From a virus, in the IMG/VR virus record IMGVR_UViG_3300046009_011857, positions 1-46,259 of that record: a stretch of 46,259 nt of DNA. One strand, written 5' to 3'. Shown here one piece after another: positions 1-46,259 of this stretch. The translations under genes and the position numbers were made by a program. Numbering within the stretch: position 1 is the stretch's first letter; every line of letters starts with the position of its first letter. The notes beneath the pieces were generated by a model. It made no database searches. It was not told where the DNA came from and saw only the letters and a list, made by a program, of their open reading frames with translations.

Positions 1-287
1 TTCATTTCCGCGGCTACCTGAGCAAGCATGTTTTGGTAAACATTTTGCTTTTCAGCAAACGTTGTTGGCTTAGCTTGAGGCATAGCAGGTGGAACCATTC
101 CCATTTTTTCCATTAAACTTGAACGTAACGCTGGGTTTGTGTTACTTGTGTTTAGTTTAATAGTTGGCCATTCTTCTTGTTGTGTAAAAGATTCTTGAAT
201 CTTTTGTTTTCCAAGATTGGCTAATTCTTCTTTCAAAACTTCTCTAACTGACTCTTTAATAAGATTTTTTAGTTTTTGTGTTTCCAT
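1..287 (-). CDS. Hypothetical protein, partial (C-terminus outside window)
   Basis: The reading frame opens at the ATG at 285-287 and runs off the left edge, giving about 95 residues. The first 35 residues (METQKLKNLIKESVREVLKE...) are a charged, probably helical segment. A Pro/Met-rich stretch and a second helix follow. I do not recognise the family. An ATATTTATT box (about 290-299) lies just upstream, and the virion-gene context suggests a structural or assembly role. That role is inference. Confidence 0.7.
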   Translation of the reverse strand, partial: METQKLKNLIKESVREVLKEELANLGKQKIQESFTQQEEWPTIKLNTSNTNPALRSSLMEKMGMVPPAMPQAKPTTFAEKQNVYQNMLAQVAAEM

Positions 288-298
288 ATTAATAAATA

Positions 299-1603
299 TT
301 AAGGTTCAAGATTTTGTTCGTCTATAATTAGTTTTAATTCTTCAACTAAAACAGTAGGTTCTAAAGTAAATGATGGGCGAGATTGTAAAACTATGAATCC
401 ACTTCTATCCAACACCACAGCGTAACGACGTTTATTACCAGCTACGACAAATCGAGGATCATTTTCTTCATATACAGCAAATCGGAATCCTCTATATGTA
501 ACACCATCTAACAATCCTAATTGACCTAAATTACCTCCAGACAATAAATTAGCAATTTCTGATGGGTCTAAGTTATCATTAATAGCTTGATCAATAACAT
601 CACTTATTGGTAATAACCTAGATTTTTGGTATTGTACTTCGGCAACTAAATCGTCAAGGGCGGATCGAGTAATGCCTATAATTATAGTAATAGAATCTAA
701 AGTTAATATAACGTTTACTATTTTTTGTACAACCTTAGGTGTTGTAGGTATAGGGAATAATAATAAAATGTTTAATGCTAATGATGTTATAGTAAGTATT
801 AGCTCTAAGGTTTTAAAAGTATCTCTAATCTTTGTTATTTGACGTTCAGCGCTATTTAATGATACTAAAGCAGCATCACGTGTTACTCTTGCTTTTAAAA
901 CGTCTTGTTTAGTTTCAATTGATTCGATTTGATCATTTACTGAGTCTACAAGTTCACCTAGTTGTTGAACATTAGCAGATAGTGCCTGGATTTGATCATT
1001 TAATATTTTAGCAATAACAAATAATAATGCGGCTTTAGCTACTGCTTTAATAGCGGCCTTATTCTTTTTTACAAACGCTCTAGCATTATTTAAAGTAATT
1101 TTTTTACGTTTAGTTTTTACTTTAATTGTACTTTTTAATTTTTGGGCATCTGCTTTTCGTCTTAAAGAAATACCTGATATTACTATACCTAATTGGTTTT
1201 TTATAACATTAATACGTGCTTTAACTCCATTTATGAATTTAGTAGCTTGTTGTATTTCTTTTTGTGCTTTTTTCTTTGCAAGTTCTGCAACATTTGCTTT
1301 TCCAACAGCACCATTTAATTGCTGTTTTTGTATAGCTTGAATATCGGCTCCTGGTTGATTAACAGCAGCAGCATATTCTTTAGGATCAGGTGCAAATGAA
1401 GCTGCTAGTCTTAAAGCTTGTACTGTATCAACATTAGTATTACCTAATGCTTTTGCAAACGCAGAAGCTTGTGCTGCTGCTATTGTAGCCTGATTGTATA
1501 CTGCTTCTGCTTTTTTATATTGTCTTTCTCCATCATTATACAATTTAGTAGCATCGTCTAATGCTTTCTGGGCAGCTTTTATTCTTTCCTCTGTAGTAGC
1601 CAT
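299..1603 (-). CDS. Putative virion structural protein with coiled coils and hydrophobic segments
   Basis: 434 aa. Residues 1-130 are Ala/Lys/Gln-rich and predicted helical or coiled coil. A hydrophobic stretch near 185-200 is followed by another coiled-coil segment (about 205-245). Two strongly hydrophobic segments (about 262-285 and 290-312) could enter a membrane. The C-terminal 80 residues look globular. The start codon overlaps the stop of the spike-like gene upstream by one base, so the two are cotranscribed. No family is recognised. Position among baseplate/late genes suggests a virion protein, possibly a tape-measure-like or membrane-interacting component; both are inference. Confidence 0.6.
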   Translation of the reverse strand: MATTEERIKAAQKALDDATKLYNDGERQYKKAEAVYNQATIAAAQASAFAKALGNTNVDTVQALRLAASFAPDPKEYAAAVNQPGADIQAIQKQQLNGAVGKANVAELAKKKAQKEIQQATKFINGVKARINVIKNQLGIVISGISLRRKADAQKLKSTIKVKTKRKKITLNNARAFVKKNKAAIKAVAKAALLFVIAKILNDQIQALSANVQQLGELVDSVNDQIESIETKQDVLKARVTRDAALVSLNSAERQITKIRDTFKTLELILTITSLALNILLLFPIPTTPKVVQKIVNVILTLDSITIIIGITRSALDDLVAEVQYQKSRLLPISDVIDQAINDNLDPSEIANLLSGGNLGQLGLLDGVTYRGFRFAVYEENDPRFVVAGNKRRYAVVLDRSGFIVLQSRPSFTLEPTVLVEELKLIIDEQNLEP

Positions 1604-2805
1604 TATAAAGTATATGTTGTGTTAGAAAGTAAATAATTAGTTTTTTCTAAATTAGTTGAATTACTACTAATATATTTTTGTAAAGCCTCTGCTGCTAAAC
1701 TAACCTGTGTAATAGTTAAACCTTCAGGAGTAGACTTAGCATCAATTATAGATGTACTAAAATCACTTAGGGCTTGAAATAATCCTGTTAAAAACTCTCT
1801 TAAATTATTCCCTAATACTAAAGGTTGAGTAGTTTGAGCATTATTGTATGGACCTAAAAATATATTATTATCTTGTAATGTAATTCCTACTTTATTGCTT
1901 TGTAAATAAACACTTCCTTGAGAATATAGTTCGATTCCTGTTCTACCAAACAATAAAACTTCATCTGATTTAGAAGAAATAATAACTCTGTCTGCATTTA
2001 ATATTGCTTGAGGGTCACTAAAATCTCTAATTCCAATAGGTGCTGTAATGTTACTTAAAGTAACATTTCTTATGTTTAAAGGAATTATTTGTTGTGATGT
2101 AAGATAAAGTGAAGAACCATCTAAATTTATATCTTCAATGTATAAATCAGAATCAGAAAGTTTATCATTATGTTGGTTTGAAAGTATCAATATGGGATTA
2201 CTATCTAATTCAGTTGGATTAGTAGACCAAGGAGATAAATCCTGAATGCCTGATTTATTTGTACTTCCAAAACGAATAGCATTACCAAATCTGCCCTCTA
2301 GTATATAATCACCCTCAAATGTTTGTAAACCCCTAAAATCTTGATTTTCAGTAAATGAATTATACAATAAGTTTTTATTTTCCTCTATAAACAAACCATT
2401 AAACTGAGGGCTATTCCAAGCATTAATTACAGTGCTGTAGTATGTTTCTTCAGTTTTACTAGTAATTGGAGAAGGAGCTGAAGGTAAATTTTGTAGTAAT
2501 ACTATTTCACCAGGTAATGGGAAATATTTTTGATTAGGGTATAAAGGTAAGGCAGTAGGTAACTTAGCAAGTTCATTATCTGTTAAGTTTTCTAAAGGTA
2601 TTTCTTGATCCTCAATATATTCTTGATATAGTATAGTACCAATACCAGCCCAACCACCATTATCTAACCACACTTGTTGAGGAACACTTCTTTCATCTAA
2701 CATAACAGCATATACCTTACCTACCTTATATTCAATTGGAGGTAAATAGTTGTTATTACCGATAGCGGTTGTAATAAACGAAAGTCCTTCTCGTACACGT
2801 GTCAT
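1603..2805 (-). CDS. Putative baseplate spike / gp5-like structural protein
   Basis: 400 aa. The N-terminal third contains a beta-rich segment ending in YFPLPGEIVLL, which resembles the OB-fold of phage spike and VgrG/gpV proteins. The stretch EGRFGNAIRFGST (about 169-181) is typical of the region following that fold in T4-like baseplate hub/spike proteins. Residues 190-310 are repetitive short beta segments (DLYIEDINL, VYLQSNKVGI) consistent with a beta-helix needle. The C-terminus is helical. The lysozyme domain of T4 gp5 is absent. It abuts genes on both sides by one base, so translation is probably coupled. The assignment rests on motif impression and should be tested by profile search. 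Confidence 0.55.
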   Translation of the reverse strand: MTRVREGLSFITTAIGNNNYLPPIEYKVGKVYAVMLDERSVPQQVWLDNGGWAGIGTILYQEYIEDQEIPLENLTDNELAKLPTALPLYPNQKYFPLPGEIVLLQNLPSAPSPITSKTEETYYSTVINAWNSPQFNGLFIEENKNLLYNSFTENQDFRGLQTFEGDYILEGRFGNAIRFGSTNKSGIQDLSPWSTNPTELDSNPILILSNQHNDKLSDSDLYIEDINLDGSSLYLTSQQIIPLNIRNVTLSNITAPIGIRDFSDPQAILNADRVIISSKSDEVLLFGRTGIELYSQGSVYLQSNKVGITLQDNNIFLGPYNNAQTTQPLVLGNNLREFLTGLFQALSDFSTSIIDAKSTPEGLTITQVSLAAEALQKYISSNSTNLEKTNYLLSNTTYTL

Positions 2806-3161
2806 TATTTATCTGTATTAGGTCCTAAAAGATTGTTATTAACCTCATGAACAGCAGAAAATAATTGTTCTTTTTCAGCTTCACTTAAAATAAAACTAGC
2901 TGCTTCATCTGGAGAGGCAGACATAGCACGTTGAACAATACCGGCCAATTTGATTAGCTGTTCGTCATTTTTAACACTAATGTTTAAATGTTCAGCAATC
3001 AACGGAACTATCATAAGAGCTGATTGAGAATCCTTAACCAATGGTTTTAGAGTCTCAATCAAGTCTTTAATTTGTTTCTCTTTATCTTTAGAGTTAACAT
3101 ATATATCTTTAAGTAAATCGGAGAATTTTTTATTACCCCACATTACTTGTTCAAAATTCAT
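2805..3161 (-). CDS. Hypothetical helical protein
   Basis: 118 aa, almost entirely predicted helix with no Cys. It begins MNFEQVMWGNKKFSDLLKD and stops one base into the start of the spike-like gene, so it is the first gene of the three-gene virion unit. An ATATTTATAA box lies upstream at about 3175-3185 and is a candidate late promoter. Family not recognised. A small baseplate or assembly factor is possible from context only. Confidence 0.65.
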   Translation of the reverse strand: MNFEQVMWGNKKFSDLLKDIYVNSKDKEKQIKDLIETLKPLVKDSQSALMIVPLIAEHLNISVKNDEQLIKLAGIVQRAMSASPDEAASFILSEAEKEQLFSAVHEVNNNLLGPNTDK

Positions 3162-3200
3162 ATCTTATTTTTTGATTATAAATATAGAAGCAAACAAAAG

Positions 3201-3998
3201 TTATATATTTACATAACCATCATCATAGTACTTATTGAATAGATCAACATATACGATTTTCAATTTCTTAGTAATCTTAGTAATTTGAGGGGTATCAACA
3301 TCAATCATCTCACGAATGTAGATATACAATGCTTTCTTATTAAAAATATCCAACGCTTCACGTTTACGGAATAACTCCATAACTGCATCTGCTGTTTTAG
3401 CATCTATATCTTTAGGGAATAATTTATGAAGATGTTTATCTATGTAACGAACATACAAACCCATAAATTCACTAAGGTTATGATCTTGACCATAATGGCT
3501 ATTCATTACTTCTTCCTTAACTTTTTTATCGTCATCTACCTCAACTAAGTCACCTTTGTCTTGTAGTTTCTGATAGTTTTTCTTATTTTTAAGGATCAAA
3601 TAGCGTTTAGCAATTGTGCCAAAATAAGAGTAAGCCTTACCTTTTTCGGGTTTATATAGCTTTAATTTTTCAAGTAAGAAAGCAATTACTTCTTGTTGTA
3701 CATCTTCTACTGATTCACCATCGGTATAATAAAACTTAAATGTGTGAATGATATTTTGAGTTAACTTAAAAAAACCATATTCAACACGTTCACGGTAAAC
3801 AGTATTCCTAAAGTCCTGATCTTCCGATTTAACATACTCAACAATAGCGTTTTGTGTGTCCTCAGTAAAATAAGTATTAGATGTTTTCGGCTTACGCTTA
3901 CGTGGCTTCCCTGATTTAGTTAACTCAATCGTTAATGAACTATCTTCTATTGCTATTGATTCTGTTTGTTCCACGGGCTTCATTAAGGTTAAAGTCAT
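3201..3998 (-). CDS. gp55: Late-transcription sigma factor, T4 gp55-like
   Basis: 265 aa. A basic linker (about 30-40, KPRKRKPK) precedes a sigma-70 region 2-like core. Residues 95-140 contain ESVEDVQQEVIAFLLEKL and GKAYSYFGTIAKRYL, matching the acidic helix and aromatic -10-melting helix of the gp55/sigma-70 family. There is no region 4, as in T4 gp55, so -35 contact would not be expected. Known role in the family: binds host core RNA polymerase and, with the sliding clamp, directs late promoters. Its first 59 bases overlap the upstream gene; starting at Met6 would cut this to 44. Probably recognises the ATATTTATA boxes seen before late genes (inference). Confidence 0.8.
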   Translation of the reverse strand: MTLTLMKPVEQTESIAIEDSSLTIELTKSGKPRKRKPKTSNTYFTEDTQNAIVEYVKSEDQDFRNTVYRERVEYGFFKLTQNIIHTFKFYYTDGESVEDVQQEVIAFLLEKLKLYKPEKGKAYSYFGTIAKRYLILKNKKNYQKLQDKGDLVEVDDDKKVKEEVMNSHYGQDHNLSEFMGLYVRYIDKHLHKLFPKDIDAKTADAVMELFRKREALDIFNKKALYIYIREMIDVDTPQITKITKKLKIVYVDLFNKYYDDGYVNI

Positions 3999-4260
3999 TT
4001 AATTCTCTTTGTAATGTTTTTACACTTTCAAAAAACCAACCAACCTCATCATCCGATTGGAAAGTTCCTTTAGCGTCTATATCTTCTAATCTTTTATTAG
4101 CAAAGTCAACTGTGTTGGAAAATTTAGTAATATATTGTTCTTGCGAATCAACAATTTCCTCTAACATTTCAACTTTTTTAAACAGGTTATAAATCGTATA
4201 ACCGGCTACACCCAATAAAAGAAATAATGTAATAATAGTAGTTATCATAATTAATTCCAT
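3940..4260 (-). CDS. Membrane-anchored coiled-coil protein
   Basis: 106 aa. One N-terminal transmembrane helix (residues 5-25, IMITTIITLFLLLGVAGYT) is followed by a coiled coil (28-65) and a soluble tail with the acidic-aromatic motif SDDEVGWFFESVK. Similar short proteins sit near late genes in many T4-like phages, but I cannot name the family. The start overlaps the end of the upstream gene by 10 bases. The end overlaps the sigma gene by 59 bases in another frame. Confidence 0.7.
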   Translation of the reverse strand: MELIMITTIITLFLLLGVAGYTIYNLFKKVEMLEEIVDSQEQYITKFSNTVDFANKRLEDIDAKGTFQSDDEVGWFFESVKTLQRELNDFNLNEARGTNRINSNRR

Positions 4261-4433
4261 TCATCGTGTTCAATAGAAATAGTATCATGCAATGATTTAA
4301 CTAATTCTTTAATTCGCTCCATAATAGTAATAATTTCGCTTAATGAAGAAGATGTATTAATAGCAACTTCTAACGCGCGGATTTGGTTTTCAATTTTACC
4401 AACCTTGTTTAGGGCTTGTTCTTTGTATTTCAT
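4251..4433 (-). CDS. Small coiled-coil protein
   Basis: 60 aa, predicted as one long amphipathic helix with heptad-like hydrophobic spacing (KIENQIRALEVAINTSSSL...IKELVKSLHDTI). It overlaps the next gene by 10 bases, so the two and the sigma factor probably form one operon. A TATATTG box about 25 bases upstream, with a TTGG 20 bases before it, is a plausible promoter. Function unknown. Confidence 0.6.
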   Translation of the reverse strand: MKYKEQALNKVGKIENQIRALEVAINTSSSLSEIITIMERIKELVKSLHDTISIEHDEWN

Positions 4434-4564
4434 TTTTTAGTAGTTTTAATTGCAATATACGACATGTTTTTAACACATCCAAGTTTTTACCGCTCTATTT
4501 TCTTAGGGCTTTTACACTTCTATCATCAATAGATACGTATATACGGCGATCTTGAGTAGAGAGA

Positions 4565-4595
4565 AAGCCTAAAAGACTTTCAATCAATTAGGCTT
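4565..4595 (-). terminator. Possible terminator hairpin
   Basis: Eight-base inverted repeat AAGCCTAA...TTAGGCTT overlapping the stop codon of the gene ending at 4594. On the minus strand it is followed by TCTCTC, a weak U-tract, so termination may be partial. Confidence 0.4.
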
Positions 4596-4863
4596 AATTA
4601 CGAAGTGAACCAACGATTTCTTTAAGGTTAACTTTTTTAATTTTATATGAAAAGGAATTCTTATCAATCAACATTTCAAGCATTTTTTGTTCAATAGGAT
4701 TATCAGTAACAAATACAGTTATATCATTTTCACCGCCATCACCAGGTACATCAATGAAATTAGTACTATCCAATTCCATATTAGGTTTAATTTGTTTTAA
4801 CAATTTGTTCATACGATTGATGAAAGCTGCTTTATCTCTATCGTGTAGTAAATATTCTGCCAT
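4594..4863 (-). CDS. Hypothetical protein
   Basis: 89 aa, mixed alpha/beta with a central beta-rich patch (ENDITVFVTDNPIEQ) and no Cys. It has its own upstream ATATTTATA box at about 4886-4896 with no obvious -33 element, unlike the accessory genes further on. It is followed by a hairpin. Family not recognised. Confidence 0.65.
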   Translation of the reverse strand: MAEYLLHDRDKAAFINRMNKLLKQIKPNMELDSTNFIDVPGDGGENDITVFVTDNPIEQKMLEMLIDKNSFSYKIKKVNLKEIVGSLRN

Positions 4864-4944
4864 GTTATAATTTTGTATTAATTGCTGAGTATAAATATAT
4901 GAATGGGGTTTCCGGGTAAAAAGATTACAAATATGAATAATAAC

Positions 4945-5412
4945 CTAAATACCAGCATTATTATCGACGATGATCTTATCGATAACACGCTCAGCCTCCC
5001 GTATACTAACGTTAAAACCTTCTTTATTCACATGGTATTGACTAAGGGATTGATGAACGAGTGTCTCGATGTATTCGGGCGACTTACACGCAAATGAATT
5101 AACTATATACCAAGGTATAATAACACCGGTACCTCCGTTAATCTCATTTAAACGTTGTTGTGGTGTACGGTCCGTATACCCAATCTTTAAAATACCCGAT
5201 TGTCCCTTACTTTCTAAGATATAGATATATCCCTGGTTAAATGATAAACTAGCATCAAAACGTTGACGCTTAACCCAATAGTGAACGTGTTCACAATGTG
5301 GGTTATTCTCATCTGGTGTAAGTGTGTATGCGTCCGTATACTTAACGGACATTCCCGCTGGTTTGGGGTAGTAATTTTCTTGAGCTTCCGCTGATGTAAT
5401 GTATGTAATCAT
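4945..5412 (-). CDS. GIY-YIG-superfamily protein (T5orf172/MUG113-type domain)
   Basis: 155 aa from the start chosen here. The core after about residue 60 reads GYIYILESKGQSGILKIGYT, then QRLNEINGG and a downstream Glu/His-containing helix (ETLVHQSL). This is the T5orf172/MUG113 variant of the GIY-YIG nuclease fold, known in phages, usually of unknown target. The frame also has an ATG 24 bases further upstream, but a -7 box (TACATTTG, 5418-5425) lies inside that extension. I therefore use the ATG at 5410-5412, which would give an almost leaderless mRNA. A nuclease acting on host DNA is possible; activity is not shown. Confidence 0.75.
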   Translation of the reverse strand: MITYITSAEAQENYYPKPAGMSVKYTDAYTLTPDENNPHCEHVHYWVKRQRFDASLSFNQGYIYILESKGQSGILKIGYTDRTPQQRLNEINGGTGVIIPWYIVNSFACKSPEYIETLVHQSLSQYHVNKEGFNVSIREAERVIDKIIVDNNAGI

Positions 5413-5417
5413 AATCG

Positions 5418-5450
5418 CAAATGTACGTATATACATTTGGTTTCCAAAAA
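5418..5450 (-). promoter_or_regulatory. Bacteroidota-type promoter with dyad at -33
   Basis: Minus strand reads TTTTTGGAAACC, then 13 bases, then TACATTTG. TTTG to the -7 box is N19. The ATG of the GIY-YIG gene lies 5 bases downstream of the -7 box. Confidence 0.75.
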
Positions 5451-5708
5451 GATCCGTATAAAAGAAAGGATTGCGGGTCTAGAAATGTTTGTCGAAAGGG
5501 GTATAAATGATTTTGCGGATGGCGGATATTCGTATATACGCGCGCCTTGGGTAAAGATCGTGGTCTTGCTGTGAATACGGGGAATTCCGCGCCATATATG
5601 CGCCGCGTCGATGGACCGCTATTGCCGTGGGCCCGTTGCGCCGTCGCTACGCTATCGCTCCGCTATCGTTTATTTTCATTTTCTTTTTTTTGTCATAATG
5701 CAAAAATA
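5451..5708. other. Gene-free, comparatively GC-rich interval
   Basis: About 260 bases without a credible gene. The middle (about 5530-5670) is strikingly richer in G and C than the rest of the window. It contains CGTATATACG (5531-5540), a GCGCGCC run and a short repeat around CGCTATCG (two copies near 5650-5668). Frames through it are short and have no recognisable protein character. It may hold an RNA or a binding-site cluster; nothing specific is identified. Confidence 0.5.
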
Positions 5709-5730
5709 ATGGCGAGTGGGGGCTCGCCAT
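5709..5730 (-). terminator. Rho-independent terminator
   Basis: On the minus strand, ATGGCGAG and CTCGCCAT pair around a short C-rich loop and are followed by TATTTTTG. It closes the transcript of the gene ending at 5740. Confidence 0.75.
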
Positions 5731-5739
5731 ATCCTTTAT

Positions 5740-6021
5740 TTAATAACCAAATCTAATACACCAAACCATGTCAGCATACTCCTCTATCGATTTATCACTA
5801 TATTGTCCTATTTGCTCTGCTTGAGCATATGCTATTATGCAATGTGGACATCCAGCATGTTTAACTTCCATTATACGTACCCAATTACTGCTTAACATTG
5901 GTCGTCCACATAATGTTCTGTATGTACCATCACCTGATTTGGCAATGTGTGCTGTGTTGCTCCATACATCACCTTTGCCTCCAAATAGATAATAACCACT
6001 GTTTAATTTGTTCTGATTCAT
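5740..6021 (-). CDS. Small putative zinc-binding protein
   Basis: 93 aa. An AHIAK segment, then TLCGRPM..NW and HAGCPHC place one Cys at about 38 and a CxxC pair at about 58-61, with nearby His, consistent with a zinc-binding knuckle. Similar HxxAK/CGR/CPxC proteins occur in phages and actinobacteria without assigned function. It has its own promoter cassette upstream and a strong terminator downstream, so it is a monocistronic accessory gene. Confidence 0.65.
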   Translation of the reverse strand: MNQNKLNSGYYLFGGKGDVWSNTAHIAKSGDGTYRTLCGRPMLSSNWVRIMEVKHAGCPHCIIAYAQAEQIGQYSDKSIEEYADMVWCIRFGY

Positions 6022-6040
6022 ATGTTTTAATTTTATAACA

Positions 6041-6076
6041 TAAATGTACGACGCGGGATTGGGTTACCCCGCGTCG
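6041..6076 (-). promoter_or_regulatory. Promoter overlapping a GC-rich hairpin
   Basis: -7 box TACATTTA at 6041-6048. The GGTAACC element is 13 bases upstream, as in the other cassettes. A 9-bp stem (6049-6057 with 6068-6076) spans the spacer, so the same bases can form a hairpin in RNA reading through from upstream. Confidence 0.7.
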
Positions 6077-6086
6077 CAAAAAAAAC

Positions 6087-6488
6087 TTAATTAGCTTCTG
6101 TTGTAGGTTCAATTAATATTGTTTCCTCAAATACCTCAATTACTTCATTGATCGCTTCATCTACTTCATCTATCAGGGTATCCACATTGAAATTAATATC
6201 ATCCAATTCAACTCGATTATCATAAGCGATACTGAATTCAGCTGAATCAAAGTCAATTACATCGCTGTTACTCATTCGGTCTAGTTTCCTATAGATTGCA
6301 TCGTGTAACTTGGATCTTAAATCATCCAAATCGACGTTTGGTTTTTGATGTAACTCTACTATGTCGTTTATTTCAGTGTCCAAATCGGATACTAACTCAT
6401 ACAATAGATTGGTAACATCGTCTTTACTGTAGATACTTGGGTAAGAACCCTTAACGCGTTGTATTGCGTTTTCAATTGATTTAATCAT
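6087..6488 (-). CDS. Acidic hypothetical protein
   Basis: 133 aa, rich in Asp and Glu. It opens MIKSIENAIQRVKGSYPSIY and continues as helices separated by acidic loops; the C-terminal 40 residues contain repeated DEV/NEV segments. The composition suggests a soluble protein, possibly a nucleic-acid mimic or inhibitor, but no family is recognised. It lies between two promoter cassettes and is probably transcribed singly. Confidence 0.6.
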   Translation of the reverse strand: MIKSIENAIQRVKGSYPSIYSKDDVTNLLYELVSDLDTEINDIVELHQKPNVDLDDLRSKLHDAIYRKLDRMSNSDVIDFDSAEFSIAYDNRVELDDINFNVDTLIDEVDEAINEVIEVFEETILIEPTTEAN

Positions 6489-6507
6489 ATTTTTTAATTT
6501 TATAACA

Positions 6508-6547
6508 TAAATGTACGAATCGAAACTGGGTTACCAAATGGTAACCC
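6508..6547 (-). promoter_or_regulatory. Promoter cassette with perfect 8-bp dyad
   Basis: -7 box TACATTTA (6508-6515) and TTTG at 6535-6538 with 19 bases between. The -33 region is embedded in GGGTTACC-ATTT-GGTAACCC (6528-6547), a perfect inverted repeat. Confidence 0.8.
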
Positions 6548-6560
6548 TTGTTTCTTAAAA

Positions 6561-6758
6561 TTAAAAGTATGAACCTCGTTTAGTATTGTTATCACTCCAT
6601 TGTTTCATTATCTCAACTGCTCTCATTATACCCGTTTTGTCCACATGTAGACGGGATACATTTAGCTGTTTAAACCATTCTTGAAACTCCGGTGTCGCTG
6701 TTGTCTCGTTTCGTTCTTGTTCGATTTCATTCAATCGTTCAATTGTAATTGTAATCAT
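6561..6758 (-). CDS. Hypothetical protein
   Basis: 65 aa, mostly helical, beginning MITITIERLNEIEQERNE. No conserved motif seen. Flanked on both sides by promoter cassettes, so an independent accessory gene, probably early. Confidence 0.55.
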   Translation of the reverse strand: MITITIERLNEIEQERNETTATPEFQEWFKQLNVSRLHVDKTGIMRAVEIMKQWSDNNTKRGSYF

Positions 6759-6777
6759 AACCTTTAATTTTATATTA

Positions 6778-6807
6778 TAAATGTAAGATGGGAAATTATG
6801 TTTCCCA
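6778..6807 (-). promoter_or_regulatory. Promoter cassette with dyad
   Basis: -7 box TACATTTA (6778-6785). The dyad TGGGAAA-ttatg-TTTCCCA (plus-strand reading, 6789-6807) covers the -33 region. Confidence 0.7.
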
Positions 6808-6811
6808 CCTT

Positions 6812-7075
6812 TTAAGATAATCCTATATTTGATATACCTAATTTAGATAACATATGAGCAACATCATCATCTGTTGCTTCATCATCATCAGATTGGTGTT
6901 TATCTTCATACACCATTGCTTTAATTATTGATACTTTAAATAACTCCATCATCGTTTCATTTTGATTTAATACTGAAGCGATTAATGTACTTAGGTCATT
7001 ACCTGTGCCTTCAACTTGTACTTGGATACCACCGTTTACTTGTTCAATACGAACGATTGTTTTTTCTTGATTCAT
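6812..7075 (-). CDS. Hypothetical protein
   Basis: 87 aa. The N-terminal half is beta-rich (TIVRIEQVNGGIQVQVEG), then helical, with a very acidic linker (QSDDDEATDDDVA) before a final helix ending SKLGISNIGLS. The acidic linker suggests two small domains or a flexible tail. Not recognised. It has its own promoter at 7095-7121. Confidence 0.55.
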   Translation of the reverse strand: MNQEKTIVRIEQVNGGIQVQVEGTGNDLSTLIASVLNQNETMMELFKVSIIKAMVYEDKHQSDDDEATDDDVAHMLSKLGISNIGLS

Positions 7076-7094
7076 AATTTTAAATTTTATAACA

Positions 7095-7121
7095 TAAATG
7101 TACGTTAAATAATTACGTTTC
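7095..7121 (-). promoter_or_regulatory. Promoter
   Basis: TACATTTA at 7095-7102 and AGAAACG 13 bases upstream, matching the cassette spacing but with a degenerate dyad. Confidence 0.6.
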
Positions 7122-7139
7122 TAATTTTAAATTTAATTA

Positions 7140-7277
7140 TATTAACATTTGGGAAACCCAACTCCACTTCGTAATGTTATGTTATCGATTTGGATAGGCG
7201 CCTAATGAAACGGGTGAAGAGATCAGAGGTAGGCTGCTTAGGACGTCTCGCCCCGCCACCCCAAAATGAAATTGGTC
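7140..7277 (-). ncRNA. Candidate small RNA gene
   Basis: A gene-free interval immediately downstream of two promoter-like cassettes reading the minus strand. The transcribed part is visibly more GC-rich than its surroundings. It can fold: GGGTG (about 7256-7260) with CACCC (about 7217-7221), and CCTAA with TTAGG further on, plus the palindrome TAGGCGCCTA. It ends near TTGGGTTTCCCAA (7147-7160), a hairpin-like dyad. One alternative frame reads about 30 codons without a usable start. A small RNA is favoured; a tiny peptide is not excluded. Confidence 0.45.
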
Positions 7278-7309
7278 TAAAGATATGAACATGAATTGGG
7301 TTCCCCAAA
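7278..7309 (-). promoter_or_regulatory. Promoter for candidate small RNA (inner)
   Basis: TATCTTTA (7278-7285) preceded by 12 bases and the dyad TTTGGGGAACCCAA. Same architecture as the gene promoters, but no start codon follows in a good frame. Confidence 0.6.
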
Positions 7310-7339
7310 TTTATTCCTTAATAAACCCCACTTAGCTCA

Positions 7340-7371
7340 TAAAGGTACGATTCATTTTTTGGGTTCCCAAA
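7340..7371 (-). promoter_or_regulatory. Promoter for candidate small RNA (outer)
   Basis: TACCTTTA (7340-7347) with TTTGGGAACCC 13 bases upstream. It lies 60 bases upstream of the inner promoter. The only ATG between them is followed at once by a stop. Confidence 0.6.
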
Positions 7372-7384
7372 TGAAGAAAGAAAT

Positions 7385-7409
7385 GCACCGACACGATTTG
7401 TGTCAGTGC
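7385..7409 (-). terminator. Rho-independent terminator
   Basis: Minus strand: GCACTGACAC-AAATC-GTGTCGGTGC followed by ATTTCTTTCTTC. A ten-pair stem with one wobble, placed just after the AT-hook gene. Confidence 0.8.
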
Positions 7410-7432
7410 TTTCTAAATGCGTTGTGCTTTAA

Positions 7433-7675
7433 TTATGCTTCGGTCTGTACCTTCTTAGGGCGACCACGCTTCACAACTTCACCATTAGCAATTCGTGCTT
7501 CAAACGATGCTAATCGTTGCTGACGAGCACTTGTTTCATTTACTTTTCTGCCGCGTTTAATTGTTAAACCTTCGGCTTGCAACTTAGCATACATTGCTAA
7601 TTTTTGCTGACGTGCACTGTTTGCGTTTACTTTTCTACCGCGTTGTGCTTTTGTTTCGTTTAATACTTCTGACAT
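7433..7675 (-). CDS. Small AT-hook DNA-binding protein with internal repeat
   Basis: 80 aa. Two near-identical units each contain RGRKVN, then SARQQ and a short helix (KLAMYAKLQAEG / RLASFEARIANG). The chain ends with KRGRPKK, a canonical AT-hook core (RGRP flanked by basic residues). AT-hooks bind the minor groove of AT-rich DNA, so a nucleoid or transcription-modulating role on phage or host DNA is likely (inference). It has its own promoter upstream and a strong terminator downstream, and it borders the large gene-free region, which may hold its target. Confidence 0.75.
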   Translation of the reverse strand: MSEVLNETKAQRGRKVNANSARQQKLAMYAKLQAEGLTIKRGRKVNETSARQQRLASFEARIANGEVVKRGRPKKVQTEA

Positions 7676-7721
7676 AACCTTGATTTTTATTTGTTTTTAA
7701 TTATTAACTAAATTAACACTG

Positions 7722-7752
7722 TAAATATACGCTGGGTAAGTTGGGTTTCCAA
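7722..7752 (-). promoter_or_regulatory. Promoter of AT-hook gene
   Basis: TATATTTA (7722-7729) with TTGGAAACCCAA (7741-7752) upstream; spacer 14 rather than 13. A leader of about 40 bases follows. Confidence 0.7.
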
Positions 7753-7754
7753 CT

Positions 7755-8340
7755 TTACTTTGTTTTAATTTTAAATACGATACATAATGTAATACAAAAA
7801 AAACTACGTTACAAAAAAAAAATTTATTTGGAGAACACAACATTGTTACGTACAAAAAAAACAATACATAACGTTTCATATATACATTGTAACAAAAAAA
7901 CAAAACGTAATGTCGATGAATGTATGTTCGTCACAACACACCCCCATTACACCCATTATTTCATTTTGTTCCACATACCATAGCATATCCAAATATACTT
8001 ACATCATGATATGTTTATGTTTTGATATACTTATATGCTGTTTTGTACACGTTGTTATCGAACGCGTGCGTTAATTATACGTAAAATTCGCAAGTACTTC
8101 GCGTAAATCTCAATTGTCTATTTGCAATCGACAACGTACGTGAACACGAAATTTTTGGCGGTATCTACGTTATATTCAACGTAGCGTTCGTTACGTATTG
8201 TTTCCTATTTATTGTTTCCCAGCACGTTCCGACATATGGTCGTTACCCGTTCTCATCGCCGCCCGTATCGCCGATCAACGTTCGACGACATAATGTTACC
8301 CACGTTACGGTACCCACGTTACGGTATACCGTTATGTTAC
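7755..8340. other. Long gene-free region; candidate origin or control locus
   Basis: Nearly 600 bases without a convincing gene. Short frames on both strands have Phe/Tyr/Lys-biased nonsense composition. The DNA has several A-tracts of 7-10, many ACGT-centred words (TTACGT, AACGTA, ACGTTC), a tandem 14-base repeat (8298-8325) and a swing from very AT-rich (7760-7920) to mixed composition (8040-8340). A replication origin or transcription-control locus is possible; no defined origin element is identified. Confidence 0.45.
8298..8325. repeat. Tandem 14-base direct repeat
   Basis: The unit ACCCACGTTACGGT occurs twice back to back, inside the gene-free region and about 30 bases from the double terminator. 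Confidence 0.7.
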
Positions 8341-8353
8341 ACAAAAAAAAAAA

Positions 8354-8395
8354 CGTCGCGACAAAAAACGCGACGACAAAATTATCTGTCGTCGC
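8354..8395 (-). terminator. Tandem, partly overlapping terminator hairpins
   Basis: Reading the minus strand, the first stem (8370-8395, GCGACGAC with GTCGTCGC) is followed by GTTTTTT. The second (8354-8375, CGTCGCG with CGCGACG) is followed by eleven T. The two share bases, so only one can form at a time. Strong termination of the gene ending at 8421. Confidence 0.85.
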
Positions 8396-8420
8396 ACTGT
8401 CACCCATACACCCTTATCTA

Positions 8421-8669
8421 TTATTCCGTTTCGTCGCTGGAATCATTATTATCATTCTCATACAATCGCTTATACGTTTCATCTCGCTCGACAATAATTT
8501 CAATATCGTACTCGTCATTTATCTTAATACCAACTGCGTTTAGTCCCGTTTTAGTTATTTCGTCTATAACTTGTTTTAGCGACGTTTTGAAGTGAAAACC
8601 ACCGACGCATTCTGTCCAAGCGCCGTCTCGCCAAAAGATATTGTCTTGTTGTTCTGTTATATGTTCCAT
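8421..8669 (-). CDS. Hypothetical protein
   Basis: 82 aa. The N-terminal half is aromatic (IFWRDGAWTECVGGFHF). A helix and beta strands follow (AVGIKINDEYDIEIIVE), then a hydrophilic tail. No family recognised. CGTATATACG lies upstream at 8692-8701, in place of the usual promoter cassette. Confidence 0.6.
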   Translation of the reverse strand: MEHITEQQDNIFWRDGAWTECVGGFHFKTSLKQVIDEITKTGLNAVGIKINDEYDIEIIVERDETYKRLYENDNNDSSDETE

Positions 8670-8759
8670 TTTGCTATTTTAATGAATAAATCGTATATAC
8701 GTAGGTATGTATGATGTGTGAGTACTGCAAGCTTTCGCTTTAATTTTTTGTAGCTATTT

Positions 8760-9038
8760 TTAGTTACATGATTTTTCAATTGCGAGTATATACCCCCAAA
8801 CATAATCGGGAATCGTATCCATCAAATTGTTGTCATCATAATAATCAACCAAATGTTTGATATTTTCTTTAGCTTGTGTGTTGTCTTTCATTAGTGAAAC
8901 AATAAATTTAGATAGGTCATTTAGTGTTTTACGCATTTCATTAGCAGACTTATCATCACCATTGTTTTCTAATTCATCACATGTGTCATATAATGAAATT
9001 AGTTTGACAAATGCTTCGTCAATTTTTTGTTTATTCAT
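8760..9038 (-). CDS. Hypothetical helical protein
   Basis: 92 aa, all-helical prediction, with DELENNGDDKSANEMRKTL in the middle and a C-terminal YVWGYILAIEKSC. Closely follows the gene starting at 9264 (22-base gap) and probably shares its transcript. Function unknown. Confidence 0.6.
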   Translation of the reverse strand: MNKQKIDEAFVKLISLYDTCDELENNGDDKSANEMRKTLNDLSKFIVSLMKDNTQAKENIKHLVDYYDDNNLMDTIPDYVWGYILAIEKSCN

Positions 9039-9060
9039 AACCTTGATTTGTATTGTTGTT

Positions 9061-9264
9061 TTATTTAATTAGTGCTTTAGCCATATTATCTGAGCCACAT
9101 TTTATTCCGGCGTGAAACATGATTAGGATATCTAACGTATTTTTCAACTCAAATTTAATTGTATCTTGTTCTTTATTATACTCGGATACAGTAACTCTGT
9201 CTTCACCTAAATGTTCTACGATGTAAGAAACTCTGTCCTTACTCATAATTAATTCTACTATCAT
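9061..9264 (-). CDS. Hypothetical protein, paralogue of 11398-11637
   Basis: 67 aa. The C-terminal 30 residues include FHAGIKCGSDNMAKALIK, closely matching FHAGIELGSESMAKALINK in the gene at 11398-11637, while the N-termini differ. The pair therefore shares a conserved C-terminal module of unknown function. Lies in a small operon with the genes on either side. Confidence 0.6.
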   Translation of the reverse strand: MIVELIMSKDRVSYIVEHLGEDRVTVSEYNKEQDTIKFELKNTLDILIMFHAGIKCGSDNMAKALIK

Positions 9265-9282
9265 AGTTTTTATTTTTATACA

Positions 9283-9483
9283 TTAGATAACCCATTCCAT
9301 TTGTTCAACTTCGTTTGATATAACTTGCAGTGCATCCGCAGGGTATGTCAATATTAGTTGCTTTAACATTTGTTCCTCCATACACACTTTCTCTAGTATG
9401 TGTTGCATTGTCTCACCATCAACCTCTATTTCATTTAGCAATGAAATGATTGTTTCCACTTTGGGATTTTGAATTGGTAACAT
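9283..9483 (-). CDS. Hypothetical protein
   Basis: 66 aa, helical (VETIISLLNEIEVDGETMQ...). First gene after a hairpin-promoter cassette at 9503-9531. No recognisable family. Confidence 0.55.
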   Translation of the reverse strand: MLPIQNPKVETIISLLNEIEVDGETMQHILEKVCMEEQMLKQLILTYPADALQVISNEVEQMEWVI

Positions 9484-9502
9484 ATTGTTTATTTTTATAA
9501 CA

Positions 9503-9531
9503 TAAATGTAAAAAGGGGAACTATGTTCCCC
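9503..9531 (-). promoter_or_regulatory. Fused terminator-promoter cassette
   Basis: Minus strand: GGGGAAC-ATA-GTTCCCC (9515-9531), then TTTTTACATTTA. The hairpin plus T-run is a terminator for the upstream gene, and the same bases carry the promoter -7 box TACATTTA (9503-9510). Confidence 0.75.
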
Positions 9532-9538
9532 TCATTTC

Positions 9539-9928
9539 CTATCCGTAAATCACATCGTTGTATATCACTGTTTGTATAATACAATCTGCTGTTGTTGCGT
9601 CATCGCGTTCATTAATCGCATCCATTAGATGTCTGATTGGTGTGTTTTGTACTCGCTCGTGTACTAACTCTAATGTAATTGGGTGACGTTCATCATCATT
9701 TTGATCTACAATCCATATTGTTTTTCCGTTTCGTAACATTTCCATCAAAATGTCTTCATAACATAGCCCTGCACTGCTGTCTTTGAATATTAGACTTGTT
9801 TTGGCTTGACTATAATCGTCATCGCTAAAATCGATTTCTAAATCGTAATAGCCTAATTCACCTAAACCGTTGCAGATTGCGTCGTAGAATAGATTTTCTG
9901 ATTCTTCATGTGTTAAATTAACTGTCAT
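9539..9928 (-). CDS. Hypothetical protein
   Basis: 129 aa, acidic, opening MTVNLTHEESENLFYDAICNG. Mixed alpha/beta. The end (DDATTADCIIQTVIYNDVIYG) forms a strand-rich tail. Flanked by promoter cassettes on both sides, so likely monocistronic. Function unknown. Confidence 0.6.
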   Translation of the reverse strand: MTVNLTHEESENLFYDAICNGLGELGYYDLEIDFSDDDYSQAKTSLIFKDSSAGLCYEDILMEMLRNGKTIWIVDQNDDERHPITLELVHERVQNTPIRHLMDAINERDDATTADCIIQTVIYNDVIYG

Positions 9929-9949
9929 AACTTTTATTTATTTATAATG

Positions 9950-9980
9950 TAAATGTAAGATAAGAATTGGGTTTACCCAA
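9950..9980 (-). promoter_or_regulatory. Promoter cassette with dyad
   Basis: TACATTTA (9950-9957) and the dyad TTGGGTTTACCCAA (plus-strand reading, 9967-9980). Confidence 0.7.
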
Positions 9981-10191
9981 CTACCGTTACATTATCATTC
10001 TTATATATAACAAAGCTGCTAGCGAATTCTTTAGCAGTAAAAGTTATTTCATGTTCAGCACACCAACCCGATATACCCTTAATAGTAATCTCGTTTTCAT
10101 CTATAGCATATAATTCAACAACATCACCTTGTAGGCACATTACGTTGCAGTCGTCTGCTATGCCTTTAATGCATTTTAACACTTTGTTCAT
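9973..10191 (-). CDS. Hypothetical beta-rich protein
   Basis: 72 aa. Short beta strands with two close Cys (KCIKGIADDCNVMCLQGDVVELY) and a later Cys-His pair (GWCAEHEI), so weak metal binding is conceivable. Resembles a small SH3-like barrel by strand pattern only. Its stop codon overlaps the dyad of the following promoter cassette, an unusually tight arrangement. Confidence 0.6.
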   Translation of the reverse strand: MNKVLKCIKGIADDCNVMCLQGDVVELYAIDENEITIKGISGWCAEHEITFTAKEFASSFVIYKNDNVTVVG

Positions 10192-10211
10192 AACCTTGAT
10201 TTTTATTTCAG

Positions 10212-10241
10212 TAAATGTAAGAAGGGAGACTGTGTCTCCCT
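10212..10241 (-). promoter_or_regulatory. Hairpin-promoter cassette, copy 1 of an exact repeat
   Basis: TACATTTA (10212-10219) after hairpin GGGAGAC-ACA-GTCTCCC (10224-10240). The 30-base block is repeated exactly at 10563-10592. Confidence 0.8.
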
Positions 10242-10253
10242 CTTATTTATTAT

Positions 10254-10541
10254 TTAGTAACCTGCTCCGTCTGGGTGGAATGCCCATTCGTTTAGATAAC
10301 ACATTATAGCCTCGTCTCGATCTTCATAGCAATTGTCCTCATTAAATTCATCTATCTCTTCGTCCGTTACTTCGTTTAAGTATCGGTCTACTATCTTATT
10401 CAACTCATCTTTACTGTATTTGGACCAACCCGTATCTTCGGGTTCATATTCCTCTAACTCAGTTTCGATTGTGTTAAGCAATCCTTCTTTTAAGTCGGCT
10501 ACCGATTTAGCCCAATCATGGTTTGTTGTAATTGTGATCAT
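10254..10541 (-). CDS. Acidic hypothetical protein
   Basis: 95 aa, strongly acidic (about one third Asp/Glu), with helices such as DLKEGLLNTIETELEEYEPE and a C-terminal AIMCYLNEWAFHPDGAGY. It sits between the two identical promoter cassettes, so it could move as a unit by recombination between them. Function unknown; an anti-host decoy is only a guess. Confidence 0.6.
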   Translation of the reverse strand: MITITTNHDWAKSVADLKEGLLNTIETELEEYEPEDTGWSKYSKDELNKIVDRYLNEVTDEEIDEFNEDNCYEDRDEAIMCYLNEWAFHPDGAGY

Positions 10542-10562
10542 AACCTTTATTTTTTGTTTATA

Positions 10563-10592
10563 TAAATGTAAGAAGGGAGACTGTGTCTCCCT
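10563..10592 (-). promoter_or_regulatory. Hairpin-promoter cassette, copy 2 of an exact repeat
   Basis: Identical to 10212-10241, with -7 box at 10563-10570 and hairpin at 10575-10591. Drives the gene ending at 10254. Confidence 0.8.
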
Positions 10593-10599
10593 TTTCTAA

Positions 10600-10986
10600 T
10601 TATATTAACTTCAATAAATCTTTCCATGACTCTGCTTCGGCTAGTGGTTTATCAAAACCAACTTCTGCACTGTATATTCGAGCCATACCTGTATGTCCAT
10701 CTAATGGTGAAACATTATACACTACGTCCCCTGTTTCAATGTTAGATATTCTGAAATCGTCATACAATGATCCTCTTATTGGGCAGTTGTTCTTAAACCA
10801 AACATAATGCTTATCCAAATCAACATTCATTTTGGTTGCGAATTTTTTCGCTTTAGCCATTAATGATTTTGCTTTGCCTTGTAATGCTTTGTCTTTACAA
10901 AACCAATCATAGAAATAATAACATTCATCATCGATAAACTGCTTGTTGTCAAACGCTTCGATTTGTTGTCTTAATGTTGCTTTCAT
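10600..10986 (-). CDS. Hypothetical protein
   Basis: 128 aa. N-terminal helices with aromatic residues (CYYFYDWFCKDKALQGKAKS), then a beta-rich half (GDVVYNVSPLDGHTGMARIYSAEVGF). Not recognised. Own promoter upstream (11008-11035). Confidence 0.6.
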   Translation of the reverse strand: MKATLRQQIEAFDNKQFIDDECYYFYDWFCKDKALQGKAKSLMAKAKKFATKMNVDLDKHYVWFKNNCPIRGSLYDDFRISNIETGDVVYNVSPLDGHTGMARIYSAEVGFDKPLAEAESWKDLLKLI

Positions 10987-11007
10987 AACCTTTATTTTTT
11001 ATTTACA

Positions 11008-11035
11008 TAAATGTATGACTAAAAATTTGGTTACT
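11008..11035 (-). promoter_or_regulatory. Promoter cassette
   Basis: TACATTTA (11008-11015) with AGTAACC 13 bases upstream (11029-11035). Confidence 0.65.
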
Positions 11036-11192
11036 CTATCTCATCACTAAGATCACCATCATACTCGTGTAATGCTTTAATCAGTTCGTCTAACTTTTCG
11101 TTTATCAACGTTGTTGTTTTGTTTATCGCTTTGATTTTATCTTCAATTCGCTTCAACTGATTGTTTAGCTTTTGTACATTTGTTTCGTCCAT
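11031..11192 (-). CDS. Very small coiled-coil protein
   Basis: 53 aa, ATG at 11190-11192 and stop TAA at 11031-11033. Begins MDETNVQKLNNQLKRIEDK and reads as one continuous amphipathic helix (IEDKIKAINKTTTLINEKL), then an acidic end. Its stop overlaps the -33 element of the next promoter, matching the packing of neighbouring genes. That supports it as a real gene. Function unknown. Confidence 0.6.
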   Translation of the reverse strand: MDETNVQKLNNQLKRIEDKIKAINKTTTLINEKLDELIKALHEYDGDLSDEIE

Positions 11193-11207
11193 GTTATTTA
11201 TTTATTT

Positions 11208-11393
11208 TTATCTACCTTGCCAACCACCACCACTACCATAAGATATTCCACCTTCTGTTTTGTGGTTGTTAAATGTTTGTTCATCAGTTGGTTCGTTGTC
11301 CTCATCTTCCCAATCACAATGTTCTAAACAATCAGGACAAATACCTATTTCAGTAAAATTGGTGTGTGCACCACAGCATGTTGAGTAAGCCAT
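11208..11393 (-). CDS. Small zinc-ribbon-like protein
   Basis: 61 aa. STCCGAHTNFTEIGICPDC then LEHCDW gives a CC...CPxC...C pattern typical of a compact zinc ribbon, followed by an acidic stretch and a Gly-rich tail (GGISYGSGGGWQGR). Similar short 'CCGA...CPDC..HC' proteins are common in phages of Bacteroidota and Proteobacteria, without known role. Confidence 0.7.
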   Translation of the reverse strand: MAYSTCCGAHTNFTEIGICPDCLEHCDWEDEDNEPTDEQTFNNHKTEGGISYGSGGGWQGR

Positions 11394-11397
11394 ATTG

Positions 11398-11637
11398 TTA
11401 TTTGTTTATTAATGCTTTAGCCATTGACTCACTTCCAAGTTCTATCCCAGCATGAAAAACAAATAGCAAACTTATTACTGATGTTACTTCAATTTGGAAA
11501 TGGACATATTCATCTCCATTTTCATCTGTGTATTCTTTAATAATTTCTAGTTTTTCGTGATGTTGAATAGCTTTTTGAAATATTTCAAATCTACTCTTAA
11601 GAAGAACTAACGTGCCTGCAACTAAATTGTTTATCAT
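11398..11637 (-). CDS. Hypothetical protein, paralogue of 9061-9264
   Basis: 79 aa. The C-terminal module FHAGIELGSESMAKALINK is shared with the gene at 9061-9264. The N-terminal 45 residues differ. Has its own promoter cassette (11657-11687). Function unknown. Confidence 0.6.
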   Translation of the reverse strand: MINNLVAGTLVLLKSRFEIFQKAIQHHEKLEIIKEYTDENGDEYVHFQIEVTSVISLLFVFHAGIELGSESMAKALINK

Positions 11638-11656
11638 AACTTTTTATTTTATAACG

Positions 11657-11687
11657 TAAATGTATACTCAAAAATTGGGTTACCCAA
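11657..11687 (-). promoter_or_regulatory. Promoter cassette with TTGGGTTACCCAA dyad
   Basis: TACATTTA (11657-11664). The near-perfect palindrome at 11675-11687 covers the -33 TTTG/GGTAACC region, which lies inside the end of the upstream coding sequence. Confidence 0.8.
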
Positions 11688-11868
11688 AAAACAACATTTC
11701 AACACATTCAGCATGATCATCCATACCCATATCCTGAAATGTTGAGTAAGCACCGTCTGCATCAGCAAGGTAAACCACTTCTAATACTTCATGTACAAGA
11801 TTTTTACCAAATACTTCAATTGCTTCCTTAAGTAGTTCTTCATCACTAACTAAGTCACTTAATTTCAT
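11680..11868 (-). CDS. Hypothetical protein
   Basis: 62 aa, helical and acidic (MKLSDLVSDEELLKEAIEVFG...). Its stop codon lies within the next gene's promoter dyad. Starts 2 bases after the end of the gene at 11871, so both form one unit. Function unknown. Confidence 0.55.
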   Translation of the reverse strand: MKLSDLVSDEELLKEAIEVFGKNLVHEVLEVVYLADADGAYSTFQDMGMDDHAECVEMLFFG

Positions 11869-11870
11869 AA

Positions 11871-12062
11871 CTATTGGTATTCAGGTTCGTCTGTTTGTTC
11901 TTTTAAGTCAACAAATAAATCAGCATTTTCAGCTAAGTACTTAATTAACCTAATTCGGTAGCGTTCGTCGCGATCATTACCTGCTTCTTCTGTGATATTG
12001 TTTACACAATCTAACAAATCGTGATAGGTGTTTTCAAACCTACAGTAACTCATATTTGCCAT
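11871..12062 (-). CDS. Conserved small phage protein
   Basis: 63 aa, beginning MANMSYCRFENTYHDLLDC. This N-terminal signature (SYCRFENT..DL.DC) is one I associate with a widespread phage family of unknown function. The remainder is helical (RYRIRLIKYLAENADLFVD). First gene after the promoter at 12082-12110. Confidence 0.65.
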   Translation of the reverse strand: MANMSYCRFENTYHDLLDCVNNITEEAGNDRDERYRIRLIKYLAENADLFVDLKEQTDEPEYQ

Positions 12063-12081
12063 AACCTTTTATTTTATAATG

Positions 12082-12110
12082 TGAATGTATGATTGTAAAT
12101 TGGGTTACTC
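12082..12110 (-). promoter_or_regulatory. Promoter cassette
   Basis: TACATTCA (12082-12089) with AGTAACC 13 bases upstream and TTTTG just before it. Confidence 0.6.
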
Positions 12111-12302
12111 AAAATAACAAATAACTTGTTCCCATTTACCATTGGCTCTTGTTTCAACAACATAATCTCCATCATATTGTCTATGTTCTGGTTGTGTTAA
12201 CCATATTTTATGGTCGCCATTGTCAATTTTTAATTCACTACCATCCCACGCTTGTTCAATTGTTTCAAGCGCTTGTAATTCATGTTTTGTATATTTTGCC
12301 AT
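12105..12302 (-). CDS. Hypothetical protein
   Basis: 65 aa. Helical start (MAKYTKHELQALETIEQAW), then beta strands with basic and aromatic residues (HKIWLTQPEHRQYDGDYVVE). Its end overlaps the -33 region of the downstream promoter. No family recognised. Confidence 0.55.
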   Translation of the reverse strand: MAKYTKHELQALETIEQAWDGSELKIDNGDHKIWLTQPEHRQYDGDYVVETRANGKWEQVICYFE

Positions 12303-12330
12303 AACCTTTTTATTTTTATAAAATTACAAT

Positions 12331-12522
12331 CTAAGATTCGGTTTCTGAAGTGTTAACTGTAAACTTAGGTGGTTTAGATAATTCTTCTTTATCTGCTGGT
12401 TTTGGAGTGTTTTGATTTTTTTCCATTTCAAGAAAATATGTCTTGTGTTCTCTTAAAAAATCAAGAAATACTCGTTCGTCATGATTCTCAAAAAAGCTAT
12501 AAATTTGTTCTACTGCTGTCAT
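12331..12522 (-). CDS. Hypothetical protein
   Basis: 63 aa. Helical N-terminus (MTAVEQIYSFFENHDERVFL) and a Pro/Lys/Glu-rich tail that looks disordered. Starts one base after the stop of the gene at 12524-12691, so they are cotranscribed. Confidence 0.5.
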   Translation of the reverse strand: MTAVEQIYSFFENHDERVFLDFLREHKTYFLEMEKNQNTPKPADKEELSKPPKFTVNTSETES

Positions 12523-12523
12523 G

Positions 12524-12691
12524 TTATTTTATTTCGTTTGATGATACAATAGTAATATTTTTAGCGTTAAGACGTTTAAGTGCATCCGTTACTTGATTTG
12601 ATGCTTCAATACTAGTGTTTGCTTTAATTTCTACTTCACCACGACGTTTTCCATTATCGTCTACTACAAATATTACTTTAAATTTTTTCAT
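12524..12691 (-). CDS. Very small hypothetical protein
   Basis: 55 aa, ATG at 12689-12691. Begins MKKFKVIFVVDDNGKRRGEV and continues as a helix and strand (EASNQVTDALKRLNAKNITIV). The beta-alpha-beta pattern resembles small phage proteins with a KFKV start and a modified loop. An ATATTTAT box is just upstream. Function unknown. Confidence 0.6.
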   Translation of the reverse strand: MKKFKVIFVVDDNGKRRGEVEIKANTSIEASNQVTDALKRLNAKNITIVSSNEIK

Positions 12692-12708
12692 ACCCATAAA
12701 TATTTTAA

Positions 12709-12939
12709 CTACATTAAAAGCAATGTTTCATAAGGTATCCAATTAAAGTGTGTTGAATCAGTAGGCATTGATATCATACATTGTCCACCTACATTCCCAA
12801 TTGCATCAAATCCAAATCCTTCACATATGATGTTTACATATGAGTTTGGTTCTAGTTGTTTAAATTCTTCAAGTATATCAAAGTCCCAAGGAAATTCAGG
12901 GTCATTTAGTTCAGCCCATTGTTTGCTGTAGTCTGCCAT
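12709..12939 (-). CDS. Hypothetical protein
   Basis: 76 aa, aromatic and acidic (MADYSKQWAELNDPEFPWDF...). Likely a small mixed fold. Contiguous with small genes on both sides. Not recognised. Confidence 0.55.
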   Translation of the reverse strand: MADYSKQWAELNDPEFPWDFDILEEFKQLEPNSYVNIICEGFGFDAIGNVGGQCMISMPTDSTHFNWIPYETLLLM

Positions 12940-12957
12940 ATTAAATGTATTGTTTTG

Positions 12958-13185
12958 TTATGGTAGTTGATTTTCAACTTTGTCGATAATCATCTTTGCT
13001 GCTTTAGTGAATGATTCTTGAGTAAACGATTCATCGCCTGTTTGTTCTAAACAATTAAATGCTTGTTCGTTTTGTTTAGAACAATCCATATACAAGAAAA
13101 AACTCATCAAGTCGATAATACTATTAAATTCTGTTACTTGTTCTTTAGCGTATTTGTAAAGAAAATGTTCATATGCTGTTGTCAT
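12958..13185 (-). CDS. Hypothetical protein
   Basis: 75 aa, all helical (MTTAYEHFLYKYAKEQVTEF...). Starts 2 bases after the end of the 176-aa gene, so translation may be coupled. Function unknown. Confidence 0.55.
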   Translation of the reverse strand: MTTAYEHFLYKYAKEQVTEFNSIIDLMSFFLYMDCSKQNEQAFNCLEQTGDESFTQESFTKAAKMIIDKVENQLP

Positions 13186-13186
13186 A

Positions 13187-13717
13187 TTAGATGTATTGTT
13201 TTGATAATTTAATTAATTCATCATACAATGTTGGGTGTAATGCTGGTGTTATTTCATCATTGTCTTCATCACAAACATGCCATTCATAAATAAAACAATC
13301 ATCAAATGATTCATTATGTGTTACAGTGTATGATTCATCCATGTAATCAATAGTTAATGCAGTTACTTTGTATACTTCTTTATTTACTACTTTCATTTTA
13401 TCGTCTTCAACTTTTGTATCTGATTCAAGAATTGCTTGTAATTCAAGCAAAGCTAATTCAGTAACTACTCTGTTTTTACCACCAATGTGCCACTCAATTG
13501 TTTCATCATCAAGTAACGGTCTATATTCTTTCCAATCATATACAGTAAAAACATCACCATTACTTGTTTCCATTACCCACTCATAGTTAACCTTATCTTC
13601 ACCATAATTTTCTTCAAATTCAGGTTCGCCTAAATGTATTTTTAACTTATTTACAGTTGTGTTAATAACTGTATGGTGGAACGATGTTCCAACTGATGAT
13701 TGTCTTGTTTGTTTCAT
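13187..13717 (-). CDS. Hypothetical protein
   Basis: 176 aa. The N-terminal half has beta/aromatic segments (KVNYEWVMETSNGDVFTVYD) and a helix with WHIGGKNR. The C-terminal half again is beta-rich (YKVTALTIDYMDESYTVTH). The two halves may be related folds, since each pairs a strand region with a DE-rich turn. First gene of a unit of at least three, with a promoter at 13739-13766. Confidence 0.6.
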   Translation of the reverse strand: MKQTRQSSVGTSFHHTVINTTVNKLKIHLGEPEFEENYGEDKVNYEWVMETSNGDVFTVYDWKEYRPLLDDETIEWHIGGKNRVVTELALLELQAILESDTKVEDDKMKVVNKEVYKVTALTIDYMDESYTVTHNESFDDCFIYEWHVCDEDNDEITPALHPTLYDELIKLSKQYI

Positions 13718-13738
13718 AACCTTTATTTTTTATTTATA

Positions 13739-13766
13739 TAAATATACGACAATATTTTAGGTTTCT
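13739..13766 (-). promoter_or_regulatory. Promoter cassette
   Basis: TATATTTA (13739-13746) with AGAAACC 13 bases upstream. Confidence 0.65.
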
Positions 13767-13774
13767 AATACAAG

Positions 13775-14050
13775 TTATTTTTTAGTTGGTGCATTAAAAT
13801 TATCTTTCAACCAATCTAAGTAAGCTCTAACTTGTAAAGCGGCAATTGATTGTCTGTATTGAGGTGTCTTTGTAAATTCATACCATAAATCATCCCAGTC
13901 GCTTACTTGAATCTCTCTTTCAATTATTCTTCTTTCTATACCATATCCTTCCATTTCATTGTACTGAGTTTCAGTGCAATCACCCCAATCAGATTCAAGT
14001 GTTGAATGGTCACTGAAACAGTATTGGTATACTTTTTCTACTTTATTCAT
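13775..14050 (-). CDS. Hypothetical protein
   Basis: 91 aa using the ATG at 14048-14050 (MNKVEKVYQYCFSDHSTLE). A longer frame from 14110 exists, but its first 20 residues are low-complexity Leu/Gln and would overlap the upstream gene. The protein is rich in Tyr/Trp with acidic residues (SDWGDCTETQYNEMEGYG). A TACATTTA box abuts the ATG directly (14051-14058), too close for an ordinary leader. Family unknown. Confidence 0.55.
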   Translation of the reverse strand: MNKVEKVYQYCFSDHSTLESDWGDCTETQYNEMEGYGIERRIIEREIQVSDWDDLWYEFTKTPQYRQSIAALQVRAYLDWLKDNFNAPTKK

Positions 14051-14060
14051 TAAATGTAAA

Positions 14061-14327
14061 TTAAGAATTTGGTTCTTCAACTGCAGATGTAGAAGTTGGC
14101 TTTGTACCAACTCCTAATCCTTCATATTTCAGTAGTGCATTTGCACAGTAGTATTGTAACTTTTGAAGTGACTTCATATTAGTAATTTCTTGAATCATTT
14201 TGTTTTTATCTGATTCTTTGATTTTACTTTCATTCAAATGTGCAAGTGCAATGTTTTGAGCTGATGTTAAGTCTTTAGATGTAAAAACTGCTTCTGCAAT
14301 TTTGTCTAGTGTTGAAATAATCTTCAT
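14061..14327 (-). CDS. Hypothetical protein
   Basis: 88 aa, helical, starting MKIISTLDKIAEAVFTSKD, with a low-complexity tail of Thr/Ser/Glu. Promoter at 14347-14378. No family seen. Confidence 0.55.
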   Translation of the reverse strand: MKIISTLDKIAEAVFTSKDLTSAQNIALAHLNESKIKESDKNKMIQEITNMKSLQKLQYYCANALLKYEGLGVGTKPTSTSAVEEPNS

Positions 14328-14346
14328 AACTTTTAATTTTGTGGAC

Positions 14347-14378
14347 TAAAGATACGAATGATTATTTGGTTTCCAAAC
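14347..14378 (-). promoter_or_regulatory. Promoter cassette
   Basis: TATCTTTA (14347-14354), 13 bases, GGAAACC and TTTG, forming the dyad TTTGGAAACCAAA. Confidence 0.75.
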
Positions 14379-14537
14379 TTAGTCTGAATATCTGTTATCT
14401 AAATCAACAACATTATTACTCCACCATTGCCTAAATTTATTTGTTTTTGGTTTGTCTTCTAAGTAATCTGTTACTTTAACAATAGTATACATTGTAGCAA
14501 CAAATACTATTAACGCAATTGCAATTGATATCATCAT
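14379..14537 (-). CDS. Small membrane protein
   Basis: 52 aa, ATG at 14535-14537. One transmembrane helix (MMISIAIALIVFVATMYTIV) is followed by a polar tail with RQWWSNNVVDLDNRY. The ATG overlaps the TGA of the upstream membrane-protein gene (ATGA), a sign of coupled translation. Function unknown; likely acts at the host inner membrane. Confidence 0.65.
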   Translation of the reverse strand: MMISIAIALIVFVATMYTIVKVTDYLEDKPKTNKFRQWWSNNVVDLDNRYSD

Positions 14538-14830
14538 TTGTTATTGTTTATTGCAACATAACTGTATAACCCTGTTATGCAGTATATTGCTTGTGATATA
14601 ATAAGTACTTTATAAAACACATCTACATTACGTGAACCAAAAATATGGTACGTCCCAACAATATATAGTAGTGAAAATACAAATGAACCTAAACCCAATA
14701 GTATAACTCTACCTTGAAATTTTTCTGTATTGTTTGTATTCCATAATAATTTAACTATACCCATTGTAGCGAATATATAGAAAAATACAATACCCGCACT
14801 AGTAAATAGTGATTTAAGATTGCTGTTCAT
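14534..14830 (-). CDS. Polytopic membrane protein
   Basis: 98 aa with three predicted transmembrane helices (about 10-28, 43-62 and 72-93). Lies between two other small membrane-protein genes with overlapping ends, forming a membrane cluster 14379-15035. No homologue recognised. Confidence 0.65.
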   Translation of the reverse strand: MNSNLKSLFTSAGIVFFYIFATMGIVKLLWNTNNTEKFQGRVILLGLGSFVFSLLYIVGTYHIFGSRNVDVFYKVLIISQAIYCITGLYSYVAINNNK

Positions 14831-15035
14831 TCTGTTCTAAGTTGATATCTAAACTATCAATCAGTCCTTTATCTTCTAATTTTTTAATTACAATCATTGT
14901 TGTAACTGAAGATAGTATTTGGTTTGTAGTAACATGCTTTAGTGTACTTTCTAATTTGTACAACTTGTACATACAGATAAGAAAACCAATGATACTAAGC
15001 ATATTATATGCTTCCTGTAGGCTGATTTGTGCCAT
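14814..15035 (-). CDS. Small membrane-associated protein
   Basis: 73 aa from MAQISLQEAYNMLSIIGFLI, preferred to an earlier ATG at 15078-15080 because the latter extends far into the upstream gene. One hydrophobic segment (about 12-25) precedes an amphipathic helix and an acidic, Gln-rich end. Overlaps both neighbours. Function unknown. Confidence 0.55.
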   Translation of the reverse strand: MAQISLQEAYNMLSIIGFLICMYKLYKLESTLKHVTTNQILSSVTTMIVIKKLEDKGLIDSLDINLEQNEQQS

Positions 15036-15195
15036 TGCTTTGATTTTTAGTGTAAATGATTTGTTCCCATTCAATGTCATTCAATGTAGTATTTTGTTCT
15101 ACTTCAATCCAAGTAGGAACAATATACTTCTTTCCATCAAGGGTACTTGTAAACAAAGCGGGCGGTAAACTGCTTTTATGCTTGTATTTTTTCAT
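15004..15195 (-). CDS. Hypothetical protein
   Basis: 63 aa. Basic N-terminus (MKKYKHKSSLPPALF), then strands (KKYIVPTWIEVEQNTTL). Leads the membrane-protein cluster and has its own promoter (15210-15238). Confidence 0.55.
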   Translation of the reverse strand: MKKYKHKSSLPPALFTSTLDGKKYIVPTWIEVEQNTTLNDIEWEQIIYTKNQSNGTNQPTGSI

Positions 15196-15209
15196 AACCT
15201 TTATTTCAA

Positions 15210-15238
15210 TAAATGTACAACTAGAAAATTTGGTTACC
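15210..15238 (-). promoter_or_regulatory. Promoter cassette
   Basis: TACATTTA (15210-15217), 14 bases, then GGTAACC. The element overlaps the stop of the gene at 15238. Confidence 0.65.
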
Positions 15239-15483
15239 TAGTAGTCTTCATCTTCATCACTATACCAATCATCAAAGCTTTGTTCTTTAGATGATAGGAT
15301 ATACTCAGCTTCGCTTACTAAATCGTAAACAACGCTTTCGTTTTCGTCTTCAACACATTTGTCAACTAAATCTTCTATATCATTAACACCCATTTCATCC
15401 ATAGCTGTTTCTAAAATAGTAAGCCAAGCTTCATCATTTAATAAGCTGTCGTGTAATTCAAATAATTGATCGTAAATGTTCAT
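15238..15483 (-). CDS. Acidic hypothetical protein
   Basis: 81 aa, about 30% Asp/Glu and few Lys/Arg, all helical (MNIYDQLFELHDSLLNDEAW...) with a YSDEDEDY tail. The charge resembles phage DNA-mimic inhibitors, but no homologue is known to me. ATATTTATT upstream. Confidence 0.55.
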   Translation of the reverse strand: MNIYDQLFELHDSLLNDEAWLTILETAMDEMGVNDIEDLVDKCVEDENESVVYDLVSEAEYILSSKEQSFDDWYSDEDEDY

Positions 15484-15514
15484 TGTTAAATTAATTTTTT
15501 AATAAATATCATTA

Positions 15515-15964
15515 CTATTCTAAAACCCACTTACACTCATCAAATGCTCTTTCTGTATTAGCTCGAGCAAATTTTTCTGCTTGTATTTCATATGGGTTTT
15601 TCCAATATCCATATTTGTAATGATATTCAAAGTACTTATTTACATCTTGGGTATAGTGATTAAACTCATGTAACACTGATATTGTTAGACATCTTATAGT
15701 TTTATTCTTTTTAAGATGTATTGTCATTAAGTTATCATCCCATGTCCAATCTGCTAATCCTACAAAATGTTTAGTGTTGCGTCTTAAAATGTGAATATTT
15801 GGTTTACGTTTTGGTGCCTTATATCTGTATACTTTGAATCTAATCTTCTTATGATACGGAGTGTGGTATTCCTTGTGTGCTAATTTAAGTACTTCCTTAA
15901 TATAAGCAACTAACACATTACGCTTTATGTTTCGCGTACGAGTATATAAAGATATATTGCTCAT
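15515..15964 (-). CDS. Putative zinc metallopeptidase-like protein (HExxH)
   Basis: 149 aa. A basic N-terminus is followed by beta strands (FVGLADWTWDDNLMTIHL) and the helix SVLHEFNHYTQ, which has HExxH, the zinc-binding catalytic motif of gluzincin peptidases (His101 and His105 approximately). A downstream NPYEIQAEKFA segment offers the third ligand Glu. This layout fits minimal metalloproteases of the SprT-like/IrrE-like sort. Small phage versions may cleave host regulators; substrate unknown. Activity is inferred only from the motif. Confidence 0.65.
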   Translation of the reverse strand: MSNISLYTRTRNIKRNVLVAYIKEVLKLAHKEYHTPYHKKIRFKVYRYKAPKRKPNIHILRRNTKHFVGLADWTWDDNLMTIHLKKNKTIRCLTISVLHEFNHYTQDVNKYFEYHYKYGYWKNPYEIQAEKFARANTERAFDECKWVLE

Positions 15965-16020
15965 GGTTGTATAATTTCGTATCTAAATATACACCCACAT
16001 ATTCACCTTTCCAAGTTTTA

Positions 16021-16221
16021 TTAATTTTCTTTTTTATGTTTTTTCCATTCAACCCAGAACGCTAACATTACTATGATGTTCATACCACATGATGCTAGTA
16101 TTTCATATATATCTTCGTAAATATTAATGGTTAAATGGACGTGACCCACTACCCAAAATGGTACTGCTAAATTGCTACCAACCCATACTATAAAGAATGT
16201 AATGAACTGTTTTATATCTAT
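16021..16221 (-). CDS. Possible small membrane protein without a canonical start
   Basis: Open frame of about 66 codons ending TAA at 16021-16023. It encodes two hydrophobic segments (FITFFIVWVGSNLAVPFWVV and ILASCGMNIIVMLAFWVEW) and a KKHKKEN tail, which looks like a real membrane protein. No ATG lies before the first segment. Candidates are ATA at 16219-16221 or, much shorter, GTG at 16147-16149. Either an unusual start or a sequence error is likely. Confidence 0.35.
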   Translation of the reverse strand: MDIKQFITFFIVWVGSNLAVPFWVVGHVHLTINIYEDIYEILASCGMNIIVMLAFWVEWKKHKKEN

Positions 16222-16226
16222 TAATT

Positions 16227-16376
16227 TTAGCTATGTCCTAACAGTAATGCGTAGTATTGTTCTTTTTCCTCTTCCTGTCTTAACCACTCTTCATACACGT
16301 AATCTGCATCAATTGTATCTGGTTGTAATTCAACTCTTACATTTGTGTTTACTAGTGCTTCTTTAATTTTGCTCAT
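16227..16376 (-). CDS. Very small hypothetical protein
   Basis: 49 aa from ATG at 16374-16376, starting MSKIKEALVNTNVRVELQPD and ending with an acidic helix (YVYEEWLRQEEEKEQYYALL). Its first codons overlap the end of the 41-aa frame upstream by 14 bases. Confidence 0.5.
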   Translation of the reverse strand: MSKIKEALVNTNVRVELQPDTIDADYVYEEWLRQEEEKEQYYALLLGHS

Positions 16377-16488
16377 ATACTAAGTATTTACCACGTTCAG
16401 TTTCCCCTACACGTGTTGGTGTTTTAATTTTAAATTGTGGGTCGCCGTTAGATATTAATGCTACGGTTTGCATCATGATAATTATCAT
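16363..16488 (-). CDS. Very small hypothetical protein
   Basis: 41 aa (ATG 16486-16488), MIIIMMQTVALISNGDPQFK..., with three in-frame Met near the start, so the true start may be at 16476. Lies one base after the MazG-like gene and overlaps the next. Beta-rich, ending GKYLVYEQN. Function unknown. Confidence 0.45.
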   Translation of the reverse strand: MIIIMMQTVALISNGDPQFKIKTPTRVGETERGKYLVYEQN

Positions 16489-16489
16489 G

Positions 16490-16804
16490 TTATTGATTTT
16501 GTTTTCTAAGCATAAATGCATGGAATGAAGCAACGAATATGTCTGCGCTTAAATTTACACCTTTAAAATTTAATTCACTTATCCACTCATCCATTAATTG
16601 CTTTACGTCTTCAGCTTTAACGATTGAATGCTCTACTTTAAGTTTCTCTGAGTATAAGTAAGCGTCGTGTAATTCATCTTGTAAATGTTGAATCCACTCT
16701 CCTACTGTTAAATCTTTACGATCCAAATCAGTATTGTATTTTTTATTACCCATTTCTGCTCTTGACTTAAATCGATCTACGATTCGTGTTACTATGCTGT
16801 CCAT
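16490..16804 (-). CDS. MazG-like / dATP-dGTP pyrophosphohydrolase N-domain-like protein
   Basis: 104 aa. RFKSRAEMGNKKYNTDL, then DLTVGEWIQHLQDELHDAYL, matches the all-alpha NTP pyrophosphohydrolase pattern (R..G..KY....D....W..HL.EEL.DA). This is found in phage proteins annotated as dATP/dGTP diphosphohydrolase N-terminal domains. The family hydrolyses (d)NTPs to monophosphates and can protect modified phage DNA synthesis or lower alarmone levels. The second EExxD half is reduced, so activity is uncertain. Own promoter at 16823-16854. Confidence 0.65.
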   Translation of the reverse strand: MDSIVTRIVDRFKSRAEMGNKKYNTDLDRKDLTVGEWIQHLQDELHDAYLYSEKLKVEHSIVKAEDVKQLMDEWISELNFKGVNLSADIFVASFHAFMLRKQNQ

Positions 16805-16822
16805 ATTTTGTTTTTATTTGTA

Positions 16823-16854
16823 TGAAGATAAGAATAGGGATTTGGTTTCCCAAA
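16823..16854 (-). promoter_or_regulatory. Promoter cassette
   Basis: TATCTTCA (16823-16830), 13 bases, GGGAAACC within the dyad TTTGGGAAACCAAA. Confidence 0.7.
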
Positions 16855-16883
16855 CCCCTATCTTGGAAGAGTGCGTAACTATA

Positions 16884-17807
16884 TTATTGGATATTTTTAA
16901 ACATTTGAGGTACTTGACCATATACAGGCAATTTACCATCCCACTTATTAATATATTCTAATTGTAATAACAATGGTGTTAATGTTTGTTGCTTCATTCT
17001 GTTAGATTCAGCTTCAGCTTTAGCACTTGTCAACATCGCTTGAGCGTTACCTTCAGCAGTTGCTACTTTAATTTTAGCTTGTGCTTCAGCCGTTTTAACT
17101 TCATTTTCAGCTCGTAATGCTGCTTGTACAGCGTTATTCTTAGCTTCAATTGATTTCTTAAATGTTTCAGGATATACTAAGTTAGATGTAAATTGGTTAA
17201 TTACGAATCCCTCTTTTAATAAGGTAACATCTAATAATCTACGTACTTCAACTTCAAATACTGCTCTATTACTAATTAATTCATCAGCTGTGTATTTGTT
17301 AGTTGCTAGTCTAAATGCATCATATACTGCTGTCTTTAGGAAGCCTTCTTCAATGTCGCCTAATGGTCTACGATACTTAGCGAAGATTGAAGGTACTTTT
17401 TCACGTTGCACTGAGTAGTTCATAATTGGGGATACTGCAAATTCAGATCCGTCCTTACTATTTACAATGAATGAATTATCGCCTGTATATTCTTTATGTT
17501 GAATATAAGTTGGAAACTCATATACTTTAGTAGTTAATGGATTGTAGAATACCATACCAGTAACTGCTACTACGTCGTCAACACCTTTGTTGTCGCCATA
17601 TTGATTTACTTTAACACCTACATGTCCGGCATCAATTCTTTCACAAGACATAAACAGGAATACTAATAGGAAGAATCCTACTACTGCTGTTGTAATTGTT
17701 TTTACCATTTTTATTTGTTTTAATTTTTGTTCTAATTGTTCTTGTTTTCTTTGTTCTTCTATTTGTGCTCGTCTTTGTTCCCAAGCATCATTAATATCAT
17801 ACGCCAT
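16884..17807 (-). CDS. SPFH/Band-7 (prohibitin-like) membrane protein
   Basis: 307 aa. A charged coiled coil (residues 8-33) precedes one transmembrane helix (about 36-55, TITTAVVGFFLLVFLFMSC). Then comes the SPFH domain beginning IDAGHVGVKVNQYG. The long Ala/Glu coiled coil at 223-275 (ENEVKTAEAQAKIKVATAEG) is characteristic of prohibitins. In bacteria these form membrane scaffolds, often with proteases. In phages they may guard the envelope or influence lysis and superinfection, which is inference. Two small membrane-protein genes lie directly upstream. Confidence 0.85.
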   Translation of the reverse strand: MAYDINDAWEQRRAQIEEQRKQEQLEQKLKQIKMVKTITTAVVGFFLLVFLFMSCERIDAGHVGVKVNQYGDNKGVDDVVAVTGMVFYNPLTTKVYEFPTYIQHKEYTGDNSFIVNSKDGSEFAVSPIMNYSVQREKVPSIFAKYRRPLGDIEEGFLKTAVYDAFRLATNKYTADELISNRAVFEVEVRRLLDVTLLKEGFVINQFTSNLVYPETFKKSIEAKNNAVQAALRAENEVKTAEAQAKIKVATAEGNAQAMLTSAKAEAESNRMKQQTLTPLLLQLEYINKWDGKLPVYGQVPQMFKNIQ

Positions 17808-17808
17808 A

Positions 17809-18099
17809 TTATTTATCTTTTTGATTTTTCAATTTTTCTTCCATTTCTTCTTTCTTTTCATTCCATTCAGATTGAAATTGTTTTTCTTCTTCACTCTTAG
17901 TAAAGTAAGTTAATTTTACATAATTAAGATCGAATAAGAATAGAGCAATGAATATAAGTACACATAGCATATTTACAAATGTACTTGATACTGTTAGTCC
18001 TGGAAATATAATGAATTCTAGTGCTGCTAAGTTGCCTAGGAACACTAATACAGGTTGCCACCTGCTATCGTTTTTTAATTTATTTACTATCTCTTTCAT
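17809..18099 (-). CDS. Small membrane protein
   Basis: 96 aa with two transmembrane helices (about 19-38 and 44-65) and a highly charged C-terminal coiled coil (EKQFQSEWNEKKEEMEEKLK). One base from the SPFH gene and overlapping the gene upstream, so it is probably a partner in the same membrane assembly. Confidence 0.65.
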   Translation of the reverse strand: MKEIVNKLKNDSRWQPVLVFLGNLAALEFIIFPGLTVSSTFVNMLCVLIFIALFLFDLNYVKLTYFTKSEEEKQFQSEWNEKKEEMEEKLKNQKDK

Positions 18100-18262
18100 A
18101 CATGTTTATTGTTAATTGTTTAATATAAGCAATTCCTATCCAACATATTGTTGTGAATGAGCTAATTGCTAATGCATAGCTTTGTTCAATTAAGCTTACA
18201 ACAAGACCAATTAATGTTGCAATGGAAGTGAACACCATTAAGAAAATTTCAATTTTTTTCAT
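18080..18262 (-). CDS. Small membrane protein
   Basis: 60 aa, two closely spaced transmembrane helices (about 5-24 and 28-48) and a short polar end. Overlaps its neighbours on both sides (20 and 4 bases), indicating coupled expression with the SPFH module. Confidence 0.6.
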   Translation of the reverse strand: MKKIEIFLMVFTSIATLIGLVVSLIEQSYALAISSFTTICWIGIAYIKQLTINMYERDSK

Positions 18263-18453
18263 TTGTAATTTACATTTTTAAAGTTAAAGAATTTGTTGTT
18301 TGTGTTGGTGTTCATAGTTGGTTCAACAATTGTTCTTGGTTTTGCCTTGCGGCCACGTGTCTTTAAATGTATGACCTCTTCTGGGTTCCCCCAATTAGTG
18401 TTTTTTACTTGTTTGTAGAAGTTCTCTCTTACTCGTTGTAAATATTCACTCAT
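18259..18453 (-). CDS. Small basic protein with one AT-hook-like motif
   Basis: 64 aa. LKTRGRKAKPRTI contains RGRK flanked by basic residues, a weak AT-hook-like element. The tail is Asn-rich and probably disordered. Its ATGA overlaps the next gene. DNA binding is possible but not strongly supported. Confidence 0.5.
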   Translation of the reverse strand: MSEYLQRVRENFYKQVKNTNWGNPEEVIHLKTRGRKAKPRTIVEPTMNTNTNNKFFNFKNVNYK

Positions 18454-18459
18454 AACCTT

Positions 18460-18651
18460 TTAATTTAATATAGCAAACCGAGCATGAGCGATGGATTCAC
18501 TGTATGCCTCTAATTCCTCTAATGATTCAGGTTCGAAGAAGTCATCTACTTTATATGTAAGTTCTTCTCTATCACTGGTTCCTCTTAATAAGTAGTGTTT
18601 AGTAAGTGCTTCTACTTGTAGACATTTAACGTGTAATTCTGCTGTTATCAT
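18460..18651 (-). CDS. Hypothetical protein
   Basis: 63 aa, helical and acidic (LHVKCLQVEALTKHYLLRGT). Adjacent to both neighbours with gaps under 10 bases. Function unknown. Confidence 0.5.
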   Translation of the reverse strand: MITAELHVKCLQVEALTKHYLLRGTSDREELTYKVDDFFEPESLEELEAYSESIAHARFAILN

Positions 18652-18654
18652 ATT

Positions 18655-18852
18655 TTAGATATATTCGGTTAATAATTCTTTAGATCCAACTATATACTGT
18701 AGTGCTCCTAATTTACATTCATCTCTAAATGGTTTTCCATCTTTGATGTTCATAGACCACTGTGGTACACCACCATTCGCTAATCCAGTGAAGAATCCAT
18801 CCTCACTGAATATAACGAACTCGTGTTTTTTATTTTGTTTGGGTTGTTTCAT
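18655..18852 (-). CDS. Hypothetical protein
   Basis: 65 aa, with KHEFVIFSEDGFFTGLANGG and PQWSMNIKDGKPFRD, a beta-rich pattern. Overlaps the end of the phosphoesterase gene by 23 bases, so translation is linked. Not recognised. Confidence 0.55.
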   Translation of the reverse strand: MKQPKQNKKHEFVIFSEDGFFTGLANGGVPQWSMNIKDGKPFRDECKLGALQYIVGSKELLTEYI

Positions 18853-19615
18853 TCTTTATTACGCCTAAAGATACGGTGTTCCCTTCAATTATCAAATATT
18901 GATTTTGCCCATATTCTAAAGTATCTATGAAATAATATCTACCACCTGTAGATTTACCTTTAATATCAATTTGATCTTGGGGTGTATGTCCTACTACTTG
19001 AATTACTTTTTTACGTAATGTTTTCTTATTAGCAACCATTAATGCTTGAGGTCTAATCCAAATTGGACCTTGATATGATTCATTACCATAACCTCTAGAT
19101 AATACTGCTCGTTCATTTGAGTCGCCTTGATTGTAGTATTTAAATGAACGATAATCAATTGATGCTGGTTTGTAATAGAATAGGTCATTAAGGTACATAG
19201 ATAGATTAGGTACATCCCACATTGTTATATTATCATCTAGCCATTCACTACTAATACCAGCATGTGAGAATAGGAATTCATCCATTTGGTATACTAGTTG
19301 TAAATGTTCTTTATTATCTCCAAGTACAATTTTAATACTAGGAGCCATTAATGTTTGATATCCTGATGTTCCGCTATCTTCAATTCCTGGATAATAATGG
19401 TAATCGTGATTGCCTAATAGTAATATAACTTCTTTATCTGTTGATTTTTTAAATTCAATGATATCTAGAAAGTTATTGATTTGATCAATACCAGGTATAG
19501 TAAATGAATCAAAGTAATCACCTACGAATATAAATCTGTCTGCGTCTTGTTCTTGTTCAATAATTTGTTTCCAGTAAGGACGACCGTGGATATCGCCTAT
19601 AGCAATTGTTTTCAT
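18830..19615 (-). CDS. Calcineurin-like metallophosphoesterase
   Basis: 261 aa with the full set of family motifs: GDIHG (7-11), GDYFDS (32-37), LGNHDYH (68-73), SHAG (about 117) and GHTP (about 212). These supply the two-metal centre, as in PPP-type protein phosphatases and diadenosine tetraphosphatases. Phage lambda and T4-like phages carry related enzymes. The substrate (phosphoprotein, nucleotide or RNA end) cannot be read from sequence. The cREC-type protein at 21637-22098 shows a possible RNA-repair or cyclic-phosphate theme nearby. Confidence 0.85.
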   Translation of the reverse strand: MKTIAIGDIHGRPYWKQIIEQEQDADRFIFVGDYFDSFTIPGIDQINNFLDIIEFKKSTDKEVILLLGNHDYHYYPGIEDSGTSGYQTLMAPSIKIVLGDNKEHLQLVYQMDEFLFSHAGISSEWLDDNITMWDVPNLSMYLNDLFYYKPASIDYRSFKYYNQGDSNERAVLSRGYGNESYQGPIWIRPQALMVANKKTLRKKVIQVVGHTPQDQIDIKGKSTGGRYYFIDTLEYGQNQYLIIEGNTVSLGVIKNETTQTK

Positions 19616-19617
19616 AA

Positions 19618-19848
19618 CTATAATATTACACCTTTAACAATTTCAAAACTATGACTTGGACCTAAATCATACACACCCACTTCTTCGTGAAGTCCATAGT
19701 ACCATGTACCTTTATGATATTCTAAAACTATGTCTCTAACACCGCTAATTGGACCGGCATCATTATATCCACCTTCATAGCCACTAACAAATACACGTAA
19801 ATCGGGATCGAGCGTTTGTAATTGCTCAATTAGTTCTTTAACTGTCAT
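19618..19848 (-). CDS. Conserved phage hypothetical protein
   Basis: 76 aa beginning MTVKELIEQLQTLDPDLRVF, followed by GYEGGYNDAGPISGV. This 'EL(I)..L..LDPDL.V...GYEGGY' pattern is a familiar small family in phages and bacteria, of unknown function. Two bases from the phosphoesterase gene, so the two are coexpressed. Confidence 0.7.
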   Translation of the reverse strand: MTVKELIEQLQTLDPDLRVFVSGYEGGYNDAGPISGVRDIVLEYHKGTWYYGLHEEVGVYDLGPSHSFEIVKGVIL

Positions 19849-19876
19849 AATCTTAAATTAAGTAAAATTGATGGGG

Positions 19877-20101
19877 TTACCAAATCTTCCACCAAGGCTT
19901 ACTAGATTGTGCCTTGAATACTGGACGCTTTATTGTACGATTTAGTAATAGAGATGCTGTTTGATATATTTTGTACTGCTCATCTTCACTTAAATGTGAT
20001 ATACTAATTTGTATTTGTACTGGAGCAGTAGATTCACCTGATTCTATATCAGTGACAATAGATATATATTTTTTATTGTTTACTTTGGTGAATTTTATCA
20101 T
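19877..20101 (-). CDS. Hypothetical protein
   Basis: 74 aa starting MIKFTKVNNKKYISIVTD. The frame extends to 20188, but the TATATTTA box at 20110-20117 lies inside the extension, and it would overlap the upstream gene. Beta-rich first half, helical second half and a KPWWKIW end. Confidence 0.6.
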   Translation of the reverse strand: MIKFTKVNNKKYISIVTDIESGESTAPVQIQISISHLSEDEQYKIYQTASLLLNRTIKRPVFKAQSSKPWWKIW

Positions 20102-20109
20102 AGCATATA

Positions 20110-20117
20110 TAAATATA
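20110..20117 (-). promoter_or_regulatory. Candidate -7 promoter box (TATATTTA)
   Basis: Embedded in an imperfect palindrome of about 24 bases (20099-20122). No GGTAACC element upstream, so it fits the second, possibly late, promoter class. Confidence 0.5.
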
Positions 20118-20315
20118 CTATGTTTTGTTTTTTTCCATTCCACCAACATATTGATATGCATCCCATAATTCCTTAATACTACTTTCAATTATTGATTTGA
20201 GTATTATATCTGTTTCTGTTAATGGGTGTTCTAATATATGATCATTAACTGTTGACATTGCTATATACAGTCTATCCATTAATTCTAAATAATGTCCATC
20301 ATTTATTTCACTCAT
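20118..20315 (-). CDS. Hypothetical protein
   Basis: 65 aa, helical (MSEINDGHYLELMDRLYIAM), acidic, ending in a basic tip. Starts one base after the next gene's end. Function unknown. Confidence 0.5.
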   Translation of the reverse strand: MSEINDGHYLELMDRLYIAMSTVNDHILEHPLTETDIILKSIIESSIKELWDAYQYVGGMEKNKT

Positions 20316-20316
20316 A

Positions 20317-20535
20317 TCATTTTATATATATTGGTTCTTCTCCGTAAGATGTATCTTTATATTTACTTAATAATACATCTCGTAACTGTATTTCCATAGT
20401 TAAACTGTCTACTTGTTTACGAAGATCTAAAATATAAGCTGTAGAAGCTGTAGTGTATTTGTGAAATTCAACAAGGCACATTCCGATTAAGAATCCTACT
20501 GATAGTCCTATAGCTATTATTATTACTTGTTTCAT
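20317..20535 (-). CDS. Small membrane protein with coiled-coil tail
   Basis: 72 aa from MKQVIIIAIGLSVGFLIGMC, chosen over an earlier ATG at 20566-20568 that would overlap the upstream gene. One transmembrane helix (3-21), then a coiled coil (LDLRKQVDSLTMEIQLRDVL). This design resembles small phage inner-membrane proteins such as spanin-like or holin-accessory proteins, but nothing confirms lysis function. Confidence 0.6.
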   Translation of the reverse strand: MKQVIIIAIGLSVGFLIGMCLVEFHKYTTASTAYILDLRKQVDSLTMEIQLRDVLLSKYKDTSYGEEPIYIK

Positions 20536-20539
20536 AATT

Positions 20540-20905
20540 TTAATCCCACCATTTTTCAATGTTATCATTTAAGTATTGGAATAGTTCTTGTCTTGCTTGT
20601 TCGTGATCTTTTGTAGATTTATCTATCCCCTCAGCAGTCCATTCTTTAGCTTCTGATAGGTACTTATCAAGATGATATTCAGTTTGTACCTTTTCTATCA
20701 TTTCAATTGCTTTTAATATACTGTCAGCATCTTCATTATTGTAAATATGAAGACCATCTGTGCGAATATATCTTTCAGTATCAATTAGTTTTTGCTTTAG
20801 TACTTCATAAACGAAGTAATAATCCCAATCTTTATCTTTCCATAGAATTGGCACCCAACGTATTATTTTACGTATTTGTCTTATTGTATTTTTGATCTTG
20901 TACAT
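20540..20905 (-). CDS. Conserved phage hypothetical protein
   Basis: 121 aa. Basic N-terminus, then RWVPILWKDKDWDYYFVYEV and later a charged helix (HLDKYLSEAKEWTAEG). The '(I/V)WKDxDWDxxF(I/V)YE(I/V)L' segment is one I recall from many phages; role unknown. First gene after the tRNA-like RNA and its terminator. Confidence 0.65.
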   Translation of the reverse strand: MYKIKNTIRQIRKIIRWVPILWKDKDWDYYFVYEVLKQKLIDTERYIRTDGLHIYNNEDADSILKAIEMIEKVQTEYHLDKYLSEAKEWTAEGIDKSTKDHEQARQELFQYLNDNIEKWWD

Positions 20906-20919
20906 AACATGAAATTAAA

Positions 20920-20938
20920 GGAGACCTATTAGGTCTCC
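20920..20938 (-). terminator. Rho-independent terminator after the tRNA-like RNA
   Basis: Perfect stem GGAGACCT-AAT-AGGTCTCC followed on the minus strand by TTTAATTT, 9 bases after the 3' end of the tRNA-like RNA. Confidence 0.8.
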
Positions 20939-20946
20939 AACTTTAG

Positions 20947-21105
20947 CTGTAGGGGCTGGAATCGAACCAGCACGTTGCGATTCAATGTAAAACAGATAAG
21001 CCGGCTTTGTGGTCAACCCATATTTTACATCTATCTCTTATCAACACCCTCTAGACGAGAGGGCACGTCTGCCACGAGGAGCTACCTCTTTTCCGCCACC
21101 CTACA
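20947..21105 (-). ncRNA. 159-nt tRNA-like RNA with possible pseudoknots
   Basis: The ends form a perfect 7-bp acceptor (TGTAGGG with CCCTACA), preceded at the 3' side by a textbook T arm (GCTGG-TTCGATT-CCAGC). Discriminator G; CCA not encoded. A GTGGCGGAA start resembles a tRNA-Leu D arm. The interior is far too long for a tRNA. AGACG-TG-CCCTCT-CGTCT-AGAGGG (21047-21070) can form an H-type pseudoknot. GATAAG...ATGTAAAA...CTTATC...TTTTACAT (20985-21042) has the same a-b-a'-b' order. Alternatively CCCTC-TCGTCTA-GAGGG is an anticodon-like hairpin, but it lacks U33. No tag reading frame is seen. Could be a degenerate tRNA, a tmRNA-like RNA or a new RNA class. Confidence 0.6.
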
Positions 21106-21108
21106 TTT

Positions 21109-21333
21109 TTAGATCCATCTATTACCATTCCTGTGCTTGGCTTCTTCAACTTTTTTAACCATTTTAATCCAAGTAATAGACACATCTACAGGTGCTAATA
21201 CCCAAGCCATGATTAATACCATTATAGCATCCATTTCTGGTGATATACCATAATCAATACCTCTTATTTTGTATTTCTTATTTAACTGATAGAAGCAATA
21301 GATAACGCAAATGATGTAGTAAGTTAGTAACAT
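21109..21333 (-). CDS. Small membrane protein
   Basis: 74 aa. Two hydrophobic segments (about 3-15 and 36-52), with a polar middle containing RGIDYGISPEMDA. Stops 3 bases before the tRNA-like RNA, so both are probably on one transcript. Overlaps the gene upstream by 10 bases. Confidence 0.6.
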   Translation of the reverse strand: MLLTYYIICVIYCFYQLNKKYKIRGIDYGISPEMDAIMVLIMAWVLAPVDVSITWIKMVKKVEEAKHRNGNRWI

Positions 21334-21632
21334 GTTATTATTTTTTTAATTTTTAAGTATAAACGTTTTATTTTTCTTTTATAGACAGTAATCTTAGTCA
21401 TAGCGAACCATTTTCCTACTATACTACCTGCTATGTAAAATACTAACACAAGCCATTGACCTGCTAACAGGCCATCTAGAGCAAAGTAAGTAGATCCTAA
21501 TGATACTAAGTTAATCCAAATTGAATTTAATAGTAATGCATTCACCTTATGTTCATAAGTATATTTTATCTCTAACGTTTTAAAAATGTTAAAGAAGAAT
21601 TGAAGTATAAATACTGAAATGTGAACTATCAT
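21324..21632 (-). CDS. Polytopic membrane protein
   Basis: 102 aa from MIVHISVFILQFFFNIFKTL, four short hydrophobic segments and a basic C-terminus (KRKIKRLYLKIKKI). A longer start at 21689 would overlap the upstream gene and adds a polar leader, so I reject it. The 'QF.FN..KTLEIKYTYEHKV' pattern recalls a small membrane family of phages. Function unknown. Confidence 0.65.
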   Translation of the reverse strand: MIVHISVFILQFFFNIFKTLEIKYTYEHKVNALLLNSIWINLVSLGSTYFALDGLLAGQWLVLVFYIAGSIVGKWFAMTKITVYKRKIKRLYLKIKKIITCY

Positions 21633-21636
21633 GATT

Positions 21637-22098
21637 TTATCTTTTCCATCTTGCATGTCTCTCTTCAACAGATAGTTGGAGTGATTCATCTATTGTATGG
21701 TCTATATTTACTTGAACACATTTAAATTCTTGCTTACGGTTCTTATAATAGTTGTTAATATATCCAATCATATTACCTGTTCCAATTGGATTAGCTGAAT
21801 GTACATAGATTTGTGGTAGTGGTATTTTTGTATTCATACTTTCCGCCACTAGAAATTTACAACAATCAAGTCCTGTTTTTTCAGTTATGTTATTATAGTC
21901 TAAGCTGTAGTTAGGCTGTACATTGCTATAATACTCTATCATAGCAGTATCACCCAAGTCGTGATCCAATGAAATTGTTTCAATATTTTCTAATCCATAA
22001 AATTGGATAGCGGCTACAAATTGATTATAGTCTCTTGAAATAATCCAGTCTTTATCCACTGGAGTTCTGATGTCATCTAGATAGATTCTTTGTTTCAT
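21637..22098 (-). CDS. Receiver-fold protein of the cyclic-phosphate-processing (cREC) type
   Basis: 153 aa. MKQRIYLDDIRTP at the start, ETISLDHDLGD (about 40-50), TGLDCCKFLV in the middle and IYVHSANPIGTGNM near 97-110. These match the REC-like 'cyclic-phosphate processing' family, whose members carry paired Asp and a HSANP motif. The family is linked by comparative genomics to RNA-end or nucleotide-cyclic-phosphate processing, often beside RNA-repair genes. Here it directly precedes the tRNA genes, suggesting tRNA-end maintenance (inference). Confidence 0.65.
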   Translation of the reverse strand: MKQRIYLDDIRTPVDKDWIISRDYNQFVAAIQFYGLENIETISLDHDLGDTAMIEYYSNVQPNYSLDYNNITEKTGLDCCKFLVAESMNTKIPLPQIYVHSANPIGTGNMIGYINNYYKNRKQEFKCVQVNIDHTIDESLQLSVEERHARWKR

Positions 22099-22112
22099 AA
22101 CTTTTATATTTG

Positions 22113-22183
22113 TTGCCCCTCAAGGATTCGAACCTCAACAAACGGTACCAAAAACCGTTGTACTACCGTTATACTAAAGGGCA
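22113..22183 (-). tRNA. trnQ: tRNA-Gln (UUG)
   Basis: 71 nt. Acceptor TGCCCTT with AGGGGCA (one G-U). Anticodon arm ACGGT-TTTTGGT-ACCGT gives anticodon UUG with U33. T arm centred on GAGG-TTCGAAT-CCTT. Discriminator A; CCA not encoded. The anticodon arm is nearly the standard bacterial Gln sequence. CAA codons are abundant in the phage genes, which fits a supply role. Confidence 0.9.
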
Positions 22184-22186
22184 AAG

Positions 22187-22224
22187 AGTGTAGTAGGAGC
22201 TAGCATCCTTGCAGTTACTACACG
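22187..22224 (-). other. Hairpin spacer between tRNA genes
   Basis: GTGTAGTA and TACTACAC form an 8-bp stem around a loop of about 20 bases between tRNA-Gln and tRNA-Trp. It could be an RNA-processing site or remnant of another tRNA. Confidence 0.4.
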
Positions 22225-22238
22225 TTTTATCTGCTTTG

Positions 22239-22309
22239 CACCGGTTATTAGATTCGAACTAATGTCGACAGTTTTGGAGACTGCTATGCTACCACTGCAC
22301 CAAACCGGA
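22239..22309 (-). tRNA. trnW: tRNA-Trp (CCA)
   Basis: 71 nt. Anticodon arm GCAGT-CTCCAAA-ACTGT reads CCA with U33. D arm GTGC-AGTGGTA-GCAT. T arm ATTAG-TTCGAAT-CTAAT. Acceptor TCCGGTT with AACCGGT leaves a U-U mismatch at the first pair. Discriminator G, no encoded CCA. Clear tRNA-Trp by anticodon. Confidence 0.9.
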
Positions 22310-22573
22310 TATGTCCCAACCATCATTCAGTACGTCTACTAAAGAGCGGGTTGGTAATTCATTAACTTATGCCTTGGGCTATTCGTTATGAAGAAATGAC
22401 CACAGCAAGTGAGCTGTTCGTTGGGAAGCTTCGTGGTACTTTAAATTTAGGAAAGTAGAAGATGGGTGCGTGGACATCTACTTTTACGATTGGCATTTCT
22501 AACCGATCACGTACGGCCCTTTCTACAGTTAAAAGTACGTTATTCCAATCAACCTTTTGTTTTGTTATTTTTG
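22310..22573 (-). other. Leader region of the tRNA operon
   Basis: About 260 bases between the promoter at 22574-22604 and tRNA-Trp, containing the possible 36-codon frame 22386-22496. AAAGGGCCGTAC occurs here (minus strand, about 22513-22524). The complementary word GTACGGCCCTTT occurs in the tmRNA on the same strand (plus reading at about 23015-23026), so the two RNAs could pair over 12 bases. Confidence 0.45.
22386..22496 (-). CDS. Possible 36-aa peptide gene in tRNA-operon leader
   Basis: ATG at 22494-22496 and TAA at 22386-22388, starting MPIVKVDVHAPIFYFPKFKV. The reading has reasonable composition, but there is no ribosome-binding signal (normal in Bacteroidota) and no known homologue. 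It sits in the leader of the tRNA operon, so it could equally be structured RNA. Confidence 0.35.
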   Translation of the reverse strand: MPIVKVDVHAPIFYFPKFKVPRSFPTNSSLAVVISS

Positions 22574-22604
22574 TAAATATACGAAATAACTTTAACTAAA
22601 CCAA
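22574..22604 (-). promoter_or_regulatory. Promoter of the tRNA-Trp/tRNA-Gln operon
   Basis: TTGG (22601-22604), 19 bases, TATATTTA (22574-22581). Begins immediately after the terminator at 22611-22631. Confidence 0.65.
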
Positions 22605-22610
22605 CAAAGA

Positions 22611-22631
22611 AGCCTTGATTTTATCAAGGCT
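22611..22631 (-). terminator. Rho-independent terminator
   Basis: AGCCTTGAT-AAA-ATCAAGGCT then TCTTTG on the minus strand. Closes the lipoprotein transcript and separates it from the tRNA operon. Confidence 0.75.
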
Positions 22632-22656
22632 CTTTACTTAATTATTTTTAAAAAAG

Positions 22657-22860
22657 TTACTTAACCTCTTCTATAGCTGGTGTTTGTTCTTTTCCTGTTG
22701 CATCATCTGATACCAATGTACCACCACCTACTGCTATTGTATCTGCTACTACTGCTGTTGTGTCTGTTACTACTGTTGTTAAATCTGTTGTTGCTTCTGT
22801 TGTTGCACCACCACAAGCTGTTAATGTTGCGATAGTTAAAATTGCTAATACTTTTTTCAT
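22657..22860 (-). CDS. Small lipoprotein
   Basis: 67 aa using the ATG at 22858-22860. Classic signal MKKVLAILTIATLTACGG: basic start, hydrophobic core and lipobox LTAC, with Cys17 as the lipidated residue. The mature part is Thr/Ala/Val-rich and disordered (TTVVTDTTAVVADTIAV). The style is that of short Bacteroidota lipoproteins, so recent capture from a host is possible. In phages, surface lipoproteins can block superinfection; that role is inference. The frame continues upstream into the tmRNA 3' end, but no start there is plausible. Confidence 0.75.
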   Translation of the reverse strand: MKKVLAILTIATLTACGGATTEATTDLTTVVTDTTAVVADTIAVGGGTLVSDDATGKEQTPAIEEVK

Positions 22861-22886
22861 TTTTTGTTTTTTGTTTTTTATAATAA

Positions 22887-22916
22887 TAAATATATGGGAC
22901 CTAAATTGGGGTCCCA
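22887..22916 (-). promoter_or_regulatory. Fused terminator-promoter between tmRNA and lipoprotein gene
   Basis: Stem TGGGACC-N8-GGTCCCA (22895-22916) directly followed by TATATTTA (22887-22894). Acts as end of the tmRNA transcript and start of the lipoprotein transcript. Confidence 0.6.
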
Positions 22917-22923
22917 CGTTTTC

Positions 22924-23278
22924 TGGTGGAGATGGAGGGATTCGAACCCTCGTCTCCAGAAGTATAAATAATACCATTCTTACATGCTTAGATCTACGTT
23001 TTAAGTTGATCAGTAAAGGGCCGTACAGTTAAGTACCAGTTACCACCACTTTGTTTTGACATAACAAAGAAAACATTTTTGTAACTTCTGTTCCTAGGAT
23101 GTTACACCCGATGCTAATTAAGCCGCTACTGCGTACTCGTTCGCGCCTACGAAAGACATTAAGTCTTCGAAGGTCATAGTTGACATTTCGTCGTTTGTTG
23201 TTCGATAGATTGTTTAAGCTCTACCAGCTCTTGCATGCGATACTACCCATCTCATCTGGATCAAGTCCAGGCATCCCC
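22924..23278 (-). ncRNA. ssrA: tmRNA (transfer-messenger RNA), complete
   Basis: 355 nt. The 5' GGGGATG pairs with the 3' CATCTCC, followed by discriminator A and encoded CCA. T arm GAGGG-TTCGAAT-CCCTC. An internal frame encodes the tag GANEYAVAA followed by TAA, in the place and form of bacterial proteolysis tags (compare ANDENYALAA). tmRNA with host SmpB rescues stalled ribosomes and tags the nascent chain for ClpXP-type proteases. It is one-piece, with 3' CCA encoded unlike the nearby tRNAs. It starts one base after the upstream coding region. Phage tmRNAs are known but uncommon; this one may redirect rescue during infection. Confidence 0.93.
23118..23147 (-). other. tmRNA tag reading frame
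   Basis: Resume codon GGC (23145-23147), then codons for A-N-E-Y-A-V-A-A and stop TAA (23118-23120). Ends AVAA rather than the usual ALAA. Confidence 0.85.
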
Positions 23279-23279
23279 A

Positions 23280-23795
23280 TTATTTCAAAGTAACTTCTAC
23301 AGCTCCTGGACCTTGTTTAATTGATTGTATTTGGTCCATATACTTTTGTATGTAGGCTAGATACAATTTTAATCTTTGATCCGATTGTTTAAATCCAGTT
23401 TCTGTTTCTTTTTCTTTTTCCGGTTTAAATATAATGTATTTTATTGGAGTTCCCTCTTTTTTCATTCTCTCTATTCCGTCCTTTACAATGTCTATTACTG
23501 TAGCCATTACTCTAAATATTTCACCTTTATTTACTACTTTAGTAAATGATGGTTTACCTTTACCTATAACGCTGTTACCAACACCGAAAGCGACAGTCAT
23601 TTCATAGTCATTTATTGATACTAATGGTTCTGTACCTACTACTAGTGTTACAAAGTATTTAACTTTACTATCTGTTGTAAATGTATAGTTAAGGATATTA
23701 TAATCACCCCTATCATCACTATTATTAAATGACCAGTTGTATTTTTGAGCGGTACCTTCACCAACCTCAGCTAATATATCAAGTAATTTTATCAT
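23280..23795 (-). CDS. Hypothetical phage protein
   Basis: 171 aa, beginning MIKLLDILAEVGEGTAQKYN, beta-rich in the first two thirds (YEMTVAFGVGN, FTKVVNKGEIF) and helical with KEKETETG near the end. Phages of Bacteroidota often encode proteins with this 'MIKLxDIL.E' opening near structural genes; a virion or assembly role is possible. An ATATTTATA box is just upstream. Probably cotranscribed with the tmRNA. Confidence 0.6.
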   Translation of the reverse strand: MIKLLDILAEVGEGTAQKYNWSFNNSDDRGDYNILNYTFTTDSKVKYFVTLVVGTEPLVSINDYEMTVAFGVGNSVIGKGKPSFTKVVNKGEIFRVMATVIDIVKDGIERMKKEGTPIKYIIFKPEKEKETETGFKQSDQRLKLYLAYIQKYMDQIQSIKQGPGAVEVTLK

Positions 23796-23809
23796 GTGTA
23801 TAAATATGA

Positions 23810-24214
23810 CTAGAGATTTTTAATAGTATTAATTAAATTATCTATGTCATCGCTCTGTTTCTTTTTTGAACGACGCTTAGGTTTTTTGGGAAGTCCATTT
23901 GCTATTGCTTCTTTAGCTTTCACTATTTCAGCACATAGCTCATACTCTTCGTATTCAATTAATGTTTCTAAATTCTTCTCTAAATTTTCCAGAAAGTTGT
24001 CTTCTTCAACATGAATCGTGATGACATGTTTACTCGATGGTATTATTATTTCTAAAAATGTTAGTTCAGATTTATTGTACTTAATACAGTGCAATATTGC
24101 TTCTACTGTTTTTTTAGAAATTTTTCGTCGGTGTATTTTGAATACATCATCAGGCTTATCTGTTCTGATAAGTAAAGGTTCAAATATTGGATTAATATTT
24201 ACAGCATTAGCCAT
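23810..24214 (-). CDS. Hypothetical protein with UVR-like C-terminal helix pair; paralogue of 25944-26348
   Basis: 134 aa. An N-terminal domain (about 1-70) is followed by ETLIEYEEYELCAEIVKAKE, resembling the UVR motif (Y-E-x-A/C-A-E-I/L) that binds partner proteins in UvrB/UvrC, ClpC-adaptor and McsA proteins. A basic tail follows (KKPKRRSKKK). The protein at 25944-26348 shares this layout. A regulator or adaptor is plausible. Confidence 0.6.
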   Translation of the reverse strand: MANAVNINPIFEPLLIRTDKPDDVFKIHRRKISKKTVEAILHCIKYNKSELTFLEIIIPSSKHVITIHVEEDNFLENLEKNLETLIEYEEYELCAEIVKAKEAIANGLPKKPKRRSKKKQSDDIDNLINTIKNL

Positions 24215-24362
24215 TTGTATCTGGTGGTAAGTTTGGTGCTGTTGTTTTTAAATTTGCTTCATAAGTAGCAATACATGTATCACAACATTGAGTACCATTA
24301 GATGCTGTACGTCTTTGACAACCACAGGATAATTGGGTATTACAATTAGGACAAACTGACAT
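24207..24362 (-). CDS. Small Cys-rich zinc-binding protein
   Basis: 51 aa, ATG at 24360-24362. VCPNCNTQLSCGCQRR and QCCDTCIATYE provide a CPxC...CxC...CCxxC set, consistent with one or two zinc knuckles. Such 'CPNC...LSCGCQ(K/R)R' proteins recur in T4-like phages of Bacteroidota. Overlaps the next gene by 8 bases. Confidence 0.7.
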   Translation of the reverse strand: MSVCPNCNTQLSCGCQRRTASNGTQCCDTCIATYEANLKTTAPNLPPDTNG

Positions 24363-24366
24363 AGAA

Positions 24367-24567
24367 TTAATTTTGTTTATTATAAATATTATTTAATTTT
24401 TGTTTGTATTTTGCCTTTAGCACTTCTTCCCTACGTTTAACAGATGGTTTAGTGAAGGTTTGGCGTTCGCGCAGTTCCTTCACTGTACCAATCTTATTAT
24501 GTTTGTTTTTGTAGGCCTTCAGAGCAGCTTCAATTGATTTATGCTTTTGTACTTCTATCAATATCAT
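24367..24567 (-). CDS. rpsU: Ribosomal protein bS21
   Basis: 66 aa, normal bS21 length. SIEAALKAYKNKHNKIGTV then KELRERQTFTKPSVKRREE is the family signature, including the FxKPSxxRR core and the basic C-terminus. bS21 sits on the small subunit near the 3' end of 16S rRNA. In Bacteroidota it helps hide the anti-Shine-Dalgarno sequence, so a phage copy could change which mRNAs are translated. Overlaps the next gene by 29 bases. An ATATTTATAA box upstream suggests late expression. Confidence 0.9.
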   Translation of the reverse strand: MILIEVQKHKSIEAALKAYKNKHNKIGTVKELRERQTFTKPSVKRREEVLKAKYKQKLNNIYNKQN

Positions 24568-24742
24568 TTTTATTTTTATTTATTTTAATCCATTCGAATT
24601 GTTCTGCTAGAGTTGCTCCTCTTTGATTTAGATCAGCCCAGCTTTCCTCTCTTAATGGTTTCTGTTTTGTTTTTTTAAATAAATTTTTATCTACTTTTCT
24701 ACTAAATTTGTCTTGTGCTTCGTCTCTGGTTTGAAAGGCCAT
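24539..24742 (-). CDS. Hypothetical basic protein
   Basis: 67 aa, strongly charged (MAFQTRDEAQDKFSRKVDKN). Overlaps the start of bS21 by 29 bases in another frame, so its translation is likely linked to that of bS21. Function unknown. Confidence 0.55.
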   Translation of the reverse strand: MAFQTRDEAQDKFSRKVDKNLFKKTKQKPLREESWADLNQRGATLAEQFEWIKINKNKNDIDRSTKA

Positions 24743-24754
24743 GTGGTATTGTTT

Positions 24755-24964
24755 TTATTCGATTACGTCTACAATAGGTGATGCAATAGCTGCTTTGATT
24801 TGGAAGTTGCGTTCGCTTCTTTCAACTAAATATTTAGTCATTTTAACTTCCGCTTCCGTAACTGATACAGCATCAATTAGATAATCTACTTTTTGCTTTT
24901 TAAGCTTGCCTTTGTCGTCTTCAAGTTGAAACTCAACTTTTACAATGTAGTACTTGTTTTCCAT
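24755..24964 (-). CDS. DUF4494-like protein
   Basis: 69 aa. KQKVDYLIDAVSVTEAEVKM followed by a strand-rich end resembles the DUF4494 family, common in Bacteroidota ('...YLVDALSFTEAEAR...'). Function unknown. A host-like marker in this phage. Confidence 0.65.
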   Translation of the reverse strand: MENKYYIVKVEFQLEDDKGKLKKQKVDYLIDAVSVTEAEVKMTKYLVERSERNFQIKAAIASPIVDVIE

Positions 24965-24989
24965 AGTCTATTTTTTGTGTTTATAAATA

Positions 24990-25640
24990 TTATTTAATAT
25001 ACGATATAAATTCGGATCCTGGTTCGTCATCATCATCTTCATCCCATAATCCTAATGATTTCATGTTTTCAATTTGTTCAGGTGATAAATCCCACTCATG
25101 TGCTACTGCTTTAACTTCAGTATTGTCCTCAATATGTCTAACTTGATCTGGTGTTAATGGGTCAGCTACATATAGGAAGTAGCAATTGTAACAGTATAGT
25201 TCTAAATTTTCAAGTAAGTAATTACATTTATTTCCATCTTTAAAACGTAATAATAACGGTGACTTATAATCAGTTACTCGACGCTCATTGAATTGACAGC
25301 TGTAGCATTCATCTTTTAAATATGCTTCGGCTATTAATCGTGATTTAATTTTTTCAGGTGTAAATGATTCCCATCCTGTACCGGTTTCGATTATTTCCTT
25401 TACATTTGGGTCTTTACGTTTATTAGGTAAGAATTTAGGAATACCTTTACCTGATTGGTTTTTATGTAGTTCAAATAATGATAGTGAATCTATATCACCG
25501 TCATTTATTTTATATCTTTTAGCCCACGGTTTATAATGCTGGTATGATACTCCTAAGTAGCGAGCAGCAGCGCGATTTGATTTTGTAAATCGCATCGCAC
25601 GCAATATATCTTCTTTACTTAATGGTTTAGGAGCAGGCAT
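24990..25640 (-). CDS. HTH and HNH-like zinc-finger protein
   Basis: 216 aa. Residues 8-45 form a Fis-type helix-turn-helix (AMRFTKSNRAAARYLGVSYQ). Residues 110-160 have CYSCQF...RFKDGNKCNYLLENLEL then YCYNCYF, which is the two-CxxC skeleton of an HNH nuclease. The catalytic His positions are not evident: the usual CxNCH is CYNCY. It may be a DNA-binding regulator derived from an HNH endonuclease. The C-terminus is acidic. Confidence 0.6.
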   Translation of the reverse strand: MPAPKPLSKEDILRAMRFTKSNRAAARYLGVSYQHYKPWAKRYKINDGDIDSLSLFELHKNQSGKGIPKFLPNKRKDPNVKEIIETGTGWESFTPEKIKSRLIAEAYLKDECYSCQFNERRVTDYKSPLLLRFKDGNKCNYLLENLELYCYNCYFLYVADPLTPDQVRHIEDNTEVKAVAHEWDLSPEQIENMKSLGLWDEDDDDEPGSEFISYIK

Positions 25641-26041
25641 TACTTTTTAAGTTGTTTTATTAGTTCCCATAAATCCTCTACACTTTCTAAAGGTACAGGA
25701 TTATTATTTTCATCTAATATATCGTTAACTGTTCCATCCGGATTTACTCTTTCGTAAAGATAAAACATAATAACTTCACTTGCTTCTTTTCCAAAATGAA
25801 GGTAAATTAAACTATCAATAATTTGAAAGAATGGTTCATCGTATCTAGCCATATTGACACCATAATCGGCATCTAACATAGGACCACGATTTATAATATG
25901 TTCCAGTAAGGGAATTGTATTAATGAATACTTCACGTTGAGTATCAACTTCTGTCTTCTTTCGACGCTTTAGAGTGCTTTTTACTCCTATTATCAGGTTT
26001 ATTTGCTCTTGAAGTTTTTCTATGTAATCTTTTTGATTCAT
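25640..26041 (-). CDS. Conserved phage hypothetical protein
   Basis: 133 aa. Helical N-terminus, then MARYDEPFFQIIDSLIYLHF and YLYERVNPDGTVN. Its first 98 bases are shared, in another frame, with the end of the 25944-26348 gene, an unusually long overlap. Adjoins the HTH/HNH-like gene by one base. Function unknown. Confidence 0.6.
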   Translation of the reverse strand: MNQKDYIEKLQEQINLIIGVKSTLKRRKKTEVDTQREVFINTIPLLEHIINRGPMLDADYGVNMARYDEPFFQIIDSLIYLHFGKEASEVIMFYLYERVNPDGTVNDILDENNNPVPLESVEDLWELIKQLKK

Positions 26042-26348
26042 AACTGTTTAGTGATTCTATTAGTTTCTGTATTTCAAGACATGCTTCGTAATTTTCAGAT
26101 TGAACGAAGTGATCTTGAACATTCATTAGAGATTGTTTCCAATCTTCTTTATTGATTGTTATATAGTTGCCCGTTGAATTTAATTCTACTATTGTTGCTT
26201 CTGTTCTATTATATTTTTTAGCATCTATTATTCCTGTTATTATACTGCTGTATAGTAACGTTTTGATTTGGTCATTTTCTTGAATTGCTTCAAAGTCAAC
26301 TCCGTCTTGGAGAGTAATATACAAATTAGGAACTAATCGCTTTGCCAT
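25944..26348 (-). CDS. Hypothetical protein, paralogue of 23810-24214
   Basis: 134 aa. N-terminal beta-rich domain, then HFVQSENYEACLEIQKLIES, which aligns in character with the UVR-like helix of the gene at 23810-24214. The tail (KRLHRKTSRANKPDNRSKKH) is basic and disordered and overlaps the next gene by 98 bases. Confidence 0.55.
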   Translation of the reverse strand: MAKRLVPNLYITLQDGVDFEAIQENDQIKTLLYSSIITGIIDAKKYNRTEATIVELNSTGNYITINKEDWKQSLMNVQDHFVQSENYEACLEIQKLIESLNSYESKRLHRKTSRANKPDNRSKKHSKASKEDRS

Positions 26349-26362
26349 AACGCTGCATTTAT

Positions 26363-26734
26363 CTATTTTACTGGCGGTGTTGGTGTTTCAAGTGCTGCTT
26401 TAATTAGCATCTTGATATTACTTAATCTAATTAGGAATCCAATTACGTTATCGTATGGTACATCTAAGTCAACGTCAACACTTAACATATGTGGAGCTAA
26501 ACCTGCGTTTAATTTAGTTTTTAACTTTTGAGTTAATTCTTCTTTCTGTGCTGTAGTGTATCCTTTAGGTAGAACGAATTGTACCTTAACACCTTTTTTA
26601 GTTGGATTTGGATTAACGTCTAATTTTAAACGTGGTGATGTAGGTACGTCTACTTCTGCATCTATTTCTACATCAACATCTTCTTCCGCTTCAAGGAATA
26701 ATTTTAATTCTTCTAATATGCTTATTTCGTTCAT
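26363..26734 (-). CDS. Hypothetical phage protein
   Basis: 123 aa. Acidic beta-rich start (DVDVEIDAEVDVPTSPRLKL), central helix (YTTAQKEELTQKLKTKLNAG), then DVDLDVPYDNVIGF. Highly regular V/D alternation suggests a beta structure. Small phage proteins of this sort occur near structural genes; role unknown. Confidence 0.6.
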   Translation of the reverse strand: MNEISILEELKLFLEAEEDVDVEIDAEVDVPTSPRLKLDVNPNPTKKGVKVQFVLPKGYTTAQKEELTQKLKTKLNAGLAPHMLSVDVDLDVPYDNVIGFLIRLSNIKMLIKAALETPTPPVK

Positions 26735-26737
26735 GTG

Positions 26738-27670
26738 TTATTTTCGTATAAATATTAATTCTTTTTCAAATGAATCCAGCGATTTTACTGTGATTTTAAC
26801 ATTGCCTAATTCGAATGTGCCAATGTCATTATTCTCGGCTACTATGTCATTTAACTGCGTTAAAAACGTATAATCTTGCGGGGTAAATGTACTAATATCT
26901 ATTTCAGCAACTACATTTGCTTCATCAAGAGTATGCGTAAAGAGTAAATTAAGTGCGTTAGTTAAATCAGGAGTAGCGGTACCTTTAACAGTATATGCTT
27001 TTTTATATACTTTATTGTATTTGGATATTCTAAAGCCCCATTTCTTCATGTATGCTAAATTAGATAGCATTTCAACTTCTTGATAACTATCTGCTCTTGA
27101 TGTTTTACTTACAAAGTGATAAACCATAGCGCCTGTAGCTACTTTACAATCATAACCTGCTATTTTATATCTTAAATGCACATCATCATCTTCACAGAAT
27201 TTCTTAAATGTATATCCATCTATATCTAAGTAATCATCTTTATAAACAGCAAAGAATAGTTGTGATCCGCCTTCAATCAATTCATCACTAACTTCATGTC
27301 CGAAGAATTTAAGTTTATCGTATGTTTCAATATCACGTCCGCAATCGAGTATGGTTTTACCAGCATATTGGTCTGTGTAAATTGGCGGTTCTATTCGATG
27401 ATAAACGAGCACCATCTTGCGTTTAATATACTTTAAGATTGTTTCTACAAATCCAGGATGCGGTACCATATCATTATGCATCAATACTACTACTTCACCG
27501 TTTGCTTTAGCAACAGCATTGTTGTAATTAATTCCTAATGTTACATTATCGTTTATTTCAACTACAACTTCAACCTCGTCGGTATTAGGATACATTTCTC
27601 TAATTTGCTTAACTGCAAAGTCAGTATATGTTTGGTTAGATGTGGTAGCTGGTATTATTAATGATATCAT
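26738..27670 (-). CDS. Family 2-like glycosyltransferase
   Basis: 310 aa with a GT-A fold start MISLIIPATTSN, a nucleotide-binding VVVLMHNDMVPHPGF (HND replaces the DxD metal motif), and a later WGFRISKYNKVY. In the middle, ECDDxxL is represented by KFCEDDDVHLRYKIAGYDC, typical of GT2 acceptor helices. Transfers a sugar from a nucleotide donor to glycan or protein. Overlaps the next gene, another glycosyltransferase, by 35 bases. Confidence 0.8.
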   Translation of the reverse strand: MISLIIPATTSNQTYTDFAVKQIREMYPNTDEVEVVVEINDNVTLGINYNNAVAKANGEVVVLMHNDMVPHPGFVETILKYIKRKMVLVYHRIEPPIYTDQYAGKTILDCGRDIETYDKLKFFGHEVSDELIEGGSQLFFAVYKDDYLDIDGYTFKKFCEDDDVHLRYKIAGYDCKVATGAMVYHFVSKTSRADSYQEVEMLSNLAYMKKWGFRISKYNKVYKKAYTVKGTATPDLTNALNLLFTHTLDEANVVAEIDISTFTPQDYTFLTQLNDIVAENNDIGTFELGNVKITVKSLDSFEKELIFIRK

Positions 27671-28535
27671 ATTGCATTTTGTTTTTAGTTGATGGAATTG
27701 GTTTTACAAAGTCGTTTTCATCGAATTGAGGCATTTGTCCCCATTTATTGTAAAATTTAATAGCATTTATTTGTTCTGTTTGTCTTTGTCTTTCAGATGA
27801 TTGTCCGTTATTTTCTTCTAAACGATGTGAACCACGACCTGCGAAGTGCCAAATTACAGATTTAATTGTTTGTATAAATTTAAAATCTTCGTTTTGCATT
27901 CGGATGAATAAATCCATATCGTCCCAAGATGTAGGAGCAAATAATGAATCATTTCCTCCAATATAATCCCAATCTTCTTTTTTAATTATAAACCCACCTG
28001 CACCTTCACCTCGTCTAATCATTACATCGTTTTCTTTACTAAGTTCAAATGCATATCCTCTAAATGATTCTTCATTAAAATCATCAGGATATGCTCCTAA
28101 ATCATCTAAAGGAAGGAATATATTACCAGGTTTTTGAGGTGGATTGTTGAATATATTTGGTTGCATTCTCCAAGATGATACTACGCATTTATTATTGTCA
28201 CCCATACTTTCTATAAGTGAAAGTAAAGGTAAGTCAAAGCAATCTGCAACGTAGAAATCTGATTGTAAGAATATAATGTATTTTGTTTTTACTTTATCAG
28301 CACAGAAGTTCATTCCACCACCTATTCCTCTAGCTGGTTTTACTTCTGGTTCAATGTAAATTTCTAAGTCGTATTCATCTTTAACTTGTTCAAGCCATTC
28401 ATTTGTTCCATCAGTACAGTTTTCAGCATGTACTATAAATGGAGCATCTTTAAAGTAAGCATTTTGTCTTACTGATTTAATACATAATTTAAGGTATTCT
28501 AAATTATTATATGTTGATACTGTAAATGTTATCAT
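27636..28535 (-). CDS. Family 2-like glycosyltransferase
   Basis: 299 aa. MITFTVSTYNNLEYLKLCIK opens the GT-A fold. YIIFLQSDFYVAD holds the metal-site equivalent (SDF), and SWDDMDLFIRMQNEDF is the ED-type acceptor helix. Part of a run of overlapping glycosyltransferase genes. Confidence 0.8.
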   Translation of the reverse strand: MITFTVSTYNNLEYLKLCIKSVRQNAYFKDAPFIVHAENCTDGTNEWLEQVKDEYDLEIYIEPEVKPARGIGGGMNFCADKVKTKYIIFLQSDFYVADCFDLPLLSLIESMGDNNKCVVSSWRMQPNIFNNPPQKPGNIFLPLDDLGAYPDDFNEESFRGYAFELSKENDVMIRRGEGAGGFIIKKEDWDYIGGNDSLFAPTSWDDMDLFIRMQNEDFKFIQTIKSVIWHFAGRGSHRLEENNGQSSERQRQTEQINAIKFYNKWGQMPQFDENDFVKPIPSTKNKMQYDIINNTSYHI

Positions 28536-29263
28536 GGTTTGTAATTGAATGCTTTATTTCTTATTTCTATAAAGTTACTAAATTTTCCTGTCTCTTCAAA
28601 ATATTCGAACATATTTCTTTCAGCCATATTATTAGTGTCTGCTAATTCATCCTTGAATAAATTAATTGTTTGACTTACTAAATGTATAGTAGGTGTTTTA
28701 TCGCATACACCTATTTTCCAATTATTTTCTTCACATATCATAGCTGATAAGCAATCTATGCCCCACCCATAAATTAATTTTTGAGGTATTGGGTATAACT
28801 TTTCAGCTAATTCTCTAGAAAACATTGGTGCTTGATAGTCTATGAATGGTACTTCTCTACTTCCACCTGTATGCCATGGTCTCATTGTTTTCCAACATGT
28901 TTGTTCTCCAGTATGTGGTTCTAACATGCACGGTGAGAATAATTTAAAGTCACCTTTAACCATCTCTTCACGTAACGTTTTAATATAGTCTTTACCATGA
29001 CATAATAAGTCATTATTTAATATAATTACAGAATCATATTCCGGAGACTCTAGAAATAATTCCAGTATAACACTTACACCACCACCATAACGTACATTTT
29101 CTTCAATAGCATGTGTTGTGTACTTGCTTATTTTATCTTTATGAGATCCATTATCTATTACAGCAACATCATAAATGTCTTCCTCATATGGCTTTAGTGT
29201 TTCATATAAGCTATCTGTTAGTTCAAATGTGTTGTATTGTAATATTGCAACTAGTGTTTTCAT
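28532..29263 (-). CDS. Family 2-like glycosyltransferase
   Basis: 243 aa from MKTLVAILQYNTFELTDSLY. The ATG overlaps the TGA of the upstream gene (ATGA), so I prefer it to the ATG at 29281. VIDNGS and SVIILNNDLLCHGKDY (NND) give the donor-binding pattern. The C-terminal half has YGWGIDCLSAMICEENNW, acceptor-side features. Confidence 0.8.
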   Translation of the reverse strand: MKTLVAILQYNTFELTDSLYETLKPYEEDIYDVAVIDNGSHKDKISKYTTHAIEENVRYGGGVSVILELFLESPEYDSVIILNNDLLCHGKDYIKTLREEMVKGDFKLFSPCMLEPHTGEQTCWKTMRPWHTGGSREVPFIDYQAPMFSRELAEKLYPIPQKLIYGWGIDCLSAMICEENNWKIGVCDKTPTIHLVSQTINLFKDELADTNNMAERNMFEYFEETGKFSNFIEIRNKAFNYKP

Positions 29264-29931
29264 TTTATTATATTTTCCCAATTAATAACTGGAGCGAGCC
29301 ATTCAATTTCACAATGTGTACTTAAACTAGGAATAGGTGCTAATACACTTCTTCCCTTAGTAGCGCTTAAATGTTCAAATCTTCCTCTATCACTTGGATT
29401 ACTAACGTGTACATCAAAATCTTCGTGTAATACTTTTTTATTCATAATAACACTACCTGTTGAACTTGGAACTGTTTTCCAATGGTGTGTTTTAGTAGGA
29501 AATATAACTGTTGTTAATCCTGGATAGTGGTATGGATTGTAGAAATCAGGATGATCATATAATGTAACATAATCGAGATTATCATATGTGTTGAATAATT
29601 CTTGTAATTTATAAGACCATCCAGGAACAAATGCGTAATCATTTTCTGCAAGATATACTAAATCATTATCTTCTAAATTTAAATCTTTAGCATAGTTCCA
29701 AGTATAAACATATGAAGCCCAATCCGAACCACCTTTAAAATTTACTACGTGGTTTATTCTATTATCTGATCCTGTATATTCACCATCATACATTAAATGA
29801 AAAGTAACATTAGAATCACCTTCAACACTTTTTAAAATACTATTTAAACTATTTTCATATGAAAACCAATGTGGCCTGCTTTTACCTAAACCACTTGCGT
29901 TACTAGTATGTCTGTAGAGTATGTGTATCAT
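29260..29931 (-). CDS. Glycosyltransferase-like protein
   Basis: 223 aa. LNLEDNDLVYLAENDYAFVP supplies an END variant of the DxD motif, with SGSVIMNKK later. Sequence suggests a GT-A enzyme, somewhat divergent. Fits between the NeuD-like gene and the other glycosyltransferases, with overlaps of 4 bases at both ends. Confidence 0.65.
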   Translation of the reverse strand: MIHILYRHTSNASGLGKSRPHWFSYENSLNSILKSVEGDSNVTFHLMYDGEYTGSDNRINHVVNFKGGSDWASYVYTWNYAKDLNLEDNDLVYLAENDYAFVPGWSYKLQELFNTYDNLDYVTLYDHPDFYNPYHYPGLTTVIFPTKTHHWKTVPSSTGSVIMNKKVLHEDFDVHVSNPSDRGRFEHLSATKGRSVLAPIPSLSTHCEIEWLAPVINWENIIK

Positions 29932-30506
29932 TTTATTTTTTTAGCTGGAGTTCCAACATATGTTCCTGGTTCTTCAATATGCTTAACTACTGCTGTATTT
30001 GAACCAATGGTTGCTAGACTGTGAATGGATAGTTTTTCTTTTATTGAGGAATTAGTTCCCATATAAACCATACTGTAAATTTTAACATTGCCTGATACGA
30101 TAGCTCCAGGCATTGCACTAAAGTAACTTCCTATTTCAGTATCATGTCCTATGTGATTACCTCTATTTAGTATGGCGTGGTCGCCTATAGTAATGTTTGT
30201 TGTTAGAATTGAATAAGCTCCTATAAAGCTACCCGTTCCTATATTAATATCCTTGCTTAGTAAGAGAGCTGTAGGGTGTATAAAAGTAAAGTATGTAGTT
30301 TCTTTTGGGAGACTTTGTACTATATCAAACCTAGCTCTACTATCTCCCACTGCTACCATCATAGTATACTCTTCAGGATCGAATTGAGAGATTGGCTTTG
30401 CTACATCATTAGCATATTCATCGTTTACAAAGAAAGTAACCTCTTTTTGTATTTGAGCTGCAACCTCTCTTGCGTGACCGCCATATCCAAATAAGGCTAA
30501 TTTCAT
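29928..30506 (-). CDS. NeuD/PglD-type sugar O- or N-acyltransferase
   Basis: 192 aa. N-terminal MKLALFGYGGHAREVAAQI is the Rossmann-like nucleotide-sugar half. The rest is a left-handed beta-helix of hexapeptide repeats (IGTGSFIGAYSI, ILNRGNHIGHDTEIG) with His114-type catalytic region, ending GTYVGTPAKKIK. Family members acetylate amino-sugars for surface glycans or sialic acid. Adjacent DegT-like gene fits as the preceding amination step. Confidence 0.85.
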   Translation of the reverse strand: MKLALFGYGGHAREVAAQIQKEVTFFVNDEYANDVAKPISQFDPEEYTMMVAVGDSRARFDIVQSLPKETTYFTFIHPTALLLSKDINIGTGSFIGAYSILTTNITIGDHAILNRGNHIGHDTEIGSYFSAMPGAIVSGNVKIYSMVYMGTNSSIKEKLSIHSLATIGSNTAVVKHIEEPGTYVGTPAKKIK

Positions 30507-31132
30507 TACTTGTAGATTTCAAACTTAGATAAATCTGGGTATGGTAATTCTAGATCAGTATTATGTTTTTTACTTCCGTCAGTATTATAGAATTGATTCA
30601 TTAATAACATTCCTCTAGCTGCTAGTTCAGGCATCATGTAGAAGTTCCATCCTAACATATCGAAGTTATCATCATGATATGAACATTCTCTACGTCCGCT
30701 ATATCTTGCTCTTTTAAACCAGTGGTATGCTTCTAAACTATCTGTTAATATAGCTCCACCTTTGCTTAATTTAAAATGCTTATAAGGGCCTGTAAATGAA
30801 ACACACATATGAGTTCCAGCCATATACATGTCTGCTGTGAATTTTAAAGCACTATCCCAAACATTAGTAGGTATTAATTGGTATGCTCCTTTAATTGTTT
30901 TTCCTTTTACAGGTGAAAATTTAACTTTAGCACCAGCGTGAATAATCTCACACGGTACAGAAGGATAAGTACGAGCAGGAATAGTAATTTCCATTCCTTT
31001 AACATTTTCGTACATTAATGATAAGAATAAAGCGTTTGATTGATTATCTACAGTTACAACATAAGGTGCTCCTGTATAGTCGCCTAATGCTTTTTCAAAG
31101 TCTTCAGTGATTTTGTATATTCCGTTTGCCAT
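30506..31132 (-). CDS. Short DegT/DnrJ/EryC1-like aminotransferase
   Basis: 208 aa against about 370-400 for the family. Recognisable are VTVDNQSNALFLSLMYENV (PLP phosphate area), PARTYPSVP, VWDSAL (Asp93 binding the PLP nitrogen) and SFTGPYKHFKLSKGGAI, where Lys118 is the likely Schiff-base lysine. The usual C-terminal domain is missing. No nearby remnant completes it. So it is either a minimal enzyme or a sugar-binding derivative. It should aminate a keto-sugar feeding NeuD (inference). Confidence 0.7.
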   Translation of the reverse strand: MANGIYKITEDFEKALGDYTGAPYVVTVDNQSNALFLSLMYENVKGMEITIPARTYPSVPCEIIHAGAKVKFSPVKGKTIKGAYQLIPTNVWDSALKFTADMYMAGTHMCVSFTGPYKHFKLSKGGAILTDSLEAYHWFKRARYSGRRECSYHDDNFDMLGWNFYMMPELAARGMLLMNQFYNTDGSKKHNTDLELPYPDLSKFEIYK

Positions 31133-31135
31133 AAC

Positions 31136-31714
31136 TTATTTTCTTTTTAAAATAATTAATCCATTATTATTTGTAAACACTTCATGTGTTGTCCATTCTT
31201 CATTTCCTTCTAGAAATTCATTTAGAGCAGGCATTAATCCTTTTTGTTCAAATCCATTAAACCATCCAAAAGCATCATAACTGTTAAGTTCATCTTGTGT
31301 TCCGAATAAAACAGTATCATGTACTATAATATATTTTCTTACTTTTGAAGCATGTAATTCTAACTCGGATTTAAGTTGTTTATATGAATGCCATGTATCA
31401 ATGAATAATAAATCTGTTTCTTCAATTTCTATTTCTAAATTATTTGCTTGCCAGAATTTATATTTGCAATTTATTTCATTAGCATAATTTTCAACATCTT
31501 CTATACTAGCCTTCCACTTAGATGGGTGTTGCATATCGATTGAAACCATTGTTTCAGGTCTAGCTGCTAGGAATGCATATGTTGATACAATCCATCTTAC
31601 TCCCATCTCTGTTACGTGAGTACATTCCTCAGCATATTTCTTTAATGTTGGTAAATGCTCATTAATGTCTGATATGGTGTCTGCTAAATGTTGGTATTTT
31701 TCGTCTAATGTCAT
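31136..31714 (-). CDS. SAM-dependent methyltransferase-like protein
   Basis: 192 aa. VTEMGVRWIVSTYAFLAARP resembles a degenerate motif I. ETDLLFIDTWHSYKQLKSEL and KYIIVHDTVLFG follow, a pattern of cephalosporin-hydroxylase/CmcI-like methyltransferases. Likely methylates a sugar or glycan. Overlaps the next gene by 4 bases. Confidence 0.65.
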   Translation of the reverse strand: MTLDEKYQHLADTISDINEHLPTLKKYAEECTHVTEMGVRWIVSTYAFLAARPETMVSIDMQHPSKWKASIEDVENYANEINCKYKFWQANNLEIEIEETDLLFIDTWHSYKQLKSELELHASKVRKYIIVHDTVLFGTQDELNSYDAFGWFNGFEQKGLMPALNEFLEGNEEWTTHEVFTNNNGLIILKRK

Positions 31715-32331
31715 ACTGTGTATTTTCTGCTTATATCTTTAAAATTTTCTATAAACAAGTAGCCGGGATTGTTTAATTTAAGAGGTTCAGATATCAAGTT
31801 ATAACTACTTAATAAGGTTTCCCCATATTCTTTTCTAAATCCTATAATACCCCAAGCGTATGCTTTATCTTTACTAGTAAATTCACGTTGTGGTTTTTCA
31901 TAGAATGTATTATCGCATATTACTCCCCAATTTTTATGGTCAGTAACGTTAAATAAAGCAAATATACAGTCATTACCTACTTCCATACATTTAGGTATGT
32001 CAGTAAATAAGTTTTCGGGATAATCGAATCTAGTATCAGGAAGTATCATTATATTATAATCATCCCAATATTCCTTAGCGTTTAATAGTGTTTCACCAGT
32101 AGAATCACCTCCACCAATTATGTAAGTTATATTATTGTCCTTTAAATATTGATTGAATTCTACTTTTTCTTCTCTAGTAATAACTACAGGTTCAATGTTG
32201 TATTTTCTACAAATATCTAAAGACCACTCAATTGTAGGACGTCCACTATCATCTAATAGTAGTTCCTTAGCTTCATGGGGTTGCATTCTCATTCTAGTTC
32301 CGTAACCAGCACATGGTATTAATGCTTTCAT
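31711..32331 (-). CDS. Sugar-1-phosphate nucleotidyltransferase-like protein
   Basis: 206 aa. MKALIPCAGYGTRMRMQPHE contains the G-x-G-T-R signature of NDP-sugar pyrophosphorylases with a downstream KELLLDDSG. MILPDTRFDYPE holds the metal-binding Asp. Activates a sugar phosphate to an NDP-sugar for the glycosyltransferases nearby. Confidence 0.75.
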   Translation of the reverse strand: MKALIPCAGYGTRMRMQPHEAKELLLDDSGRPTIEWSLDICRKYNIEPVVITREEKVEFNQYLKDNNITYIIGGGDSTGETLLNAKEYWDDYNIMILPDTRFDYPENLFTDIPKCMEVGNDCIFALFNVTDHKNWGVICDNTFYEKPQREFTSKDKAYAWGIIGFRKEYGETLLSSYNLISEPLKLNNPGYLFIENFKDISRKYTV

Positions 32332-32353
32332 AGCTAAATATAATTAATTTTTT

Positions 32354-32968
32354 TTATACTTTATAATAATTTGCTACTAAATCTGAATTTTTTATATAAC
32401 TTATTTTTTTCATAATAACCTGATACCCGTTATGTACTATATCTAAGTATTTGTGGTAACCATGATAAAATGAGTCCGCACCTGTTTTTACTTGTAGATA
32501 TTGTTCTTGCTCAAGACCTCCTCCGTAATCGTCAAAGATAATATAACCATTATCTTTCAAACAGTAAAATGCATTTACAGCATCTTCTAAAACATATTTT
32601 GACATATGATTACCGTCTATGTAAACAAAGTCCAAGAATTCTTTTGTTTTACCTTCATGTTGAAAAGTTTTAAAACTATCGGCAGATTCACCTAAAATAT
32701 ATGTTACCTTGTCTTCATATGGTTTAACGTTATTCTCAATAAATTTGTTAGTGTTGATATCCATAATATAGTGATGTGAACCTTCTTTACTACAAAATTT
32801 ATCTAATATGTAAACAGATGATCCACCATATAGCGCACCAATTTCTAAACACACTCTTGGTTCATCGCCATAATTAGGTAAAAAATGTTTCCACGTATCT
32901 ACGTGGTCTAAAAAGAAATAACGTTCTCCATCAGGATACTTAAAATGTTCAGGGTATTGATAACTCAT
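32354..32968 (-). CDS. SAM-dependent methyltransferase (class I)
   Basis: 204 aa. CLEIGALYGGSSVYIL is motif I. HHYIMDIN and DFVYIDGNHMSKYVLEDA give acidic post-I and motif IV, with GYIIFDDYGGGL after. This matches Methyltransf_24-type enzymes, often found in polysaccharide clusters. Probably O-methylates a sugar. Confidence 0.8.
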   Translation of the reverse strand: MSYQYPEHFKYPDGERYFFLDHVDTWKHFLPNYGDEPRVCLEIGALYGGSSVYILDKFCSKEGSHHYIMDINTNKFIENNVKPYEDKVTYILGESADSFKTFQHEGKTKEFLDFVYIDGNHMSKYVLEDAVNAFYCLKDNGYIIFDDYGGGLEQEQYLQVKTGADSFYHGYHKYLDIVHNGYQVIMKKISYIKNSDLVANYYKV

Positions 32969-33606
32969 AATGTATTGTAATAATTGTTTTGTTTTTCTTG
33001 TCTATCTATTGTTTTGGGATGTATCAACTCTAAATCATATCCTGTAGGGAGGAAAGATACGTTTGCATTGAACCCATCGTCTCCTATTATTCGTTCATGT
33101 ACTTTACCTACCCACTTAAATTGTGGAATGTTTTTACATAATCTAACTTGATAATCAGGATAATTAACCCATCCTTTTTCATCTAATCTCCATCCCCATT
33201 TTTGAATATGTTCTTGAGTTAATCCTTCTACTGTATTAATTCGAGGCACTGCATATATATCTATTTCAGGATTTATCTCTAGTATGTCTGGTAGATTTAA
33301 TATGAGTGTATCTGATAGATACTCATCAGCATCAATTTGAAATATATAATCTCGTGAGCATATGCTTTTAAGATGATTTTTAAATGATGCAAAGTCATTA
33401 TTTAGTGGATACCATATTCTATGATATTCATAGTCAGTACCTATATTATACTTTACTGCTACTTTTTTAACTTCTTCAGTAGCATTACTATCTAACTGAA
33501 GCATTATTTCATCTTCAGGACGTAAATGTTTATTTAATTGGTCTAATAAACGTTCTAACTCAACATGCTCATTGCATGCCGTTATTGCATAACTTATTGA
33601 AGGCAT
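32965..33606 (-). CDS. Family 2 glycosyltransferase
   Basis: 213 aa. MPSISYAITACNEHVELERL, then YIFQIDADEYLSD with the classic DAD metal motif, and KWVGKVHERI. Similar to WaaE/KdtX-like lipopolysaccharide glucosyltransferases. Overlaps the methyltransferase gene by 4 bases. Confidence 0.85.
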   Translation of the reverse strand: MPSISYAITACNEHVELERLLDQLNKHLRPEDEIMLQLDSNATEEVKKVAVKYNIGTDYEYHRIWYPLNNDFASFKNHLKSICSRDYIFQIDADEYLSDTLILNLPDILEINPEIDIYAVPRINTVEGLTQEHIQKWGWRLDEKGWVNYPDYQVRLCKNIPQFKWVGKVHERIIGDDGFNANVSFLPTGYDLELIHPKTIDRQEKQNNYYNTL

Positions 33607-33608
33607 AA

Positions 33609-33938
33609 CTAGTCTTTTAACAGTTGTTTTCCTGTATTTGTTGAGGTCCAGTAATGAGTTCCCTCATTACCATTTTGACCTATAACATCCATTCTTTTAT
33701 TAATTTCTTCCTCATCGCTTTCTAAAGCATGACCAACGCATGGTGGTACTCTTTTATCATAATCATCCACTTCATATCCAAAGAAATCATTTTCTAATTC
33801 GTCATCACTTTCATATTCATCATCCTTAACTTGAGCTAATTCATCTTTCAATGTATCCCATTGTTCTGGTGTTAATGTAAAGTTATTAGCTGCTGCTGTA
33901 AACCCTCTAAGCCAAATTACGAAATTTTTACTTGTCAT
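33609..33938 (-). CDS. Conserved phage hypothetical protein
   Basis: 109 aa starting MTSKNFVIWLRGFTAAANNF, then TLTPEQWDTLKDELAQVKDD. This opening is frequent in phages of Bacteroidota, with no known function. The C-terminal half is acidic. Lies 3 bases from a glycosyltransferase gene. Confidence 0.6.
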   Translation of the reverse strand: MTSKNFVIWLRGFTAAANNFTLTPEQWDTLKDELAQVKDDEYESDDELENDFFGYEVDDYDKRVPPCVGHALESDEEEINKRMDVIGQNGNEGTHYWTSTNTGKQLLKD

Positions 33939-34369
33939 TATAATGAATTTAATTTTGTAACAGCTGAGGCGAATGATTCTTTAGGGAAATATTCTATTTT
34001 ACCTAAATCAACTTTGTGTGTTTGATTTTTAGGAAAACGTGGTTTTTCTTCTTCTGTTATTTCAGTTAATGGTGCAACTGACCATCCCCAAGCGTTTTTG
34101 CTTCCGCCATTTGGGAATAATATTCCTTTTTCAGGAACATTAACAGTGCTCGGATACCATACTATACCATCTTCATCTATAAATTCTAAATCCTTAATTA
34201 ATTCAGGAAGTGATTCTTTGGAATTTTTTACAAAGTCACTGTCTTGAACCATATGTGAAGTACTCCCATACCCACAATTAAAACACATCCACTGTATGTA
34301 CTGTGGGTGGTGGTATTCGTAGCACATTTCCGCCTCGCAATGAGGACATTTTACTAAATTATCTGTCAT
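33938..34369 (-). CDS. Zinc-ribbon hypothetical protein
   Basis: 143 aa. N-terminal CPHCEAEM...WMCFNCGYG provides a two-CxxC zinc ribbon, as in transcription or nucleic-acid-binding proteins. The remainder has a beta-rich NVPEKGILFPNGGSKNAW region and a helical end. Function unknown. Confidence 0.65.
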   Translation of the reverse strand: MTDNLVKCPHCEAEMCYEYHHPQYIQWMCFNCGYGSTSHMVQDSDFVKNSKESLPELIKDLEFIDEDGIVWYPSTVNVPEKGILFPNGGSKNAWGWSVAPLTEITEEEKPRFPKNQTHKVDLGKIEYFPKESFASAVTKLNSL

Positions 34370-34393
34370 AACTTAAATTTACGAAGTATTATA

Positions 34394-34582
34394 TTATAAT
34401 CCAAAGAATTTTTTAATCTTATCTAGGATTGTTGTTTTTGTTTCATCAACAGGTTCAATACTAACACCCGCAATATATGGTGTTGCTTCTGGAGCTAATT
34501 TAGCTTCTTCTGCTTTTTTAGTTGATTTTTTCTTTGAAGCTGTTTTAGTTACTGCTTTGGTTGCTGTTTTTTTAGTTGCCAT
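34394..34582 (-). CDS. Lys/Ala-rich (histone H1-like) small protein
   Basis: 62 aa. The first 27 residues are nearly all Lys, Ala and Thr (ATKKTATKAVTKTASKKKST), like histone H1 tails. A short acidic segment and an amphipathic end (ILDKIKKFFGL) follow. DNA binding or condensation is plausible; a membrane-active helix is an alternative. Confidence 0.6.
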   Translation of the reverse strand: MATKKTATKAVTKTASKKKSTKKAEEAKLAPEATPYIAGVSIEPVDETKTTILDKIKKFFGL

Positions 34583-34609
34583 AGTGTTTGTTTTGTATAT
34601 AAATATATG

Positions 34610-35908
34610 TTATCCTACTCTCTTTAATTTAGGTAATTTAAGTTCGACTTGCTTTGGAAAATCTGGTACATATTTAGTTAATAACTCACCCAATACTTCT
34701 GTCATTTTTTCAAATGAAAAGTTTTGTTTATTTTTATAAGCTAAACGTTTTGCCTTTTCAGCATAATCTTTATAATTTTCATAAATATCTACAAAGGCAT
34801 GTCCTACTTGATTATCATCTGGTTTAAACCATTGTGCTTCAGTAAGTAACATATTGGGAGCATGAGCACTTGGGTGTACATTTTGTAATGTTCCTCCTAC
34901 TAATCCACTGAATTCTGGATTTAGAAAATCTAAATGTCCGCTCCATCCACTAGCTATGATTGGTTTTCCAACAACGCTAAATTCAAGTAATGGTCTTCCA
35001 AATCCTTCACCTTTAGTAAGTGACACCATAGCCTTTACTTTTGGGTGATTATACATACAGTTTATATCTTCATCTTCTAAATCACCATGAATAAAATACA
35101 CATTGGGTATATCTTTACCAGATACTGTTTTTCTAATACTTTCTATTTTTCTAAGTATTCTGTCTCTATCTAGGATTGAAGCAGCACCTTGTGATGTTTT
35201 TAAAATTAATGCCGGTTTTGATTTTTTATTTTTAAACACTTCTAAAAATGCTTTAATCATATATCCTACATTTTTTCTATCTTCATTAAAATCACCTTGT
35301 AACCAGTGACCTACGAATAAGTAACAGAAATCTTCTTTAATAGTACTGATGTCATCATAAATGTTAAAGTCTTTAAGTTCATCTGATTTGAAGTATTTAT
35401 TTAGATCTGCCCCTTCAAGTAGTACTTCAAGTGGTTTTTTCAACTCAATTTTTTCAACTGTTTGTCCCATTTGATTTTTCTTTTCAAAAGCGCTACTGTG
35501 AAATACTTTTTTAGAATGTTCTGATGAGACTAGGTTTAAATCCATTCTGTTTAATCCTTCAATCCAAGAAGCATCACATAATGTAGTTTCAATACCTGCT
35601 GTCATTCCTATATTGAATTTTCCTAGTGGTTGAAATTCATTAGGTACTGTGATTTGGATCCAAACATCAGGTTGTCTAGGTACATTCATTGTTAATGTGC
35701 CTATAACTCTGCTTTTTAAATCAGTATCACTTTCATGACCTGTATTTAAAGCACCAAATGGTGTTTGTCCCCATCTTTGGGATAACAATTGAATATCCCA
35801 TTCTTCACCTTTTAATTTAATAAGTGATTTTACAAAATCACGTGATCTAGCTCCGTATCCACTAACTGTGTCGATAGGGCAGCTTACTATACAAACTAGT
35901 TTACTCAT
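34610..35908 (-). CDS. Family 4-like glycosyltransferase (GT-B)
   Basis: 432 aa. N-terminal VCIVSCPIDTVSGYGARSRD (Rossmann-type start) and C-terminal MVSLTKGEGFGRPLLEFSVV with KPIIASGWSGHLDFL, the E-x7-E region of retaining GT4 enzymes. Adds a sugar using NDP donor. Paired with the next GT-B gene (overlap 4 bases). Confidence 0.85.
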   Translation of the reverse strand: MSKLVCIVSCPIDTVSGYGARSRDFVKSLIKLKGEEWDIQLLSQRWGQTPFGALNTGHESDTDLKSRVIGTLTMNVPRQPDVWIQITVPNEFQPLGKFNIGMTAGIETTLCDASWIEGLNRMDLNLVSSEHSKKVFHSSAFEKKNQMGQTVEKIELKKPLEVLLEGADLNKYFKSDELKDFNIYDDISTIKEDFCYLFVGHWLQGDFNEDRKNVGYMIKAFLEVFKNKKSKPALILKTSQGAASILDRDRILRKIESIRKTVSGKDIPNVYFIHGDLEDEDINCMYNHPKVKAMVSLTKGEGFGRPLLEFSVVGKPIIASGWSGHLDFLNPEFSGLVGGTLQNVHPSAHAPNMLLTEAQWFKPDDNQVGHAFVDIYENYKDYAEKAKRLAYKNKQNFSFEKMTEVLGELLTKYVPDFPKQVELKLPKLKRVG

Positions 35909-37359
35909 AACGAAATTGGAAATTTATTTTGTTTTGCTGGTAATTCTTTTATTTTAATGAAATCATATGCTGCTCTAGGCTCCCATGTATCAAACATAAC
36001 GTCTGTATACTTAATAAAGTTTTTAGACATGTTTTTAGATGACATCATTGATTCATCTGATGTAACCCATTCACGAGCGGCCTTGCTTATTTCTTTATAT
36101 CCTTCAGGATTTGATATTTTCAAATTGTAAAGATTCATAATTTGATTTGCTGCATCTCTAAAGTCAGCTCTGTCATCAAAGATGTAAGGTGTAGGAACAG
36201 ATCCAACTATACTTAAGTTACTAGGGAATACTGGATAAGCCCACTTGCCACATTTCTTATATTTACCGAAATGATTTGATCCGAATTCTTCAGTGAATTT
36301 AATCCACTCACCGTTTTCATCTTCAAAACGCATTTGATCTTGCATACCACCTGTTACGTTAGCAATAATAGGTCTTCCAACCATCATTGCTTCTGTTAAA
36401 CTTAATCCCCACCCTTCGTTAGATGAAATTAAAATACCGGCATCTGCACAGTTGTATAATAAGTTCATTTGTTCAGGAATAAATCTATTAACACCTGTAA
36501 TGAATACATTTGGTGGTGTCATTCCCCAAAGCATTTCCATTACAGCAGGAATATCAGTTCCATTTTCATCTACAGGTTGTGTATGTGCTATAAATGCAAC
36601 TTTATCCTTTTTATCTTCAGGAAGTGCATCTACGAATACTTTCCATGCTAGTAGAGTATCTGGGAAACATTTACGTCTAATGTTTCTGGAATTGAATATT
36701 AATACAAACTCATATTCTTTATCTTTGAATATTTGTTTTTTAAAGTCTTGAAGTTTTTTATCTTCATCAGTTCCTGCTTCGATAGGGAAGAATATATCTT
36801 CATTAATACCATGAGGAACATAAGCTATAACTTTATCTTTAGCTACTTCAGGTCCTAATACAGCGCGATTTAAATTTTCTGTTTGCTTACTAATTGCTAA
36901 TAAAGAATCACATGATTCATAATACGCTCTGTTGTACAATGGGTAAGGAAGTGAATCCCAAATGTTTAAATAAATAATTGGAATTTGAGAACGAATCTCT
37001 CTTTCATGTATCCATAACCACTCCCAGTAACGAGGATCAGTAAATAACATGATTGCATCTGGTTTTTCTATCTGTATCATCTCTCTGATTCTCTCAATAG
37101 TACCATATCCTGAATTTGGGTATAGAAACACACTAGCATCTTCAATTCCATTAAATCTATTGGAATCTATACTCATGTCAAATTTTTTCCCTTCATCCGG
37201 ATTTTTAATTACTGCTCCTAAATTTACCCAATTGTAACGGTGGCATGTACCTAATACTATCTCTCTAGCCATTGTTGCTATACCAGATGTTGTTCTGATG
37301 TCATCAGATAGTAATAGAATTTTTTTGCGTTGTTCTTGCGGAATGTAACCTTCTTTCAT
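35905..37359 (-). CDS. Family 4-like glycosyltransferase (GT-B)
   Basis: 484 aa. KILLLSDDIRTTSGIATMAR at the start, then LISSNEGWGLSLTEAMMVGR and PIIANVTGGMQDQM, a strong GT4 E-x7-E signature. Largest enzyme of the glycan island, likely to act early on the acceptor. The preceding gene is a DNA-binding RHH protein. Confidence 0.85.
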   Translation of the reverse strand: MKEGYIPQEQRKKILLLSDDIRTTSGIATMAREIVLGTCHRYNWVNLGAVIKNPDEGKKFDMSIDSNRFNGIEDASVFLYPNSGYGTIERIREMIQIEKPDAIMLFTDPRYWEWLWIHEREIRSQIPIIYLNIWDSLPYPLYNRAYYESCDSLLAISKQTENLNRAVLGPEVAKDKVIAYVPHGINEDIFFPIEAGTDEDKKLQDFKKQIFKDKEYEFVLIFNSRNIRRKCFPDTLLAWKVFVDALPEDKKDKVAFIAHTQPVDENGTDIPAVMEMLWGMTPPNVFITGVNRFIPEQMNLLYNCADAGILISSNEGWGLSLTEAMMVGRPIIANVTGGMQDQMRFEDENGEWIKFTEEFGSNHFGKYKKCGKWAYPVFPSNLSIVGSVPTPYIFDDRADFRDAANQIMNLYNLKISNPEGYKEISKAAREWVTSDESMMSSKNMSKNFIKYTDVMFDTWEPRAAYDFIKIKELPAKQNKFPISL

Positions 37360-37374
37360 AACTGAATTTAAATT

Positions 37375-37578
37375 TTAAAGACTGCCACTTAATATTAAAT
37401 CTGTGTGGTTGTGTAACTGTTTGCGAAATTCATCATCGCTTAAATAAAGATGCATTGCTCTATTTGTAAGTTTCTGTAAGTTAAACTTATTTTTAATGCT
37501 AGCAACTTTGAATTCTTCGAATAGCTCTCCGTGTACTTTTACACTTGTAAGCGTTAATTTTTCATTTTTACCTGCCAT
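37375..37578 (-). CDS. Ribbon-helix-helix-like DNA-binding protein
   Basis: 67 aa. LTLTSVKVHGELFEEFKVAS, then KFNLQKLTNRAMHLYLSDDE. Strand-helix-helix spacing fits MetJ/Arc-type RHH repressors. Lies just ahead of the glycosyltransferase operon and after a nuclease gene, so it may regulate either. Upstream TATATTTATA (about 37594-37603) has no -33 element. Confidence 0.65.
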   Translation of the reverse strand: MAGKNEKLTLTSVKVHGELFEEFKVASIKNKFNLQKLTNRAMHLYLSDDEFRKQLHNHTDLILSGSL

Positions 37579-37611
37579 AAACTATATATTTTGATATAAA
37601 TATATACCAAG

Positions 37612-38553
37612 TTAGAAAGAATTAACCTTATTGCAAAGAGAGGGATTATTATTGAATTGACACCAATTGCATAAAGGACTAGGTTGTTTCATGTATTCTT
37701 TAATTAATGGTTTTCCGTCTTTATCAAAACATTCCTCTATAAATGTACGAAAGGATTCTATAGTAGCCGAACGTTTTCTGGAGCCTGATGCAGGAATAAA
37801 TGATTGTATACGAGGAATAGGATATTCACTGTCTTCCCATATCTTGCGCTTTACAATAAAGAATTCAACTTCAATTTTATCTACGTCCCAATTGAATATT
37901 TTACTGAAGTATTCCTTGTATAATAATATTTGAGCACTTTTGGTTTCATCTTTTTTCTCTTTATCCTTCCATCCGCGTTTAGATGTTTTAATGTCATAGA
38001 TATAGATCTTGTCTGTATTTTCATTGTATAGGACAAAGTCAATATATCCCTTTAATTTAACATTTGGATACTGTTCGTGTGGGGTAAATGATATTGGAAA
38101 TTCAATTCCTATAAGATGTGTTTTACGAGTTGAAAAGTATTCGCCTCGTTTTTTAAGGAAGAAATCTAATATTGCTCTTCCATCTTCAAAATACTCTGCC
38201 ATTTCAACTGCTGAAGAGAAATGTACTTTATTATTTTGTTCAAATCCAGATTTATATTCTGTTCTAAAGTTATCTTCGAAAATACCAATAATATCTTCTT
38301 TATCAGCGGCTGCTCCACTTTGTTCATACATTATTTTTAAATAATGCTGAAGTGCAGTATGCATTGCTTTTCCAAATATAAGTTCGATGCCTGGAGGAGA
38401 TTTAAGTTTGTCTACGCTTTGAAGCTTCCACTTATGTGGGCACTGTTTCCAAGTTGAAAACTGTGAATATGACACAACCTTTTCTTTACTCCAATCTATC
38501 TCTGTCTCTTTATGCTCCAGTAGAGGTTTTAGATGTTTTGGTAGTTTTTTCAT
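37612..38553 (-). CDS. PD-(D/E)XK (RecB/Cas4-like) nuclease
   Basis: 313 aa. SYSQFSTWKQCPHKWKL at the start, Glu151 (IGIEFPI), GYIDFVLYNE with Asp172, and IYDIKTSKRGW giving D187-x-K189, then QILLYKEY. These are the catalytic residues. Cys38 plus Cys295, Cys298 and Cys307 form an AddB/Cas4-like set that could hold a [4Fe-4S] cluster. Probably a recombination or DNA-processing exonuclease of the phage replication system. Overlaps gp62 by 44 bases. Confidence 0.8.
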   Translation of the reverse strand: MKKLPKHLKPLLEHKETEIDWSKEKVVSYSQFSTWKQCPHKWKLQSVDKLKSPPGIELIFGKAMHTALQHYLKIMYEQSGAAADKEDIIGIFEDNFRTEYKSGFEQNNKVHFSSAVEMAEYFEDGRAILDFFLKKRGEYFSTRKTHLIGIEFPISFTPHEQYPNVKLKGYIDFVLYNENTDKIYIYDIKTSKRGWKDKEKKDETKSAQILLYKEYFSKIFNWDVDKIEVEFFIVKRKIWEDSEYPIPRIQSFIPASGSRKRSATIESFRTFIEECFDKDGKPLIKEYMKQPSPLCNWCQFNNNPSLCNKVNSF

Positions 38554-38962
38554 TTTTAAATAACTTCTTTATTTCATCGTCATCTATTCCTCGGCTACTT
38601 AGAACATTTTTAATAGTATCTTCACTTAACATATTGATGTATGTTCTTGCTTCACGTGTTGATACCTTATAGTGATCTGCTATTATGACTACTAAGTCAT
38701 TATTTGCCTTTGGTGTAGTTGACTTAATATATTTTGCAAATATTTTATTTTCAGGTAAGTAACTACAGTAAATTAAATATAATTGCTCGTGTGTTAATTG
38801 CCAAAATTGTTGTAAATAATTTGCTAACTCAATATATGGTTCATGCATTGATAAAAATCGATGCAACATATAAGGGTTAAAAGTAGCCTTATCCTCATCG
38901 CTAAACGAGGACCAAGGATCTTTTATGTATGTAACTTGTTTTATCCAGTCAAATACGTTCAT
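38510..38962 (-). CDS. gp62: Clamp loader small subunit, T4 gp62-like
   Basis: 150 aa. PWSSFSDEDKATFNPYMLHR and FLSMHEPYIELANYLQ fit the conserved '..F...YM..RFLSM...Y' opening of gp62; LPENKIFAKYIKS follows. In T4, gp62 joins four gp44 subunits to load the gp45 clamp. It is placed near gp44 (one small gene between), supporting the call. The C-terminal tail is basic. Confidence 0.75.
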   Translation of the reverse strand: MNVFDWIKQVTYIKDPWSSFSDEDKATFNPYMLHRFLSMHEPYIELANYLQQFWQLTHEQLYLIYCSYLPENKIFAKYIKSTTPKANNDLVVIIADHYKVSTREARTYINMLSEDTIKNVLSSRGIDDDEIKKLFKNEKTTKTSKTSTGA

Positions 38963-38964
38963 TA

Positions 38965-39186
38965 TTACTTATCTTTAGGCATAAAGTCAGCATTCACATG
39001 TCCACATTTAATACAAGCGAATACTGGAATAGGCATAAGTGCGTCTTGTGCTGTGCCTGTTACGAAACGAGATATTTTACGTAGTAATACTCCTTCTTTA
39101 AATACTTCACTTTGACACTCTTCACATGCGATTGGTGTAGTTTCTTTCAACGCTACATTCATGTTGATTTCTTGTTGTTTTGCCAT
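38965..39186 (-). CDS. Small zinc-ribbon protein
   Basis: 73 aa. CEECQSEVF and FACIKCGHVN form a CxxC/CxxC ribbon around the linker SRFVTGTAQDALMPIPV. Such proteins lie between gp44 and gp62 in some phages; role unknown. Likely cotranscribed with the replisome. Confidence 0.7.
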   Translation of the reverse strand: MAKQQEINMNVALKETTPIACEECQSEVFKEGVLLRKISRFVTGTAQDALMPIPVFACIKCGHVNADFMPKDK

Positions 39187-39187
39187 T

Positions 39188-40099
39188 TTATTTTATTTTA
39201 ATTATTTGAGATATAAATGCCATAAAGTTAATTTCTTTATCAGCTATAGTATTATTTTGCCATAGGTATTGAGCTGAATGGATAGCCACATCAGCAGGTG
39301 ATTTAGTGTATTCGTTAGCACGTTCATATAATCCCGTGTATAATGGCACGAAATCATTGATATCTGCGTCGGCAATTGCTTGTCTGACATCTGTCCATGA
39401 TGTTGGTTTTTTCGCTTTTAAATGCGCTATAATCGCAGATAATACGCCTTCAACATTAGGAACTAACGCACCTGGATTTAAAATATTATTGTCATCTATT
39501 GACTGCTGTGTTGCATTTATAATCTTTCTGATGTCAGGATAATATGTCTTTACTAATGAAGCTATATCTTTTAATTCATATTTAATTTCCTCTTGATCTA
39601 ATATCCAAGCTAAATGTTTTGCAACATCTCCCTTAGCAGGTGGTTCAATATGGAATGTTTGACATCTACTCTTAAGTGGATCAATAATACGTTCAGCATA
39701 ATTAGCTGTTAATATAAAGCGTGTTTTAGCTGAATATGTTTCCATCACATTACGCAATGCAGCTTGTGCTTGTGCTGTAATATAGTCAGATTCATCTAAA
39801 ATAATTACTTTAAGTGGATTAAAGCTATTTACAGAAGCGAAGTCAACAATTTTATCTCTAATAGTATCAATACCTCTCTCATCAGATGCATTAATATACA
39901 TTACATCGCATTTGATGTTCTTAGTAATTAACTTAGCTAATGTGGTTTTACCTGTACCAGGCTTTCCGTATAATAATAAGTGAGGTATATCGTTATTAGT
40001 GATACACTTAGAAATGAAGGCTTTTACACCCTCATTTCCAACGTATGTATCTAAATTTTGACTACGATATTTCTCAACCCATAGGGTATTGTTCGTCAT
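39188..40099 (-). CDS. gp44: Clamp loader large subunit, T4 gp44-like (AAA+)
   Basis: 303 aa. Walker A GKPGTGKT (45-52), Walker B VIILDES (98-104), sensor I TANY and the SRC arginine-finger motif (144-146) identify a clamp-loader ATPase like RFC small subunits. It loads the gp45 clamp with gp62. Its start overlaps the end of the GroEL gene by 26 bases, so the two are cotranscribed. Confidence 0.92.
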   Translation of the reverse strand: MTNNTLWVEKYRSQNLDTYVGNEGVKAFISKCITNNDIPHLLLYGKPGTGKTTLAKLITKNIKCDVMYINASDERGIDTIRDKIVDFASVNSFNPLKVIILDESDYITAQAQAALRNVMETYSAKTRFILTANYAERIIDPLKSRCQTFHIEPPAKGDVAKHLAWILDQEEIKYELKDIASLVKTYYPDIRKIINATQQSIDDNNILNPGALVPNVEGVLSAIIAHLKAKKPTSWTDVRQAIADADINDFVPLYTGLYERANEYTKSPADVAIHSAQYLWQNNTIADKEINFMAFISQIIKIK

Positions 40100-41705
40100 T
40101 TTTATCTTTTTTAGGTTCGTTATAAATTACACACTCAGTTAATAATACTGTTCCTGCAACTGCAACGGCATTTTCTAAGGCTGTACGAGCAACTTTCATT
40201 GGATCGATAATACCAGCTTCAAACATGTCTCTTGCAGTTTCGGTTTTAATATCATACCCAAATGTACGACCATTTTCTGGGTTACTCTCTCTTGCTGATC
40301 TAAGAGTATAGATAATATCTGTGGTATTTTCAATACCAGCGTTTGATAAGATTTTCAAGAATGGAGCGCCACATGCTGTATATGCTATTCTCTTTCCTAA
40401 ATTAAAATCTTCACCGTCTTCTTTATTAAGTGTGATTTTTTCTCTAGCTTCAAGTAACGCTACACCACCACCTGGAAGTAATCCTTCTTCAAGTGCTGCT
40501 TTGGTTGCTTGTAAAGCATCATCGATACGATCTTTCTTCTCTTTGATTTCAGTTTCAGTAGCACCACCGATATTAATTACGGCAACACCACCTACTAATT
40601 TACCTAAACGCTCTTGTAAGTGTTCTTTTTCAAACGCTGATTGTGACTTTCCAATTTGGTCTTTAAGTTCAGTAATACGAGCTTGGATTGCATCTTCATC
40701 ACCAACACCATCTACAATTGTAGTAGTGTCTTTAGTTACTGTTACTACTCTTGCTTTACCGAACCAATCTGAATTAAAGCGCTCTAATTTCATTCCTTTT
40801 TCAGGTGAAATTACAGTACCGCCTGTTACTGTAGCGATATCTTCTAATACTGCTAAACGACGATCTCCAAAGTCAGGAGCTTTAACAGCAACTGCTTTTA
40901 ACATACCTCTCATTTTGTTAACGATTAAGGTAGATAATGCTTCACCATCAATATCTTCAGCGATAATCAATAATGAGCTATCTGTTTGTGAAGTACCTTC
41001 AAGTACTGGGAGTAATTCTTTAACTGATGTTAAACGTCCATTATAGATTAAAATTAATGGATCTTTTAATGCAGCAGACATTGTATTATTATCTGTTGTA
41101 AAATACATTGATTTATATCCTCTATCGAATTGAATACCTTCTACTGTTTCTAATGATGTTTCACCTGTTTTACTTTCTTCAACAGTAACAACACCATCTT
41201 GACCTACCATTTTCATAGCTTCAGCTACTAATGCACCAATTTCTTCGTCATTGTTTGCTGAAATGGTAGCTACTTGCTTAATTTGATCTTCAGAATTAAT
41301 TTCGCGTTTAATTTCTCTTAAACCTTCAATTACTTCTCTAGATGCTGCTTCGATACCTTTTTTAACTAATACTACATTTGTATTTGCGTTAATAGATGCA
41401 AATGATTTTTGAATTAATACATTTGCTAGTACAGTCGATGTTGTAGTACCATCACCTGCTTTATCTGCTGTTTTAATAGATGCTTGCTTTACCATTTGAG
41501 CACCTATGTTCTCAATTGGATCTTCAAAATCTTTTAATGTTTTTGCTACAGTAACACCATCTTTAGTGCTACGTACTGTGTTATACTCATCAATGAATAC
41601 TACGTTACGTCCGTAAGGTCCAAGGGTTGAGCCAACGGCGTCGGCTACTTGTCTAATACCTTTTGCTAGTTTGTTTTTTGCTTCTTGGTTGAATGCTGTT
41701 TTCAT
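40074..41705 (-). CDS. groL: GroEL chaperonin
   Basis: 543 aa, near full length. N-terminal KLAKGIRQVADAVGSTLGPY, GDGTTT (84-89; the Asp activates ATP hydrolysis) and the apical-to-equatorial GLLPGGGVALLEA are all in place. The C-terminus ends KKDKNDEQYPMG without the usual GGM repeats; those residues are encoded by the overlap with gp44. Folds phage and host proteins with GroES; may serve virion assembly. Its operon sits inside the replisome block. Confidence 0.95.
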   Translation of the reverse strand: MKTAFNQEAKNKLAKGIRQVADAVGSTLGPYGRNVVFIDEYNTVRSTKDGVTVAKTLKDFEDPIENIGAQMVKQASIKTADKAGDGTTTSTVLANVLIQKSFASINANTNVVLVKKGIEAASREVIEGLREIKREINSEDQIKQVATISANNDEEIGALVAEAMKMVGQDGVVTVEESKTGETSLETVEGIQFDRGYKSMYFTTDNNTMSAALKDPLILIYNGRLTSVKELLPVLEGTSQTDSSLLIIAEDIDGEALSTLIVNKMRGMLKAVAVKAPDFGDRRLAVLEDIATVTGGTVISPEKGMKLERFNSDWFGKARVVTVTKDTTTIVDGVGDEDAIQARITELKDQIGKSQSAFEKEHLQERLGKLVGGVAVINIGGATETEIKEKKDRIDDALQATKAALEEGLLPGGGVALLEAREKITLNKEDGEDFNLGKRIAYTACGAPFLKILSNAGIENTTDIIYTLRSARESNPENGRTFGYDIKTETARDMFEAGIIDPMKVARTALENAVAVAGTVLLTECVIYNEPKKDKNDEQYPMG

Positions 41706-41714
41706 ATTTTATTT

Positions 41715-42005
41715 TTAGTCTTCAATTAATGCTAATACATTTGCTTCTGATACGGCGATGTATTCTACACCTTCCCATTCTAACTTTGTAGGACCTACTT
41801 GAGGTAATACTACTTTTTGTCCTACACTGAATGACATTGGGATACGTGTATCTCCAGCTGCATTCCATCTTCCTGGTCCGACATCAACAATTGTTCCAAT
41901 AATTGCTTTTTCTTGTGTTAAATCGGGAACAATAAATTTCCCATGCATTTTTTCTGTTTTCTCGTCTGCCTTTACTATAATGGCATCCCATACTGCTTTT
42001 ATCAT
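41715..42005 (-). CDS. groS: GroES co-chaperonin
   Basis: 96 aa. MIKAVWDAIIVKADEKTEKM, the mobile loop (MHGKFIVPDLTQEKAI) and GTIVDVGPGRW, then KVVLPQVGPTKLEWEG match Cpn10. Ten bases from groL. The mobile loop differs from the host consensus, so it may be matched to the phage GroEL. Confidence 0.92.
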   Translation of the reverse strand: MIKAVWDAIIVKADEKTEKMHGKFIVPDLTQEKAIIGTIVDVGPGRWNAAGDTRIPMSFSVGQKVVLPQVGPTKLEWEGVEYIAVSEANVLALIED

Positions 42006-42304
42006 ATATTTAGTGCTTGTTTTAAATTATTAACTGTTTGTTTATGTTCTTCAACATATTCTTTAAAGGTATAAATACCCTTTTTATCTACGATACAATT
42101 GCGAATTAGTCTATGCATAACTGCTTCTAATGAGTTAAAGTAACCAACAGTTACCATACCATCATTGTAGCCAGGTTCTACTAGTGTGTAGCAATTTTTA
42201 TCTTCATGGATTTCATAAGGAGCAAATAAAGGATCTTTGATAATAACAACATCCTTAACTTGGCCTTTTTGGCGTCCGCGACGCCCATTAAATGGATCAC
42301 TCAT
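42002..42304 (-). CDS. Conserved phage hypothetical protein
   Basis: 100 aa. RRGRQKGQVKDVVIIKDPLF (an RGRQK basic patch), then YEIHEDKNCYTLVEPG and GYFNSLEAVMHRLIR. Proteins with this '(Y/F)EI....NYTL.E...GYF.(T/S)LE' pattern recur in T4-like phages. Leads the groES-groEL transcription unit with a promoter just upstream. Confidence 0.65.
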   Translation of the reverse strand: MSDPFNGRRGRQKGQVKDVVIIKDPLFAPYEIHEDKNCYTLVEPGYNDGMVTVGYFNSLEAVMHRLIRNCIVDKKGIYTFKEYVEEHKQTVNNLKQALNI

Positions 42305-42326
42305 AACTTTTATTTTTATTTATATA

Positions 42327-42355
42327 TAAATATACACTAGATAATTGGGTTATCC
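42327..42355 (-). promoter_or_regulatory. Promoter of the groES-groEL unit
   Basis: TATATTTA (42327-42334), 13 bases, GGATAACC. Same cassette spacing as the accessory genes. Confidence 0.7.
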
Positions 42356-42540
42356 ACATTTTCATCAATAATGGCCTCTTCTATTAATTCGCAAAAGTAC
42401 ATTTTACTGTCCCTTTTAAACGTTTTATTTAATTCACTCATTTTGTTCCATTCCTGAGCTACTGCGTCATAGTCTTCACTTAAAATGTATCTTACTAGGT
42501 ATAAACTATCTCCTATCTTTAACATTCCCTTATGTATCAT
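42337..42540 (-). CDS. Hypothetical protein
   Basis: 67 aa, helical (MIHKGMLKIGDSLYLVRYIL), acidic end. It begins one base into the sliding-clamp stop region and its own stop overlaps the groES promoter. Function unknown. Confidence 0.55.
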   Translation of the reverse strand: MIHKGMLKIGDSLYLVRYILSEDYDAVAQEWNKMSELNKTFKRDSKMYFCELIEEAIIDENVDNPII

Positions 42541-43280
42541 TATACTATTTGTATTTCCGGTAAGTAATATATTGATTTTCCAGATTCAGTTGTAAATTCT
42601 AATTTTAGTAATCCTTGAGTGCTTAAGTATCCTTTAGCATCTACAATTCCATCTTTATTAGCGTTAAGTATTTCTTTAACGTATGCTGAATTGAATGGTG
42701 TTTGTTTAGAATCACCTATGTCAAATTTAGCGCTTGTTGTGAATTCAATTTTATTTGAATGTGATGTTGGTTCTCCTAATATTAATTTAACTTCTTTATT
42801 TCCATCATTGTTTACTAAACTTGATATTCTAAATACATCTCTAGTATTTGTTCCTAATGCACTTTTAGCTTTAGAAAAACGCATAATGAATTCAGAATCA
42901 ATAATGAATTCAACATCGTAAGTAGGCTCCGTAATAGATGGTGTTAGTGAAATAATATAAGGATCAGCTAATGAGTACTGTAATGAGAAATTAGAATCTT
43001 CAATAAGTAATTTAGTTGGTACTTTATGTGTTTTTTCAATATCAATTAAAACATCCATCTCTAGTATACTTAACATTTTAAGTAATCCACTAGTGTTAAA
43101 GATACCTATTGTTCCATCTTCTAATGTAACATCACTTTCAACACTACCTACTAAGTCTTGATTAGGTGATACAAACGAAACATTCAATTTATTATTTGAT
43201 ATGCTCCATTTAACACTCTCAACTGTACCGTTAAGATAGTATTTTTCGATAGTTGATACTAAATGTAGTTTATTGATCAT
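42540..43280 (-). CDS. gp45: Sliding clamp, T4 gp45-like
   Basis: 246 aa. Two-domain clamp pattern: an N-terminal domain with TSGLLKMLSILEM, a linker near 110-120 (SLTPSITEPTYDVEF), and a C-terminal domain with AYVKEILNANKDG and a final YYLPEIQIV. In T4 the clamp forms a trimer, tethers gp43 to DNA and also couples late transcription with gp55. The clamp, the gp55-like sigma and the loader are all present here. Confidence 0.88.
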   Translation of the reverse strand: MINKLHLVSTIEKYYLNGTVESVKWSISNNKLNVSFVSPNQDLVGSVESDVTLEDGTIGIFNTSGLLKMLSILEMDVLIDIEKTHKVPTKLLIEDSNFSLQYSLADPYIISLTPSITEPTYDVEFIIDSEFIMRFSKAKSALGTNTRDVFRISSLVNNDGNKEVKLILGEPTSHSNKIEFTTSAKFDIGDSKQTPFNSAYVKEILNANKDGIVDAKGYLSTQGLLKLEFTTESGKSIYYLPEIQIV

Positions 43281-43477
43281 AATGCTTCTATTTCTTGTTT
43301 TACTTCAATCCAATATTCTAATTCCATATATGTTTCATCTCTTCTAAATGAAGCAATTTTAGGCATGTTTAATATCTCATCTACTGCTACTAATGCTGCT
43401 ATTCTAGCGGCTGCTGGTAAGAAGCCTTCATCTATAAATGCTTGAACGAGTGCTACTGCTTTTTCTTTTGGTGCCAT
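43277..43477 (-). CDS. Conserved phage hypothetical protein
   Basis: 66 aa. KEKAVALVQAFIDEG opening, AARIAALVAVDEILNM centre, YWIEVKQEIEAL end. Matches a short family frequent in phages of Bacteroidota and Bacteroidota mobile elements; unknown function. Overlaps the clamp gene by 4 bases. Confidence 0.65.
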   Translation of the reverse strand: MAPKEKAVALVQAFIDEGFLPAAARIAALVAVDEILNMPKIASFRRDETYMELEYWIEVKQEIEAL

Positions 43478-43481
43478 AGTG

Positions 43482-43513
43482 TAAATATAATAACTTTTAT
43501 TCGGTTATCCAAA
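43482..43513 (-). promoter_or_regulatory. Promoter upstream of the clamp unit
   Basis: TATATTTA (43482-43489), 13 bases, GGATAACC and TTTG. The -33 element overlaps the stop codon of the polymerase gene. Confidence 0.7.
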
Positions 43514-46087
43514 TGTAAAGAATTTGTTTATGCTGCTGTTGAATATTGGTCTTCCCCATTTTAAATCTTCATACAGTGTTTCTAATTTGTTTCGTAATAT
43601 TGAATCGAATAACTGTACTTTATCGAGATATTTTTCAATAAACTCTGTAATGAATGGAGGGTCATCATATCCATTAAATCCAATCACATCAATTCGATAT
43701 GGATTGTCTTTTAAATATGCAATAAACATTTTATCTCCAATCTGGAGTGTATTGTGTTTTTTATCTAATTTTTTAAAGCGTATTAAATCGTTATAATAAA
43801 TTGCTGCTTTAGTGTTGATAGGACATTTTAATTCTAATTTAGAAAATATCTCACCTGCTGTTGGTCTTGATGCTACATATCCTTCTAGATTTTTAATTCC
43901 TGTAGGTTTTAATAGTAATCTCCAATCTACAGTATTGATACTTTCTCTAAACGCTAATATCTTTTTATCTATTTCAGGTTTAGGTTTACCGAACATAATG
44001 TCTTGAAGTAACTGCTTACTAAACGTTCTAAAGTAAGGGGGGAAATTTGATTTCATCAGGTCTAATCCTTTAATATCTAATTCCTCTACAGGTACACCTT
44101 CCTTATTTACAATGAATTGAGCGTAACGTCTTTTGCCTGCAAAGTATCCTCGTTCAAGTACAACCTCTTGCTTTAAATCAAAATAGTGAGGCATGTCATG
44201 TAGGTTAAATAATTCAACTACTAAACTGTGTAAATTATTATTAGCGGCTGCTTGGATTTCACTAGCAATTCCTAAAACATACTTTACTGTTTCCTCTCTA
44301 TTATTTAAATTTAATTCAGGATGTCTTTTCTGTAGTAAATCTTTTACTTGAATGAATAATGAATCAGTATCTGATGTTACGATATAATCAATACCCTCAG
44401 TATTCATTTCATTATTTACCCATCTATTTACATACTTAATAGAGTCCTGGATTAAACGTTGTCCTGTAAGTGTAATTGCTTTTGAGATGAATTTATGCCC
44501 ATCGGTGTATCTCCATCCATTAATAGCATAACATCCGTAAACGTCATTCAATTTAATTTTGTAGGCGTGTTGTCGTCTATTATAGAATTCGCCTTTAACA
44601 GCATCACCTGCTTTATAGGCTTTCTTCATTAAGTTTTTATATTCAACACGTTTATTGAACCAGTCAGTTAATACCTCACATGCAATACTTGATTTGTCTT
44701 TACGGAATATAACTCCAGGTGCAGATACAACCCAGTTTTCATTTTTAATTAATTGAAGTATCTTTTCTACTGTTATAACAGAACGAGATATACTTTTATT
44801 AGGATTAACTCGTTCAATAGTAACTTCAGTAGATGGATTTAGTAGCTTTAATTCTTTTAAAGACCATTGATTATCGTATTTGTCTTTATTTACAATACGC
44901 CCAACTAATGTTTCAATACCTATGTTAAGTGAACGTATAATTGATGGATATAGCGATGTAAAATCTAAGTCAATCACCCACTCATATAGTCCTGGTACTG
45001 GGTCTTTTAAGTATCCACCTGCATATTCTTCCTTAATATCTTTTAATGTAGGATTGTATGTAGTAGGTTTATTAGGTGAAACTATGTTTTTACGTTTCAA
45101 ATATGTCAATATAGCACCTTCATTAAGCGCTGTAGACATATAAATTTGTTCATATGGTACATGGCATAAGTGACTAATGATAACTGTTAAGTCAATAAAT
45201 TTAAGTTTATCCTCTAATGCAACTATAATTTCAACGTCTCTAATATTGTAATCAATGAATTTATTTATGTCTTCTTTAAATAATTTATCTAATGAGCCTA
45301 AATAATCTACTTTACCTAATTCAACATATTTTTCTCCAACATTGCCTAATGCATAAGATGGTTCTTGAGCTGTAATGTATTTTTTAAATAGCAACATATA
45401 GTCAAGATGGTTTATTCCTGCTATTGTAGTATATTTAACACCCATAAATTCACTTTCATCTACACATTTAAGTGGAGATAAACGTACAGCTTCACTTTGT
45501 CCTAAAACATTTGCAATACGATTGTATAAGTAAGGAATATCAAAGAATTCGCTGTTCCATCCTGTTATAATAGTAGGATCTAATTCTTCCCATTTATCTA
45601 AGAACTTGTACATTAATTCCTTTTCTGTAGCACAAGGTACAATAACTTTGTTTTCTGATTCAGATAGAGTCATTGTTCGTGCTTCATCTAAGATATAACA
45701 ATAGTACATTTTAGTACTATTATCGTATAAAGCAATTGCTGTTAATTTACCTTGAGGACTTCTAACACTGTCTTGTGTAAGTGCCCCTGCGATTTCACAC
45801 TCAATATCTAGATAAACTATATTTTGAAATTCGGGTGTGTCGTCTTGCTCATAGTAGGCATCTACTAATACACGAGTAAACTTATCAACATCGCTTTCGT
45901 ATGCGTTTGGGTCTTTCCAGTTATATTGCTTAGTTGGAGCTACTCTAACACCATCTAGTGTTTCGTAGTTGCCTTTTTCATCAGCCATATAGCAGGTAGC
46001 TCGATATGGAAATTCGAGCCACCCCTTTTTATCATCTCTTAAATGGTACGTCTTGGTACTTCTATTGTAGTAAATTGCTTGATACAT
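43505..46087 (-). CDS. gp43: DNA polymerase, family B, T4 gp43-like
   Basis: 860 aa. Exonuclease motifs: YLDIECE (Asp94/Glu96), GWNSEFFD (Asn178, Asp183) and YNIRDVEI (Tyr280, Asp284), so proofreading is intact. Polymerase motifs: A DLDFTSLYPS (Asp373/Asp375), B KLNDVYG (511-517), C SDTDS (Asp572/Asp574). Replicative enzyme with clamp and loader encoded next to it. The C-terminal tail may bind the clamp. TACATTTA upstream (46095-46102). Confidence 0.95.
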   Translation of the reverse strand: MYQAIYYNRSTKTYHLRDDKKGWLEFPYRATCYMADEKGNYETLDGVRVAPTKQYNWKDPNAYESDVDKFTRVLVDAYYEQDDTPEFQNIVYLDIECEIAGALTQDSVRSPQGKLTAIALYDNSTKMYYCYILDEARTMTLSESENKVIVPCATEKELMYKFLDKWEELDPTIITGWNSEFFDIPYLYNRIANVLGQSEAVRLSPLKCVDESEFMGVKYTTIAGINHLDYMLLFKKYITAQEPSYALGNVGEKYVELGKVDYLGSLDKLFKEDINKFIDYNIRDVEIIVALEDKLKFIDLTVIISHLCHVPYEQIYMSTALNEGAILTYLKRKNIVSPNKPTTYNPTLKDIKEEYAGGYLKDPVPGLYEWVIDLDFTSLYPSIIRSLNIGIETLVGRIVNKDKYDNQWSLKELKLLNPSTEVTIERVNPNKSISRSVITVEKILQLIKNENWVVSAPGVIFRKDKSSIACEVLTDWFNKRVEYKNLMKKAYKAGDAVKGEFYNRRQHAYKIKLNDVYGCYAINGWRYTDGHKFISKAITLTGQRLIQDSIKYVNRWVNNEMNTEGIDYIVTSDTDSLFIQVKDLLQKRHPELNLNNREETVKYVLGIASEIQAAANNNLHSLVVELFNLHDMPHYFDLKQEVVLERGYFAGKRRYAQFIVNKEGVPVEELDIKGLDLMKSNFPPYFRTFSKQLLQDIMFGKPKPEIDKKILAFRESINTVDWRLLLKPTGIKNLEGYVASRPTAGEIFSKLELKCPINTKAAIYYNDLIRFKKLDKKHNTLQIGDKMFIAYLKDNPYRIDVIGFNGYDDPPFITEFIEKYLDKVQLFDSILRNKLETLYEDLKWGRPIFNSSINKFFTFG

Positions 46088-46094
46088 AACCTTT

Positions 46095-46130
46095 TAAATG
46101 TACGAACGAGAGTTTAGTTCTCACGTCTTT
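46095..46130 (-). promoter_or_regulatory. Probable promoter of DNA polymerase gene
   Basis: TACATTTA (46095-46102), with a GAGAACTAAACTCTC partial dyad upstream instead of the usual GGTAACC. Falls at the end of the preceding gene. Confidence 0.5.
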
Positions 46131-46259
46131 CTTCTGGTTTATAATAAATTATTCTATTGTGCCATACTGGTGCTGCGAGTAGTATTGCTGGTTTTATATT
46201 CTTTTTAAGTGTTTCTTGGAATATATAGCTCATCCAAGTTTGTTCATAAGGATGATCCC
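46114..46259 (-). CDS. Hypothetical protein, partial (N-terminus outside window)
   Basis: C-terminal 47 residues, ending EERREN then TAA at 46114-46116. Contains WMSYIFQETLKKNIKPAILL and PVWHNRIIYYK. Family not recognised from this fragment; position upstream of gp43 suggests a replication or nucleotide-metabolism gene. Confidence 0.55.
   Translation of the reverse strand, partial: DHPYEQTWMSYIFQETLKKNIKPAILLAAPVWHNRIIYYKPEERREN

Follow-up and report, generated by a model that had tools for sequence, protein, structure and literature searches.

The window analysed here, a stretch of 46,259 nucleotides (positions 1–46,259 of IMG/VR record IMGVR_UViG_3300046009_011857), is a fragment, 46 kb long, of the genome of a T4-like phage. 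Genes for a family-B DNA polymerase, a clamp loader and GroEL are present. The best match of the polymerase is from a Microcystis phage (36%). Because the nearest isolated relative of the GroEL protein is from a Flavobacterium phage (57% identity), the host is likely to belong to the Bacteroidota. A 159 nt tRNA-like RNA lies on the minus strand, between 21105 and 20947. It has the acceptor stem (TGTAGGG/CCCTACA), G73 and perfect T arm of the original prediction. The terminator proposed to follow the RNA was recovered as a terminator-like hairpin at 20938–20920; the region contains three such sites, compared with 0.7 in shuffled sequence. A separate tmRNA and two ordinary tRNAs are found 1–2 kb upstream of the RNA. 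The tmRNA, which had also been recognised at the outset, is complete (23278–22924). ARAGORN, and Rfam at gathering thresholds, made no call at the tRNA-like element, and an Rfam search of it down to an E value of 10 returned chance matches alone. Also nearby, at 21637–22098 on the minus strand, is a gene for a small protein with a cyclic-phosphate processing receiver domain (PF20274). This protein was found in 72 IMG/VR loci, many with tRNA arrays, and the name of its domain suggests a role in RNA-end processing.

A scan for the neighbouring protein gave 72 IMG/VR loci, and a homologue of the RNA was present in three. Pattern scans based on the conserved core then yielded 41 distinct sequences, including that of the window. 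One more, in locus L076, was added by covariance model (163.8 bits). In total, the IMG/VR scans identified 42 distinct members of between 155 and 172 nt. A third, looser scan of IMG/VR found no further member. Hence, the family is saturated in this database at that sensitivity. Note that the scan pattern drew on the T loop, UGAAUC and the tip motif (ACCA..AAG), so selection partly accounts for their conservation; this does not apply to the other parts. The IMG/VR matches at L074, L087, L142 and L143, and matches with no acceptor partner, were not members according to the family model. BLAST searches of INPHARED (50,697 phage records) with three members produced chance fragments or nothing, and no member. 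Similarly, a pattern scan of 84,980 GTDB species genomes found no member; 12 alphaproteobacterial matches were rejected, since the family model confirmed none. ARAGORN and the Rfam tRNA model were also silent at the family members scanned. A full-text literature search, with subscription journals mostly outside its reach, did not uncover any account of an RNA of this kind. We conclude that the window RNA belongs to a real RNA family, undetected in every annotated collection searched, and that its carriers are a group of uncultured T4-like phages.

Comparison of the relatives shows that the RNA has a fold of cloverleaf type (Table 1). In an alignment of 41 sequences (A2), 98.5% of cells in the structure are paired, compared with 38–52% when partners were slid. 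Changes on both sides were seen in 25 of the 32 pairs, and account for 265 cells (shuffled mean, 71). The covariation score was 0.567, and did not exceed 0.109 with partners slid by 1–3 columns. The acceptor, D, anticodon and T stems occur in cloverleaf order, each covarying and 99.5–100% paired; the 3 bp D stem is paired in 41/41. As anticipated, the acceptor and T-arm pairings are kept in relatives (100% paired across the 41 sequences, with covariation). Like G18-G19, A14, A15 and A21 are invariant in A2. Retention of G18-G19, A14 and A21 implies a tRNA elbow. The variable arm is much enlarged, at approximately 75–83 nt. Minimum free energy folding of the whole window element did not return the cloverleaf (−53.2 kcal/mol when free versus −50.4 kcal/mol with the covarying stems enforced). 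Hence, we did not rely on single-sequence folding. A GGGUU/GGCUU stem in the minimum energy structure was discarded; by inspection, the UCGA, CAUG and GGCC groups do not retain it.

Table 1. Positions of the tRNA-like RNA, its parts and related elements. Numbers refer to the window, or to the locus named.
Feature	Position	Strand	Observation
Whole tRNA-like RNA	20947-21105	-	Family model R1, 160.6 bits, E 6.8e-41 (window sequence among those used to build R1); 41-sequence alignment A2
Acceptor stem, 5' strand UGUAGGG	21099-21105	-	Pairs with 20948-20954; 100% paired; two-sided changes in 6/7 pairs
D stem, 5' strand GCG (10-12)	21094-21096	-	Pairs with 21065-21067; 100% paired; 2/3 pairs covary
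D-loop extra hairpin GAGG-UAGCU-CCUC	21076-21088	-	Palindromic in most other clades
D-loop G18-G19	21072-21073	-	Invariant in A2
D stem, 3' strand CGU (23-25)	21065-21067	-	100% paired
Anticodon-type stem-loop CCCUC-UCGUCUA-GAGGG	21047-21063	-	99.5% paired; 4/5 pairs covary
V1, variable-arm base stem, 5' strand GUUG	21042-21045	-	Pairs with 20974-20977; 100% paired; 3/4 covary
V2, long variable-arm stem, 5' strand AUGUAAAA	21023-21030	-	Pairs with 20985-20992; 94.2% paired; 7/8 covary
Conserved motif of variable-arm tip GGGUUGACCAC	21009-21019	-	GGGTNGACCAC invariant in A2; ACCA..AAG in search pattern
Self-complementary tip AAGCCGGCUU	20998-21007	-	10-nt palindrome, proposed dimer contact; palindromic core in 41/41
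V2, 3' strand UUUUACAU	20985-20992	-	8-bp stem with 21023-21030
Internal-loop strand UGAAUC	20979-20984	-	Invariant, but in search pattern
V1, 3' strand CAAC	20974-20977	-	4-bp stem with 21042-21045
T arm GCUGG-UUCGAUU-CCAGC	20955-20971	-	100% paired; 3/5 pairs covary
Acceptor stem, 3' strand CCCUACA	20948-20954	-	U1-A72 in 41/41
Discriminator G73 (20947) and C74 (20946)	20946-20947	-	G73 in 41/41; C next in every listed member
Terminator-like hairpin, just 3' of RNA	20920-20938	-	From terminator search of region
GOLLD (RF02032)	L078:2233-2646; L005:789-1201; L105:8203-8609; L113:1621-2038; L110:1-351		
AGUCAGG/CCUGACU class	L032:10769-10880, 11141-11343; L042:5216-5378, 5629-5733; L063:11125-11239, 11492-11612; L067:5469-5576; L071:4507-4618; L094:603-741, 876-1033; L104:13814-13914, 14131-14228; L120:39-153		

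The tip of the variable arm carries AAGC and then the complement of AAGC (AAGCCGGCUU, GCUUGCAAGC, GCUGGCCAGC, GCCGGCCGGC, GCUCGAGC or AGCAUGCU). The tip is palindromic in all 41 sequences, with five different cores: CCGG, GGCC, UCGA, UGCA and CAUG. On a tree built without the tip columns, the core changed four times. Palindromes of at least 8 bases occur in 14 of 15 distinct tips (shuffled mean, 0.65) and in 17 of 35 distinct D-loop inserts (shuffled mean, 1.9). The sequence of the D-loop hairpin varies almost freely among members. Despite this, 12 of the 17 distinct hairpins with a tetraloop have a self-complementary loop (GUAC, UAUA, CUAG, AGCU or CGCG); p is approximately 2e-11 under a naive 1/16 null that ignores relatedness and base composition. 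Palindromic tetraloops were found in 0/18 variable arms of ordinary Ser, Leu and Tyr tRNAs from the same loci. Self-duplex energies range from −11 to −24 kcal/mol; as hairpins, the same elements reach −2.6 kcal/mol at best. In the clade of the window, the D-loop hairpin (GAGG-UAGCU-CCUC or similar) has a 5-nt loop and is not a full palindrome. Hence, for the window RNA, the tip alone supports dimerisation.

Self-complementarity of a loop is useless within one molecule but useful between two, which points to RNA homodimers or oligomers. The proposed contacts covary as palindromes, as a homo-oligomer predicts. For OLE and GOLLD, loop cores that switch between palindromes supported intermolecular contacts seen by cryo-EM (PMC12286853). 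The new RNA resembles GOLLD, OLE and ROOL in that palindromic loop cores change yet stay palindromic, read as contacts between copies. It differs in being much smaller and tRNA-shaped, and matches none of them by sequence or model. We also considered a monomeric structural RNA, in which the GUC of the anticodon-type loop docks on the GAC of the tip in the same molecule and the palindromes are small hairpins. GUC (41/41) and GAC are both invariant, and both palindromes can be drawn as hairpins of 2–4 bp with 4-nt loops. Such hairpins need no self-complementary loop, yet all five tip cores and most D-loop cores have one, and the ordinary variable-arm tetraloops of the same loci do not. In addition, positions 33 and 37 do not covary with the flanks of GAC. 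We therefore regard the monomer as doubtful, although it is a credible minority view. The GUC could pair with the GAC; since both are invariant, this contact is beyond the reach of covariation. Taken as they stand, the palindromes strongly suggest self-pairing at the variable-arm tip. The RNA probably functions as paired copies, or as larger self-assemblies, and not as an ordinary tRNA.

The best-scoring non-members with the family model were ordinary tRNA-Leu and Leu-like genes (36–41 bits, compared with 160–164 bits for members). Furthermore, the RNA and the tRNA-Leu of its own phages have a D-arm sequence in common (UGGUGAAA..GG.AGACAC). Because tRNA-Leu provides the nearest non-members and shares this D arm, a tRNA-Leu-type gene is strongly suggested as the ancestor. 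The likeness to tRNA-Leu, a class II tRNA, includes the acceptor, the D-arm sequence, the position of the variable arm, the T arm, the gene neighbourhood and C74. This last base is also present in 265 of 302 ordinary phage tRNAs from the same loci. As C74 follows G73 in every listed member, ordinary 3' maturation and CCA addition are likely. The differences are substantial. The A73 of tRNA-Leu is replaced by G73 in 41/41, the D loop carries a hairpin, the variable arm is long and its tip self-complementary, and the GUC loop lacks a fixed U33 or purine 37. Unlike class II tRNAs, the RNA is missed by ARAGORN and the Rfam tRNA model.

The seven-base loop of the anticodon-type arm has the form NNGUCYM. 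Position 33 is C, U or A, with U33 replaced by C or A in 31/41; position 37 is U or C, and never a purine, in 41/41. Position 38 is C in 31/41 and A in 10/41, including the window. Thus, the 41 sequences do not keep the U33 and purine 37 of a decoding tRNA. The determinants of tRNA-Asp are G73, G34, U35, C36 and C38 (PMC9976931). The first four are found in 41/41. Hence, the loop and discriminator resemble those of tRNA-Asp. In the long subfamily the loop (CUGUCUC) differs from that of the phages' own tRNA-Asp (CUGUCAC) at position 37 only. Bacterial tRNA-Asp strictly has G1-C72 (PMC9976931). In the new RNA, U1-A72 takes its place in 41/41, and G2-C71 is present in 39/41. The U1-A72 pair counts against efficient aspartylation. 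The class II variable arm, and the loss of U33 and A37, further separate the RNA from tRNA-Asp.

Could the RNA be an odd yet working class II tRNA, with a GUC anticodon that reads GAC and GAU and with its additions tolerated as decoration? The cloverleaf, T arm, G18-G19 and invariant GUC in a 7-nt loop would suit such a role, as would a place in tRNA arrays. However, a tRNA of this kind would have to function with U33 replaced in most members and a pyrimidine at position 37 in all. It would also be redundant with the ordinary tRNA-Asp(GUC) gene present in 10 of 11 tRNA-rich loci, and would carry approximately 85 extra nt of strictly conserved structure. Neither ARAGORN nor the Rfam tRNA model recognises it. 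We consider a decoding role improbable.

The original prediction described two possible pseudoknots, as in tmRNA. Comparison of the 41 sequences reduces each to one real stem and one chance stem. The 21047–21070 knot includes the true anticodon stem, which is conserved. The stem that rivals it (AGACG/CGTCT) is complete in 14/41 and excludes the D stem, itself complete in 41/41. In the 20985–21042 knot, the 8-bp stem is real and GATAAG/CTTATC is complete in 4/41. Hence, the pseudoknot architecture was rejected. The reported lack of a tag frame stands; by eye, none is common to the relatives. A reduced tmRNA, by which a charged, tagless tRNA-like RNA would enter stalled ribosomes, is very unlikely. 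The RNA shares with tmRNA (RF00023) tRNA-like ends, a large structured middle and, often, adjacent genes, with a complete tmRNA 0.3–0.8 kb downstream of the member in eleven contigs. In contrast to tmRNA, the new RNA has D and anticodon stems, about half the length, no shared open frame and no knots supported by relatives. The Ala-type G3-U70 pair is absent, and neither ARAGORN nor Rfam reports a tmRNA at the element.

A tRNA with an insertion had also been suggested. This is correct in so far as the D loop and variable arm are enlarged; however, the extra sequence is covarying structure and the anticodon loop is rebuilt. That the approximately 85 surplus nt are an unusual intron, whose removal would leave an ordinary tRNA with a length near 75 nt, is scarcely believable: they are far below group I intron size, are located within the D loop and the variable arm rather than the anticodon loop, and covary as stems continuous with the variable arm. 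The comparison supports the remaining proposal, that of a new class of phage RNA that mimics tRNA. We file the family as a tRNA-derived RNA, neither tRNA nor tmRNA, because it lacks the defining features of both that were tested.

Wherever tRNA or tmRNA genes were found near a member, the nearest were on the same strand. Complete tmRNAs belonging to the phages themselves are present in the window and in L071, L079, L085, L086, L091, L093, L094, L111, L114 and L120. Their tags vary (e.g. ANEYAVAA, AEELSSFTFEDAMAFVGADYAVAA). At L006:119-3684, an array of 23 tRNAs covering all 20 amino acids adjoins the new RNA. GOLLD RNA forms a cage of unknown function. At five of the loci scanned, it shares its tRNA array with the new RNA. 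A second odd class has the acceptor AGUCAGG/CCUGACU, A73, a Leu-like D arm and the T arm ACAGG, with several genes per locus. Its 20 distinct sequences are 74–203 nt long and their middles are completely different. The impression is of tRNA-like RNAs in which a constant frame surrounds a variable centre.

On balance, we lean towards a new class II tRNA-like family of T4-like phages that is of Leu-type origin, matured as a tRNA, non-decoding, self-pairing and a putative Asp-like decoy or scaffold. In this model, a tRNA-Leu-type gene would have gained an enlarged D loop and variable arm, and a rebuilt anticodon loop. The usual enzymes of tRNA maturation would release the RNA from the transcript of the tRNA array, and it would receive CCA. 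Since neither U33 nor purine 37 is retained, we infer that it does not decode normally. As the palindrome-preserving changes suggest, two molecules would pair at the tip of the variable arm, with the D-loop hairpin as a second contact in most clades. Such pairing would create a homodimer, or a chain or ring of RNAs. The least certain steps concern function. The GUC loop, G73 and usual C38 might let host AspRS bind or charge the RNA, which might then serve, during infection, as a multivalent decoy or scaffold that resembles tRNA-Asp and counters those host factors by which tRNAs are handled or attacked. Both AspRS recognition and the decoy or scaffold role are speculative. A bolder version, which we think unlikely but worth stating, is that the two palindromic contacts build a defined multimer with several aminoacylatable acceptor arms, placing Asp identity on a tRNA-Leu scaffold to divert host factors. 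A general precedent comes from phage tRNAs able to evade tRNA-cutting defences (PMC10264068), but no result of this analysis links the new RNA to a defence system.

The plant-virus tRNA-like structures are likewise viral RNAs that imitate tRNA. Whereas they terminate viral genomic RNA at its 3' end, the new RNA is a separate gene of a DNA phage, and the tRNA-like families of Rfam gave no match to it. Evidently, standard tRNA finders and Rfam miss RNAs of this kind. A tRNA body combined with signs of self-assembly is unusual. At approximately 160 nt, a size that suits in-vitro transcription, native gels and cryo-EM, the molecule would be very small for a natural RNA whose homo-oligomerisation is backed by covariation. 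It has long been asked why phages carry tRNA arrays. The new RNA is a conserved member of those arrays whose presence codon supply cannot plausibly explain, and it bears a clean evolutionary mark of RNA–RNA self-assembly. If the multimer reading is true, a multivalent, non-decoding mimic would divert the synthetases or elongation factors of the host, or its tRNA-cutting defences.
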